From Coniochaeta sp. PMI_546 (lineage: Eukaryota > Ascomycota > Sordariomycetes > Coniochaetales > Coniochaetaceae), in assembly GCA_021432605.1 (NCBI GenBank), contig MU271144.1, positions 1,732,606 to 1,796,605 on the forward strand: a stretch of DNA of 64,000 nt, given 5' to 3'. Shown here piece by piece: positions 1 to 64,000 of the stretch. The notes under the pieces are model-generated. The model had not been told where the DNA came from, searched no databases, and worked only from the letters and a program-made list of their open reading frames with translations. A program made the position numbers and the translations under genes. The number at the start of each line of letters is the position of its first letter. Positions within the stretch are counted from its first letter, which is position 1.

Positions 1-945
1 GATCCGGCTGAGAAGGCGAGGGGGAGACCGGCGCCGAGGGCGGAGTTCAATGTGGTTGAGAACGGGGTTACGAGTAATAGTGTTTATAACACGTGGCGGT
101 GGAGCAAGGAGGATAGGAAGAAGCTGGGCCCAGGAAAGGAAGTTGTCGAGATATCGCCGGATACTGCTGATCCGAGGGGCCACAGGCTAGATTACATATT
201 CGCGAGGGACGGGGGCGAGAGGGAGGAGGGGACATGGACGGTTAAGAGCGTGAAGGTCGGTATGGTGGAGCGTCATCCATTGCTGGGGTGCTCGTTGAGC
301 GATCACTTCTCTGTAGAGGCTACGCTTGCTCTACGGCCTTTGGAAGCTCCCCATCCGAGTAACGGGTTGAACAAGGGTGCGGCTACGGTATCGACTGCGT
401 CGGACGACCACTACCGCCGGGAGGTCAGGACGGAGGACAGTAATCTTACGATCCGAGACCAGCATGATGACCACGCTCTGCAGAACGGGGTGTATCTGCG
501 GAGCCCTACCGGAAGCGAACTCCATGTCGCGGGTAACAGCAGGAGCTCGGATAATGCACTCGGAGGTTTTTACGATGACGACGACGGTGGCCTTCCGGTG
601 TCGGCTTACGACGAGATACTTGCCATGATCGGCAAGTATGTCGCGAGAGAGGAGACGCAGCAGAAGTGGAGGGGTCTGCACTTTCTGGCCTGGGTGCTGG
701 TGCTGATCGCCAGCCTGGTTGCCGTGTGGTTCGTCCCGCACAATTTTGTCGCTTTCATCCTAATGCTGCTGAGCAGTCTGGGTTTGATGGCTGGCACAGT
801 GGACGGGTTGATTGCCTTGCTCTTCGTCAATACCGAGCTGAGGGCGTTGCGAGAGTTTCAATGGGAGATACTAAACGCTAAGGCTGCCGCTGAAGGGGGC
901 TCGATGGTGGACGATCTTGGCGACGAGCCGCCAAGAGATTGGTAA
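1..945 (+). CDS. ISC1: Inositol phosphosphingolipid phospholipase C (neutral sphingomyelinase type), 3' part
   Basis: Only the C-terminal 314 codons are in the window; frame 1 is open from the first base, so the gene starts to the left. The family hydrolyses inositol phosphosphingolipids to ceramides at ER and mitochondrial membranes. The visible part has the end of the endonuclease/exonuclease/phosphatase fold: 'NTWRW', then 'GHRLDYIF' and, about 40 residues on, 'CSLSDHFSV', which holds the catalytic Asp-His pair. A low-complexity linker follows, then two hydrophobic segments ('FLAWVLVLIASLVAVWF' and 'FVAFILMLLSSLGLM'), matching the two C-terminal membrane spans of Isc1. It ends TAA at 945 and is convergent with the sulfate permease. 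The fold and tail are seen; substrate preference is inferred from the family. Confidence 0.9.
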   Translation, partial: DPAEKARGRPAPRAEFNVVENGVTSNSVYNTWRWSKEDRKKLGPGKEVVEISPDTADPRGHRLDYIFARDGGEREEGTWTVKSVKVGMVERHPLLGCSLSDHFSVEATLALRPLEAPHPSNGLNKGAATVSTASDDHYRREVRTEDSNLTIRDQHDDHALQNGVYLRSPTGSELHVAGNSRSSDNALGGFYDDDDGGLPVSAYDEILAMIGKYVAREETQQKWRGLHFLAWVLVLIASLVAVWFVPHNFVAFILMLLSSLGLMAGTVDGLIALLFVNTELRALREFQWEILNAKAAAEGGSMVDDLGDEPPRDW

Positions 946-1251
946 TGGTTCAAACATAAGCACGCACGGCAACGGCAGCTTGGGGCTTCAAGTTAGGAGA
1001 GTCTCGAGATGGAAGCATAGCGTTAGATTTACGAAGCATCTACTTCCTATATCATCCCACATGTGGCAGCAAGGCAGTGTAGCAATTAATAACAATTAAT
1101 GGTAGCAAAATAACATAGTCTAAGAAAAATAGAACCTCACGCGGCCCGGGTATTTGACACTTCATCTCAAACCATATCCAAACGCTGAATCCTCATATCC
1201 TGAAAGATGTGACACAACGACCATACCAACCCGGTCGTACGATTCAAATCA
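946..1251. other. Intergenic, convergent 3' regions
   Basis: AT-richer spacer between the stop codons of ISC1 (+) and the sulfate permease (-). It holds several AATAA-like stretches around 1086-1130 that could serve 3' end formation. No gene is seen. Confidence 0.6.
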
Positions 1252-3956
1252 TTAGATCTGCTTAGCATCTACACCACCATCGCCACGCGTAGCCTGCGCC
1301 CTGTTCTCGATATTATGAATGGCACTCTGCAGCGCACTCGTCAAGTCGACATGGAACAACGGCCGGTTGAGGCCATGCACCACGACGGCCCTCTTCTGAC
1401 GGAGCTCAGCAGTCCGCTTGTGCGCAGACTTGGGGTCAGCATCATCACTGCTGCCCTCGCTGGGCGCAGCCTCGATGTCGGTGGGCGGTGCCTGGGAAGC
1501 ACGACGGCCGAGCTCCTTCTCGTTGAGAGCGTCGTCCGCCGCCTGCGCCGCGCTGTCGGATCCGCCGATCTCGGCCACGCTGAAGATGCTCTGCCAGCGG
1601 TGATGCAGGCCGTCAGGGCGTTCTGTGGGGTACCCGAAGCCGGCGGAGACGAGGGCACGCTTGGTCCACCGGTTGTTGATGCAGGCCATGTGCCAGTCGA
1701 CCACATCAGGCGAAGTGTACCGGTCCAGCTGGTTGCGGACGTCGATGAGCTGTTGTATCGAAGTGATGTCGACGTTGTTGACGGCGCTGAAGTCCAGGAT
1801 GATCGCCTTGAGGGTGGGGAGATTGACGTCCACACCAGCGGCTCCCTCGTCGAGGCCGGCTGCCTTGGCTGCCTTGCGCTGCTTCCGGTTCGGGCCGGGA
1901 TCGTTCCATGGGCGGTCACCAGGGCGGTCATAGTGTGAAAGGTTGGTGCGGCGGGTATGCTTGAAGATGTAGTCGGTCAAATACTCGAGCGTGTGGCTCG
2001 CGTTCGGGTAGTTGAAGCCCTCGTTGAAGCGGTAGATGAAGACACCGGGATAGGGGGTCTCCAACTCCACGCCAGGGTTCGACCCATCCTTGTGGTCAAT
2101 GGGCAGGAAGACGTTGCGTGCCGGCGGCTCTCTGGATCCGGTGAGAGCTCCGTACTCTGCGTAGGTTTGGCGGCCGTCTTCGCCGATAACGTGGTCTCCA
2201 ACAACGGAGTGAACCTTGACTCTGCCAAGGAAGGTGCCCCGTCCCTTGAGAATACGGAAGAGTAGTACCGCCGCTGAGATGCTGATGGTAGTATAGATGC
2301 CGTCCTCAATAGACGTGAAGACTGTCACGATGACGCCGACGAAGAAGATGAAGACATCGATTGGAGACACTCGCCAGAACTTGTAAACTGTGTTGGGTGG
2401 TGTGATCAGATCACCGACAGCATGGATAATGACTGCAGCAAGGGACGCGCTGGGAATGTAGTAGAACACGGCAGGCAGCGCGTAGATTGCCAAAAGGACG
2501 ACGATGGCGGTGATGACACCAGCAAACGGTGTTCGCACACCAGCTTTGGACTTGATAGCCGTCCGGCTGAAGGAGCCGGTTGCCGGGTAGCCACCTAAGA
2601 AGGGGCCTAGGAGGTTGGTAACGCCGATTGCCACCATTTCTTGAGAGGGGTTGATCGCGTAGTTGTTGACACGGCCGAAAGACTTGGAGATGGCGATATG
2701 TTCGATGAGTAAGACGATGACGGCGGCAGGAAGGGAGCTCGCAAGTCCGCTTGCAATTTCTTTGTCGAGCATAGGCACGCCGGCATTCTGGAAGCCTGCA
2801 AGTAGTTAGTACTGTCGGTGTCCAAGTGCTAACGAAGTGTTATGGGACGCACCTCTAGGGACGTCGAACAGAATCTTGAACTTCGCCTTGCCCCTGGGCA
2901 TGTTCCTGTTGGCGAGCCAGCTGATCATGGTGTAGAGCAGAATAACAAAGACGGTCCGCAGGGTCGAGAGGAAGAAGAACAGCTTCTGCTTTTGCGGGTA
3001 CCGCTTGGCGGCGTACTTGCATGCTGCTCGGATGAGATAGAGCATTGTGAGCGCCGTCAAGCCCATGGCCGCATCCAGGGTCGTGCGGGGGAGGCCCTGG
3101 AGAGTGTGGATGAACACCAGATAAGTCGCATCACGGGTTGAGAAACCGGTGATTCCCATCATGGTCGGAACTTGGCCAACAGCAATGTTGATCGCTGAGC
3201 CAGTCATGAAGGCCGACAAGGCTGAGAGCGGGATCAACTCGACGATCCAACCACATCGAATCAAGCCGATGAAAAGGACGATGGCACCAGAAAGGATAGC
3301 CAAGGCTGAAGCAATGTAGTGACCTGGTACATTCGGCAGTTGCGTCTTCATGTCGGCAACGACGCCACCAGTCACGGTAGACATGACGGCCACAGGCTAT
3401 ACCCAATCAGTCAGCTATGCCGTGACGCCGAGGACGCCGAGAGGGTCAAGAGATGTGGGATGGCTTACCCCGATAGTGATATCCTTAGAAGTTGCGAAAA
3501 ACCAGTAGATCAAGACACCCATGAAGGACGAATAGAGACCGAACTGGGGCGCTAGATTGGCGAGGAGGGCATACGCCATGCCTTGCGGCACGACGACGGC
3601 GCCGATGGTGATACCTAGCATCAAACACCCTGTCAGGCAAATTCTCTGTACAAGCAATTGAGAATTGACTTACCGGCAACGAGATCTCCAAGGAGCCATT
3701 GGACGTTGTAGAATCCGATCCAGTGAAGGAAGGGAAACAAGGACCAAATGTAGTCGAGGACTTGCTGGCCAGAAGGAGTCAACTCGCGGAGATACTCTGC
3801 GGTGGTAGGCGGCTCCTCGATGAATGTCTCGGTTGTCGCGACCGAGAAGACAGACTCTCCGCGCGTAACCTCATCTTGGTAAGGCTCCGACTTCTGTATC
3901 TTGATGCCGAGCACCTTGGCAAGCCCGTGGCCAATCTTGGTGCTCGTGGACGCCAT
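1252..3956 (-). CDS. High-affinity sulfate permease (SulP/SLC26 family)
   Basis: Four exons on the minus strand: 3956-3674, 3614-3469, 3396-2853 and 2795-1252, giving 838 residues. The three introns (59, 72 and 57 nt) have GT-AG ends, and the joints restore conserved SulP segments: 'DLVAGITIGAVVVPQGMAYA', 'DITIGPVAVMSTVTGG' and 'DVPRGFQNAGVPMLDKE'. The N-terminal two thirds carry the hydrophobic SulP transport spans. The C-terminal part has a STAS domain ('GVFIYRFNEGFNYPNA' and 'AIILDFSAVNNVDITSIQQL') and an acidic, low-complexity tail. The protein should import sulfate across the plasma membrane with protons for cysteine and methionine synthesis, like fungal Sul1/Sul2 and Neurospora CYS-14. 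Such genes are usually under sulfur repression by a bZIP activator; I did not find a clear Cys3-type palindrome upstream. Confidence 0.95.
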
Positions 3957-6417
3957 GATTAAGCTTTGCGGCAGGATTCCTTATTGGAGTGGCAGCACTG
4001 TAGCCAAGGGCCAAGAGGTCGATATCACAGACTTAAAGAGGTGTGTCGTGTGATGGCCAAGCAAAGGGGCTTTATATACCACAGGGCACAGGCTGAGAAC
4101 CTGTTCTCCCGCCCTTGGCGTAATCTATCTTGCAGGCCCAAGGCCGTGGTAGAATCTATGGAGGATCTCTTAGGCGACGCCGATTCGGAGTGGTAGCGAG
4201 AATGCGGAAAGTGGCGCCCGGGGGGTCGGTTGGATCCCGCGACCTGCAGCCTCTTCTCTGTTGTCCACGCAAGCAGGGAGTGTATCTGAGACCTCGAGGA
4301 CAAGCAAAGACAATAGCTTCCGCTGCACGAGCTCCAAGCCCTTGAGCTCGCAATACGCTAGTCGACCACGGCGCGGCTGGACCCCAGGAAGCTGAAGCGT
4401 GGGTGTCGAGTCGAAGTGGGAGCCAGGGAGACCAAGACAAGATGAGAGGACGCCACTGGACTATCTTTTGGTCACGAAGTGCTTCCTGGCTTAGAGCGGC
4501 TGGTTCTGGACAGTGAAGATCTCTCGAGAATACAGGGAATGATGACAGAAGCCAATAAAATTGCTTAAGAGCTGTCAAAGAGTAGTGACAGCAACACTTC
4601 AACTTGACATCTTGAGTATAAGAACCCGCAGGGAGGCGTTAGGGAGCATAGCTGTGAGTGGGCGGGTGCGGATGGCGCAATCGCAACCTTGCCTTTCCAA
4701 GCTACGCTAGGATGTGAAGAAGACGGGGAGCTTGTATGTAGATCGTGGAGCGTCCTGTGGGAAAGGTACGGAGATCAGGGCCTCGGTACCCCCGGTTCAC
4801 TTGGGGGTACCCTTTACTAAGTTATTTGTGTACATATACTCTCATAACTTCCACGTGTATGTGTGTTCCCAGTACGTCGTGTTACACGTGGATGGGCCAC
4901 TACTGTGCTTCCCTCCTTTTACTGCGAAGGCGAGTTGCTGAATAACACAGAGCAGGCTCTTTTGATACTCTTCTATACAGCGGGATACAAGATGACTGAC
5001 TACCTTAACTTGCAACATCTCACAGACGGCCTCCAACCCAAACGGCTCAGGCCGCCTTCGCTTCTGAAGAAAAAAGTAAAAAGCAAAAATATTGAAGGAG
5101 ACTTGGCGTCCTTTGAAGTCCATCCTGCAAGCAGCGCCTGGAAAATATTGAAGTGTGGTTGAGTTTGCCATATTCGGCGTCACTGAGGTTGACTCGACCA
5201 ATCACAGGACTAGAAAGCGATTGTGAAATGTGCGAGGGCGATGATGTGATTCTGACCCACATAATAAGAATGACCATGAGGTAATAACCTCTCAGCTGCG
5301 ACGGCCTCGTTCTACACTTACCATTGTAGTGTACGTAGCATCACCGTCTATCAAATCTTCTCGGGGACCTGACAAGGTACGTACCGCGCCTGCCGAAGCC
5401 TTCGATATTTATTCGACACATGTGGAGTTGGAACACGGGGCTCTCCTCGTTACTTTTTTTAATTCAACACGTGAAGACAACGACACGTGTATGGTAGTGT
5501 AAGTCGACTTACTGCCGTGCTCTTGGCCTCTGTCATACTGAGCAACCAAGTCTCGCGTCATGCGCTTGTTCGGAGATCTACAGTACACTTGTGAAGGCAT
5601 CAACAAGTGCCGGTCTAAAACCTCGAGGCCTTCATTCTACTAAGGCATGGCGCCTTTGCCTACCATAGTACTACGTACCACAGTAGACATCTCGACATCG
5701 TTAGACTGATGTCACTGCCGAGCAGATCCTGAGGTTTTTGCACTAGCACAAGCAGTCGAGCTCCACGGCGGGTCCCGGAGATATGTTGTACTGTGTACGC
5801 GTGTACTGTGGTACCTTACATGTGTAAACGCAGTGATCTCGAAGAACGGCGGCGGTTTCGCAGATTTCATGTCAGGTGATGGTGCACGAGGTTCGTTCGA
5901 CAGGTATGAGCAGCATTTAGAGAAGGGTCCTTGCAAGGCGGCCGCTATCAGGTTCAGCCTTGCAAGTCTGCAACATCGATGGCTTGAGAGGGCGTTGAGA
6001 TGATTTCATTCTACCCAAGGATATGTCATTCAGAGTATGCAACATGATGGACTACTGTTCAAAGAGGTCTCTATTGGAGCTGTCTCGACCTGTGATCCGG
6101 CACTGTCGTAGCAATCGCAGATGAAGTTTGTATTGTATTCCTACCGGAGGCCACTAAACGCGCTTCGCGAAACGACGCGTCTTACCTTAGCATGCTGTGC
6201 GCACCTACCTTACCTTACCCAACCACCAACCACCCCGCCCCAAACGTTCTGGCAAACCTTAGGCTGAAGGAAGCTGTCATCGACGCAGACAACTTTTGTC
6301 GCTCCTGCGGCAATTTGACATATTTTCTAAGGAGTGAGAACGCCCTGTCTGAGATCTGAAGTTAGCTAGCTTATTCCGCACAAGTTGGAAAGGACACTCT
6401 TCAGAGGAACTTCCAAG
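3957..6417. other. Intergenic, divergent promoters of the sulfate permease and BUB2
   Basis: About 2.5 kb with only short overlapping open frames and no recognisable protein. It includes TACCTTA motifs at 5001, 6183, 6206 and 6211 and an ACGCGT at 6175. Several palindromic ACGTGT/ACACGT elements (for example near 4852, 4878 and 5469) resemble bZIP or bHLH core sites. No gene is called. Confidence 0.5.
6175..6180. promoter_or_regulatory. ACGCGT element upstream of BUB2
   Basis: ACGCGT lies about 240 bp before the BUB2 start. In yeasts this MluI cell-cycle box binds MBF and drives G1/S genes. A six-base match occurs often by chance, so the functional reading is weak. Confidence 0.2.
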
Positions 6418-8013
6418 ATGCCGAGCCCAGTAAAGGAATCGATACCGTCTTTACAACCTCTACCAACGACACAACTACATCCGCCTCCATCTCCTGGCAC
6501 ACACCGCGCACTCAGAAGACTACAATCAGCACATAATCTTGGAGCCAAGGCATCTAGTCAACCCTCGCTCATCTCCCAGCAGAGACACCAATTGCAGCTG
6601 CAACACCTCTCCCAACAACAACAATTGCATCCTCCTAGCAGTCATAACCAGAGCCAACATACCCATCAACAGAGTTCGGGATCACCAGTCCGGAGAAATG
6701 CAAGCAACAACCGGTCACCACAAAGGAACAGGGCCAATAGCGACGCAAATGCGAATCCCCCGCTAGTCCACCAAGCGAGCTTGATGCCGCCGCCGAAACG
6801 CTCGGCACTGAACAGGCGCTCTACTGCCGCCGATGGCATGTCCTTGGACCGCCTCTTGAGAGATGGACCCCCTGGTGGTGATGTATCAGGCGCATTAGAA
6901 AGTGCACGACTCAAGATCCTAGATCAGGGCATCAAGAGTGATACCGATGGGATGGTATGCCTCTGTTCCAGCTCGCGTTGCCTAGAGGGTATCTATCTAA
7001 CTCTGTTCCCTAGTCCTCCTTGCGTATCTACGTCTGGCTCATCCTCATCAACGCTCCGATACTTGATACAGACGCCTACTTGGATCTCATTCATCGTGGC
7101 GCGTCTCCAGCGTACTCCAAGATCCGAAACGACACCTTCCGAACGCTTACCACAGATCCCCTGTTCCGCCGCCGCGTCAGTGAAGCTAGTCTTATCCGAC
7201 TTCTCAATGCGATCGCATGGAAGCTGCACGACGCACGCGAGGACCGCCACAAAGATAACTCGTCGACTTCTGGCAGTAGACACTCTCTGCCATATGAGAC
7301 GCCGAGCAATTCCAACAGCCGCCCGGGGTCCAGGGGCAATGCACTCGTCTCCTCTCCAGCTTCCAAGGGCCGAGCTAGAGCCTTGACCCTTACAACAGAG
7401 GGATCTGAGAGCAGTATGGTTATTGAGCCTGGCACATATGTTCAGGGCATGAACGTCCTTGCGGCTCCGTTTCTTTATGCTGCCCGTAGCGAGGCCGAGG
7501 CCTTCGTTGCGTTCCACCAATTCCTGACCCACGAGGTTCCGGGCTATATCCGCGGCGCGATGGACGGCGTACACAAGGGACTTGCCCTAGTCGACAAGGT
7601 GCTTGCCATTGTCGACCCGAAGCTCAGCCTCTACCTGCTGTCCAAAAACCTAACCGCAGAAATATACGCATTTCCTTCCGTCTTGACGCTGTGTGCCTGT
7701 ACTCCGCCTCTACCGGAAGTCCTGCGACTGTGGGACTTTCTCCTCGCGTATGGACCTCATCTCAACATCCTCTGTGTCGTGGCGCAACTGGTCATGATTA
7801 GAACTCAGATTATGAACTCCCCAACGTAAGATAAGAGCCTTGATACTGTATTCCCTATTCTTTCTCCCGATGCTGACATTTCTCGACAGCCCTAACAAGC
7901 TCCTACGCGCATTCCCGGCCTTGCAGGCCGATCAAATCAAGAGGACGACGCTGGCCATCATTAAAATGATACCAGACGATGTCTACTCTGAAATCTGTAC
8001 GCATGCACAATGA
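6418..8013 (+). CDS. BUB2: Bub2/Cdc16 mitotic-exit GTPase-activating protein (TBC domain)
   Basis: Three exons: 6418-6954, 7014-7825 and 7890-8013, giving 490 residues. The joint at 7825/7890 gives 'NSPTPNKLLRAFPALQ'. The TBC domain starts near residue 180. It shows the arginine-finger motif IxxDxxR ('IRNDTFRT', Arg222) and the glutamine-finger motif 'YVQGMN' (Gln323). The segment 'LPEVLRLWDFLLAYGPHLNILCVVAQL' region is typical of Bub2. With Byr4/Bfa1, Bub2 acts on a Tem1/Spg1-type GTPase at the spindle pole body and holds back mitotic exit or septation. The first ~175 residues are a Gln/Pro/Ser-rich disordered extension absent from the 306-residue yeast protein. An upstream in-frame TTG at 6385 is not a likely start. 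Expression timing is not visible. Confidence 0.9.
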
Positions 8014-9734
8014 ACGCGTTCGGGCGGATCTAACTCGTCGTTCGTTGTGCTGTCATGGATCTAATGAAGCGGCTCCACCATCGATGCCGACGTCTGTTGA
8101 CATAAGCATATAAGTTACTGTCCTCGAGCTTTGTCTGGCTAGGTCTCAATAGAGAACACGGATATTGACAATGGTACACGTGCGGTCGTCTGAAGCCCCC
8201 TGTCATACGAGTGATCCGTCTCATAGGACTGCCAGAGACCGTTATCCTTCCTTCGAAGAGAGCGAAGCCTACAATATCTCGCCATCCGACGTTTCCATCG
8301 TGATATGGCTTACGATGGTGTCCTCTACTGCGGTCATCAGCAGTCTAGAGGTCCCGACAGTTTGACCAGGACTATTGCGTCGATGCGTATCTTAGCATCA
8401 AAGTCAAGGCGGTCGCGAGTCGTCCTTGTCGAAGAGTCACGCGCTTGGTCAATTGTGAGGTGCATCCCGCGGTCATCCCTTTGTCCTCGTCATCATCCCA
8501 GGCAACCAGAAGAAGCACCGACCCCCATCTCACCACCTCCTGCCAGGTATGCGACTGCCGCTGGTCCGTCCCGCGGGCAGATCGCGTTGGCCAAGACGGG
8601 TTGCGGCTCTCTCGTGCTCTTCGCGCAATTTAGCCGCCACAGCGCCAAAATGTGCTGGAGTATTCTCGGCGCAATAACGACGTCCAAGCCGTCTGATCAG
8701 AAGAGCGGCCGGACCTCGAATGATTATCGTTGGACGGTTGAATGCTCACACCATGAGGAATTTGTGCTTGGTGAAGAATCGTCGGTACTAGCTTGGCTCT
8801 CCTATCCCTAGAAAACTGTTTCGCGGATTCTGCATCGCGATTGTGGACCGCGATCCAATACTAGGGATGCATAGGGCTGTCATTCCTCAAGGGCCCTGCA
8901 TCACTGTCGCACTACCATTGCGCTTTGCATTCGGGATGTAACACACATACTCGAAACCGTCAGCAAGAATGGTATGCATTCGATAATCTAAGCCTACCAA
9001 CGGTTCAAAATACCTATCGCGATTCATGCAATACCGACCGGCAAGTGCAGCGCGGGAAGGGCGGAGCATAGGTATTTGCATCCCTCGTGAGTGGGAGGCA
9101 GATGAGAATTAGCCGCGAGGAAACGATGTTCCACGACTGGCAGATAAAAACAGGTTGGCAGAGCTCATCTATTTTGGAATGAAGCATGCTTGGCTTGGGA
9201 AATGTGTGCCTTGTTCCTGCGTCTGGTGCTACCGTGGTCGACTCGGGAACCGAGAACCTGCAAGGTGGATGGATGAGAGACATGACGATGTCCTTTCTAC
9301 CATTACCCCCTCGCGCGAGAGTCTTTTGCATTGTGGGTAAGGTAGGGTAGGCATGTGAAGCAGGCAATAGAATCTATATACTGCCAATACGTCCACGCTA
9401 ACCCGGGACTCTGGCGATGTCCCAGCTCCTAGTTCACTCGCATGGAATCACCCAAGTCGTTTCAGTCCAATACTTCAGCAAACACATTCTTTTGTATACA
9501 CCATCCATGCTGTCTATGATCTACACGAACGTATTTACCAGACAGTTGCCTGCCTGCAATTAAGTAATCTTTGGGAGCACCTCCACCGCTCCCTGCGCCC
9601 ATTCGAATTATAAGAGGAAGTCGATATCTTCCCTTCACCCTTGTCTAGGGGTATACGCCTCTTCACTCGATTCTCTAACCCCCCTACTATCAACTCTCGA
9701 CCCCTTACTGCCAGCTACTGCAATATCGCCGACA
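8014..9734. other. Intergenic, no supported gene
   Basis: About 1.7 kb after BUB2. A 168-codon open frame (8305-8811, +) has no recognisable domain, signal peptide or splice support. TAAGGTA occurs at 9338. The last ~150 bp before 9735 are pyrimidine-rich, as expected for the next gene's promoter and leader. Confidence 0.5.
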
Positions 9735-10491
9735 ATGGTCCGAGTCACGCCCTTCCTACCGCTCATCAGCAGCGCCGCCCTGCTAGCTCCTACGGCAGCC
9801 AACAGGCAAGAATCATATGCCGCAGCGGTGCACCCAACACACGTCGCCTCGCTGCACACAAAGAGGGATCTGTTGACATGCGAGCAAACGTACGGGGAGA
9901 ACTGGATCCAATGCGGAGCAGCGGACAGCACGTTCTGCTATAACCCAACCGAGGGCCAGGTGCGCAAACGTGTTTTCTGAACCTCCACTGAAAATGATCC
10001 ACGGCCTAGCTAACACCACTGAGCAGACTTGTTGCGCGCAAGACGCAGGGTACTGCGATGCTGGCACGTGGTGCGCACCGGTAGCCGGATTCTGCTGCCT
10101 GGACGGCGAGGACGTGAGCACCTGCGCGCGGGAGGCGGGCTTCGACCTGCCCGCCTCACTGGGCTCCAGCACCACGGTGTCGTCAACCACGACTCTGACG
10201 CGCTCGTCGACCACTACCACTTTGTCATCGACTACGACGTCCACGACTTTGTCGGGCACGAGCGTGCAGCTACCGACGTCTTGTACGACGGTCGGTGGGT
10301 TGACTTGGACGTCGGTATACCCGGCAACGATCACAGGCTTCGTAAATGGAAGCAGTAGCACAAACTCCACCGGCTCTGCTGTTCCAAGTTCGACATTTGT
10401 GCAGGTATCTGTTGCGCAAAAGGAGCAGTGGACCCTGGTCTGGATGACTGTGGCTATGGGGATTGTCGGCGTATTTATGGCGACATGTTGA
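9735..10491 (+). CDS. Small cysteine-containing secreted protein with Ser/Thr stalk and GPI-type tail
   Basis: Two exons, 9735-9959 and 10027-10491, give 229 residues. The 67-nt GT-AG intron joins 'NPTEGQ' to 'TCCAQDAGYC'. Residues 1-22 form a signal peptide ('PFLPLISSAALLAP' core). The mature part has a Cys-rich module of about 65 residues with CxxxxG, CC, C and C spacing. A Ser/Thr-rich run (about residues 125-165) follows and is probably O-glycosylated. The extreme C-terminus is hydrophobic ('WTLVWMTVAMGIVGVFMATC') and ends the protein, which fits GPI attachment. The architecture suggests a cell-wall or plasma-membrane surface protein. I do not recognise the family, and a function cannot be stated. 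Confidence 0.75.
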
Positions 10492-10665
10492 CTTGGTTGA
10501 GGCGGGCGGAGGACGACGCCCACATAAAGTTGGTGCGGAGTGAGTGGCAGAACAGGCTGAGGCGTACAGGACGCATGCGGATACCCCTAATAGAAGTTCG
10601 AATAATACATCGATGAATCAAATTTCCATGTGGAAGTTGCCTTTTACTCTGTAAGCGCCGTCTCT

Positions 10666-12234
10666 CTATATCGCACAACCATCCGAGGCGCGCCTAAAGG
10701 CTTCCCCAAAGAACGCTTGCATGGCGGTGTAGTGGAAAAGTATGCCTCCCAGAACGGCAATGTGCCACAGGTTGTGGCTCCCTCCGACGTAATCGAACAT
10801 GCCGGGGCACCATCTCTCTGGGACCTTGCTGGCGTAGACGAGCGCACCGGCGAAGTAAACGAAGATGGACTTGAGGATTGGCGAGTAGAATTGCCAAACA
10901 GAAGCTAATCCTCGGGTGAGAGAGATCTGGAGGAATGGAAGAGCGCCGGTCGCGCCGAGGCCAACGAAGAAGGCCACTCTTGCCCACGCCATATCCGCTC
11001 CGTTGAACTTGGGGTGCCATGGGAGGATGACGCCTCCAATGCCGAGCAGGGCTGTAGTAGTCATATAGATACAGCGGCTGATAGGTTCACAATAAAAAGC
11101 TGTGTACTCCGTTGTCATAATGGATGCTGCGATAAGCAGTGATATGCCGGTGTAGTCGACGCAAGCGAACGTGGAAACCAAACCCACGTCCGCAACCGCG
11201 TTCATGGTGTGCCAGATTGTACTGCAGACAAGGCACTGGCAGGCGGCGAAGAAGAACACTGCTGCAATAAAGATGTCGGTCTTTGTGCTGAGGGAGAAGT
11301 TTATACTCGTCGGATAGAAGTAGAAAGCGATAGAGAGGACGAGGACCAGGCCGAGTGCGTGTGACCAGATGTTGACCAGTTCGTTGTGAATTCCGAAGGC
11401 AGACCGCACACAACCGAGCTTCGACTCGGTAAAACGGTAGCCTTTGACGATATGCGGGTTGATCCTCCAGGGGATCGGGAGGTCTTCGTAGGCAATCAGA
11501 CCGTGTTCCCTTGCCCGGGTGATGGCTCGCTGAACATGTTCCTCTAAGCTTTCTGCGGCGTGTTTGGCACGACTGATACCCTCGTCGACGACCTTACGAG
11601 CTCCTTCTATGCTCTCATCCACCACGCGACGGCTCTCGTCCATAATGTGGCCGGCCGCATCTGCCGCGTTCGCGAGTCCCCTGGCTCGCATCTTGGATGC
11701 CCTCTCCTCGAAATCCGAGAGCATTCCATCGAGTAGCTCAACACCAACCCTAGCCTTCTCATTCATAGACCCCGCGGCGGCAAGGGCACCGTTATAACTT
11801 GACTCCAGCGTCTCGACCATGACGTGGAGTCTCCGTCGGCCGGCACCGAGTACATCCTCGGAAACTTGCGAGCACCTAGTTCGGACAGCGTGCAGGGTGG
11901 AATAGGCGAGCGATATGCTCGAGTCCAGGCTGAGGTCGCCATAGCTTTCTAGGTATTCAAGGCGACGTTCCAATTCGGAAAGGAATAGCTCGACCTATAT
12001 CATATGTTAGTCGCTGCACGGCAAAGAGGAAGCCTTTGAAGAGCGAACCTTCAGGAGTATGCTCTCTTCCCCATCCAAGATCTGGTTTACTATTGACTTT
12101 CGCCTGGGAAGAACAAACTGCGAATGTCTCCTTTTCCTTGCCTCTGTCGGCCGTGGTTGGGCATCGGCTCCGGTGGCCTGACCCTCTATTTGCTCGTCGT
12201 GCGAGGCTAGCGAGAAAGAGGAGGCGCAATCCAT
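10666..12234 (-). CDS. PAQR / hemolysin-III family seven-span membrane protein, IZH3-like
   Basis: Two exons on the minus strand, 12234-12049 and 11994-10666, give 504 residues. The 54-nt intron has a GTTCGC donor and an ATATAG acceptor and joins 'ESILLK' to 'VELFLSELERRLEYLE'. About the first 210 residues are soluble and include helical, charged sequence. The C-terminal ~270 residues carry seven hydrophobic segments with the PAQR signature positions 'SSTIWHTMNAV', 'VDYTGISLLIAAS' and 'GGSHNLWHIAVLGGILFHY'. The conserved His residues and Asp are those thought to bind zinc. Fungal members (Izh1-4) affect zinc, sterol and ceramide signalling; the long N-terminus is Izh3-like. The ligand is unknown. 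Confidence 0.88.
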
Positions 12235-13205
12235 GATGAAAGACGGTACACAGACGTTACGGCGTCAGTCCGGGCTGAAGGCTTGACAAGTCGGCGATGT
12301 GCCTCTCTGTCTTAGGTATGGGACCTTTGAACAGACAAGAGATGAGTGAGAGAGCGGATGTGGTTGACGGGCCACCCAGTATGTAACGATTTCAGGGCCT
12401 CCACAAGTCGCCCTTCACATGCAATACACAGTGCCACGAGTTCCGAAGGATCGAATCTACTGGCCAATGAATCGCTGAGGGGGGAAGACTTGCAGGTCCC
12501 TGCGAGACTTTGTGAACTTTGAATCGTTGAGGGTGGAGGGGACGCAAGAATTGCGAATTATCAGGGCAGGCCGTCTGATTTGTCAACGGACAGATCCGGA
12601 CCCTTAAAGAGGCGTCGATCGGCTGCTGTAAAATGGGGACACTGCAGGATTCGGGGTGGGAACGACACCAGGGACGCAGCGATCAGATGTCTACGTGTAG
12701 TTAGGCAAGTTGCACTGTATACTGTACAGAAGTCTAGTAAGTTCGTACTGACAGAGAATATAATCTAAAGATGGGATTGAGTTCAGTAGCGCTCATTGAA
12801 TCCAAGGGGCTCAACAACCCCCCTGACATCACCTCTTCGCAAATTCGCCGGAAGTGAGCAGGTGAGGCGCGTACCCAAAATGAGAGAGCCAGGGAGCCAA
12901 GGACTTTCTCCTCCAATAATACGTCATTTTGACTTTCATTGTTAGCCGCAGCAGCCCCACATTCGAGCACATGCCAACAGCGCCATGCCCGATTCGTCCT
13001 TCCGTTCCCGGCCCTTTCCCGAACCAGCGGAACAAACCCGAAATCACCGGATAAACTATCACTGCAAATCGACTACGCACAGCAGCATCTACACCACACG
13101 TGTATACACAAAGACAGCTCCATCAAGGGTCTGTTGACTTCTGACGTCAAAGCACCGATCTACCACAGGCTATCGACGCTCTGACAAAGCCGGGCAGCCG
13201 TCACC
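12235..13205. other. Intergenic, divergent promoters of the IZH3-like gene and THOC5
   Basis: About 970 bp between divergent starts. I see short GC-rich and pyrimidine-rich tracts but no gene or clear regulatory array. Confidence 0.5.
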
Positions 13206-13990
13206 ATGGCCATCGACGAACAAGTTACAGACGAGAACCTGGCCTCGGTGCTCCAGATCTCACACGCCGCCCGCGCTCAAGCACTCGCGCTCGTCTCACT
13301 CATCGAGCAGCAGAAGAATGCGCCCGGTGGTTCAGAATCCCGCGCAGAGATCGCACGGCAACAGAAACTACTTACCACGAACCTGGCCCGGCTACGCGGA
13401 CTGCATCGAGCAGCATGCTTCTCGGCGCGCGACACCAAGGCCGTGACCGCCGAGGCCCGGCAGCAGGTCGACCGGCTACACCTGCAGCTACAGAACCTAT
13501 ATTACGAGCAGCGACACTTGCAGGGCGAGATCGAGGCGTGCGAGAGCTTCAGGTGAGTTCCGACCACGAGGAACCGGGAAGCCCTGCTACGGGGCTTCTG
13601 CCGTGCCTTGTCGATGTCCAGTTATGCTAACGAAATGTCTCATATACAGCCATAAGTATCAAGAGCTACCTCTCATCCCTGTGGAGGAGTTCCTAGCGCA
13701 GAAACCAGAGCATGCGGACGATGACGAGAATACCCTGATGATCGCCCGGATCGAACACGAGAAGTCCGAACGCGAAGCATTGGAGCAACAGAGGCAGGAA
13801 CTCCTGAAGCGCAAGGCTAAGCTGATCTCGGACAACAAGAGGCGCCGCGACGATCTCGCCAATCTTGATAAAGACTTGGAGAAGTTTATCGATGTGAGTT
13901 TACTCTGTGGCCTTTCCTGCTTATACCGAGACTAATATGATGATTCAGGCTGCGAAACCGATCCAGAAACTATTCGAAAAAGTGGTATAG
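13206..13990 (+). CDS. THO complex subunit THOC5 (fungal short form)
   Basis: Three exons, 13206-13552, 13650-13893 and 13949-13990, give 210 residues. The first joint restores 'CESFSHKYQELPLIPVEEFL', the signature of THOC5/Fmip. The rest is almost wholly helical and charged, with heptad-like coiled coil at about residues 60-115 and 135-195. THO couples transcription elongation to mRNP packaging and export in the nucleus, and THOC5 pairs with THOC7 in a parallel coiled coil. Human THOC5 is about 680 residues; the short fungal form keeps only the N-terminal coiled-coil region. The last exon has only 13 codons, so transcript data would be a useful check on the end. Confidence 0.85.
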
Positions 13991-16900
13991 AGAGAACTGC
14001 AAGAAAGAGCCAATACAGAGTCGGCCGGATGCAAACTAGTGTCTGGCACTGAGCCGTACATGGATCAAGCTGCCGATAAAATCTTCACAAGGCCTCAAAC
14101 AGACTGGCTAACGGGTTGTTTCGCGGATGGATTCGGTCTGGCGAAGATTCCGCGAACGTGGTCTGGAACCTTTGGTGTCTAAAACGCCAACTAGTCCTCC
14201 GCCGAAGATACCTGCGCGATCATAACGTTCCACGAACGGACCCGTTTTACTAGACGACGAAGTCGCCTGCTTGGTTTACACCAGACAGACCTCACAGTTC
14301 GATGCGACATTCTGCGCGTCAAGTCAGGTGGCTGAGCTCGGAAGGATTCATGCAAGGGAGGCTGATGAGGCTGATCAGCTGGATGGTAAGGCTGATCGTT
14401 TGCAGGCATATGCTGCGGAATTGCAACTTCGCAAAAACCTCGGGTATAGCCTTGCTTTTGTAGTCGCCACGACCGATGGAGTCGCAAAGAGGTACTTGAC
14501 CAGTCAATCATTCATGATCGGGTCGTTGGCTGGTGGTCTCAGCAATTGGGATGCCAATGACCCGCTTTCAGCGGTCGGTTAGGTGGTTTTCAGGTAGAAG
14601 CCATCGTGCAATCCACCGTCAACAAGACCAACAGCATGCATTACAAAATGCAGTACTTGCCATAGTAACCACATGTGCAACGCAGTTACGCAAAGGGGCC
14701 TGGTGAATCTCCAAATAACAGTTGCTAAAAATCCTATCATGTTCAGGTGCACTACTTGATTGTGGCCCGGCAGAGGCATCCTGTCTCACGATGGAGACAT
14801 CTTGAATTGGCATCTCATACTACGCGACGGCGACGGCGTTTATACGAGAGAGTAGTCAGCATCTTACATAAGGGCCACAATCTTAGAAGCTATTCTCGGT
14901 CCTTACCTAACGGCTAGGCATCTATAGTACCTTATGTTAGTAACTAGGGTAAGCAATGAGCCTAATTTCAGTCACCCAGTATCAATGTTATTCGATGTTA
15001 GACCTACGGCACAGTAACTACCGTTGTAGGAGTACTTCAAAGACTACATGACTCTTGCCTAGGGACAGACCAGGCAAGTACTCTTGGAAGCGCACTGCTG
15101 TTTGATGTTACCATGGACGTTGAAGTAAGGTAAGCTCTCGGTGAACTCGTTTTAAGCTTCTTTCCCCCCCCATGTTGGTTATCGGAGATAACAAGAAAAG
15201 TCTGACGGAACGCTCAAGAGCCGGAGATGCTGACAAGAATGCACTCTACACGTGTACGCGTCTTCTCAACGTCTCGCCGCCATGGTCGCGAAATCGTGGT
15301 AAGCACTTGTGTAATCTCGCGTCTTACGCGCGGAGCAGCGACTAACGTGCCGCTAAGTGGGCATGGCAGGCATGGCTCGCCCTCGTGGAGACGTGAGGCT
15401 CGTGGGGAAATGAGACTCCCATTTCGTTTGGAAGTTTCGAAACGCCAGAAGACCCCGTCAGCCGGTCCGCTAACTTGCTCTTAAAAAAGTCTTGAATCAT
15501 CGTTTCCCCACCGCGGAATGATGTCTGCCCAGGTTTGTGTCTCATCCATCTGCGAGGGTTTGATGCGGTGGGTGCGCGTTGTCACTGCTGCTGAGGTGAT
15601 ACTAGTCTCTTGGCCTACCTTTGGCTATAGAGAAAGCAGCGGTCCTTGGAAGTTGTTGGAAGTCAATTTTAACTAAGCTGCTACGGCACCTTACCGATAA
15701 TGATGCTGTGGACATCCGAAACGGAAAATGGGACTCGAAATTAGCCCGTGCTGCAAATCACAATTTTATGTTCAGGCTACAAGGTGTCAGCGCGATGGAG
15801 AGCTGCAAAAGATCTGTACCCGGTACGCAGAGTTGATCTGGCGGACAAGCGAATCAGCGAGCATGAAATTATATATCCGACCAATCAACGACAGCGAGTC
15901 GGCAATTTTTCGAAATTGGTCCTGGGGCGAGTAATGAAGCAACTAGTCCGAGAACAGCATGGACCAGTCGCCCAGAGCAAACTCGGACAAGAGGCCTCAT
16001 CACTCGAATTTCTTCCAAAGCGAAGCTCGGGTGCTGGCTGTCACCGTAACCGAGTCCAATCGTCGCAAAACAATGTCAACTTGAGGTGGGGAAGGTGTAC
16101 CCCACGGGTGTGTTACTCCGCATCTTTAGCACCATTCATACAAACTTGGAAGGGGCTGGCAACTTGGCAAGAGTCGCTGCTGCAGGATGTGTGTTTGTCG
16201 TCTCGCACGTGTGGCAAGCTGTAAGTGTGAGCGATGTTCGTGGAGTTTTAACGTCGAGAAGCGGATCTCCTCCATCGAGAACAAGCTTTTAAGAGAGAGA
16301 AAAAAATACTACACATATGCCAGGACTTGCTAAAATAACCAGCGGTGTTGGTCCATCGCACGGGCACCATCGTTAGACGGTCTATCGAGTTCTGGCCCAT
16401 GTCACATTCTTTGGTGCATCAAAATTCGCCCCAAAGTGGCATCGTGCCACGACCCATGACGCTCTTTCAGTATTTACATACGATAAAAGACGATTAGAGG
16501 GGTGCATTTGTTGGTGGCCAGAGCTCCAAGCTTCTGTCGTCCTGCAGCACCAGCAGGTATCAGTCGCCCACGATATTTGCACGTGCAAGATAAGGTAAGG
16601 TACCTAAAGCAGTGATGCCGATTCCTCGCGGGATGGTGAGGCAAGATCTCTTGCATAGGGTAAGGTACAACTGGTACACTACACGAGACGTTGTCTCATG
16701 ACTGCTCTAAATGTCGGCATCCTACTAGCGACGCAACATGATATCAGATGAGCACATCGCATCTCGATTGCTCTGAGCATTTCTATTCGTACAGGTGTCG
16801 GTTCAGAACCGGCCGCCCTGTGTCGTCGCTGTCTTCCGTTACTCTAGTAGTGTGAGCGTTTCCCACCGCACCTTTGCTCTGAACACGGACCGGGCTGATA

Positions 16901-18242
16901 CCTCTGAAACGGCCACGATCAGACGGAGGGAGCTCAGGTTATGGAAGGTAGTGTACCTTAGGCAGTGTGGTGTACATGTATACCTGAGCAACGTATCTCG
17001 CGCCCTTACCACAGTAATGCCGCTTTATGCACGTCAAGCTCCTAGGGCAGCGTGGTTGGCATATCTCTCCCACTGTGTTCGCTTTGTGCTGCGCCCGTTA
17101 TTGTGGTGTCTTCCACGCAGAGTGACGCAAAGCGCCACAGCAAACTTGCAAGAGTCCCATCCTCTCGACGCGTAACCCGTCCTCATACCGACGGGAACTC
17201 GTAGTGTATGCATTTTTATGGTTCCTGGATTCAGAATGGGCAACTTATCAGAGTAAGATGATGATTCAAAGGTGCAATCATCTCGACCAAACATCCCATT
17301 GTGAACCTGAACTGTGTGAACAAGATGCAACCTCGACGCTAAAAGCTAGCTAATCCAACATTCTTACCCGGTCGGGCCAAGCGTGGATGTTAGGCGAGGG
17401 TAATTTCGTTCCTGGTGTCTCATTGGCTTGACGACAGAGGATCTGGACGGGAAGAGTGCAGGAAAAACGAGGAAACGAGGGAAAACGCACACAAGCAGAA
17501 CAAGGATGGCTGTGACACCCAGACTCTGCCACTTTGCCCCAGCCCCAACACCCAAGGATCCAAGGATCCAAAAAATTGATGACCGCCCGTGAAAGTGGTC
17601 CCTTCCACTCAAAAACTTCTCCAATCACTCAAATTCAAGAGCAACCCCCCCGAAGTAGACCCCAGTCCAGGTGAAAGGGCCAGCCCACCCCAGTACCACC
17701 GCGCTACGCCAGTAACAGCACTAGCCTTGAACGTGCCTGTGGTTTGACCCTGGCACCGCTCTGCGACCCCTTTTCCCGCCTCGATCTTTGGCGTCCTCCA
17801 GGGAACTACCGCAGCAAGCCAGCAGCACACGTTCCTCGTTTCCCAGGCTCTGACCCTCAGCCGTTATCGTCTGACACGACCTAATTTTCCTGTCCTTCCC
17901 TCTCTTGAACCCTTTTACCTCTCCTCTTGGTTTTTAACCTTTTCACTCCTTACACAGTCCTTCCTTCTGGCATTCTTGTCGATAGCTGCAGCAGAGAGTC
18001 GAGTGTAGGTCGTCAATTCCATTCGAGGTTGTCGAGAAGTCGCTCCCCGGCGTCCACCCTCCTCGCAGCCGGTCCGCCTCCCAGTCGTCCTCCCCACCTT
18101 CTCCTCTACCACAAGCTCTCCCTCTGCTCGTCTCCCTCGCGTCTCACTGCGTTGGTGCTCACCCTCGGTCTACATCTGCGGTCTTCTCCAGTCTGCATTC
18201 ACTCCCTCGTCGGTCTTTACTCGCGAGCTCCGTTCCGTCGCA
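13991..18242. other. Long gene-poor interval
   Basis: About 4.25 kb with only short, mutually overlapping open frames and no domain I recognise. TACCTTA/TAAGGTA motifs occur at 14928, 15126, 16591, 16596, 16661 and 16954. A short direct repeat of AAGGATCC lies near 17554-17570. From about 17880 to 18242 the plus strand is strongly pyrimidine-rich, which I read as promoter and 5' leader of the glycosyltransferase. The rest could hold non-coding transcripts or decayed elements, but the sequence alone does not show either. Confidence 0.45.
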
Positions 18243-20405
18243 ATGTCGTCGATATTCGCGTGGGCCTCTCGCCGTGCAGGCGGGCTGGCCATGATCGCCC
18301 TCCTCGGCCTCTCGTACTGGGTCATCTCTTCAGAGCTCGAGACCCAGCGGTATAGCTACCAGTATCAGCAACAGGACAGTCTTAGCGCACCCAATTACCA
18401 GCCAGCGCGGTCTGCTTTCTGGATTCAGTTCTTTGCCTACTACTGTCTGCTCATCCATGTCCTTGTTGCAATGTTCCCCATGCGTTCTTGCTGGGCTATC
18501 TGGGACATCACTCGGAGCTTGAAGAAGATGGCACGCAGCAAGACACTCCAGGACGTCAAGTTCTCGCACCGCCGCCGGGGCTCATCCACTTCGCTCTCCA
18601 GCGCCGAGACTCTCACATCCGCCCGCGATTTCTCCGCCTCCAGCAGCGAAGCTGGCGACGATCCAGAATACCTGATCGATTCGGACATTGCGACTGAGAG
18701 CGTCATCCATGCAATCATTATTCCCAACTACAAGGAGGAGATGGATACTCTGCGAGAAACGTTAGAAGTTCTGGCTTCCCACCCGCAGGCTCGCGATACC
18801 TATGACGTGAGTGTTTCTTACTCCATCGGCATTGGCAAGGTCTCACAGCTAACCCGACGGCGTACAGGTCTATCTGGGCATGGAGCAGCGCGAGAAGAAC
18901 GTTGAGCTCAAGGCCATGTCTCTCGTCTCCGAGTTTATCAAGAAGTTCCGCTCCATCGACTTCACACTCCACCCATCCGACATCCCTGGCGAGGCTGCTG
19001 GCAAGGGAAGCAATGTTGCCTGGGCTGCGCGGAAGCTCAGCGAGCGATATTCCCTCGAGGCTCGCAAGAATGTGATTATTACTGGAATTGACGGTACGGT
19101 CCCCCCTGCCTTACCCCTGCTCTACATGAAAGTGTAGGAGCTGCAATACAATTGATCGGTGATTCGCTGACGCATTTGTTGGAACGCATAGCCGACAGCC
19201 ATCTTTCCTCGAACTACTTCGCCCTCATCACCACTATGCACCTCAATTATCCGGAGACCGCCAAGACGACCCTCTACTCGGCTCCTATCATCTTTGATCG
19301 CAATGCTGACAAAGTACCCGCTCTCGTCCGTGTCGCCGATATCTTGTGGTGTGCTGCGGGCATGTCAGGTTTATATTCCGGCTCGACCACTGCGCCTCCA
19401 ACCTCTGTCTATTCGCTGCCTCTCGAATTGGTTGACCGTGTCGGAGGCTGGGACTGCGACAACGAATCCATCGGCGAGGACTTGCACATGTACCTCAAGT
19501 GCTTCTTTGCCCTTAATGGTAATCTGACATGCCGGACCGTTCTCAGTCCTGTGAGCCAGTCCAATGTCACGGCAGGTGGCCATGGCAAAGGCTACAAGGG
19601 TACCTTGGCCGATATACAAGCCCGCTACAAGCAGGCGATGCGTCACATGTGGGGTGCTTTGGATACCGGCTTCGCTCTAAGGAAGGCCGTGGAGCTTTGG
19701 AAGGAGAGGAAACATACCTCGAGGGCCTTCCGACCTCTCCACACATCTGTGTATGTCTTGCCATTCCTGTATCAGCCAGTCAAGTGAGCTCAGCTAACCT
19801 GAATATGTCACAGCGATGCCGACTCCGACATCTACGTGCCCGAGCCCCAGTTGGATACTCTCAACTCTGAGGCCGTTCCGGAAAGCGGCATCTTCTCTGA
19901 TGTCACCCAGGACACCCTGAAGGCACCCAATTACACGCGCATCTTCTACCTCTTTCACCGTCTGTTCGAGGCACACTTCCTTCCGGTCCAGATGACGATT
20001 CTCATCTTCGCCTCGACCGGGTACATCTGGGTTGCTGGAGGCGAGAGCGACCCTCATGGAATCGCATGGATCTTCCTCATCTGCAACATTTTGCGGACGT
20101 TTGGCTTCATGCAGGTGGCCTGCTACCTCTTCCTCTACGAGAACTTCCACAAGACGTGCTTGGCAGCTCGCGAAAAGGAAATGGTTGACGCCGGCCTTGC
20201 CAAGGGTATGCACTTCTCTCACCGAGCTCTGAAGAGGAACTACATCGACTATGTCCTGGTCCCGCTGGTCGCTCCCATCTTCGGCTCGATTCCTTGCGCG
20301 CAAGCGCAGTTAAGTCACTTCTTCACTTTGGACCTCGTGTACACGGTCAGCAAGAAGGTGACTCGGCAACGTGCAAAGTCGTTACGTGCGGAACTACTGG
20401 CATGA
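18243..20405 (+). CDS. Family 2 glycosyltransferase (conserved fungal GT2 for growth on solid surfaces)
   Basis: Four exons, 18243-18806, 18868-19093, 19192-19750 and 19814-20405, give 646 residues. Two hydrophobic spans lie in the first 80 residues, and a cluster of spans near residues 510-610 gives a multi-pass membrane enzyme. The GT2 core has 'HAIIIPNYKEEMDTL' (nucleotide-binding strand), 'GKGSNVAWAARKL', the metal-binding DxD (Asp263-Ala-Asp265), 'WDCDNESIGEDLHMYLKCF' with the acceptor-side ED, and 'QAMRHMW', which resembles the QxxRW motif. Intron 2 splits the codon inside DxD. Orthologues in plant-pathogenic fungi such as Zymoseptoria are needed for hyphal extension on surfaces and for virulence; the polysaccharide made is not known. 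The 3' end is taken at the first stop. Confidence 0.88.
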
Positions 20406-22362
20406 TGAGTACGGCCCAGTCCACTACTCAGCCCTCACGACCTTGGATTCTTACGTTCGCCTTTTTTCCAATGACAACCTATTTTTACACCTTGACTTCT
20501 TCCTGGACCGGGCGCACGATCGGCGCAATGCGCATTGTCCCGGACCGGTACTTTTCTGTTCAATTCTACGAAACACCTCGATTTTTGAAGAGCATGGGAC
20601 CGTTCTTACGCAGCCCTGTTTTGTTTTAGCCTTTACACCTTTTTTAACTCTTGAAAGAAGGGAGGCTTCGTGAGGCTCACGTATGTAAATAGAGAGGATA
20701 TGATGTTGATATGCATGGCTCGGCATCGGCACTTGGCATCTAGATCTGGGGGTTCACCGGACCGCTTTTACTGTTTGGGCTTCACACGGAGTTCTCGGAG
20801 CAAGAGGGAGATATTATTATACCGCGGGCGAGGGATCATCATCAAGGAACGATATCTCCTCGCCTGCCGGCGTCCATTCGCTTAGAAAAGGAGAGGGAAG
20901 AAGGGCGTCAACCGCGCGGGTTGCCGGAGGGACAGAAGGAACGGCAAGGCGCGGGGTTTCGGGGACCGAGACAGACGGTCCGACAAGTTTCTCCCTACTT
21001 GTCATTGCGGTGGGAGGAGGGCTAGCCCACAGCGGACAAGACCAAGGGAACGCACGATCAAGAGTGGCGGCTTTCTACGACGAGGAGAGGAGGTGGAAAG
21101 CAGAAGTTGCTAATAAAGTCACTAGCCCCTAATATCTAATTACGTTATGTACATAACACGGAGGAAGTGATGCCACCCGCGGAGGCCGGCTGCTAGGGAA
21201 GGGCGGAGCTGGAGTCGCGGATGGCCGTGCGAGACGCGCGGACGGATCAGCCATTACGACAGAGACTTTACCTGGTGAAGACTCTCGACATCCGACGTCC
21301 TCGCGAACAGCAGGAGACAAATCGAGTCTGCTGTATACGCTCTAGAGGTGGTTTCATCGGGGACCAGCCATCTGGCCACGTCGGCAAGGCGGGGGTGCCA
21401 GATGCGAGGGACCAAACAATCAAAACACTCGCTTGACAGGACCACTTTCTGCTGACCTTCTCGCTGCGTGACTTTTGCCACTTTTCCATTGTTCTTTCGT
21501 ACCTTGAATACACGGCCTGGTAGTGCCCTCGGTACGATCTCACTACATGACATTTGTACGTCGATTCTAGGTAACCACAATCAGCCAGCCGGCGATTGGG
21601 GGTGGGGGGGTTTAGTTGGCAGGATCAATAAGGTAAGGCGAGTGACAGCCATCCTTGCATATGGGTGTGCGGGTGCGCCGTCAGCCAAGGGGACGATGCG
21701 AAAGCATGGCTCAAGCTGGATCTCACTCTGGCCGCGTCAGCAACCCTCGGCGTATGTGCTGTCCGACAAGTACGTGGAGAATGGGGAGCAGCTCGATTTA
21801 GAGTGCTGATTTTGCTTCCATCTAGAGAATGCTACCCGATGAGGAAACAGTTTGCGTGTCTGTGCCTTCTTGAAGGTGATTCGGCGCGACGGTTCACGTA
21901 CCTAGGTAGCTTACGGTTCGTATATACTCCCGTCGTGTCGTACAGCAGAAAACGCTCGGTTAAGCTCCGGGTTGGTAGGACGGGAAGTTGGCCTCTAATG
22001 TTTCTGCTCCTGAGGCTCCGAGCCGGTTCGGAGGTTTCGGGGGGCGGGGGCCAATCACGGATCATGCCGGACGCCACTCCCGGGCCCGTCTGAGTTGTGG
22101 TCTCATGCGAGGCTGGCTTGGGTTGTCTGAAGTCTTGGTTGAAGTCCGAGTCGTTACGGGTGGCGCTGTCACTTTTGATATCAGATCAGGGAAGGGATAT
22201 GTAGGTATAAGTATCGCGTCACGTAAGGTGAAGGTGTTGAGATCCCCTCGGAGCCTCCGTGTTATCTGCCTGCCGGATAGACACCGGGACACGCACTTGA
22301 AGGCCTCGAGACTGGTGATATCGAGTTAAGACTTGCGGGAGAACAGACGCTTACACTAGAAT
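20406..22362. other. Intergenic, no supported gene
   Basis: About 2 kb after the glycosyltransferase, probably holding its 3' UTR up to about 20.75 kb. The remaining open frames are short and overlap on both strands. TAAGGTA occurs at 21629. Nothing else is seen. Confidence 0.5.
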
Positions 22363-23204
22363 ATGACGACTACAGCCAGAACAAAAGTTCGCGTAGGGGT
22401 ATTCATACCCTCGGAAGTGCAACTCTTGGACCTAGCATGCGTCGACGTCTTCGCCATGCTGAGCCGCGACTACCTGGTCCCGCTCCAGATGCTGCCCTCG
22501 TCTCTAACCGATCTGGCGCCCGAGATATCCATCTCGTACATCGGCACCGCGCCTACTGTGCCTACCACCGCGCAGACGAGGATCCTGACCACGCATCTCG
22601 TCTCCGACCCCGACGTGGCGCCGGGCAAGCTGGATATCGTGCTCGTGCCGGGGCCGGATCCGTTCAGTAGCTGGGGTGAGGATGTGAAGGGGTGGTTGAG
22701 GGGGCACGGGGAGCGGAAGGAGACGGATGTGCTGTGCGTCTGTACAGGCATCTTTCTGGTGGGGGATGCTGGGCTTTTGAAGGGGAGGACGGTCTGTGGA
22801 CCACGGGGGCTGCAGAAGAGGATCAAGGAGAGGTATGAGGGTGTCAAGACGGTGGGAGACAGGTATCGGTGGGCGAGGGATGAGAACCTCTGGACTAGTG
22901 GTGAGTCTGCCTTCTGCTCTCGATTGGGAGACAGGCTGGTTCAGTCTCTTGAGCAGGGCTGACGCTGACTGGATCGACAGGAGGAGTCACGAATGGAAAT
23001 GACCTTGTGATTGCCTATGCTAGACAGACGCCACGCCTCTTTCCGGCGCCGGTTGTCGAGATAGTCGCTCAGCTGGCTGATGTTGGTGATCGGTCGAGGG
23101 AGCTTGGCAGTAGCCAGGCTGTTTGGGGCATGGGCATGGCTTGGCAGCTTCTGAAGGCTTGGTTCATGGGGACGACAGGAATTGGCAAGGCGAAGAGCAG
23201 TTGA
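22363..23204 (+). CDS. DJ-1/PfpI (class I glutamine amidotransferase-like) family protein
   Basis: Two exons, 22363-22900 and 22981-23204, give 253 residues. The 80-nt intron joins 'LWTS' to 'GGVTNGNDLVIAYARQ'. The domain runs from 'KVRVGVFIPSEVQLLDLACVDVFAML' to the end. 'DIVLVPGPDP' leads to the nucleophile elbow 'CVCTGIFLVGDAGLLKGRTV', whose Cys127 sits where family members have the reactive cysteine. The His found after the next strand in many PfpI proteins ('THW') is replaced here by 'GPRG', so a protease or amidase triad is not evident. Related fungal proteins are annotated ThiJ/PfpI and some are glyoxalase-III-like or transcriptional regulators. The precise role is unknown. Confidence 0.85.
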
Positions 23205-24004
23205 GAAGGATGCATGTGATGGGCAAGGAGGATGTTGCTCAGAGGTGAGAGCATAGGCTCGGTCACAAGTAGGAAGTGTACGAGAATAGTGAGCAACACG
23301 TTCGGTGTCTTCTCAGAATCCCAAGGCATGGCTCAGACGGAGTGCAGCAGTTTCACCACCAATATGGATGACACACGATCAATACAATATGTAGCACCAG
23401 ATACTTGGTAGCGTCTTGGTTGTGAAGAATCAAGATGTCTATTTTGTCCTATTTGCCATCGAATCGACCGCCATTGAATGTCGGTGATATGCGAGGTACC
23501 TAACCCTAACCTTAACCCCCCAAAGCTGTTAGAACCACCACGGCTTCTAATTAGGTACTTCCAGGCTGAAATCACTAATGCAGGCTCTTCACCAGACCCA
23601 CCGGTTGTCCAGGCGAACTTGAAGCCGTCGCCTAGTACCTGCTAGCTCGCCACGGATAAGCCTCGAGGAAGGGCGATAAGAGAAAGGCGGTGGGGTTTTT
23701 TTCTTTCAATCCAGGCCCAAAAAGTTTTCGACGAGTCCTGGTCTCTGGTCTACGGACGAAGCTGATTTTCTGCCTTGTCGACCCCCGAACGCCAGAAACT
23801 TTTCTTTCTTCCTCTTTTTTGCCCTCTCAAGCATTCTGCAATTCTACATCTCGTCTCGCCTTGACTTCTGCACGATACCCTATTCTCCTCTCTCGCATCG
23901 TTAAAACTCTACGAGTACGTTTGACCAGCTGCACGGATCCCATCAATCGTATCGCATCGCTAACATACTCCTCCTCCCTTCAGCTTCGAGTTTGATCATT
24001 CACA
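23205..24004. other. Intergenic with short telomere-like repeats and pyrimidine-rich leader
   Basis: 800 bp between the DJ-1 gene and the FKBP gene. Telomere-like repeats lie at about 23500-23520. The stretch 23700-24004 is pyrimidine-rich and fits promoter and leader of the FKBP gene. Confidence 0.55.
23500..23520 (+). repeat. Short interstitial telomere-like repeat
   Basis: About 20 bases read as TAACCC, TAACCT, TAACCC units, the complement of the fungal telomere repeat TTAGGG with one variant. It is short enough to be chance. Confidence 0.4.
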
Positions 24005-25645
24005 ATGTCTGCCTCCCTCCTCCCCGTTGCCCTCTATGGGCTTGAGGTTCCTCCCGGTGAGATCGCCATGCGCGCTGCTCCCGACTTCCCTGCTACCGTA
24101 AGTCACACATGTCTTTCTCTCTCATTGATTGCACAGCAACTCCTATACGTGCCGCATTGAGACTTGAGGAACCCAGAGGTAAACACCATGACATACCAAA
24201 ACTAACATGCCCCAGATCCGGATTACCATGGCCGCTATCGATCCTACGGAGGCGCCTGAGGCTGATGAGGACGGCAATATCCCTACCGTTCCCCGTGCCA
24301 CCCTCAAGATCCTCAAGAGTCGCATGGGCGGCGGCGAGGATGACGAGGATGATTCGTACCTTGACGGCCTGTTGAACGGCGAGTACAGCGACGAGGATGA
24401 TGAGGATGACGAGGATGACTCCGAAGACGAGACCAACGGTGGCCCAAGCGACCCCGCCAAGTCCAAGAAGGCTCGCCAGGAGGCTGCCATCAAGAAGCTT
24501 ATCGAGGCTGCTCAGAAGGACGAGGACTCCGATGAGGAGATGGATGAGGCCGAGGGTACCCCCAACGGCACCAAGAGCAAGAAGGGCAAGGAGAAGGCCA
24601 GCGATGAGGATGATGACGAGTCCGATGAGGACAGCGAGGATGAGGACGAGCTCGAGGAGTTCGTCATTTGCACACTCGACACCGAGCGCGTAAGTTTTCA
24701 CTGGAACTCCACGATGCTCCCTACAGGGCGACTAACCTGGTGACACAGAACTACCAACAACCGCTGGACATCACCATTGGCGAGAATGAGAGAGTCTACT
24801 TCCTTGTCTCGGGTACGCACACCATCCACCTCACCGGCAACTACGTCGTCGACCCCTCTGAGGAGGACGACGAGGAGGATGACGAGGATGACTACGACCT
24901 CCCCCCCGGCATGGAGGATGTCCTTGACGGTGACGATAGCGAGCTGAGCGATGAGCTCGACGAGCTTGACGACATGGAGCGCGTCAAGGAGATCGACACT
25001 GACGACGAGGAGGAGGCCCCCAAGCTCGTCAAGGCTGACAAGAAGGCCGAGAAGAAGGGCAAGAAGCGCTCTGCTGAGGACGACGCTGAGAACCTTGACG
25101 AGATGATCGCCAAGGATGAGACCAAGCTCAGCAAGAAGCAGCAGAAGAAGCTCAAGAACAACAAGGGTGAGGCCGTCGCCGCCGAGGAGAAGAAGGATGC
25201 CGCCAAGGAGACCACGCCCAAGTCCGACAAGAAGGTTCAGTTCGCCAAGAACCTCGAGCAGGGCCCTACCGGCTCCGCTGAGAAGGCCAAGACTGCCGAC
25301 AAGAAGGCTACCGGCGTCAAGGTCGTCAATGGTGTCACCATCGACGACCGCAAGCTCGGCTCGGGCCGCACCGCCAAGAACGGAGACAAGGTCAGCATGC
25401 GCTACATTGGCAAGCTGACCAACGGCAAGGTCTTTGACTCCAACAAGAAGGGCACCCCCTTCAGCTTCAAGATCGGCAAGGGTGAGGTTATCAAGGGTTG
25501 GGACATCGGCATCGCCGGCATGTCCGTCGGTGGCGAGCGTCGTCTCACCATTCCTCCTCACCTCGCTTACGGCAGCCGGTCTATGCCCGAGATCCCGGCC
25601 AACAGCACCTTGATCTTCGACGTCAAGCTGTTGGAGATCAAGTAA
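24005..25645 (+). CDS. Nucleolar FK506-binding peptidyl-prolyl isomerase (FPR3/FPR4 type)
   Basis: Three exons, 24005-24097, 24216-24689 and 24749-25645, give 487 residues. The joints give '[17 protein letters not shown]' and '[19 protein letters not shown]'. The N-terminal nucleoplasmin-like fold (about residues 1-60 and 185-225) is interrupted by a long acidic tract. More acidic and Lys-rich blocks follow up to about residue 375. The last ~110 residues are an FKBP domain: '[21 protein letters not shown]', '[27 protein letters not shown]', 'IPPHLAYG'. Fpr3/Fpr4 act as histone chaperones and prolyl isomerases in the nucleolus, and Fpr4 isomerises prolines in the H3 and H4 tails. The architecture fits; the nucleolar role is from the family. 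Neighbours give no operon-like hint. Confidence 0.93.
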
Positions 25646-26445
25646 ACATCCTCTACTTACGACGGTGGACATCGACGAGGGTATAAAGAGAGGGGTGTTT
25701 GGATGACTGTTTGGACAGCCAAACTCATCTGTATTTCTATAATGGTACCTGTCTCTAACGGCCTACCGTCCGGGACTTTCAAGTCTGCCTGGCTCTTCCG
25801 ATTTCTTTCTCCTCACATGGATTTTCATGTTGTGCGACGATGGAGCCTTCTGACCTGCGCGCGGTCTGCGAGGATCCGGTCATGTGGGACACGGGAAGCA
25901 GGACGCTGTTAGACGGGATGACGAGGTCTGCATTGCATTTTCTTGGCGCAAGATCAAAAGTGATTTCGGAGGAGTTCTTGACTTTTTCTTTTATCTCGGT
26001 CTATACGTAGGGATAGTGATACTCTAAATCGAGTGATTTCCATTTGCTTCAACTTGGCCCATTAGCAGTGACTACCTTACCTACTACATCAGTAGGTATT
26101 CAGCTTGACGACAACCGGGAGGCCCGATGACTACCTTAAAGTATGTCGGAGAAGGAGCGGACAGACATCTGCGAAGCCTGGGTGGTCTTTCCTATGCCCT
26201 TCGACCATTCGAGGCAAGCGCTTCTTGACATAATAGGTACCTTGGTGCTACTCCTAGCTGGAACCTATCCTTCTCTCCCGTCCGTCTTCCTCAGGCTTCC
26301 GTCTTATCACTCTCCCAGCAGAAATCCCATCATTTGACGTAGCTTTGGCCAGTCTCTCTTTTGTTAGCCGAGTTCATTATTCATATGCCATAACTAACAC
26401 TTAGACCAACAAGACCCAGCAGTCAGTCAGGTACAAGACTCTGAC
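25646..26445. other. Intergenic between FKBP and kinase genes
   Basis: 800 bp with the FKBP 3' UTR and the kinase promoter. TACCTTA occurs at 26073 and 26132. No gene is seen. Confidence 0.5.
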
Positions 26446-29400
26446 ATGAAGCGGTCGCTGCCAACGGAAGGGGACGATGATAGCAATACACCCCATCCAG
26501 GACGCCATGGCAGTGGCTCAGCGCCGAGTAAGACTGACCCTCCGCCACCGAAGTTCCGCAGGAAGGGCAAGGGTATCATGTCGGCACTGCGGACTTTGAC
26601 GGCCAGCGGTAGCGGTGCGTATGAGCACTCGCCTTCGTGGCTTATGTGAAGTGTGTGAACAGTTGAGCTCATGATTCTATTAGGGTCCGATGGGTCTACT
26701 TCCATCGACCGTGAGGGCTGCCTTCCAACACCACCGACAAGTCCCGCAAAGAGCTCAAGGCACAAGACCTCCTTCTCGCAGCGCATCAGCAGAGTTAACA
26801 CGCTCTTCCGCGGCCCCTTTGATGGATCGTCCAGCCACAAGTACAAGCCAAGAGAGAGACCTTCGATCAAGAGCCAACAATCTGTCGAGACGACGGACAC
26901 CGTAGAGACTGGCAGCGTACTCTCTCCTGCCTCCTCGAAAACTGCTACCACCGCATCCAGCTCCAATAGCAATGTAATTTCTGTTAAGTCCCCTATTTCG
27001 ACAGGAAAGACATCGGTGGACTCGAGATTCACGTCTGCTTCTGCCCAGGAACGAGACCATCACGGCTCGGCCGAGAAGAAGCAGTTGAACAGCGGCACTG
27101 TCATCACTCGGCAACACCCTGGTGCCCATATGCGCTCCAGCCCAGACGGCAATCTCACGCCTATCGAAGAGACAGCTCTTGACTACGCAAACGTGACGAT
27201 CCTGACGGTCGAGAGGGCCGCGGCAGCCAAGATCTATCTGGAAACTTACTTCAACGACCTTCTGTTGCCCGGGCCGACGCCTCGAGATATACGTCGGCGG
27301 AAGCTCGAGACAGAATTGCATAGACGGATGCACGACGAGAATTTTACACCAGAGGAGCAGGAACAGATGCGTGCCGATTACTGTCGCCGTGAGACTGAGC
27401 ACCTCCGAGAGAACAGAGTCATGAAATCACGCAGTATCCGTGCGCTCACTGCAGAGAGAGGGGACCCCGGGGGACGACTCGATGATGAGTATGAACTCTT
27501 GAAGATACTGGGCAAGGGTAGCTTTGGTGTGGTGCGGCTGGTGAAGGAGAAATCTGGAGGCGAGCTCAATGCCGACGGTACTCCAGATCCTCCGCAGAGG
27601 CAAGTCTATGCAATGAAGGTGATCCGCAAGTCTGATATGCTTCGGACGAGCCAAGAGGGCCACCTCAGGGCAGAAAGAGACTTTCTGGTGGCTTCTGAGG
27701 GATCTGACTGGTATGATTTTCTCGTTCCTGTCCTACTCGTCTTCAAGCCAGATAAGTGTCTATTTACTGACGCAGACACAGGATTGTGCCCCTTGTCGCA
27801 AGCTTCCAGGATGCGGCGAATCTCTATCTAGTCATGGAGTACATGCCCGGCGGCGACTTCCTCGGCCTCTTGATCAGAGAAAACATCCTGCACGAGACAG
27901 TAGCTCGTTTCTACATCGCAGAGATGATAGTCTGCATCGAAGCAGCTCACGCTCTGAAGTGCATCCATCGAGACGTCAAGCCGGACAACTTCTTGATATC
28001 GGCCTCCGGCCACTTGAAGATCAGCGACTTTGGTCTCGCCTTCGACGGCCACTGGAGCCACGACATGGGATACTACAACAGCCACCGGTACAGCCTCATT
28101 CACAAGCTGGGAATCGCCGTCGAGGGAGACGAGCAAGACAAGGAAGAGGCTCGCAGCGTGCAGGCCACGCTGAAGTGGACGAGCAGCATTATGACTGGCA
28201 TTGCGAAGCATGACAAGAAGCAACCGGACGACGGCGAGCCCCTGCTGAACTGGAGAAACAGGTGCGGAAACCGTACGTCGGCGATGAGTGTGGTCGGAAC
28301 AAGTCAGTACATGGCTCCCGAGGTTGTCGCTGGCAAACCATACGATGCCAGGTGCGACTAGTGGAGCATTGGCGTAATTCTGTATGAGTGCATCTACGGA
28401 CATACGCCTTTCCTTTCGGATGAGGGACGACAGATGACCAAGCACAATATCTTGGTATGTCCTTTCACGATTCCCATCCGGTTGCATACGCTCACGATAC
28501 AAACAGAGACACCACGAGACGCTAGGTTTTCCCGCGCGCCCTCCGGTCTCGCATAGATGCCGACAGTTGATGGAGGCCTTGATACGGGACAAGGAAGATC
28601 GGCTCTCTTCGAAGCGCTACAAGTTCAAGGATCTGACCTCGGCATCGCCCGCTTTTGCCAACATAGCCACAGCGTCGAGCAGCAGAGCAGGAGCAACGAC
28701 AGGCAACTCTGGCCCAAAAGATTTCCGCGGCCGCTATGTGTTCCCCAACGACGCAGAGGACATCAAAGCCCACAAGTGGTTCCGGGGTATCCCATGGGAC
28801 CGGCTACACCAGCTCGAGCCACCCTTCGTGCCGCGGATCAGGGCCGTCGACGACACACATTACTTCGACGAAGAAGAGGAGATCAGCGACTGGAGCGACA
28901 GCCACACGACAGAAGGCCCAGACGACGCCACACCCACCATCCCGCAGAGCCCTCATCGACACAATCCCGTCGTCGCAAACTCCAACCCCCTCTCTGCGAC
29001 CGCCGTCCCCTCCTCCCCCCTTCCTACAGACCCTCACTTCCTCAACCTCACCCTAACGCCCACAACAACCTCCACCGCCCTCCCCCTCCCAACCCTCCCC
29101 TTAATCCCAACCCCCCACGCCCCAACCATCCGCCAAGCAAGGGAAGAAGAAGCCCGACTCTTCCTCCGCGGCCTGCGCCGGAGCATCCAGAAGTGGGCCC
29201 TGGCCGCAATCACCCTACCCTACGACTCGACCCGCGTCCAATCACAACTCGACGCCCTGCCCGGTCTGGACGCGGCCGAGCGCGCCAGGCTGCGGCACTT
29301 CGTCCGCCTCTTCGGCAGGAAGGACCGCAAGCGGCCGCGGGACAGGCTGCTCCGCGACCGCGCCACGAAGGGCGTGGTCATGGATGTCAGGAAGAGGACG

Positions 29401-29769
29401 GCGTTTCTGGGGTATACTTGGAGGCGGATGAGGCCTGTTGGGCAGCAGCGGGGGGTGCTGCCGGGGTGGCACAACGGGATGGGGTCCGGAGGAGCTAGGG
29501 GGGAGGGGGAGGGGTCCGGCATGGGTATGGGCGGTACGGCGCATGGTGGTGGGGGGGACGGGATGTTTGAGCGGGAGGGGTTGAGGCACGGGTTTCCCGG
29601 GTATGGGTACGTTGGCGGCGTTGCTGCGGGCGGGCTTGGAGAGGAGTATGATTTTGACTATGGGTTTGGGTGGACTGGGGCTGGTGCTCGTGCTGGGGCC
29701 GGACCGCACTGGGAGAATGTTAGTGCCTTTAGGGCGCTGCATGGCAAGGGGAGGTTTAGTTGGCGGTGA
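26446..29769 (+). CDS. PUK1: NDR/AGC-family kinase, PUK1-like, with an in-frame TAG at the DWWS motif (candidate A-to-I edited stop)
   Basis: Four exons, 26446-26614, 26684-27710, 27782-28454 and 28507-29769, give 1043 codons if the TAG at 28359-28361 (codon 592) is read through; unedited, the product is 591 residues. A Mob-binding NDR-type region lies at about residues 226-303. The kinase domain begins near residue 326: 'ILGKGSFGVV', 'YAMKVIRK', 'HRDVKPDN' (Asp463), 'DFGLAF' (Asp481), a ~70-residue insert, 'SVVGTSQYMAPEVV', then 'YDARCD' stop 'WSIGVILYEC'. All other NDR kinases have Trp-Trp here. Conserved sequence continues through 'GHTPFLSDEG', 'RHHETLGFP' and 'FRGIPWDRL' (about residue 715). 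Frame and splice sites after the TAG are intact, which argues against simple decay. A long low-complexity tail ends with 'TAFLGYTWRR', like the NDR hydrophobic motif. The best match I know is F. graminearum PUK1; orthology is inferred. Confidence 0.85.
28359..28361 (+). other. In-frame TAG codon, predicted UAG-to-UGG recoding site
   Basis: The TAG replaces the first Trp of the kinase subdomain IX motif DWWS; the next codon is TGG. The adenosine at 28360 follows a T, the -1 base favoured by fungal A-to-I editing. Sequencing error or a real null allele are the alternatives. Confidence 0.7.
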
Positions 29770-30179
29770 AGGAGTGGAAGGGTATACTTGAGAGTAGAGG
29801 ACAATGGACGAGTCAGGAGGGGGCAGTAGGAAGACGAGTGTGGCAGATTGAAAGCCGAGTCAGGGGATGGAGACTCACAGTGACAGAACAGAGATAGACA
29901 GCAAAACCTACCTTGTAACTTCCGTATGCTTGATTGCAATCCCTAAATGAGACTACGTGTCGTAAACACACTTGTACCTGGTTGTGTATGAAAAGAAGGG
30001 ACACACACACATTTGTCTGGGCTATGTATGGCTAGACAAGGTATCAATGACTCCAAAACTACCTCCCTTCAACCGACATAGTCGAAGAGAAAAAACAACA
30101 CTCCCTCCGATCTCAAACCAGCACTGCTATCGCATAAACATAATCACCATATCAACCCTTGCTTTTCACATCACATAAT
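29770..30179. other. Intergenic, convergent 3' regions
   Basis: 410 bp between the stops of the kinase (+) and UBR1 (-). It contains an ACACACACAC run at about 30001-30010 and AT-rich sequence near 30080-30180. No gene is seen. Confidence 0.6.
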
Positions 30180-33100
30180 CTACAGCGTCTCCCACCCCCC
30201 ATTGTTGATATCCGCCTCGAGCTTCCGGGCGATGAAGCTCGGCACCCCGTGGCCCAGCCACAGGTTCCGGAGGAAGGTGTCGTAGCGCTTCTGGTGCAGG
30301 AACAGCTCCCGGCCGTGGCGGAGGCCCATGTCCATCTCGCCGTACTGGTCGATGTAGGGCGCGTTGGCGAAGCTGCCGCTCTGCCGGTGCAGCATGAAGA
30401 CGACGCAGCGGCGGATGTTGAGGAAGAGGCCTATTGTCTTCTGGCACCTGTTTTTTTTTTAATCAAACACTCTGGTTAGTATTACAATGTCTTCTTTGAG
30501 GGAACAGTGGGGGTGGTTCGGTGTGATGTGAAACGGTGTTGAGTGTGAAGAGAAAGGGGGGGAAAGACGTACTTGGCTATATGCTGATTCGCCCCGCCAA
30601 CAGTGACCTTCTTCGGCCTCCTCGCGCCGGCAGGGAAGGGCATCTCCCTGGAACAGCATATCCCCTGCCCGCAGAACACCTCGCCGCAGAAGAGGCAGAC
30701 CATGGGGTCTGACAGGTCTCGGCCGGTCGTGGGACATCTGCGCCGCGTGCACAGCTCGATGAGAGTGCCGTATTTCTCCGGCAGGCCGACCAGCTCGAAG
30801 ATGCCAGGGTGGCTGACCAGGGCCGAGGGCGGGAGCTGCGGGTTGAGGCTGCTGCGTACCACGCCGCCGCCGCCGCCGCTCGGACTGGCTTCCGTGAGCA
30901 TGGGTTCCTCCGTCGAGCCGTGGGGCCAGTAGACCTGGTGCTTGACCCAGCCCGCCACCAGGCGCTGCGTCACCGTCGTGTCGGCGGGCCAGCCGCACTG
31001 CGGGCCCAGGGGGGTCAGGGCGGTGAGCATCTCGTCGAAGGACGGCAGCCTCAGGGCCTCGGTCAGCCGCTCGAGCTCCTTCTGCTCCGGGGAGGGCGAG
31101 ATGTGGCTGTTGAAGTCGACGCCGTACTTGACGTTGAGCAGCACGACGCACTTGCGCGCGAAGGCCAGGGCGTACTTGCGCACGAACTTGTACCAGCCCT
31201 CGAAGTCGTCCAGGCCGGCCTGGTCGAATCCCCTGTTGGCGGCGGCGTCGTCCGAGTCGCCGCGGACCTCGAGGCCGATGTCGGACAGGGCCGCGACGTC
31301 CATCCTGAGCAGCGCCTCGCAGAACTGGGCGAAGTTGTCGAGCGAGGGGTCCATCTCCCGCGGCCTGTTGACGATGCGTTCGATCCACTGCGCGGCCGGC
31401 ATGTTGCGGCCCAGGTGGTAGACGACCTTTGTGATCTCGGCGAGGTAGCAGAGGCGGACCATGTGGGAGATCTCGAAGTTCTGGGCCGGGATGACGCCGA
31501 AGACGCACTCGCAGAGGAAGATGAAGGGATCCACGCTGAGGAGCGGCGGGTAGATGTCTGCCGGTCGGTGCGTGTTGTCCGTCTCCTCGCCGAGGTACTG
31601 CGCGATGAAGAGCTGGCAGTGCTGCCGCTCGCTGTCCTTGCGGAACTCGGTGTCGATGCGGTTCTCGCCCGCCTCTCGCTGGCCTCCGACGGCGATGTAG
31701 GATGTCACGGTCTCGGCGAGCACGCGGAGGTGGGTGAGGACCTGCTCCGGTATCTTCTCCAGGAACGTCAGCCCGTACTCGGCTTCAACGCCGCGCTGCT
31801 GTATCTCCACGGCCGAGATCGAGAACCCGACAGCTCGCGCCAGAGTGTCGCTGGCGCAGAGCTCGTTCCTGCTCCCCGCGGAATCGCTATCCCGTGCCCT
31901 GGGCCGCTTCTCCATGATATGTCTGGTCTCCAAGCCGTTCTCGCGGATCGAGTCGCGCAGACGGCGGTATGCGGCCGTCAGCTCCTTCATCATGCCGTCG
32001 TTCGCCGGCTCTGGTTCGGCGCCACTCCGCCCGGCCAGCAGGCCCCCCGGCGCGATGACAAATGTCTCGCTGAATGGCGTTCCGCTCGCCGTGCTGCTTC
32101 GCTTTGCGGACTCGGCCCAGGCATCCTCGAGCAGCTCCGACGAGCGCTCCGCGAGCTGGCCGTTCATGATCTGCGACGTGTACGTCGCAAAGGAGTTTTG
32201 GACCTGATCGGTCGGCCGGGGCGCACCGAGCACGTAGTACCCGGAGTGCAGTTGTGTGTTGAGCCACTCGTCGAACGGTACCGGCGCCTGCAACGGGCCG
32301 GGATACGACTCTTCCTTACCCTTCCACACGATAGGGAGGAAGGCATTGCCGAGGGCCTTGCAGAGCGGGCACACGAACTCGAGCCTCTCCACATCCTCGG
32401 GCGGATGGCGGGCAATCTGCGAAGCGTGGCGTCGCACCGTCGCCTCGAAGTACATCTCAAAGCAGGAATAGTGCATGATGTGGCCGCATCCGATAGAGAC
32501 CGGGCCAGGCCGAGACAGTTTGGACGGGAAGCCTTTGCCCAGAGTCTGCAGCTCCGTTGCAAAAGTCTCGCCAGACCGGTTGACCTTTTGCACGGATATC
32601 CTATTCTCACCAGCAACGCCGAACGGCCGGATCGCCTCAGCTGACCGGTCCAGATTCTCGGGGACATTGGAGGCTTCCCTCACGAAGTCTGGGTCCTGCA
32701 GGTCCGTCTGTCGGACGATATTGCTTTCCATGAGGAAGGCGAATGTTCCGTACAGCTGGTGGTCGTCTGTGTCCTCCTGACACAAGATGCAGGTGCCAGA
32801 AGGGTACTTCCAGAAGTTCTTGTGCTCCTCAGCTGGAGGAAGCTCCTCATCCTCGTCGACGTCCACATCACCCCAGTCAATGTTGTCTTGATTGGCCATG
32901 AAGCTCTTCTGCTGCTGCTGGAATTGCGCCATGACCCTCGCTTGTCGGTCGAGGGCGGCCTTCTTTTTCTTCTCTCTCTCTTCATCTGCCATGGTATTTG
33001 CGGGCGAGGCGGTGTTGATACGATCCACCGAAAGACCGAGATGGTGATAGGCGTAGTCGAACATGTGTGGCTGCTTCTGTCGCATTCTCTTCAGGATGAG

Positions 33101-36100
33101 GTTTATCTTTGGATGGGACGACTTATACTCCTCCTTTGTCGTCATCAGGTTCAGCAACGCCACGATAGTCTTAGCCTGAGGTGCGTCAGGCATGAAGTTA
33201 CTGCGTGCGTTTCGCGAGAGCGCTATCGACACAAATGAAGTTTGCGACTGGTCCAGCTCGTTGGTGTTGTCTTCGGAAATGGCGATGAGGATGAGATGAA
33301 GGACGACCTGGAGGAAGGTCTCAACCCTGGTGAACTGGACATCCGGAGTTATCTTTCTGAAAACCATTGTATATAGCAGAGAGTAGTAGATGATCTGAGC
33401 GAACATTCCCGTCTTCGTGCAGTCGGCCAGCCCAGCAAACGCACCGGAGCTGATGGGACGGAGCTTCGGCTCGTAAACAACGTCCTCCACCGGCTTGCCG
33501 GTCTTCTTGGCCATTATCTTTCGATAAGCCAACTCAGCCTCTTCGCGCTGGTTCTTGTTGTAGTGCGCGATGTACGGGTCAATCTCTTCAACAAATTCCG
33601 GCTTGAGCTCGAATGTGCCAACGTCCGTTAGCCCTTCTGGTGCCTTGAACGTCGTCATTTCCTTCAGAAGCGCCTGGAAATCTTCGTGGTCCTGGAACTT
33701 GTCGGGCAGCTTTTGACCGATATCCGAAAAAGACAACGGCTTGAAGCACAGGACGTGGATCAGGTCTCGTCGCATAGCCAGCAGATTCGAGGGTGTCTGC
33801 TCGTCGTTCTGCATGAGCGATGTCCTGTCGCTGAGAAGAACGACTAGTAGATGGATCATGTCCTCCACGACGTCAAGGTGCTGCGTGTCGTCCTGCGCCT
33901 TGGACTTCTGCTCAAACAGGCCCTTGACCCATTTCTCCATACCGAACCGCTCAACTATCGAAGCCAGGACGCGGCTCGGGTTGCAGACCACCAGCGCCGT
34001 CTGCAAGAGAAAGATGTCCCGGTGGTGTGAGACATCTCGCTGGACGACACCTCTGTAGGTACCTGCCTGGTGTCGTAGGCTTAGTCCGTTGCGCACCCAC
34101 ATGCCCGCCTTCATCTGGGCAAGCCATGCACAGACTCTCAGGGGATAATCAAACAGGGCCATGAGGTAGTCCTCGGGATTCAAGTCACGCCTCGGCATCC
34201 ACTTCTTGCCCATGGAACGAGGTTTCATGGTCAACTCCTGGGTTGTGAAGGTAAGAAGGTCCCTCAGTTCGCGCACGGGCATCGACTTGCCGCACTCGAT
34301 GAGATAAGAGAGGGTATAGTGGAGGGCATGGTGGAAGCTGATGGGCTGCTCTTCGACAACAAACTTCACAACCTCGAACTCCCGGTCCGAATCCTCAAAT
34401 TCAAAGTCGGTCAGCGTCTTGAACTTGACCTCGTCCTTGATCTCGGCCTGCTGGAAGCGGTGCCGCTCGGCGCCGATCGAGTTGATTATGACGTTCTTAG
34501 CGACAAGTCGGATGGCCTGAGCGACGTATAGGAGATCCTCTCCCTTGAGGTTACGGAAGGCCTCGGAAAACTGACGACAGAGCCTGTTAACCTCTCGCGT
34601 TATCAGGGACGCGCTGATCCAGCCGTCGGCTTCGTACTCGATGTGCTCTCCGACGGCCCGCACGTTAGGACAGATGCCTTGGTGCAGTTTCACGAGGTCG
34701 AGGAACTGCATGATGTATCTCTGTTCCGTCCGCAGCTTCTCTTGGACGTGCGGCGAAGCCATGAGGTACTTCAGGTCCAGGAAGAAGTGGTACATCCGCC
34801 TGTTGGTGACCGAACCGGTGTCGAAGGATAGGACTGCGGAGGAGGAAACATCCCATGGGTTACCGACTTGCCTAGCAGTCAGAAATGTGTAGAGGATGGC
34901 CATCAGGTTGGTAAGGAAGTTGCCGCGCTCAACGACCTCGGCGGTGATGGACGGCGTGGTCAATATTTGCAGGGATAGATTTATGATAGAGTGGTCCGGC
35001 TCGCGGTCGCCGATCAAGTAGAGCTGTGCCAACGTGGTGTAGAGGCCAGCGAAGCGCAGGCCGAGAATCCGCTTGAACTCGGGCACAGCGACAATTGTAG
35101 AGATGTACAGGGAGCGTAGATCGTTACGCACACGCTTCCACATCCTCAGGTCAAATAATATTAGCCAGTCGAGCCGTACGCGTTCGAAGATGTTCTCCGC
35201 GACAGGTAGGTTGTCTTGCTCGACATAACCCTCCGGAGTACCCAGCCAGTAGACCCCTGGCTTGGGCGGCGGCGCTTTGTCTCCTTTTGCCAGCCCAGGA
35301 GTCTTTGGAATCTCGAGGTGTGATTTTGAGTAGACCATGGGCGGGATGAGAGGCTCGGCAGTATCGGAATCGGACGGTGTGAGCTCACGGTCCCGGATAT
35401 GTCGACGAGGTGCTGGTGGAGGCGGCGGGGGAGGTGGAAACCCGCCCATCGTCGCTTCGCCGACTTCCAGCTCTTGACGAGCAGCTTGTAGAATGGCTTC
35501 TATAGGTATCTGGCCCACCAAGTCGGCTGTGTCAAGCATGACGACGTCCTCCTCGTCGTCATCATCTTCCATGTCGCCGATGAGAGACTGGGTGTCCTCC
35601 ATCTCTTCTTCCTCTTCCTCGTCTTCCTCGGCTGCCTCTTCTCGCCGCGCCGCCTCCCGGGCTCGCATGAGAAAGGCAGCTTGTTGTAGGTAGAGCTGAT
35701 CCGGTGACGGGCCTTCGTCTTCGATCTTGTTTTCGTCATCGATATTCCCGACCATGGCATGTGTACCCGGGCTTCCCTTCGACCAAGGTTTGAGCAATTC
35801 CTCGCACACCAGTTGCCGCATGATGAAATGGTCGTTGCCGACCGAACAGCCGGATATATCCAAGAGCCACTCGACGATGCCGCCACACATCTGTTCTCGA
35901 AATGTGTCACGCGACGACCGGATGGTGACCGTCACCCTGATCCTCTCTAGTATCTCGGCCACCTCAACCAGCTTCTCGATGTCGTTGTCGTACATCACGA
36001 TACTGCGCCCGATGGCATCCGTCTCGTATGCTCGCTCCATACCCTTTGCAAGTGACACCTTGCAAGCCCGGGCCACCTGCTGTTGTACATCTTGAACGGT

Positions 36101-36847
36101 ATGCTTCTCGTCATTCCACAGGAGCACGGCGTATTCGCCGGGCGATTCCGTGTCTCCGCCGCAGTACATGGACGATAGACGCGACTGCCTCTCGTCCTGC
36201 TCGATCGACTCGACAGTCTTGACCTGGCGCAACTGCTCGGGGGAGCACGACAAGACGTCGCACATGTAGTCCACCACGCGACTGATGGTCATCCGCATGC
36301 TATTGACGAGGTCTTCCGGCAGAGCATCGTCCTTGCCCTTTCCCTTGTCCTGCGGGTTCTCCCAGAGCGAGTGTATGGTGCAAAACATGGGTACCTTCCA
36401 AGCCTCGGGGTCGCCACAGTCGCAGCATCCACTGTTGCCGGACGAGATGCTGGTCCTGATGATGTGGCCGGTGTGATCGGTCGAGTCGAAGCATTTGCTG
36501 CAGAGGCAGCACGTCTCGTCGACGCTGCAAGTCCGGCAGTAGTATGTAGCCTCGCCGGCCTTGGTGATGTGACCGCAGGCCTTGCCCCGGGCAGCCTCGG
36601 TATACTCCGCGCCCTCGACGGCGCCCTGAGCCTCCTTTAGCTTGGGGACGACTCCTTGGGGGCGGGACGGGATGCCGTCGGGGAAGAATAGCCTCATGTA
36701 GTCCGGCTTCCCGCCGGCGAGCGACCAGAAGAGGCTGGTGACCAGTTCTCGTTGGGCATCGTTCGTATATCGGTAGTGACATTGGGCTGGGAGGTCGCGG
36801 AGGAACTGGCAGAGCTGTTGCTCTTGGGTTGACATGGATATCTCCAT
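30180..36847 (-). CDS. UBR1: E3 ubiquitin ligase UBR1 (N-recognin of the N-degron pathway)
   Basis: Two exons on the minus strand, 36847-30573 and 30447-30180, give 2180 residues. The 125-nt intron (GTACGT donor) joins 'ANQHIAK' to 'CQKTIGLFLNIRR'. The UBR box (about residues 90-160) has the zinc-binding Cys/His set from 'CGHITKAGEATYYCRTC' to 'DCGDPEAWK'. A ClpS-like domain follows ('NDEKHTVQDVQQQVARACK', near residue 250). The RING-H2 domain is at about 1350-1500 ('CILCQEDTDD', 'GCGHIMHYSCF', 'CPLCKALGN'). The C-terminal autoinhibitory domain has 'RRCPTTGRDL' and 'CLFCGEVFCGQGICC' (about 2030-2075). With Rad6 it recognises basic and bulky N-terminal residues and marks proteins for the proteasome. 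An acidic, Pro-rich loop lies between ClpS and the middle region. A second in-frame Met is at residue 5. Confidence 0.96.
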
Positions 36848-37597
36848 TGTGCGAATGTGTGTTTAGGTCATGCTCAGCGTGAGCTCTATCTTGGGTATCT
36901 GTTTCAGCGGTAAGCTTCGTGATTATAGGAAAGCCGAGTGTTGTATTGCGGCGAGTGTGCAAGGCTCGGAGAGGTGGGAGGCGAGTCAGTATCGCTATCA
37001 GTAACTTTAAAAGGCGAGCTGTCCGAGAGAGGGAGCTGCCAAATGTGCCACTAGCTCGCCACAGTAGGCAGGTGGTGGCTATTCACTTGCAGAGTAGCTT
37101 CTGGGTATAGATTCGTCTCAACGAGTACAGGCGGAGATGCGTCGAGGGTTGTTCACCACACACGATCAGATTGTTGGCGATATTATAACCTTTTTTGGGT
37201 ATCTCGATCGTTATCTCCTTTGGAGCTTGGAGGGGTCTCCCGCGCTGCGGTTCCAGTGAGATGATCAATTCAGCAAGTGCGGAACTGCATATTCACGCAG
37301 CGTTGATTCTTCACGGCACTTTCGCAGTGATATCACGAATACAACCCTCACGTCTGTGATTTGTCACTACTGCCGCTAGAGATAGATCTTATCACTACTC
37401 TTCTACGGCATCTCATACAGCTCGGTCTGGACGATTTCAGAGTGCGACAGATGGACGTGCTTGCTTGACAGGTTGGTATTGTGACAGTCTAACAGTCGCC
37501 CATCGCACCCGGCCTAATTTGTACACTTCCGGAAGCCGAAAGACTCTCCAGAACTCCCATGCTTTGCCTCAATCCATCGTCGGCTCGTGGAAACTGC
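36848..37597. other. Intergenic between UBR1 promoter and QCR9 3' end
   Basis: 750 bp upstream of UBR1 and downstream of QCR9; both genes are on the minus strand. No gene or clear motif array is seen. Confidence 0.5.
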
Positions 37598-38066
37598 TTA
37601 ATCCTCCTCCGCACCCTCGACGTACTTGGCCCGGATGTCCTTCCATTGCCGCTGTTGTCCGTGTTAGCATTCCTGTCTTCCCGTTCTCAACTGCAAACGA
37701 GGTCGGGTTAGGATGCACGTACTCCCTTGTTGATCTTGTCCCAGAGGTTGTTCATCGACGTGTCGAAGGCCCTGCATCCTAGTCAGCACCTGTCCCAGCT
37801 TCGTTGTCCCGGTACAGCCTCAGACAAAACATACATCTCCCATGCGAAAGCGGACGCGAACACAACACCCAACATGGTGTAGTTCCTCCGGAAGAAAAGG
37901 CTGCAGACTGCGTTAGCTGTGATGACTGCGGTATCTCGGCATGTTCGGTAGTCGTTGTCGGGGAAGAACTTGCTTGTAGACGGGTCCAAAGTTGGCCTGG
38001 AGGGAGCGCATTGCGCGATTAGCTGCCGAGTTCCCGAGCTTCGAAGTCAATTGAGCTACTCACCAT
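37598..38066 (-). CDS. QCR9: Cytochrome bc1 complex subunit 9
   Basis: Five exons on the minus strand: 38066-38064 (only ATG), 37996-37974, 37900-37835, 37771-37723 and 37651-37598, giving 64 residues. The joints restore the family sequence 'YNLFFRRNYTMLGVVF', 'AFAWEMAFDTSMNNLWDKINKG' and 'RQWKDIRAKYVEGAEED'. Qcr9 is a one-span subunit of mitochondrial respiratory complex III; the span is 'YTMLGVVFASAFAWEMAF'. Yeast Qcr9 is 66 residues, so the length is right. Intron 2 needs a GC donor (GCAAGT) to keep frame and family sequence, and it has a GCTAAC branch site. Other introns are GT-AG. Four introns in under 200 coding bases is dense. The gene is divergent from PYM. Confidence 0.9.
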
Positions 38067-38522
38067 TGTGACGGTATTTCAGACGGACAAACTGCTCTAG
38101 AGAGCCAATTGAGTGTATGTGCTGCGAGGATTATGAGGGGGCGCGGAGAGGAGGGGATTCAATGTCGTCGGTGATGGTCTGTCTGTCGAAGTGGTTTGCT
38201 CGAGTCCAAATTCCATCGTCCAATGATCCGGCTTCGAAACGGAAGTATCCGGCTCGACGTTGATTGGCCAAAGCTCTCTTTGAGAGTGCCCCACTACTTT
38301 TACCTTGAGAACTGCGGGACACTCGTCTGTTCGTACGAATAGATGTTTTGTTCTCAACCAAAATCTGGTCAACCAAGTCGCAGCTTGGCAACGCGCAGAA
38401 GGTGCCTCTGCTGGCAAATAAAGCACCCATTTCTACTGGGTTCGATTGCTCACTGTGGCTCTAAATTACCTGCAAACTACACCCACCACCCACACTTTCA
38501 GCAGACCTCCTGACCTGCAACA
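38067..38522. other. Divergent promoter region of QCR9 and PYM
   Basis: 456 bp shared upstream region between two divergent starts. No clear motif cluster is seen. Confidence 0.55.
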
Positions 38523-39152
38523 ATGCCCTCCGAGCCCAGCAAAGCCGGCATCGTCACCGACGAGAGCAGCGGCGAGCGACACATCCCCGAGTCCGTCCGC
38601 CCAGACGGCAGCACCCGCAAGGCAATCAAGATCCGCCCCGGCTACCGCCCGCCCGAGGACGTCGAGGTCTACAAGAACCGCACCGCCGAGACCTTCCGCA
38701 ACCGGGGCAAGGGCGGCATCCCCGGCGCCGAGGGATTGAGAGACGACAGCAAGACCGACACCTCCGCCGGCACCACCACCGCCGCCAGCAACAAGAACGC
38801 CAAGCGGCGCGAGGCGCGGAAGAAGGCCAAGGCTGCCGGGGACGAGGGAGGGGGCGAGGCGGAGAATGCAAACGCCACGGCGGCTGCTGCAGAGGCTGCT
38901 AAGACGGAGCAGGTCGACCCTGAAGTCGAGCGGGAGAAGAAGGCCAGAAACCTGAAGAAGAAGCTCAAGCAGGCTAAGGACCTGAAGAACAAGAAGGATA
39001 CCGGCGAGGCGCTTCTTCCCGAGCAGATTGCCAAGGTCATCAAGATCAACGAGCTCATACGAGAGCTTGACGCCTTGGGGTTTGATGCTGAGGGCGAGCC
39101 GAAGGCCGAGGGCTCCAAGTCGACAGACGACAAGGACGAAGCGGCTAGCTGA
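38523..39152 (+). CDS. PYM: PYM/WIBG, partner of Y14 and Mago (exon-junction-complex disassembly factor)
   Basis: Single exon, 209 residues. The conserved Mago/Y14-binding N-terminus is clear at residues 10-52: 'GERHIPESVRPDGSTRKAIK' followed by 'RPGYRPPEDVEVYKNR'. The rest is Lys/Glu/Ala-rich and helical, with 'KKLKQAKDLKNKK' and 'LLPEQIAKVIKINELIREL' towards the C-terminus; in animals this part contacts the 40S subunit. PYM strips exon junction complexes from spliced mRNA in the cytoplasm during translation. That fits an intron-rich genome. The start ATG is the first in frame and lies in a good context (CAACAATGCC). Confidence 0.93.
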   Translation: MPSEPSKAGIVTDESSGERHIPESVRPDGSTRKAIKIRPGYRPPEDVEVYKNRTAETFRNRGKGGIPGAEGLRDDSKTDTSAGTTTAASNKNAKRREARKKAKAAGDEGGGEAENANATAAAAEAAKTEQVDPEVEREKKARNLKKKLKQAKDLKNKKDTGEALLPEQIAKVIKINELIRELDALGFDAEGEPKAEGSKSTDDKDEAAS

Positions 39153-40332
39153 AGGGGGAGCTCAAGATTGGGCAATTCAAGTTTTTGTACAACGAGGGGG
39201 AGGTCTACGAAGCCGGCACCTTCGCGACATCGGCACTGCTACGGCGATCCTGCGCTTTTTTGGGGTCGGTGACATATTCGTCACTCTCGATCGGAGCAAC
39301 CATATGCACTCCCAGCTTTGGCCCCCCGGACATCTACCGTGAACATGAGATGGCAGCAAGAAGGGCCTGGGGAAGGTGATGCTTGACGCTGTAGCGGATG
39401 CCGACATCGGCCACCAGGAGCATAGGTTCCGCAACCAGGACACCAGAAACGCACCCCCAAGCCGTGAGCGTGTATCACAGCTTGTTCCTCTCTCAGGATG
39501 AGCCTCGTGGTTGGATGCACTGGCCGTTCAGCCGCTTGGTAGAGTCAATCGGACGTTTCGGCAACACCACGTGCCACGATACGTAACCAAGATTTCGAAG
39601 CGGATGGGCTCCGAGCCGGTCGGGTTATAGATCATCATGGGGCACAGTGAGAAGGATACATCTCTGGTGGCTGTATGCTAGGAGCTAATTCTGGCCGGCC
39701 CAGATCATATATGGATCTATGCCAAGGTACTATAGACGACTGCGAGTATAGAGAAGAAATGCAGACTCCATCGAGGTCTATCTACGAGCTTTATTTCATG
39801 CACTCTGTGCCGATTGAGAGATGACGCGAGACCTAGGTCCGTATATGTGTGGGAGCTCTGTGCAGCAAGAATGGTGGGGGTTCGCAATTGCGTCAACTCG
39901 GCGGTCGGGTGCACTAGCAACGTCAGGGCAAAGTTAGTATGGCAAGCTGTTAGCATGAAGCTCGTCCAAGCCACGTTTTTGTTGGGGAAGCTCTAACACC
40001 TCTTATCTGCAACAAACCCGCGGTCTGAGAGCACAACTCAAGGTCGCAAGGCAATGTTCTGGAATATTATGTCCAATTTCCGCTACCATTGCAAAAAAAC
40101 ACCACCTGTATAACCAATGATGCAAGAGATGTCAAGTACAAGAACACGCTATGCAAAACCAGCCGGACCCGGAACATGGCAGCCGGACATCCCCAGGCCA
40201 AAACACCGGTCAACGTAGGAAAACATACCGGTGGTCCCGGTATCACCATATGACACTCGACACAAGAAAACCTCATCGCAGGCACATTCCACTCCCCATC
40301 CCCTCCAGAGTACCGTATGAACAACCTCGATT
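39153..40332. other. Intergenic, convergent 3' regions
   Basis: About 1.2 kb between the stops of PYM (+) and the unknown protein (-). Open frames are short. No gene is seen. Confidence 0.5.
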
Positions 40333-41631
40333 TCAAATATCATCCTCCACCATCCCAAGCACATCCAGCTCCGTCCTGACCATGCGCTCAAACTCCTCCC
40401 TGTCAATGCCGCTGGCCCGGCTCAGCAGGAACAGGCTCCGTATGCTCCGGCTGACGTGCTGCTTGACGCCGAACTCGCTCTGGTCCCGCTTGGCCGCCTC
40501 CTCTTCCAGCCTGGCCACGGAGGCCGAGTTGGAGCTCGCGCTGCTGGCCGGCCGGGGGTGCAGCAGGCCGGCCGCCGCGCGCGCCTCGTCCTCCGCGTGG
40601 CTGGAATGCTGCGACGACGAGCGCGAGCGCGCGGGAGCGTCTGCTAGCGTCCATCCGTTGAGGTCTGCGGCGGTTGACTCCGGGGGAGTGAGGGTCACGG
40701 CGTGGTGGTGGTGGTTGTTGGGTGGTGTCTCGTCGGAGGAGAGCTGCCTCGCCAGGCCGAGCGGGGGTGGAGGGGTGGGGAGGCCGTGGGCGGCGGCCTC
40801 GTCCGGGTCGTGGTTGTCGAGAGCTGGCTGGACGGAGTCGTACTGCGCGAAGTAGGCGTCCTCGGCGGACGTGCTCCGGTGATCGCTCGACTGTGCGGGC
40901 TGTTGTAGGGACTGGGGCGCGGGGGACCGCTTGACGGCGGGTGTCCTGGCGGGCGTCGCGTCGTAGCGGTCCCAGTAGCCGTCGTCGTCGTCTTCGTCGT
41001 CTTCTTGGTCCTCGGCGGCTTTGGGGTCGTACAGTGGGTTTGATGTGGGGCTTGGGACTGGTGCTGTGGCGGACTTGCTCTTAAAGGTGTGCTCGGCTTC
41101 TGCGATGGTCGGGGAGCCGCCGAAGTAGGGCTCTAGGACCGTGTTTGCCAAGCTATCGGGATTGGATGGGTTGACAACGCCGACCTCGCCTACCCTCCAA
41201 CCGTCGCCGCCGCCGTCTTTGTCGCCGGTGCAGTAGACGAGGCGGACGAAGAGGTTGAATGCGCTTAGGATGACCATGCCCTGGAGGGTCTCCTGGTCTA
41301 TCTTTTTGAAGCGCAGCTGCACGTCCGAGCTGGAGTCCCAGTCTACCTCGATCTCGCCCGAGACTGGATGTGGCTCTAGCAGACCGCTGCGTGCTATCTC
41401 TGACAGTTGGGTGACCTGGCTGGGCTGGTAGCAGAGGAGGCGCAGCCATGGCTCGTTTACGGCAGCAGAGAGGACCTGCACGCGTTGCCTGAGTATGGGC
41501 GAGAGGAGCTGTAGTGTTGGAGGTGCAGGCTGGGATGACATGGCTGCTGCCGGTAGGGCTGAGAGGAGAGGGGAAACGATGCTCCTCACGTCTGGAGGGC
41601 TGATTGTGGACGACATGGCTGGAATGGCCAT
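40333..41631 (-). CDS. Conserved hypothetical protein with disordered centre
   Basis: Single exon, 432 residues, not recognised. Residues about 35-140 look globular ('LQLLSPILRQRVQVLSAAVNEPWLRLLCY', then 'LQGMVILSAFNLFVRLVYC'). The middle (about 180-350) is acidic and rich in Ser, Pro and a His run, so probably disordered. The C-terminal ~60 residues are charged and helical ('HVSRSIRSLFLLSRASGIDREEFERMV'). No signal peptide or membrane span is evident. Coding quality is good: one long frame with fungal codon use and no close introns. Upstream Met codons at 1 and 6 are both possible starts. Confidence 0.75.
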   Translation of the reverse strand: MAIPAMSSTISPPDVRSIVSPLLSALPAAAMSSQPAPPTLQLLSPILRQRVQVLSAAVNEPWLRLLCYQPSQVTQLSEIARSGLLEPHPVSGEIEVDWDSSSDVQLRFKKIDQETLQGMVILSAFNLFVRLVYCTGDKDGGGDGWRVGEVGVVNPSNPDSLANTVLEPYFGGSPTIAEAEHTFKSKSATAPVPSPTSNPLYDPKAAEDQEDDEDDDDGYWDRYDATPARTPAVKRSPAPQSLQQPAQSSDHRSTSAEDAYFAQYDSVQPALDNHDPDEAAAHGLPTPPPPLGLARQLSSDETPPNNHHHHAVTLTPPESTAADLNGWTLADAPARSRSSSQHSSHAEDEARAAAGLLHPRPASSASSNSASVARLEEEAAKRDQSEFGVKQHVSRSIRSLFLLSRASGIDREEFERMVRTELDVLGMVEDDI

Positions 41632-43370
41632 TGTTTAAGGGCGTAATTGGTAGGGCTGTAGTATCTTTCGTTTCTCTTCCCTCTTCCCTATCTCAATCTT
41701 TCCCGGCGCTGACCTTGCTGGGGATGGATGATGTTTTAAACTACCTCTGGCAGGGCGATCACATGCGCGAACGTCGAGGTAAGTGGCTGTAGCGCGGGTG
41801 GCGCAAAGTGGTGACAGGTGTGAGCGCTTGACAAGTTTGCTTACAGAACAGCCGTAAGGTTTCGATACAGGATGGTCTGCAGAATGGAAAGCTAAGGCGT
41901 TCCGTCAGGTAGGTTCGTAGCAAGTTTACAGGAAATACAGCAAGGTGAATGTAGAAAGAAAAGGGTATAAAATGGCAGACAGAGGAAGCAAATCTGGGGA
42001 AGCTGGAGTAATGGAGAAGCCCAAGTGTACCAGTGGACTTGGCAAGTGACCACATTGGTAGTGTACTATGGATTATGGATGCCAGTAATGTGCAACGACC
42101 CCTCCACTGCCCTCCACTCTCATCAGTGGACTGTTCCATTCGCGGACCAGTGGCAGCCGGCCATTTAAGACTCTCGGACAGAAGGAACGAATGAGAGGCC
42201 GTATATTTTACATACAGCTGTCTGCGTCCAGACAAGCCTTTTACTTTACCACAAGTAGTACATTTGCTTCGGCTTCGGCAATCAATCAAGACAGTGATAC
42301 AGTACATAGTAAATGTTAGTGTAGTGGAACAACTTTTCCAGGAGAACGGTTCCTCAACTGCTCACTGTACCACAGTATTTGGACCACGATTAGACTTTCG
42401 GGATGCTCAGCCCTTGATCAGTTGAAACCTCTTGTTTCTGTTTCAGGACCTCAGCTCAAAGATGAGTATTATACGGACCACACGTCTGGCAGACTTCACG
42501 CATGTTAGTATGCTACAACAAGACATCCAGTGTGTATATGTCGTTGATTCATGATACCTAGCCTATATCAACAGAGAGCAGGAACTGATGACAAGATGAT
42601 TGTTCGATTACACGATACGAACGCCTACCTACCTGACTAAGGTAGACAATAAACACGCATACCCTATTCGAACGCGAATCTCTATACCCAAGGAATTTCC
42701 CTGGAAGGTCATTCTGTTGACATGTGTTATCCTACCGGAGATGTCCCACTGTCGAAATGCACAATTGGCCAGGTACAGAGGTCGCAATGTAACGAAGCAA
42801 CCGGTGCAAATTAAAAACAACCCCTGCAGCTTCGGGAAGATTGACCCCGGCACAATGTCGTCACTGGCAGCTGCCGGACACTGGAAACACCCGCGATTGA
42901 CTTCACCAATTTTGAAGCCGATGGTACGCGCGACCACGACGACTGACGACGGCGACGACTTTTTAGCTTTTGCACACCATCATCAAAACATATCCATACG
43001 ACGACTTGTCCTCAACTCTAATCTGTCGTCACCTGTTTTCAACGCACAGCTGAATCCGAGCACTCAAGGCAGCAGCAGCTAGAGCCTCGGACTGTCACCG
43101 GACACTTCAAGATAGACTCGCCGTACTTTGTGCATCTGAACCGCCGCGACAGTCGTCACCGTACCGATCCCTCAGCGACAAGGTCGCGAGAAGCGCGTTT
43201 GACCAAAAATAAAACCTGAACCGGCAACTTCCGACCCATTCACTTGGAGCTCTACTTGCCTCGGACCACTATCTTGGTATTTTGGAGCCTCTTGAGCACA
43301 GAGGGCTCACACCAAAAGGCTCGACCAAAAACCCTCGACTCTACCCAGCTTCGGCACGAGGACTGGATGT
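41632..43370. other. Intergenic, divergent promoters of the hypothetical gene and TPC1
   Basis: About 1.7 kb. A 160-codon open frame (42600-43082, +) has no recognisable domain and may belong to the TPC1 leader. TAAGGTA occurs at 42638. No TPP-riboswitch core was found. Confidence 0.5.
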
Positions 43371-44445
43371 ATGTCGGCAAAAGGCGAGCATCTCAAGGAT
43401 GAGGGCTCCAAACTCCAAGTCGTCGCCGCCGGCGCCACGGCCGGCTTGATCTCCCGGTATGCATAGCACCACCTCTACCCTCTCTTAATCACTCTTACTA
43501 TATAGCAAAAAAAAGAAGAAAGAAACAGAAAGAGTCAAAAACCAAGCATCTAACCAACCCCATCGTATCAGCTTCGTCATCGCCCCCCTGGACGTAGTCA
43601 AGATCCGCCTCCAGCTCCAAACCCACTCCCTCGCCCGCCCGCCCCCGCCCGGCAGCACAGTCTACAGCGGCACCCTGCCCACGATCCGCCACATCCTCAA
43701 GCACGAGGGCCTCCGCGCGCTCTGGAAGGGCAACGTCCCCGCCGAGCTGATGTACGTCTCCTACAGCGCCGTGCAGTTCGCCACCTACCGCTCCTCGACC
43801 CTGCTCCTCCACCGCCTCTGCGGCGAGGGCACCCTCCCCAGCGCCGCCGAGTCCTTCCTCGCCGGCGCCGCGGGCGGGGCAGCCGCCACCGCCGCCACGT
43901 ACCCGCTCGACCTGCTCCGGACCCGCTTCGCGGCCCAGGGGAACGACAGGGTCTACGCGGGGCTCCTGCGGGCCGTGGCGGACATTCGGCGCGACGAAGG
44001 GCTCGGGGGCTACTTCCGCGGCATCGGGGCCGGGTTGGGGTCGATCGTGCCGTACATGGGCATGTTCTTCGCCGCGTACGAGACGCTGCGGCTGCCGCTT
44101 GCGGGGCTGTGGGTGCTGCCTTTCGGCAGCGGGGATGCGGCTGCGGGGATCATGGCGAGCGTCGTGGCCAAGACGGCTACTTTCCCGCTCGACCTGGTGA
44201 GGAAGCGGATCCAGGTGCAAGGGCCGACGAGGGGGAGGTATGTGAATAAAGATATACCCGAGTATGGCGGGACGGTCAGGACGGTGAGGATGATTGTCGC
44301 GGCGGAGGGGGTGAGGGGGTTGTATAGGGGGTTGGTGGTCAGTTTGCTCAAGGCGGCGCCGGCGAGTGCTGTTACCATGTGGACTTATGAGCGGGCTTTG
44401 AATTTTTATATTGGACTGGGGGCGGATCCGGTGACGGAGCACTAA
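43371..44445 (+). CDS. TPC1: Mitochondrial thiamine pyrophosphate carrier
   Basis: Two exons, 43371-43456 and 43572-44445, give 319 residues. The 115-nt intron joins 'GATAGLISR' to '[16 protein letters not shown]', restoring the first carrier signature PxD/ExxK/R. The second signature is '[14 protein letters not shown]' and the third '[14 protein letters not shown]', so all three mitochondrial-carrier repeats are present with six spans. The '[15 protein letters not shown]' and '[17 protein letters not shown]' segments are typical of Tpc1. The carrier brings thiamine pyrophosphate into the matrix for pyruvate and 2-oxoglutarate dehydrogenases. TPC1 is convergent with the MIC26/27 gene. Confidence 0.93.
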
Positions 44446-44914
44446 GTCGACTTTTCTTTCGGATGAGTGTTTGTAGATAGATACCCCTGGGTTGGCTTTT
44501 CATGGTTGGGTTGGGGTTGGGGATGAGTTGTCATAGACTATAGAGACATAGACGGCATGTGACGGCTTCGGCACTCAACTAGTTACATTATTGTTGTGAC
44601 GATGATATGTGTGATCGACCCTGTTCTCTGGTTTTGAACTGACCCTGGCGGTCTCACTTGGCCTATCTGGATCGGCTGAGTTTCCAGGGCGTGCATGTGG
44701 TGTAGCGGGAAGACAGATGGAAGATGGAAGAAGGCATATATCTCTCCTTGCGTCAGTCAAACCTGATCATTTCTTCTCACTCTTCACAAACCAATGCAGT
44801 CTCGAGAGCGACGCAAGTACGAACAAAGCAAACAATTTCTCTATTTCCTGGTTAGAAAAAACACCTATGATACACGCCCATCTTTCTCTCCATTCTAACA
44901 GTCCCCCCACCCGT
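44446..44914. other. Intergenic, convergent 3' regions
   Basis: 469 bp between the stops of TPC1 (+) and MIC26/27 (-). No gene is seen. Confidence 0.6.
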
Positions 44915-45853
44915 CTATTTCCCCTTCCTCACCCACCCCTCAACCGCCTCCCTCGCATCATGGACCGTCTCCTCGACCTTCCGGACCCCAAGCCTGGCAT
45001 GGACCCGGGCAAAGCTGACGCCCTTCTCGAACCCCTCCCGGGTCCGCAGGTGCGCGTCGGCGACGGCGGGGAACCTGCGCTCGTACTCCCACAGCAAATT
45101 GCTGACATTGCCCATGGTGACGGGGAGCAGGGTCCAGGCGGCGGCCAGGCCGAAGCCCAAGGGGCTGGCGGCGCGGAGGAGGATGTTCCTGTTGCGGGCG
45201 AAGATGGAGCCGGCCATGGAGGAGACGAGGACGTAGACTGCGCCCGGCATGAGGCGCTCGCCGGACTCGGGGGGAGGGGCCAGGGAGGACAAGGTGCTGG
45301 TCAGGCTGGCCTCGGCGTCGAAGACGCGGTTGAGGAGGTTGTCGAGCGTGGTCTCGGCGGTGGAGGCGCGGGTGTAGAGCCACAGGCGGGCGAGGCGGAT
45401 CTGCGAGGCTAGGCGGTCTGTGGGCGTGGGGGAGCGGGGGTGGGAGGCGGATTCGGAAGGGGTTGTGGTGGTGGTGGTGCCGGTTATCATGGCGGTGATT
45501 GCGGAGGTTGTCGAGGCGGACTGCGGGGGTGGTGCGGGTTTGGCGAGGTCGGGGATGGTGGCTGTTGTTGGGGGGGCGTCGTAGTCGTCGTAGATTGGCT
45601 TTTTGGACTGCAGGGTCTGGTTAGAATGGTGGGATAATGGGGAGAGCAAGATGGAGAGAGAGAGGGGAGAGGTTTACATGAAGACTGCTGGGAGCTTCGG
45701 CGTGGGCTACGGTGGGATAGAAGGCGATGCCTCCGGCCAGCAGCGTCGCCGTCACTGGCGCCATGGCGCGCTGATCAGACTTTGGTTAGCTGACGTGTCA
45801 ATTGGCCGTCTGGGAGGACAGTTTACCTGTCGCAGTAGTATTCTGGCAGCCAT
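44915..45853 (-). CDS. MICOS complex subunit MIC26/MIC27 (apolipoprotein O-like)
   Basis: Three exons on the minus strand, 45853-45827, 45770-45678 and 45607-44915, give 270 residues. The first exon has nine codons. The joints give 'MAARILLRQRAMAPVTATLL' and 'EAPSSLHSKKPIYDDYD'. The N-terminus is a basic mitochondrial presequence. The apolipoprotein-O-like region spans about residues 110-260. It has 'LARLWLYTRASTAETTLDNLL', then two hydrophobic stretches ('GAVYVLVSSMAGSIFA' and 'LGFGLAAAWTLLPVTMGNVSNLLW'). MICOS holds inner-membrane cristae junctions, and Mic26/27 modulates Mic10 assembly with cardiolipin. I cannot separate MIC26 from MIC27. It is divergent from OCT1, another mitochondrial gene, with 388 bp between the starts. 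Confidence 0.88.
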
Positions 45854-46241
45854 GGTCTGCTCAATTGGCGATAGTCGTCGAATTGATGGGTTGGGACAGA
45901 GGAAGTCGAGGTTTGTCGTTGTGACGGCGATGATGTCTGTGCGGCCTGGCACTGCGGCTATTTCCGGGGAAGCTCGGGAACTGTATTTTTTTGCTGTCAA
46001 GTGTCATGGAACCTGGTTTGGCCTTGGCCGCTTGCATTCTTCAGCCTTGCAGATTTAATCCGCCTCCATCTCTCTTCAACCACTCTTCGAGTTTCTAGTT
46101 CAAGTCTGACGTATTGCACGACACTACGTACTGTGTGTGTGTGTACAAGAGAATCAAGCTTTATCGATAGTCTAGGCTGTTCTCTTCTACTGGTGTCAAA
46201 ACCTGAACTCGGCCATGCTCTGCTGCCGACAGTGATATATC
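45854..46241. promoter_or_regulatory. Shared divergent promoter region of MIC26/27 and OCT1
   Basis: 388 bp between two divergent genes for mitochondrial proteins. A (TG)n run of 13 bases is at 46132-46144. Shared regulation is only an inference. Confidence 0.5.
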
Positions 46242-48644
46242 ATGTTGCAAGCAGCCCGGCCTCGCCCCTGGGTCTGCGCCAGTTGCGTCCGCCAGGGGCT
46301 GATAGAGGCAGCAAAGCCGCGAAGAGCACCTCAACGACGATGGCTTATGGCAGCGTCACAGTCCGTAGCAAGCGAACCCCTCAAACCACCCGTCAGTCAT
46401 GCTGTTCCAGGACAGCACCATGACGACGCCATCCTGCGGCAGGTATTCGACTCGCCTAGCGTATGGAAATCCTTCGCCAAGACATCCAACTCTAAGAATG
46501 TCGGCCTCTTCCGGAATGCATATCTTACGCGTCCCGAGGGCTTCAGGATATTCGCTCGTGTGAGCATGGCGCGTGCTCACAGGCTGGTGGACAAGGTTCT
46601 CCGTGCCTCGACGACAGAGGAGTACCGGGGCATCGTGAGAGATCTGGATCGCCTGAGCGACCTTCTGTGCCGCGTGTTGGACATGGCCGACTTCGTGCGG
46701 GTCACGCATCCGGATCCGAGGATACAGAACGCTGCCTCTGAAGCGTGGTCTATCGCTTACCAGTACATGAACGAGCTTAACACGACCACCGGTCTGAACG
46801 ACCAGCTAGGAAAAGCCATGGACAACCCCGAGGTGCGGTCTGCCTGGTCCGAGGAAGAGGTGACGGTGGCAGAGATGCTCAAGCTCGACTTCATGAAGTC
46901 GGCCGTCAACCTTCCCAAACGATATCGGGACAAGTTTGTGTCGTTATCGCAGGAAATCAGCGAGGTTGGATCTGCCTTTGTCAGCGATATGGCTCCCGAA
47001 CAGAGGCAGCTCATCCTGCCGAGCAGCGACTTCCAGGGAATGGACCCCCAGACAGCGCGGAGGTTGACGAGAAGGGGCAACATCTATCTTCCGACATTGA
47101 GCGCAGAAGCATCGCTGGCTCTTCGCACGGTGCACAATCCAGAAACGAGGAAAGCCATCTACTACGCTGCAAGGACGGCTTCAAAGAGGTCCACCGACCT
47201 GCTAGAGCACATGGCGAAACTACGGGCAGAACTAGCCAATGTGTCCGGCTTTGAGAGTTACGGCCACATGGCCCTGAGGGACCGGATGATGGCCAAGACG
47301 CCCGAGTCTGTGAAGCAGTTTCTGCAGGCATTGGCCAGGAACAACACTCCCGTCGTCCAGAAAGAGGTTACAGATCTGCTTGCAGCCAAGCAACGACATG
47401 TCGGCTCGACTTCGGTGACACTCGATCCGTGGGATAAAGACTACTACTGCGAGATGGTGCACCGGTCGTCGAGGTCCAAGGTGAAGCAGGACGACTTCCT
47501 CTCAGCCTACTTCTCGCTCGGGACTGTCATGCAGGGACTCTCCCGAATCTTTACCCGACTGTATGGGATCCGCCTCGTGCCGCGCGAGTGCGAGCACGGC
47601 GAGGCATGGCATCCGGACGTGCGTCGGCTCGACGTCGTGTCTGACACGGAGGGCCACGTAGCCGTCCTCTACTGCGATCTGTTCTACCGCGGCGACAAGT
47701 CGCCGAACCCGGCCCACTTCACCATCCGTTGCTCGCGCGAGATCGCGGAGGACGAGGTAGAGCAGGCGGCTTCCTTGTCCACTCAGCACAGCGACGCCCC
47801 CGTGTTTGAGAATCCCGAAGAGGCCGCAAACGACGGAATGGCACTGTCGAAGCTAAACGGAACCCTCAAGCAGCTCCCCACCATAGCCCTCGTCTGCGAC
47901 TTCCCAGAGAGCGCGGGGTACGGAGACCGCCCCGTCCTCCTGTCCTACTTCCAGATGGAGACCCTCTTCCACGAGATGGGCCACGCGATCCACTCCTTCC
48001 TCGCCCGCACCTCCCTCCAGAACGTGGCCGGCACGAGGTGCGCGACCGACCTGGCAGAGCTGCCGTCCACGCTGATGGAGTACTTCGCCGCCGACCCGAC
48101 GGTGCTCTCGCTCTTCGCCCGCCACCACGAGACGGACGAGCCGCTGCCCTACGAGCTGGTGGCGGAGCGCCTGCGCTACTCCAAGCGCTTCGAGGGGCTT
48201 GACACGGAGAACCAGATCCTGCTCGCCATGCTGGACCAGGAGTTGCACTCGTCCCTGGCCGCCCGGCCCGACTTCGACTCGACGGCCATCTTCCACTCCA
48301 TCCAGCGGAGGCACGGCAACCTGCCGCCCGATCCGGCGGGGACGAGATGGCAGGGGTTCTTTGGACATTTGTTCGGGTACGGCAGCACGTACTACAGCTA
48401 TCTGTTCGACAGGGTGCTGGCCGAGCACGTGTGGAAGGTGGTGTTTGCGTCTGGTAGCGAGGGGGCGGCGCTGGACCGGGCGAACGGCGAGCAGCTCAAG
48501 GAGAATCTGCTGAGATGGGGCGGCAGTCGGGATCCGTGGCGGTGTCTGGCTGGGACGCTCAGGGATGAGAGGGTTGCGGAGGGGGATGAGAAGGCCATGG
48601 CTCTTGTTGGGAGCTGGGGGACTAGGAGTACGTTCAAGGAGTGA
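46242..48644 (+). CDS. OCT1: Mitochondrial intermediate peptidase
   Basis: Single exon, 800 residues, an M3-family (thimet) metallopeptidase. The N-terminal ~40 residues are basic and lack acids, as in a matrix presequence. The zinc site HExxH is 'FHEMGHAIHSF' (His577, Glu578, His581). The downstream Glu of the family should be in 'CATDLAELPSTLMEYFA', which is clear here. 'GTRWQGFFGHLFGYGSTYYSYLFDR' is also typical of MIP. Oct1 removes an octapeptide from some matrix-imported precursors after MPP cleavage, including respiratory and iron-homeostasis proteins. The length matches fungal Oct1 (about 770-800). Upstream spacing is short, with MIC26/27 divergent. Confidence 0.96.
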   Translation: MLQAARPRPWVCASCVRQGLIEAAKPRRAPQRRWLMAASQSVASEPLKPPVSHAVPGQHHDDAILRQVFDSPSVWKSFAKTSNSKNVGLFRNAYLTRPEGFRIFARVSMARAHRLVDKVLRASTTEEYRGIVRDLDRLSDLLCRVLDMADFVRVTHPDPRIQNAASEAWSIAYQYMNELNTTTGLNDQLGKAMDNPEVRSAWSEEEVTVAEMLKLDFMKSAVNLPKRYRDKFVSLSQEISEVGSAFVSDMAPEQRQLILPSSDFQGMDPQTARRLTRRGNIYLPTLSAEASLALRTVHNPETRKAIYYAARTASKRSTDLLEHMAKLRAELANVSGFESYGHMALRDRMMAKTPESVKQFLQALARNNTPVVQKEVTDLLAAKQRHVGSTSVTLDPWDKDYYCEMVHRSSRSKVKQDDFLSAYFSLGTVMQGLSRIFTRLYGIRLVPRECEHGEAWHPDVRRLDVVSDTEGHVAVLYCDLFYRGDKSPNPAHFTIRCSREIAEDEVEQAASLSTQHSDAPVFENPEEAANDGMALSKLNGTLKQLPTIALVCDFPESAGYGDRPVLLSYFQMETLFHEMGHAIHSFLARTSLQNVAGTRCATDLAELPSTLMEYFAADPTVLSLFARHHETDEPLPYELVAERLRYSKRFEGLDTENQILLAMLDQELHSSLAARPDFDSTAIFHSIQRRHGNLPPDPAGTRWQGFFGHLFGYGSTYYSYLFDRVLAEHVWKVVFASGSEGAALDRANGEQLKENLLRWGGSRDPWRCLAGTLRDERVAEGDEKAMALVGSWGTRSTFKE

Positions 48645-49448
48645 GGTTTGCTGTTGTACTACCTGGGCATGCTGTTCTGTGTAACTGAGTGATCATGTTG
48701 TGTGTGTGTTGTAGGGTTAGCTCTGGGATGAGATGTCTATGTACAATAAGTGAGATGGTTGTAAGATTGTGTAGGATGAATAATGATATACACATGCATG
48801 ACACGATAATCAGCTGTTGGACTCGACCACTGTATACTATAGTATGGCTGATCCTTCCCTTGGCTTTCAAAAACAACAAACAACTGCCATCTTTTGCGTC
48901 GGATGGTTCACTGTACCATATAGTAAATGGTACGACTGACATTGTCATCACACTTTTTAAGTTCAGCGCCGTCAAGCGCCACAAAAAGGTTCAATGCAAT
49001 GCCGGATGCACGAATCAGCGCTGTTTGGTGCCTGGAAATCAAAAATAATCTCTTTTCCTTCGTTACCACAGGATTCCCGACAGCCAAATCCGACAAGTCC
49101 GCAATTGGGTGCTGATATCGTAATGATAAGGACAATCTAGGACGCGATTGGAGCACTTGTTAAAGCTGTTGGGCACCCCAAGGGTCGACAATCCTTGTCC
49201 TGCAGCTGGAGTCTAGTGTACTGTGGTAGTCCAGGGTCCAGAGGATCGTCAGTCAGCTCATCAGCTCATCAGCTCGACGACACCACCCACCCACAGTCTC
49301 TACATTTCTCTCTTCTGTCAGCCTCACCTACCCAAGCGTCTCGACAGTGCCCAAGGCATTTAAAGCTCTCTAGATATACGCTCTAGACACCATACTCACC
49401 CGAAACCTCTACCTCAACTGTGCTTCGCCCTCCAACCAGCTTGCAACA
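48645..49448. other. Intergenic between OCT1 and the WSC gene
   Basis: About 800 bp, moderately AT-rich near 48700-48850, with a (GT)-rich run near 48695-48712. A direct repeat of TCAGCTCA occurs near 49254-49270. No gene is seen. Confidence 0.5.
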
Positions 49449-50085
49449 ATGGCGCGCACCATCACTACCCTCCTCCTCTCCCTCCTCTCCCTCGCCCTCA
49501 CCCTCGTCCTCGCACAATCAACAACAACAACCACCTCCTCCCCAGCCGCCGCCCCAACAATAGTCCAGTCCATCACCGGAAGCAAGTACAAGTACGCCGG
49601 CTGCTACAACGAGACCACCTCCGTCGCCGGCGCCGGCGGCGCGCGCGCCCTCGACGGCGGCCAGAACGAGGTCCTCAAGGGCGACATGACGGTCCCCGTC
49701 TGCCTCGCCTTCTGCGCCGGCGGCGCCACCGAGTACAAGTACGCCGGCCTCGAATTCTCGCGGGAGTGCTGGTGCTCCCAGCACATCTCGGGCGCCAGCG
49801 TCAAGCTGGACGATGCCGCGTGCGACACCCCATGCGACGGGAATGCGACGACGATCTGCGGAGGCAGTTTGAAGTTGTCGGTGAGTTTTTTTTTTTCTTT
49901 TTCTTTTCTTTCCGTCGACATGATTTGAGGGAGGAAAGGAGGGAAATTCTGGTATTGTGGCGGCAGAGAATAACAGCTAACGGGGACGATAGGTGTATAT
50001 GATCAGCTCGAGTGCGGCGGTGAGGATAACGTACATGACTGCTGTCATTGCGCTGCTTGGAACGATACTGTTCCATCTTCTCTAA
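49449..50085 (+). CDS. WSC-domain cell-surface protein with GPI-type tail
   Basis: Two exons, 49449-49880 and 49993-50085, give 174 residues. The intron (112 nt) starts with GTGAGT and a long poly-pyrimidine run. Residues 1-22 are a signal peptide ('LLLSLLSLALTLVLA'). A short Thr/Ser stretch precedes one WSC domain (about 45-140) with the Cys ladder 'AGCYNE', 'CLAFC', 'YAGLEFSRECWCSQHI', 'CDTPCDGNATTICGG'. The C-terminus ends in a hydrophobic run ('TYMTAVIALLGTILFHLL'), fitting a GPI signal or a single span. WSC domains bind wall glucans; yeast Wsc proteins sense wall stress. No cytoplasmic signalling tail is present here, so a sensor role like Wsc1 is unlikely. Confidence 0.85.
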
Positions 50086-50394
50086 AGTGTGGGATGACGG
50101 GATGATAAGGGCGATCTGGGTTGAGGAATGTACAGCGCTACTAATATTGTAATTCGGGATATTCTTCAGGGACCGTTGGGACTTCATAAAAGCTATACCC
50201 GGTGGATGGGCGTCTCGATTTCATGTATAGACCATGTCATGGTCCTGGTCGGAAAGAAGGGGGATCAGCCATAATGCGATTCCATATAGCTGGTGATAAT
50301 ATGGAAATCACGACGAGGACAATCATAACTCATGCTCATATTCAGGGGTATCTCAGCAAAAACACGGGGTTAACACTCAGTCTCCAGACCTCAT
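50086..50394. other. Intergenic, convergent 3' regions
   Basis: 309 bp between the stops of the WSC gene (+) and REV1 (-). No gene is seen. Confidence 0.6.
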
Positions 50395-53300
50395 CTACTC
50401 AAACTCCATCCTCCCCAGCCCTCGCTCCTTCATAGCCTCCTGCACACTCCCCTTGACGGCAGCCACCGCCTCCCTCCACCCGACCTTTCCCTTCCCCTCC
50501 CCCTCCCCCTCATCCTCCTCCACCACCCACTCCAACCACCTCACCACCTTCCTCGCCTTCTCCATATCCCTCTCCTCCCGGACCACCCTCGCGAGATACC
50601 CCTCCAGCACCCGGACATCATCCCGATGCGGCCCCTCCCCCTTCGTCTCCCGGTGCCACGCGTTAATCATATCCTTCACCTCCGTCAGATCCCGCACCCC
50701 ACTCCCGCCAAACCCAACCTTGGCCGGCGCCGCGGGAAACCCAACCCTCGTCTCCCCACCCCCATACCGCCTCCTATTCTCCTGCCTCGCAGGCCCAGGC
50801 CCAGGCGCCACCAGCCCAGACCTCTGCGCCATCCTCCTCCTCCGGTGATCAGCCACCACCTCCCTCCGGACATCCTCCGGCAGCTCAGCCAGGAACTCGG
50901 GGTCGATCTCCTCCAGCCCCTCCATCGCCTGCTCCAGAGGCGGCTGCGCGCCGCCGCCGCCGCCGCCGCGCCTCTTCCCCCCCGCCGCAGCAGTCAGGAA
51001 GTTGGTCTGCTGCCGCCCCGCCCTGGCGCGGTTGAACAGGCCGTACGTCTTCCCGCCCCGTCCGCCGCGCCTGGTCGGCGTGGGGGCCTTCCTCGGGGCG
51101 GGGAGGATGCGGTCCTTGCGAGGGGATTGCGGGAGGAGGCTCTGGCCCCGCGACCGGGAGGGGGGGTTGTAGGAGGTGAGGATCTCGGCCTGCATTTCTG
51201 GCGGGAGGGCGTTGAAGACCTCCGGGTCGATGTCGGGCGGGATGGCGGCGTCTTGCGGGGCGGGGCTGTGGGTTCTGGACTTGGGGAGGGGGGATGGGTC
51301 GCGGGATCCGACGGCGAGGAAGTCGGTTGTTTGGGGTCTGGTGGCGAAGTGTCTGCGGATGTCGGGCGGGAGCTCGGCGAGGACGGCTGGGTCCGGGTTC
51401 GTGGGCATGATGAACTGGGTGCCGTTTACGTTTAGCGGTGTCATGGCGCTGGCGTCGGCTTCGTTGGCTCTTGCGAGGGCCAGTGCGGGATGCACCTTTG
51501 GTTTGCGGGGGGTCAGAGGGTCGTCGGCTATGGGGTCCAGCTCGTTATGGATGGTTGCCTTGGGCTTCTCGGGCGTTCCATCCTCGATAGCCTCCGTCTT
51601 CTGCTTCTTCGCTGACGGAGGAGCGGGGAAGGTACCAAAGTTGAGTCGCTTCTGGCTCCCTTCGGGCGCAGAAGCTTTCAGGGGTTCGAGCTTGGTGAGC
51701 TGGACCCCTATCCCGCGCAGATCGCCAGGGCTGAAGTTGAAGGAACGTAAGACAGCGACGGCCTCTTTGCCGATAAACTCGCCATTGTTCGTGGCAACTC
51801 CAAAGACGATGCTCTTGTTGAAGGTGTCGCACTTCCCGTGGCCGAGATGTTTCGGAGGGTCGAGCGGTGCGTCTGCAGCTCTCCGCATGATCTTGACGGT
51901 CAGATGCTTCCCCTTGACCCCCTCGTTGAGGAGCCGCCGTTCCAGTTCCTTGCAGAGGTTGCCGACGAACTCTTCCGCCTCTTGCTGGTTGATGAACCGG
52001 ATGCCCCAGTTGACCTCGGCCGACACGGATTTCCTGACAGGCTGCTCGCCCACCTCCGTCCGGTCAATGCCGCGCGAGTATTCCCACAGCTTCTCCCCCG
52101 TCTTGGGTCCCAGTACGGACGTCAAGCGTTCCTTAGAGGTCTGCCGTATGTCCTTGACCAGCTTCACGCCAATCTCTTCCAACTTGCCACCAATGCTGTA
52201 CGCGACACCAGGCAGATCCTCGACTTTCAAATCACCCAGAATGTCGAGGACCTCCTCCGGCCGAATCTGATACTGGCCAGCAGGCTTAGCCTTTCGCAAC
52301 GCAACCTTAGCAAGCAGGATATTCCCGCCGATCCCAACCGACACATTACAGCCAGTTTTCTCCTTAATCCGCTCGCGCAGCCTCAGTGCGATCTCGTCGG
52401 CCTTCTCTTCCTCTCGCCAGACGCTTCCCTCACTGACGCCCACCCCCTCAGAGCCCGCGGCAGATAACACAATACTAGTGACGTCCACCAGAGCCTCATC
52501 GATACTGACGCTCTGCACCACGCCCCCGACCTCCAGCACCGCGTCGTAAAACAAGGCGCTTGCGTCCTCGTACGCCGGGAAGTCATACGCCAGCACCTTC
52601 AGGTCCGGACAGAGCTCCAGGGCCCGCTTCATCCACATGCCGTTCTTGACCCCAAACTCCCTCGCGGGGTAATTACAGCTCGCAATCTCCGACCCGGTGC
52701 CGGTGCCGTGGGCGACGACGGCCGGCTTGTCGACGAACTCGGGATGTTTCTTGAGCGACACGGCGCAGAAGAAGCTGTCGAAGTCGACGTGCATGATGTA
52801 CCGCCGCGACCCGGGCTTCCGCTTGACGACGCCCTTGGGCGCCGGCCCGCGTTCGGCGGCCAGCCGCTGCATTCTAGATTTCAGCTCGGCTTTCCAGGTC
52901 GAGAGGTGGTGGAGACGGCTTTCGGAGTAGTACTGCTTTAGGAACTCCGGGTTGGCGGTCGAGGACTTGCGGAGGCGGGGGTCGGAGAGGAGGGCGGCAT
53001 TGTGTTCTTCTGAGGTTAGGGTTCTCCCTTCCTTTGAGGGGCCGGGAAGCTCGGGTTGTGGATTCTGAGCTGCCGGGAGCGGCACCTCGTCGCGTTTCTC
53101 ATTGGTAGGAAGAACTGTGGGAGAGTCCTTCGTTAACGCTTGCCGATTCTCCCGCTCAGCACGCTCGACGGCCTCCAGCAGGTCGGCGGTATCATCATCC
53201 ATCTCGTCATCTGCCGGGGCCTCTATACTCTCGACCGCAGGTAGACTCGGCCTATTAGCCCTCGGCGTGACCAGCGGACTGCTTGAGCCCTGAGCCGGAG

Positions 53301-53892
53301 ACGTGCCCATGCTCTTCAACTGGTTCGTGTAAAAGCTATTCTGCGTCTGCTCCCGGTACCGCAGCGGCGTCTGCTGCGTCGCCTGGCTCAGCATCTTGCC
53401 CCCATCAAGCTTGATAGTCTTCTGCCTCGCCCCTCCCTCATCTATGACCCGGTAGTCCGCCCAAGGTAGCAGTTTCCCGGCCCTGATCGAGTCCACCACC
53501 CACGCCGGCTTGACCATGCGGTACTTGCTGAACTCGACCGTCTTCTTGGGCGGCAGCGCCGAGCAGATGATGTGCGTCGCCATGGTCTTGCCGTCCAGGT
53601 ACTGGAGGAACACGCCGCCGTACTCGACAATGGCCTTGTGCAGGTCCGCCAACGACGGCTGGGTGTAGCCGATGACATGTCCGACCACGCCCTTGAAGAT
53701 GGGCGGTTTGTCGCCGGCTGCGGCCCTGATCTCGGCGTCGACGTTCTGGAGCTTGATCTTCTTGCGCCTGAAGTAGTCCGGGAACCCGCCGAAGGCGCTC
53801 GGCGCGTACTCCTCGCCATCTTCGCCGGTGAACTCGTGCTTCTCGAGCCGCTTCCGGACGGCGGTCGAGTTCTTTTCCAAGCGGCTGCCCAT
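50395..53892 (-). CDS. REV1: DNA repair protein REV1 (Y-family deoxycytidyl transferase)
   Basis: Single exon, 1165 residues. A BRCT domain lies at about residues 60-150 ('IFKGVVGHVIGYTQPSLADLH' to 'KPAWVVDSIRAGKLLPWADY'). The Y-family polymerase follows at about 360-780. The metal ligands are Asp370 in 'HVDFDSFF' and Asp465-Glu466 in 'SVSIDEALVDV'. 'CNYPAREFGVKNGMWM' carries the arginine that Rev1 uses as template for dCTP. Three ubiquitin-binding-like motifs appear later: 'DPAVLAELPPDIRRHF', 'DPEVFNALPPEMQAEIL' and 'DPEFLAELPEDVRREVV'. A helical C-terminal domain for binding polymerase zeta follows. Rev1 inserts dCMP opposite abasic sites and scaffolds translesion synthesis. It is divergent from the RED-like gene. 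Confidence 0.95.
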   Translation of the reverse strand: MGSRLEKNSTAVRKRLEKHEFTGEDGEEYAPSAFGGFPDYFRRKKIKLQNVDAEIRAAAGDKPPIFKGVVGHVIGYTQPSLADLHKAIVEYGGVFLQYLDGKTMATHIICSALPPKKTVEFSKYRMVKPAWVVDSIRAGKLLPWADYRVIDEGGARQKTIKLDGGKMLSQATQQTPLRYREQTQNSFYTNQLKSMGTSPAQGSSSPLVTPRANRPSLPAVESIEAPADDEMDDDTADLLEAVERAERENRQALTKDSPTVLPTNEKRDEVPLPAAQNPQPELPGPSKEGRTLTSEEHNAALLSDPRLRKSSTANPEFLKQYYSESRLHHLSTWKAELKSRMQRLAAERGPAPKGVVKRKPGSRRYIMHVDFDSFFCAVSLKKHPEFVDKPAVVAHGTGTGSEIASCNYPAREFGVKNGMWMKRALELCPDLKVLAYDFPAYEDASALFYDAVLEVGGVVQSVSIDEALVDVTSIVLSAAGSEGVGVSEGSVWREEEKADEIALRLRERIKEKTGCNVSVGIGGNILLAKVALRKAKPAGQYQIRPEEVLDILGDLKVEDLPGVAYSIGGKLEEIGVKLVKDIRQTSKERLTSVLGPKTGEKLWEYSRGIDRTEVGEQPVRKSVSAEVNWGIRFINQQEAEEFVGNLCKELERRLLNEGVKGKHLTVKIMRRAADAPLDPPKHLGHGKCDTFNKSIVFGVATNNGEFIGKEAVAVLRSFNFSPGDLRGIGVQLTKLEPLKASAPEGSQKRLNFGTFPAPPSAKKQKTEAIEDGTPEKPKATIHNELDPIADDPLTPRKPKVHPALALARANEADASAMTPLNVNGTQFIMPTNPDPAVLAELPPDIRRHFATRPQTTDFLAVGSRDPSPLPKSRTHSPAPQDAAIPPDIDPEVFNALPPEMQAEILTSYNPPSRSRGQSLLPQSPRKDRILPAPRKAPTPTRRGGRGGKTYGLFNRARAGRQQTNFLTAAAGGKRRGGGGGGAQPPLEQAMEGLEEIDPEFLAELPEDVRREVVADHRRRRMAQRSGLVAPGPGPARQENRRRYGGGETRVGFPAAPAKVGFGGSGVRDLTEVKDMINAWHRETKGEGPHRDDVRVLEGYLARVVREERDMEKARKVVRWLEWVVEEDEGEGEGKGKVGWREAVAAVKGSVQEAMKERGLGRMEFE

Positions 53893-54145
53893 CGTGACTG
53901 TGTGATGACATGTCGTCTCTCAATCTCAGATCTACTGCGGCTTCATCGGAGTCCCGAGCGGTTGGTGATATCATGCAACGGGAGCTACCATCATCAAGGT
54001 CATCACCAAGTGGAACATAGACAGATCCCGAGCCAACCAAGAGGCGCGAAGAACAGAATCAAATCAGATATAGTTAGTTTTCGAGAAAATATTCACAGTA
54101 TCTCGACGGCGATGCGATTCCACGCCGCGGTTGACAAATGACGTG

Positions 54146-54170
54146 TGGCGACTGGCGACTGGCGACTGGC
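54146..54170 (+). repeat. Tandem repeat of TGGCGAC
   Basis: Three and a half direct copies of the heptamer TGGCGAC head to tail. It lies about 245-270 bp before the RED-like start. Confidence 0.8.
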
Positions 54171-54204
54171 GCAATCACTTAACGCGAAGTCACATGCCGT
54201 TGCC

Positions 54205-54244
54205 CGATAAGCGATAAGCGATAAGCAACACCGATAACGATAAG
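54205..54244 (+). promoter_or_regulatory. Array of GATAA motifs
   Basis: Three head-to-tail CGATAAG units and, after a 6-base gap, two more CGATAA units. Each contains the HGATAR core bound by fungal GATA factors (AreA/NIT2, nitrogen; SreA/Sre, iron; NsdD and WC light factors). The cluster is seen; binding is inferred. Confidence 0.45.
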
Positions 54245-54413
54245 GAAGCTACATAGTACAGTCCGACAGTCCGACGTCTCTCAGTTCGTCGTTCTCTGTG
54301 AAACGCCAAACACAATCAATTCCCTTACGCCCAACCTGTCGTCGTCCGAGGTTCTGTCTGGCAGACTGCCCTTCAACGCAGAGCATCCCAACACGGGCGG
54401 CAAATCCAGAAAC

Positions 54414-56129
54414 ATGGACAACCAAGCTTTCAAAAAGCTCCTCCTCCAGAACGCCTCCTCCACCAACAAGAATGCCTCCTCCTCCTCCTCGTCACAAACA
54501 GCCACACCGCGTCTCGGCGGCAGCACACCCAGCGCCGCCCTGGGCTCGCGCCTGAGATCCTCCATCCCCATGACGCCGCGCTCCGTGTCCCTGTCCGCCT
54601 ACGCTCACCGCAGCGACTTTGCGCGGCAGCTGGCCGAGAAGAAGGCGGAGGACAGCAAGGAGCAATCCTCAGCCAAGAAAAAGTTCCGCACCTCGGTGCC
54701 GAAGGGGAGTCGGTTTGGGGAAGGGTATATTGACCGTGCGAGACGGGGGAGGGTAGGGGAGGATGAGGAGGGGGAGGGTGACGACCGGGCGGAGAGATTG
54801 AGGGCGCTGGAGAAGAGGTACAGGGACGGGGAGATTGATGAGGCTACGTATGAGAGGCTGAGGGGGGAGGTTGCAGGGGGGGATTTGGGGAGTACGCATT
54901 TGGTCAAGGGGTTGGATTTCAAGCTGCTTGAGAGGGTGAGGAAGGGGGAGGACGTGTTTGGGGAGCAGAAGGCGGAAGACCGAGATGAGAAGGAAGAGGA
55001 GGATGAGGAAGAACAAGAAGAGGAGACGGGGCAGGAAGATCCGGACGATCTACTGGAAGAGCTGGCGGCGGAGGTCAAGCCTATCGAAAAGGAGAAGGCG
55101 CAGAAGAAGGGTACGTTTGCGCCCACGTCGGCGCTCGTGCCGGGGCAGAAGAGGAGCAGGAATCAGATACTGGCCGAGCTGAAGGCTGCGAGAGAGGCTG
55201 CCAAGGCAAAGACGGAGTCGGCTCTGGGGTCAAAGTTCAAGAAGATCGGGGCGCGGCCTCAGCCCGGTACGAGGATAGAGAGGGACGGCAAGGGACGGGA
55301 GGTCATGATTATCGTCGACGAGAACGGCAATGAAAAGCGCAAGGTCAGGAGGTTAGACCCTACGGCGGCGCAGGAGGAGGTGAAGGAGGAGTTCAAGCCT
55401 GGGGGCGAGGTGCTGGGGATGGAGGTGCCGGAATTCTACAAGTTGCAGCAGGCTGAGAAGCTTGCCAGGCAGAAGGAGGAGGAAGAGAAGGAGATTAGCA
55501 TATTTGACGATGCCGGCTCCGACTACGATCCACTAGCTGGTATGGACGGGTCGAGTGACGAGAGTGACTCCGAGGATGAGGGCGAGGTCGACGAGAGTAT
55601 GAAGCCGGACAGCACGCCCAAGGAGGGAGACTCAGCCGCGGCGGAGGACACCAAAGCAATGCCTCCGCCGCCCAGGCCGAAGGAAGCAGCACCGGCACGA
55701 CCGAATTACTTCAAGGACTCCAAGACGGGCCTAATATCGGCAGAGTCGCAGAAACGGCCAGACCTCAACGACCCGGCGATCCTGGCAGCGTTACGCAAAG
55801 CAAGGGCGCTGGACATGCAGTCCAAATCGGAGGAGGAAATCAAGGCGGCCGAGAGAGAAGCCAAACTCAAGAAGATGCTGGAGGCTAGCAGCCGAGACGA
55901 GGCGGACATGGATCTGGGCTTTGGCTCGAGCAGACTCGAAGACGAGGCTGACATGGAGGAGGCCAAGGTCAAGCTGTCGCAGTGGGGCGGCGAAGAGGAT
56001 GATGATGAGGGCGGACGGGGCGGCGGTAAGGCGAAGCGGAAGCGAGGGGGCAAGAAGCGCAAGGGTGACAAGGATAGCTTTAAGGACGTCATGAGTGTGA
56101 TTGAGCGGAGGAAAGGTGATAAAGCCTAG
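54414..56129 (+). CDS. RED/IK-like spliceosome-associated protein
   Basis: Single exon, 571 residues. The N-terminal RED region is at about residues 65-170: 'FARQLAEKKAEDSKE' followed by 'FGEGYIDRARRGR' and the region ending 'THLVKGLDFKLLERVRK'. The rest is strongly charged, with Glu-rich runs ('EEEDEEEQEEE'), a middle segment 'QKRSRNQILAELKAAREAAK', 'SDYDPLAGMDG', and a basic C-terminus ('KRKRGGKKRKGDKDSF'). Human RED (IK) with SMU1 sits in the precatalytic spliceosomal B complex and helps activation on short introns. The N-terminal family match is good; the function is carried over from animals. The protein is nuclear by its basic clusters. It starts about 520 bp from REV1 in the opposite direction. 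Confidence 0.85.
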   Translation: MDNQAFKKLLLQNASSTNKNASSSSSSQTATPRLGGSTPSAALGSRLRSSIPMTPRSVSLSAYAHRSDFARQLAEKKAEDSKEQSSAKKKFRTSVPKGSRFGEGYIDRARRGRVGEDEEGEGDDRAERLRALEKRYRDGEIDEATYERLRGEVAGGDLGSTHLVKGLDFKLLERVRKGEDVFGEQKAEDRDEKEEEDEEEQEEETGQEDPDDLLEELAAEVKPIEKEKAQKKGTFAPTSALVPGQKRSRNQILAELKAAREAAKAKTESALGSKFKKIGARPQPGTRIERDGKGREVMIIVDENGNEKRKVRRLDPTAAQEEVKEEFKPGGEVLGMEVPEFYKLQQAEKLARQKEEEEKEISIFDDAGSDYDPLAGMDGSSDESDSEDEGEVDESMKPDSTPKEGDSAAAEDTKAMPPPPRPKEAAPARPNYFKDSKTGLISAESQKRPDLNDPAILAALRKARALDMQSKSEEEIKAAEREAKLKKMLEASSRDEADMDLGFGSSRLEDEADMEEAKVKLSQWGGEEDDDEGGRGGGKAKRKRGGKKRKGDKDSFKDVMSVIERRKGDKA

Positions 56130-56503
56130 TCATCCATCCTCACAGTTGAGACGACGAGACCGAAGAATACCACAGAACGATAAATGCACAATTTTGTCAG
56201 ATTCAGTGTAGATATCTGACCTAATGAATATTCTAGCTGCGATGATCGTCACCCCCAATTGCTGCTCTCCAATAGTAACGACGGAGTAACAACCAATGAT
56301 AGAGCTGGCTCTCGCCGATATTTCAAGGAGGCTGTGGCAGTGGTGTGTATGGTCAGGCTGGCAGCACAAGACCAACGTGCTCAAATCTCCTTGTGGGACA
56401 GTACAAACTGAGGGCCTCCAGACTCAAACGGCTCATTTTCATCGAGGGTACCCTTAAGGTATGGTTCAACAAGGCACACAGAATCCTTACCTGTCTATGG
56501 GCC
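56130..56503. other. Intergenic between the RED-like and HET genes
   Basis: 374 bp. The frame of the HET gene's first exon is open upstream to about 56345, but the ATG at 56504 has the better start context (GCCATGG). No other gene is seen. Confidence 0.5.
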
Positions 56504-58667
56504 ATGGCGTACTATGATCCAGCGGGGGCCTCTGACTTCCGAGAAGGCCACTGCTCGCTTTGTCTTCATGACAAGTCGTCGGCCGCCATTGACTTCTACC
56601 CGTACAATATAAGTTGTACGCTGGACCGGCTGAGAGAGTCAGCGACAGAGAAGTGCAAATTTTGCGCTCTGATGGTCGACGCCGTCCTCTGGACTATCTC
56701 GACGGCACTTGTGAAGGAAGATCAACTCGAAAGCGTCCGCTTGTGTCAAGGGCTCTTTTTGAGGGTCAAGGGCCAGTCAAAATCTCTGGAGGTCGAATTC
56801 CTCGATCATGAAGGTAGTAGCCGCCACCCCCCCACCCCCCCCTCCCTCGGGCATAGGCGAGTGCTCTAGCAATATGAAGTGGTCGCTAGGCTGAAAATGT
56901 ACTGACTGGACTTGCATGACATTAGGCCCATGTGGGTATCCGAGCTACGGGCGTGGGAAGGAAAAGGGGCATCTCAAAGCCATCCCTGGCGACACAGCCT
57001 CCAAGCAGACCTTCGACACCATCTCCGCATGGCTGCAGGACTGTCTTGCGAATCACGACGAATGCCCTAGCCCCAAGGTGCACGAGAGGGACTCGTCAGC
57101 CCGACGTCCGACTCGACTGCTGGATCTGAGCAACCATGCCGTCAGACTCCGCGAAGACGCACCGACGGGCGGGTACGCGTGCCTCAGCCATCGATGGGGC
57201 GAACCCAAGAGTATGTTCTGCTTGAAGACGGACACGCTCGAGCGCTTCAAGGTCGAAATTCCTCACGACATGCTCCCGCAGAGCTTCAAGGACGCTGTGG
57301 ACATCTGCCGGCGTCTGAGCATTTCCCTCCTCTGGATCGACGCCCTGTGCATCGTCCAAGACGACCGCGACGACTGGAAGCGCGAGGCGCCGCGCATGGC
57401 CGACATCTACGAGCACGCCGTCATCACCATCGCGGCGGCGGCGGCGCACGACGGGGCCGGCGGCTGCTATCAGCTGGCGCGCGCGGAGCACAGGGGCACC
57501 TCCCTGCCCTCGCGCCCGGACGTACACGTGCGCGTGAGGCCGGCGGAGTACCCCGGGTTCGGGAGCAACAGCCGGGACTGGCCGCTCATGAGCCGCGGCT
57601 GGATCTACCAGGAGATGCGCCTGTCGCCCCGGAAGCTGCACTTTGCCGCCAGCGAGGTCATCTGGGATTGCGCGAGGGGCAGGCGCAGCGAGAGCGGCAC
57701 GAATGACAGAGATTACGCCCCGACGAAGGACTGGATGCGCTTGTCGGACCGGAATCTGCGGCTGCGCTGGTACAGGGTGGTGGCTGCCTACACGGCCCTG
57801 GACCTCACCTTTGAGAGCGACCGGCTTCCGGCCCTCTCGGCCCTGACGGAGCGGATGGAGCGGCTTCGAGGCGGTGACCAGTTTCTGGTAGGGCTGTGGA
57901 AGACCACGCTGCTGCTTGATCTTCTCTGGTATGCCATGCCAATGTCCGACGACGTCAAAGTCAGGAAGGCCGCGGTCAAGACGTTTCCATCATGGACGTG
58001 GGTGTCCATGTCTGCCCGGATAAGTTAGCTTGGGGGATCCCTGTCCGAGGTAGTGTTGGACTCGGTTGCAGTGGTTGGTGTGCAGTGCCAGACAGATGGC
58101 ATCGATCGAATGGGTGACATCGTAGGCCAGGCCAGCATCACGATCCGGGCCAGCCTTATTCGTCTCGGAGACCTGGCGTTCTGGACCCCTGGGGAAGTAG
58201 CTGATATGGACAAGGGCGACCAACGGGCGATGAGGTGCTGGGCACAGCCACAAGAACCAGCCAACAAGACAAGCGAAGACTCACTCGCCAAGCTTAGATC
58301 TCAAATCGGTGCCGAAACCTTTCGGCTCGACCCGGATCTGCGTATCGATCAAAACCGGAAGGATGTTCGAGGGAGCCAGGGGAAGACGGCTTCGAGACGA
58401 CTCGACAACGACACACTCATCATCCCTCTGGTGTGTTGCTACCAGGACTGCGATATCTACGCACTGTGTGTCGAGCAGGCGGGCGCGTCCTCGGAATACA
58501 AGCGACTTGGCGTTGCGTCGATGGCCCACGTAGAGGAGTTGAAGCTCCGCCTGAAGTGCGGTGTCCTGCCTGAGGATGACGAGTTGGATATCCAAAGACA
58601 AACAGCGTTGGGTCGTGCGAGACATATACTAGAGAGTTTGCCAGTGTCGGCCATCACGCTGATATAG
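56504..58667 (+). CDS. HET-domain (heterokaryon-incompatibility-like) protein with an in-frame TAG
   Basis: Two exons, 56504-56813 and 56926-58667, give 683 codons if the TAG at 58026-58028 (codon 471) is read; stopping there leaves 470 residues. The N-terminus has a Cys pair module ('HCSLCLHD' and 'KCKFCALM'). The HET domain runs from 'GYACLSHRWGEPKSMF' through 'LPQSFKDAVDICRRLSISLLWIDALCIVQDD' to 'MADIYEHAVITIAAAA' (about 190-290). 'SRGWIYQEMRLSPRKLHFA' follows. After the TAG the same frame is open for 212 more codons, with a family-like end ('YALCVEQAGASSEYKRLGVAS'). HET proteins trigger cell death on non-self fusion, and many copies vary or decay. The TAG may be an edited site, a null allele or evidence of an unseen intron. 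Confidence 0.75.
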
Positions 58668-59277
58668 AGCCTTTCAACGAGGAGCTTGGCCGCTTTTGAA
58701 TGTTTGTTCGTGCTATCGCTCGATACGTATCCCAATACTAGTCGGCTTGTCGCCCTGCTGGATGGCCTTGGGCAATCACATTCGCCTTTACGACGACGAC
58801 CAGGCCGATCTGAGGCTACGTCGCACCTCTCGGTTCACCTTTGGCATGTAGTCGCTTTAATCTATACCGACTGCGTAGATGTATGATTCGGCTGTGTAAG
58901 GACAGAAGATGATTGTCTGGGTGTACTATCCGGTTGAGCAACTGTCTATCTTATGTCGTTTAGCGTATGTTCGATTTCGAGTAATTGGTCCTGCCTACAC
59001 GGGCATCTTCGCTGGGCACCTTACATGGACACGATCTCTGTTGTTTGGCGCAGAGGTAGAATTATAGACCACTTTTTATTCCCATGAAAAACCAATGCTG
59101 CGGTGGGCCGGACACGTATTTGCAGTATAATCATTAGTCTACTTTGCATCCCCAATCTTGGCGCTGAAGATTACCTGTACCATAGATAATAGATATCGAG
59201 CTTACAGTACTAGATCAAATCACGACCACCAACGGCAGACTGTTGAGTTACCCATTTATCAAGACTTGTCACATATA
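58668..59277. other. Intergenic between the HET and nucleoside hydrolase genes
   Basis: 610 bp, AT-richer than the flanks near 59040-59270. No gene is seen. Confidence 0.5.
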
Positions 59278-60554
59278 ATGGCCGACACTCGGATTCCAGT
59301 CTGGCTAGACTGCGATCCCGGCCACGATGTGAAACTCCCTCCCACCCCCCCTTCCACTGAACATGAGAGACCCCAACCTTTACTAACCTCTCCCCAGGAC
59401 GCCTTCGCCATCCTCCTGGCCTGCTACCACCCAGCCCTCCGCCTCCTGGGCATATCCACTGTCTTCGGCAACGCAGCCCTAGAAAAAACCTCCCGGAACG
59501 CCTGCTCCGTCCTGACCGCCATAGGCCAATCATCCTCCATCCCAGTCTACCTCGGCGCCAGCGGTCCCCTGCACCGCGACCCCATCCACGCCCCGACCGA
59601 CATCCACGGCGAGTCCGGGCTGGACGGCACCGGCCTCCTCCCGGACCCGGAGGTGGGGCCCGACACCTCCCTCCCGGCCGTGGAAGCCATGGCCCGGGCC
59701 CTCCGCGCCCAGGCCCCCGGCAAGGCCTGGGTCGTGGCAACGGGCGCCTTCACCAACGCCGCGGCGCTGTTCCAGGCCCACCCGGACCTGGTCCCCCACG
59801 TCGCCGGCCTGTCCCTCATGGGCGGCGCGGTGGGGGGCGGCTTCACCCCCGCCGTCATGGGCAGCGTGGCCGGAGTCCCGCGCATAGGCAACTGGACGCA
59901 GTTTGCCGAGTTTAATGTCCTGGCCGACCCCGAGGCCGCGGCGTGGATATTCGACACCAGGGCGCTGGCGGCCAAGACGACCCTGGTGCCGCTTGATGTC
60001 ACGCACCTGGTGCTCGCTACCGAGGAGGTGCAGAAGCTGTTGCTCTGGGGCCGGGAGGGGCGGAGTCCGGAGGCTGTCTTGGAGGGGAGTGAGGGGGCCA
60101 AGAGCACGCTCAGGAAGATGCTGGTTGAGTTGTTGTTCTTTTTCGCCAAGACGTACCGGTATGTGAGATCTTCTGTCTGAGAGAGAACGGAGTGGTGGAT
60201 GACGGTTGGGCTAACGGGTCTAGGGACGTCTTTGGCATCATGGAGGGCCCGCCTCTGCATGACCCGCTGGCAGTGGCTGCCGTGCTGACGGGCGCTGGCG
60301 AGTACGAGATTCCGTTTTATGATTCTGATCCGAAGTCCGGAACGAGGGAGAGATACGAGGTGACCGTGATCACTGACGGTACGCTTGAGGAGGCTCATGC
60401 GGGTCTGAAGGAGACTGGTCGCACGGTGGTCAAGCTCCTACCACCGGGCGAGGAGGGGGTTAGGATACCCAGGGGGCTGGATATCCCTAAGTTCTGGAAT
60501 GTCCTGGAGGAGTGTATGCAGAGGGCCGACGAGGCTGCTGCGAAGCCGTTGTGA
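59278..60554 (+). CDS. Inosine-uridine preferring nucleoside hydrolase
   Basis: Three exons, 59278-59328, 59398-60158 and 60224-60554, give 380 residues. Removing the first intron restores the signature 'DCDPGHDDAFAILLA'; its Asp residues bind calcium and the ribose. Other family blocks are 'LLGISTVFGNAALEKTSRNA', 'GESGLDGTGL', 'VVATGAFTNAAALFQAHPD', 'GLSLMGGAVGGG', 'EFNVLADPEAA' and, in the last exon, 'EGPPLHDPLAVAAVL' with the metal Asp and a His nearby. The enzyme splits ribonucleosides to base and ribose for salvage, probably in the cytoplasm. Intron 1 ends after a TACTAAC branch sequence. It has a weak GTGAAA donor, is 69 nt long and has no in-frame stop. Confidence 0.93.
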
Positions 60555-60784
60555 GATTACTAGAGGTGACGTTCTGGCATAAAGCAAGCATCTTCTTAGA
60601 GCTAGATTATACATGCCGTTTTTTTGGCAGCAAGAAGGCTAGCAATGACTTCTACTTGCCAGTACATTCCACCGCTCCGGCTTGCTAGTGATACGCAGGT
60701 GCTAGACTACAACCAGAGAAGCCACCACAAGTCCACAACGCTAATCCCACACATCCCTGAACTCCTGTAGGCTCGCCGACGCCC

Positions 60785-61977
60785 TCAGGTAGCAGATGCC
60801 GGCGGCTGCACTACAATCACCACAATAAGCGACGCCACCGTGACCGCAAACGCCACAAACGACACCAGCATGATGGTCCCTCTGCTGGCCGGAAACTTGC
60901 CCTTCATCACCCAATACTGGCCCTGGAGGTACCGGTTGTAGCCCAGGAACAAGATCAAGATGCTGACCCCCAGGAACGTCGTGCCGAGCGGTCTCCCCAG
61001 GTGCTGCAGCGTCTGGTTCGTGCTGCCGCTCGGAGCTGAAAGCGAGGTGTTGAGGCGGAAGAGCTGGGTTATGGCGATGCCTATGGATGCAAAGGCCAAA
61101 GAGGTGCGTAGCCAGGCGAGGAATGTGCGTTCTGTAAGAAAGCTGTCAGCTGTGGATCCCACCGACATAGTGGTTAGACAAAGAGCTACGCACCCAGCGC
61201 CAGGTGGTCTCTAGCAACGCTGCCCTTGTTCTCCAGCTCGACGGACTGGAAGTAGCGGAGGAACTTCCGCCATCTGCTCTCCTCCACTCTTACCCTCCGA
61301 CTCGATGCAGCAACACTGCCGGCGGCTCTACTCCCATTCCCGGCAGCTTGCTCCTGTTGGCTGGACGCTTTTCGCGGTGCGTTGTTGGGTCTCCTCTGCC
61401 TCGCTTCCGCGTCCGGTGGCAGAGTCTGGTAGCTCAACGACCGCTGCGGCTCCGGCTGCCGCGTTTCTACCGCGTGCTCGCCGTCGACATCGCCGGCATC
61501 TTCTTGGATCGAGGGGCTGGGTTCCCGGTCGTTTCTCAGGAGTGGCTGTAGTCTTGGACTCCCGTAGGATTCCGCGCGCTGTCGACCTGTCTGAGAAGGA
61601 TACGTTTATGTTAGCTTGGTCTCTTTACGATCAGGTATGTTGCAATCCACAGGAAGAGCCCATTGAGTCTAAACAGGGGTCTACGGACAATCTTGCCAAA
61701 CAGGTCGGACACATCACCGAAGATGCCGACGCCCTCGCGAGCCATAAGAGGGTGCACAATGCTCAATGCTCTGCTATTCCTTCCGATTTGCGTGTACCTT
61801 CGGCCTTCACATAGCAGTACTGACCTCTAGTATGTCATTGATGCGCTCCTGGGCGGACTGCTTTCTCCTCAGGGTGGTGCCGCCAGACAGCGTCCGGTCC
61901 AGGGTCTTGGTACGAGGAGGAGACTGTAGCGATTCAGGCGGAGCATTGGCCGAGGACGACGAACCGAGACCGGCCAT
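60785..61977 (-). CDS. DUF202 membrane protein with long N-terminal region
   Basis: Three exons on the minus strand, 61977-61825, 61590-61194 and 61131-60785, give 298 residues. The joints give '[18 protein letters not shown]' and '[20 protein letters not shown]', the second restoring the DUF202 signature. The first ~165 residues are hydrophilic, with '[18 protein letters not shown]' and low-complexity Ser/Pro/Arg sequence. The DUF202 part (about 185-298) has three membrane spans, beginning '[16 protein letters not shown]'. Small DUF202 proteins resemble the membrane part of vacuolar VTC polyphosphate polymerase, but there is no SPX domain here. A function cannot be stated; the vacuole or another endomembrane is possible. 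Confidence 0.85.
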
Positions 61978-63260
61978 TGTTCATATAAAGAATTATGTAC
62001 CACACAGTTATATGGTCAAGCATCGGCGGGAGGGGTGGCGTCAGTGCGCGTTAAAATGAGCCATCACGCAATAAGCGATGGAACTCTATCTTGGCATCTC
62101 GATTGGGCACCCCTAGATCTGAGTTTGCTACCAGATGTCGGATGGATCTCTCGTGCAGCTGTGTCTCGCTCTCGGCACTTGGATAAAGAAAAGGGCCACT
62201 GAGGCGGGGATCCGGTGGGATGGATTGGCAGTTCTGGTAGGGTGGCTTTCGGATGCTGTGCCGGAGGAGGCTGCTCTCTTGCAGAAACAAGCCTCGATAT
62301 GACGATTTCCATGATTGGCATGGGGCTCTCGCGCCATCAAACGGTGATTCTGCCGTGTTTAGTGGGGCGGTGAAAGAGCTAAAGGACCCTTTGGACCTGA
62401 AGCTATCCTGCAGAACATCGTCATTGGCCAATTGCGCCATCCTGAGCTTGAATGGAGTCATATTTGCACAGATTCTTGGGAAACATTACATTTTCCCATT
62501 GATTTGAGGGATGTCTTTTTATGTATAAGGAAAGTCTACCGTGTTCTATGCGATAAGTTGGGAAGCTCGTAGACTGCAGCGTTCCTAAGCACGAGAAGGA
62601 TTGGTCGTGGGATGATTGTGCTAGGGTTACCTAAGGACATTTGAGTTGTGAGGGGTCAGACCTGGGACCGAGAATGATCGCGAGGATAAGGAAGTAGGTG
62701 CCTTGCCTCACCTCTTTATATCGAAGGAGCCAGGTCTCGAAGCAGCCTAGATATCTGAGGTTTAGCTTTATTCATCGCCTCGAAGAGTAGCTTAGCAGTA
62801 TAGCATAGCACAGTACACGTAAACGTGTACAGCATAGCACAACGCGGCATAGCAACTACCCCATGCGCACTTTCCGCATTCGGGCACCGAGACCTCATCG
62901 GACTCACGGTGATGCCGACAGTGGATCTTTCGGTCGGCAGGTGGGGCGATTAAGCAGGGTCCGACTCAGTGTACTGTGGTACTTGTGGTACAGCATACTT
63001 GTACTAGCCAAGAGCCTCATCTCAGCTTTTCTTCACGCATCTGATATTCACATCACTCGACATCAAGTGATCGCGATATAATCACGATCTGTGATTGCGC
63101 ACTCGACTGACTCCGGTTGACAAGACTTTCTCGCAAAAGAATACTCTGCTCAGCTACGACCCTTCTTGATACCAGCAGAGCTTCAGCCAGCCGCCAACAG
63201 TCGCAAACTCCTCAACCCCTCCCCCCCTTTTACCAAGTCACTCCGTCGCAAACCGCCATC
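61978..63260. other. Intergenic, divergent promoters of the DUF202 gene and SHR3
   Basis: About 1.3 kb. Repeated short AGCATAGCAC-like units occur around 62790-62850 (several copies of 'TAGCA'), perhaps a small imperfect repeat. No gene is seen. Confidence 0.5.
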
Positions 63261-64000
63261 ATGTCGCACAGGTGGGTAGACTGGTCCAAGACCACAAAAT
63301 CAAAGGACTACCGCGGTTCTGGCTCCTTCGCGACCTTCCTCATCATCGGCCGTAAGCTCCCCGCTCCCCCTTCCCCCCAGCCATTGCATCCAGCACCTCC
63401 CATCTAACTTTCCGGTCTAGCCGTCTGCTTCTTCCTCGGCATCCTCTTCGCCTCCTTCCCATACGACTTCCCCCTCCTCTGGACCTCCGACCCGGTCCCG
63501 GCCTCCTACTACGACCAGCTCGAGGTCCACCTGCGCTTCATCCACCAGAGCCCCCCCCTCATCGCCCGCCTGCTCAACATCATCTGCGCCGTCGGCTTCC
63601 TCGGCTTCTTCATCAAGCTCTTCCGCCCCTCCGAGGCCAACGTGCTCTTCGACGGCGCCTCCCTGGTCCTCTACATCATCGGCGTCGGCGTCTACGTCGC
63701 CAACATCGTCAAGGGCCTTCGCCTCGTCTCCGCCGGCATCTGGGAGGACCCGGCCCAGGTCGCCGAGGGCATCAGGCACGAGGGTCCCCTTACCGGCGAT
63801 CTGGTCCTGGGCCGCGAGGACTCCCTCAAGGTCCTGAGCGCCAGCAACACCATCCTCGCCCTGGTCCTGGTCGGCGTGCTGGTGCTGCAGGCCGGTCAGT
63901 GGTATGCCGAGCGCAAGGAGGAGGAGGCCGACCAGGCTGCCGACAAGGCTGATGCGGCCAAGAAGGAGAAGGGTCACGCCGAGGCTGTTGCTTCCGGGAC
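63261..64000 (+). CDS. SHR3: Shr3-type ER chaperone for amino acid permeases, 5' part
   Basis: Two exons are visible, 63261-63351 and 63421 to the window end; the gene continues to the right. The 69-nt intron has a CTAAC branch site and joins 'ATFLIIG' to 'PVCFFLGILFASFPYDFPLLW'. Four hydrophobic segments are seen: 'FATFLIIGPVCFFLGILFA', 'LLNIICAVGFLGFFIKLF', 'ASLVLYIIGVGVYVANIV' and 'NTILALVLVGVLVLQAGQWY'. A charged Lys/Glu/Ala-rich cytosolic tail follows. Shr3 sits in the ER membrane and keeps amino acid permeases from aggregating so that they enter COPII vesicles. The order of spans and the tail match the family. About 220 residues are already present, so little should be missing. Confidence 0.92.

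Follow-up and report, generated by a model that had tools for sequence, protein, structure and literature searches.

A candidate premature-stop-correction site in the PUK1/stk-21-type kinase gene of Coniochaeta sp. PMI_546

Introduction

What might explain why the gene of a conserved protein kinase in Coniochaeta sp. PMI_546, a fungus placed in the Coniochaetales (Sordariomycetes), carries a single TAG between the Asp and the second Trp of its D-W-W-S motif, at the place of the first Trp? The same motif has been described as a site of A-to-I mRNA editing in other Sordariomycetes. According to the account of PUK1 orthologues in PMC4817773, Fusarium graminearum PUK1 has UAG-UAG at this place and Fusarium verticillioides has UGG-UAG, both edited in perithecia, Neurospora crassa NCU03242 (stk-21) has UAG-UGG, also edited in perithecia, and the DNA of Magnaporthe oryzae and Claviceps paspali already has Trp codons there. 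In the mutant work described there, adding two UAA stops behind the site left the F. graminearum allele unable to rescue the mutant, and non-editable N. crassa stk-21 alleles also fail to rescue in the experiments described in PMC7306014. For Coniochaeta we found no report of A-to-I editing or of RNA editing of stop codons in a library of open-licence papers.

Results

The TAG is codon 592 of the kinase coding sequence (positions 28359-28361, plus strand, in frame) in a window of 64,000 nucleotides, by which we mean the whole stretch of DNA that was analysed, located at 1,732,606-1,796,605 on contig C2 of a 33.5 Mb genome of 24 contigs. The next codon is TGG, and the candidate edited adenosine is the middle base of the TAG, 28360. 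The kinase gene and its neighbours are as follows.

26446..26614, plus strand: exon 1, beginning at an inferred start codon
26684..27710, plus strand: exon 2, N-terminal region and kinase N-lobe
27782..28454, plus strand: exon 3, catalytic loop, DFG, long insert, APE and D-stop-W-S
28507..29769, plus strand: exon 4, last part of the kinase domain followed by the C-terminal region, closed by the natural stop TGA
24644..25645, plus strand: FKBP/nucleoplasmin-like gene, upstream neighbour of the kinase, given as a stop-to-stop frame with its start not settled
30485-36847, minus strand: UBR1-like gene, neighbour of the kinase gene, its product 100% identical to a Coniochaeta sp. PMI_546 protein across the 801 residues used as query

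The four exons comprise 1,044 codons, with a frame of 1,043 residues that is open apart from the TAG, and all introns are GT-AG. No other internal stop occurs, and without editing the product would be 591 residues long. A sequence-only reading of this DNA had placed a TAG, followed by TGG, at the first Trp of DWWS in an otherwise open kinase frame, with intact splice sites and a truncated product of 591 residues; its coordinates were exact, and the truncation is supported.

What kind of kinase is interrupted? Codons 1-591 match the PF00069 profile with 125.4 bits (best stretch, profile positions 1-148), and the part after the stop scores 24.7 bits over profile positions 181-255, under the curated threshold of 31.7. 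Among solved structures, the NDR kinases STK38 and yeast Cbk1 come closest to the part before the stop, and the catalytic K, E, HRD, DFG and APE are all found. A homologue search with residues 215-800, with X at the stop, returned 1,276 proteins, and a second search from a Stachybotrys member returned 3,531; the best 120 matches of each were taken, 64 of the second set being new, to give an analysed set of 184 homologous gene models. The best 120 of the 1,276 matches include no protein named PMI_546. A tree of 119 of the 185 rows, built with the motif columns left out and with every second row removed among the Leotiomycetes and the motif-skipping Hypocreales and Xylariales, tracks the orders closely, requiring 12 changes for 11 groups where the minimum is 10 (two changes each for Sordariales and Magnaporthales, four for unnamed rows). 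Hypocreales (33 rows, support 97), Xylariales (27 rows, 99) and Diaporthales (7 rows, 100) each fall on one side of a starred branch, and the window kinase groups with Coniochaeta ligniaria and Coniochaeta sp. 2T2.1 (starred, support 100). No second copy of the kinase was found in the genome, and the next kinases match part of the query at 42% and 50% identity. In the Stachybotrys chartarum model P0101, FKBP and nucleoplasmin-like domains (Pfam labels) are fused to the kinase, and because the gene upstream of the Coniochaeta kinase has both of these domains, the neighbourhood is probably shared with the Hypocreales and this gene order may be ancient. Orthology with PUK1, proposed earlier from the window, is supported by a gene tree near the order phylogeny, the single copy and the FKBP neighbour that Stachybotrys has too. 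Judged from these comparisons, the kinase is a single-copy NDR-type orthologue of Fusarium PUK1 and Neurospora stk-21.

Is the gene perhaps a recent pseudogene, or one whose function has been lost in a non-editing strain? Compared with Coniochaeta sp. 2T2.1, identity is 217/230 before the stop and 110/117 after it in columns picked to leave out variable stretches; across whole regions, residues 326-591 are 91% identical, residues 593-700 83% and residues 701-745 96%. The ratio of divergence after the stop to divergence before it, computed on columns chosen to avoid variable stretches, is 1.06 against 2T2.1, which has DWWS, and C. ligniaria gives 1.08. When six distant DWWS species are used for comparison, the ratio is 1.27-1.84 for the window kinase and 1.35-2.01 for the stop-free 2T2.1, and in seven pairs of DWWS species it ranges from 0.43 to 1.56. 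Because the ratios of the window kinase resemble those of 2T2.1, the stop-bearing lineage has no excess divergence over its congener, and the earlier expectations of a frame conserved on both sides of the TAG and of continued constraint behind it are both borne out. Third-position GC is 0.65-0.75 after the stop against 0.61-0.70 before it, which, like the absence of any second internal stop in 1,044 codons, the lack of excess divergence and the presence of editor genes in the genome (see below), speaks against decay, and we consider a pseudogene very improbable.

The kinase complement of the genome, at least 141 kinase-domain matches, includes eight rows with one TAG and no other stop, and among these eight only the PUK1-like kinase has its TAG at a mid-position inside an ungapped conserved stretch. 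The other seven were rejected as candidates because all seven TAGs lie at exon edges or in intron-like inserts, those at exon edges no more than 7 residues from where the matched stretch starts. At the equivalent place, three other AGC-type kinases from the retrieved loci have TGG. The RID-type DNA methylase (PF00145) was also considered as a second corrected gene and set aside, as none of its four domain matches has an internal stop.

Do related fungi share the stop? Gene predictors bypass such stops with false introns, as remarked in the treatment of gene models in PMC4817773 and PMC11169179, and a motif skipped in a gene model can for that reason serve as a proxy for a stop. Stops in relatives were deduced in this way from residues skipped in gene models, with stops at the first and at the second Trp pooled in the counts. 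Of the 184 models, 57 read D-W-W-S or D-Y-W-S, 126 skip the motif and one (Thozetella) ends just past both Trp residues. With rows assigned to orders from genus names, the motif is read in 23/23 Leotiomycetes, 7/7 Diaporthales, 6/6 Magnaporthales, 11/23 Sordariales, 1/2 Coniochaetales, 3/51 Xylariales (in the wide sense), 1/64 Hypocreales, 0/1 Calosphaeriales, 0/1 Glomerellales and 5/5 unnamed rows. Across residues 586-595 the models of Leotiomycetes, Diaporthales and Magnaporthales have a gap fraction of 0.00, against 0.80 in Hypocreales, 0.85 in Xylariales and 0.42 in Sordariales; gaps are also frequent around 346-365 and 666-695, there in all these groups. Row P0009, which we take to be NCU03242 and which is the sole row named N. 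crassa among the 184, skips the motif and the Pyricularia rows read it, and the proxy is supported by this match to the published N. crassa and M. oryzae DNA. The Leotiomycetes are a class in which this editing had not been found to date, according to PMC11156358 and the comparative part of PMC11087585.

Within the genus, the model of Coniochaeta sp. 2T2.1 (P0001) reads DWWS and that of C. ligniaria (P0002) lacks the entire stretch. Given the 2T2.1 model, Coniochaeta does not carry the stop throughout, and its presence seems from these gene models to vary among the species.

The same congener offers the main argument for an assembly or sequencing error, in which the genome would truly have TGG at 28359-28361, since 2T2.1 reads DWWS and the PMI_546 sequence comes from one assembly only. 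Chance would then have had to strike the very adenosine that is edited in N. crassa and F. graminearum, and C. ligniaria, a separate assembly, also has a model that drops the motif; an error is accordingly an explanation to which we give hardly any weight.

Might the skipped residues be a real intron, so that the TAG is removed by splicing or alternative splicing, as predictors assume in many relatives? The CTAG ahead of TGG resembles an acceptor, and 27 of the skipping models restart exactly at the second Trp. A further 31 restart at the Ser after it, of which three (P0036, P0048 and P0090) are ambiguous because the residue preceding the skip is itself Ser, and five have odd upstream sequence. 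A phase-0 acceptor at the restart would need AG as the last two bases of the codon before it, which TAG supplies. In the window gene, 71 GT-AG pairs of 45-200 nt span the TAG and 27 of them are in frame; two of the 27 have a GTRNG donor (28262-28366 and 28352-28508), each deleting 35 codons together with the motif, and the other 25 have none. A narrower check confined to exon 3 acceptors and a strict donor pattern gave 0/22, and the wider count with the looser donor, 2/27, is the one to use. Pairing of editing with splicing of a stop-bearing intron has a precedent in FgBUD14 (PMC11156358). Against this, any such intron deletes D-W-W-S, present by definition in the 57 read-through models, and in the F. 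graminearum cDNA sequencing described in PMC7306014 the predicted intron was unspliced. From its sequence, a form lacking 35 codons is unlikely to yield a working kinase, and removal of the TAG by splicing seems to us a most unlikely account of its presence.

Does Coniochaeta sp. PMI_546 have the means to edit the codon? The editor of Sordariomycetes is described, in the portion of PMC11087585 devoted to it, as Tad2-Tad3 with Ame1, and Tad2, Tad3 and an Ame1 of Sordariomycete type, identified by motifs, are all present in this genome; the earlier statement that the editing proceeds without an ADAR is in that respect correct. Tad2 (L029/L036) has H-A-E and P-C-V-M-C, and Tad3 (L032) has H-S-V (H-x-V) and P-C-V-M-C. 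There are three DUF726 (Ame1-type) genes, and the protein encoded on contig C11 (L023) has M-V at positions -30 and -29 relative to the Ser of G-Y-S, the same two places being K-N in the paralogue on C7 (L022) and L-D in that on C2 (L024). In F. graminearum Ame1, as presented in PMC11087585, M-V at 500-501 is essential and replaced an ancestral K-N, and the spacing to S531 is 31 and 30, one residue longer than in the C11 protein, which we take as a one-residue difference because the K-N of the paralogue matches. The matched stretches of the third DUF726 gene (L011, L013, L024) contain one TAG and two TAA, possibly in introns.

The OTT_1508 deaminase domain, known from the OLD antiviral editing proteins of Neurospora, also occurs in this genome, at five loci (L037-L041). 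Editing of the stop by a deaminase of this type in place of Tad2-Tad3-Ame1 would draw on these loci and on the hairpin and U(-1) preference that OLD proteins share, according to the description of their specificity in PMC12754623. The same description has the N. crassa OLD proteins acting on few sites, mainly zao transcripts, and PUK1 mRNA was edited in vitro by FgTad2 from perithecia (PMC11156358), so an OTT_1508-type editor has very little credence here and Tad2-Tad3 with Ame1 is the preferred one.

The nucleotides around the candidate site suit that editor. In the context C-U-A-G-U-G-G, five of six positions (-2, -1, +1, +3 and +4) have the preferred base of the neighbour list for edited sites in PMC9600606, and U at +2 is in neither the enriched nor the depleted list as given there. 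Folding with the +-30-base window of the same source puts A28360 in the loop of a local hairpin.

28345..28375, plus strand: local RNA hairpin of 31 nt with the TAG in its loop, -13 kcal/mol, z -2.85

How much does this hairpin say? With 30 flanking bases the hairpin-loop probability of A28360 is 0.98, and loop placement holds from +-15 to +-30 bases and is lost at +-40 or more, where the 28345-28375 hairpin is no longer the favoured fold; with 40-150 flanking bases, or in the spliced coding sequence, at most 7% of sampled structures place A28360 in a hairpin loop. Under the +-30 rule, 32 of 77 UA sites of the kinase coding sequence fall in hairpin loops, as do 376 of the 1095 TAGs counted over the two strands of the window. 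Eight of the 1095 combine loop placement with an energy of -18.9 kcal/mol or below and at least five preferred positions, the candidate site, at -18.8999996, lying just outside the cut. Given a loop placement that varies with folded length and is common among the TAGs of the window, secondary structure was rejected as strong evidence, and RNA structure is weak evidence for editing.

Discussion

The TAG in the PUK1/stk-21 orthologue of Coniochaeta sp. PMI_546 is, from its sequence setting, very probably a premature-stop-correction site of A-to-I editing. In vegetative cells the mRNA, if made, would give a 591-residue protein that stops within kinase subdomain IX and is expected to lack activity. 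In sexual tissue, Ame1 would redirect the tRNA deaminase Tad2-Tad3, which would deaminate A28360 in the mRNA and convert UAG to UIG; this codon would be decoded as UGG (Trp), making the complete NDR-type kinase of 1,043 residues available for ascospore formation. We hold it highly likely that A28360 is edited by Tad2-Tad3 and Ame1 in sexual tissue to give the full kinase for ascospores. The occurrence of editing in this species, its stage and the ascospore role are projected from F. graminearum and N. crassa.

How does the candidate compare with known sites? The closest is N. crassa stk-21, the same gene with the same codon and a single stop followed by UGG, which is known to be edited in perithecia, whereas the Coniochaeta site, in another order, is a predicted one. 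F. graminearum PUK1 is an orthologous kinase with the same motif, and the first of its tandem stops is equivalent to codon 592; unlike in Coniochaeta, where the second codon is TGG, both UAGs are present and both are edited in 90% of perithecial reads. In F. verticillioides FVEG_01191, also orthologous and with the same motif, it is instead the second Trp codon that is a stop (UGG-UAG). The 2T2.1 orthologue is the same gene in the same genus, but its model reads DWWS and has no stop to correct. The single TAG had been presented as a departure from PUK1, a point that has to be withdrawn: NCU03242 is already UAG-UGG and edited in the PMC4817773 account, so the window has the Neurospora arrangement, and the case is less new than the sequence-only reading held.

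Is the stop old, or has it arisen repeatedly? Parsimony on the 119-row tree, with two doubtful rows uncounted, gives equal-cost solutions of 14 changes that extend from 2 gains and 12 losses to 10 gains and 4 losses; a single gain entails 14 losses, 15 changes in all, and gains only entail 20. Repeated gain is as parsimonious as an old stop with repeated loss, and an old stop, nearly as short as the best solution (15 versus 14), is allowed without being favoured on the count alone. D-Y-W-S is read in six Sordariales rows (P0024, P0028, P0033, P0040, P0097 and P0115) from Cladorrhinum, Podospora fimiseda, Triangularia and Cercophora samala, which form one starred clade. Tyr fits an escape from a former stop because a single step leads from TAG to a Tyr codon and two steps are needed from TGG; a route to Tyr through Cys is also possible. 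We tentatively entertain, at slightly less than even confidence, a very old Sordariomycete regulatory codon, with one or two ancient gains and about 12-14 losses, which went back to Trp or, in one clade, escaped to Tyr (TAT/TAC). What argues for such an old stop is that the pattern returns to a single motif, together with the Tyr clade; against it are the noise of gene models and a second query that lacked the motif and may favour models lacking it. If the old stop is true, the long upkeep of an off-switch removable by one base would speak for selection on stage-specific kinase production, and PMI_546 versus 2T2.1 would provide a within-genus test. Earlier statements on the age of the stop may exist in the literature.

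The candidate adds the order Coniochaetales to the range of the first-described fungal editing site, in a genome with the editor genes, and the congener without a stop in its model is a natural comparison. It bears on the question of whether selection maintains restorative editing sites or they arise neutrally. Single sites, that of PUK1 included, are held in the discussion of site conservation in PMC5381528 to be not necessarily conserved. The pattern of gene models suggests wide occurrence of a stop at the PUK1 motif, by persistence or by recurrence. For annotation, the loss of this subdomain IX motif from 126 of the 184 public models examined is a systematic fault.
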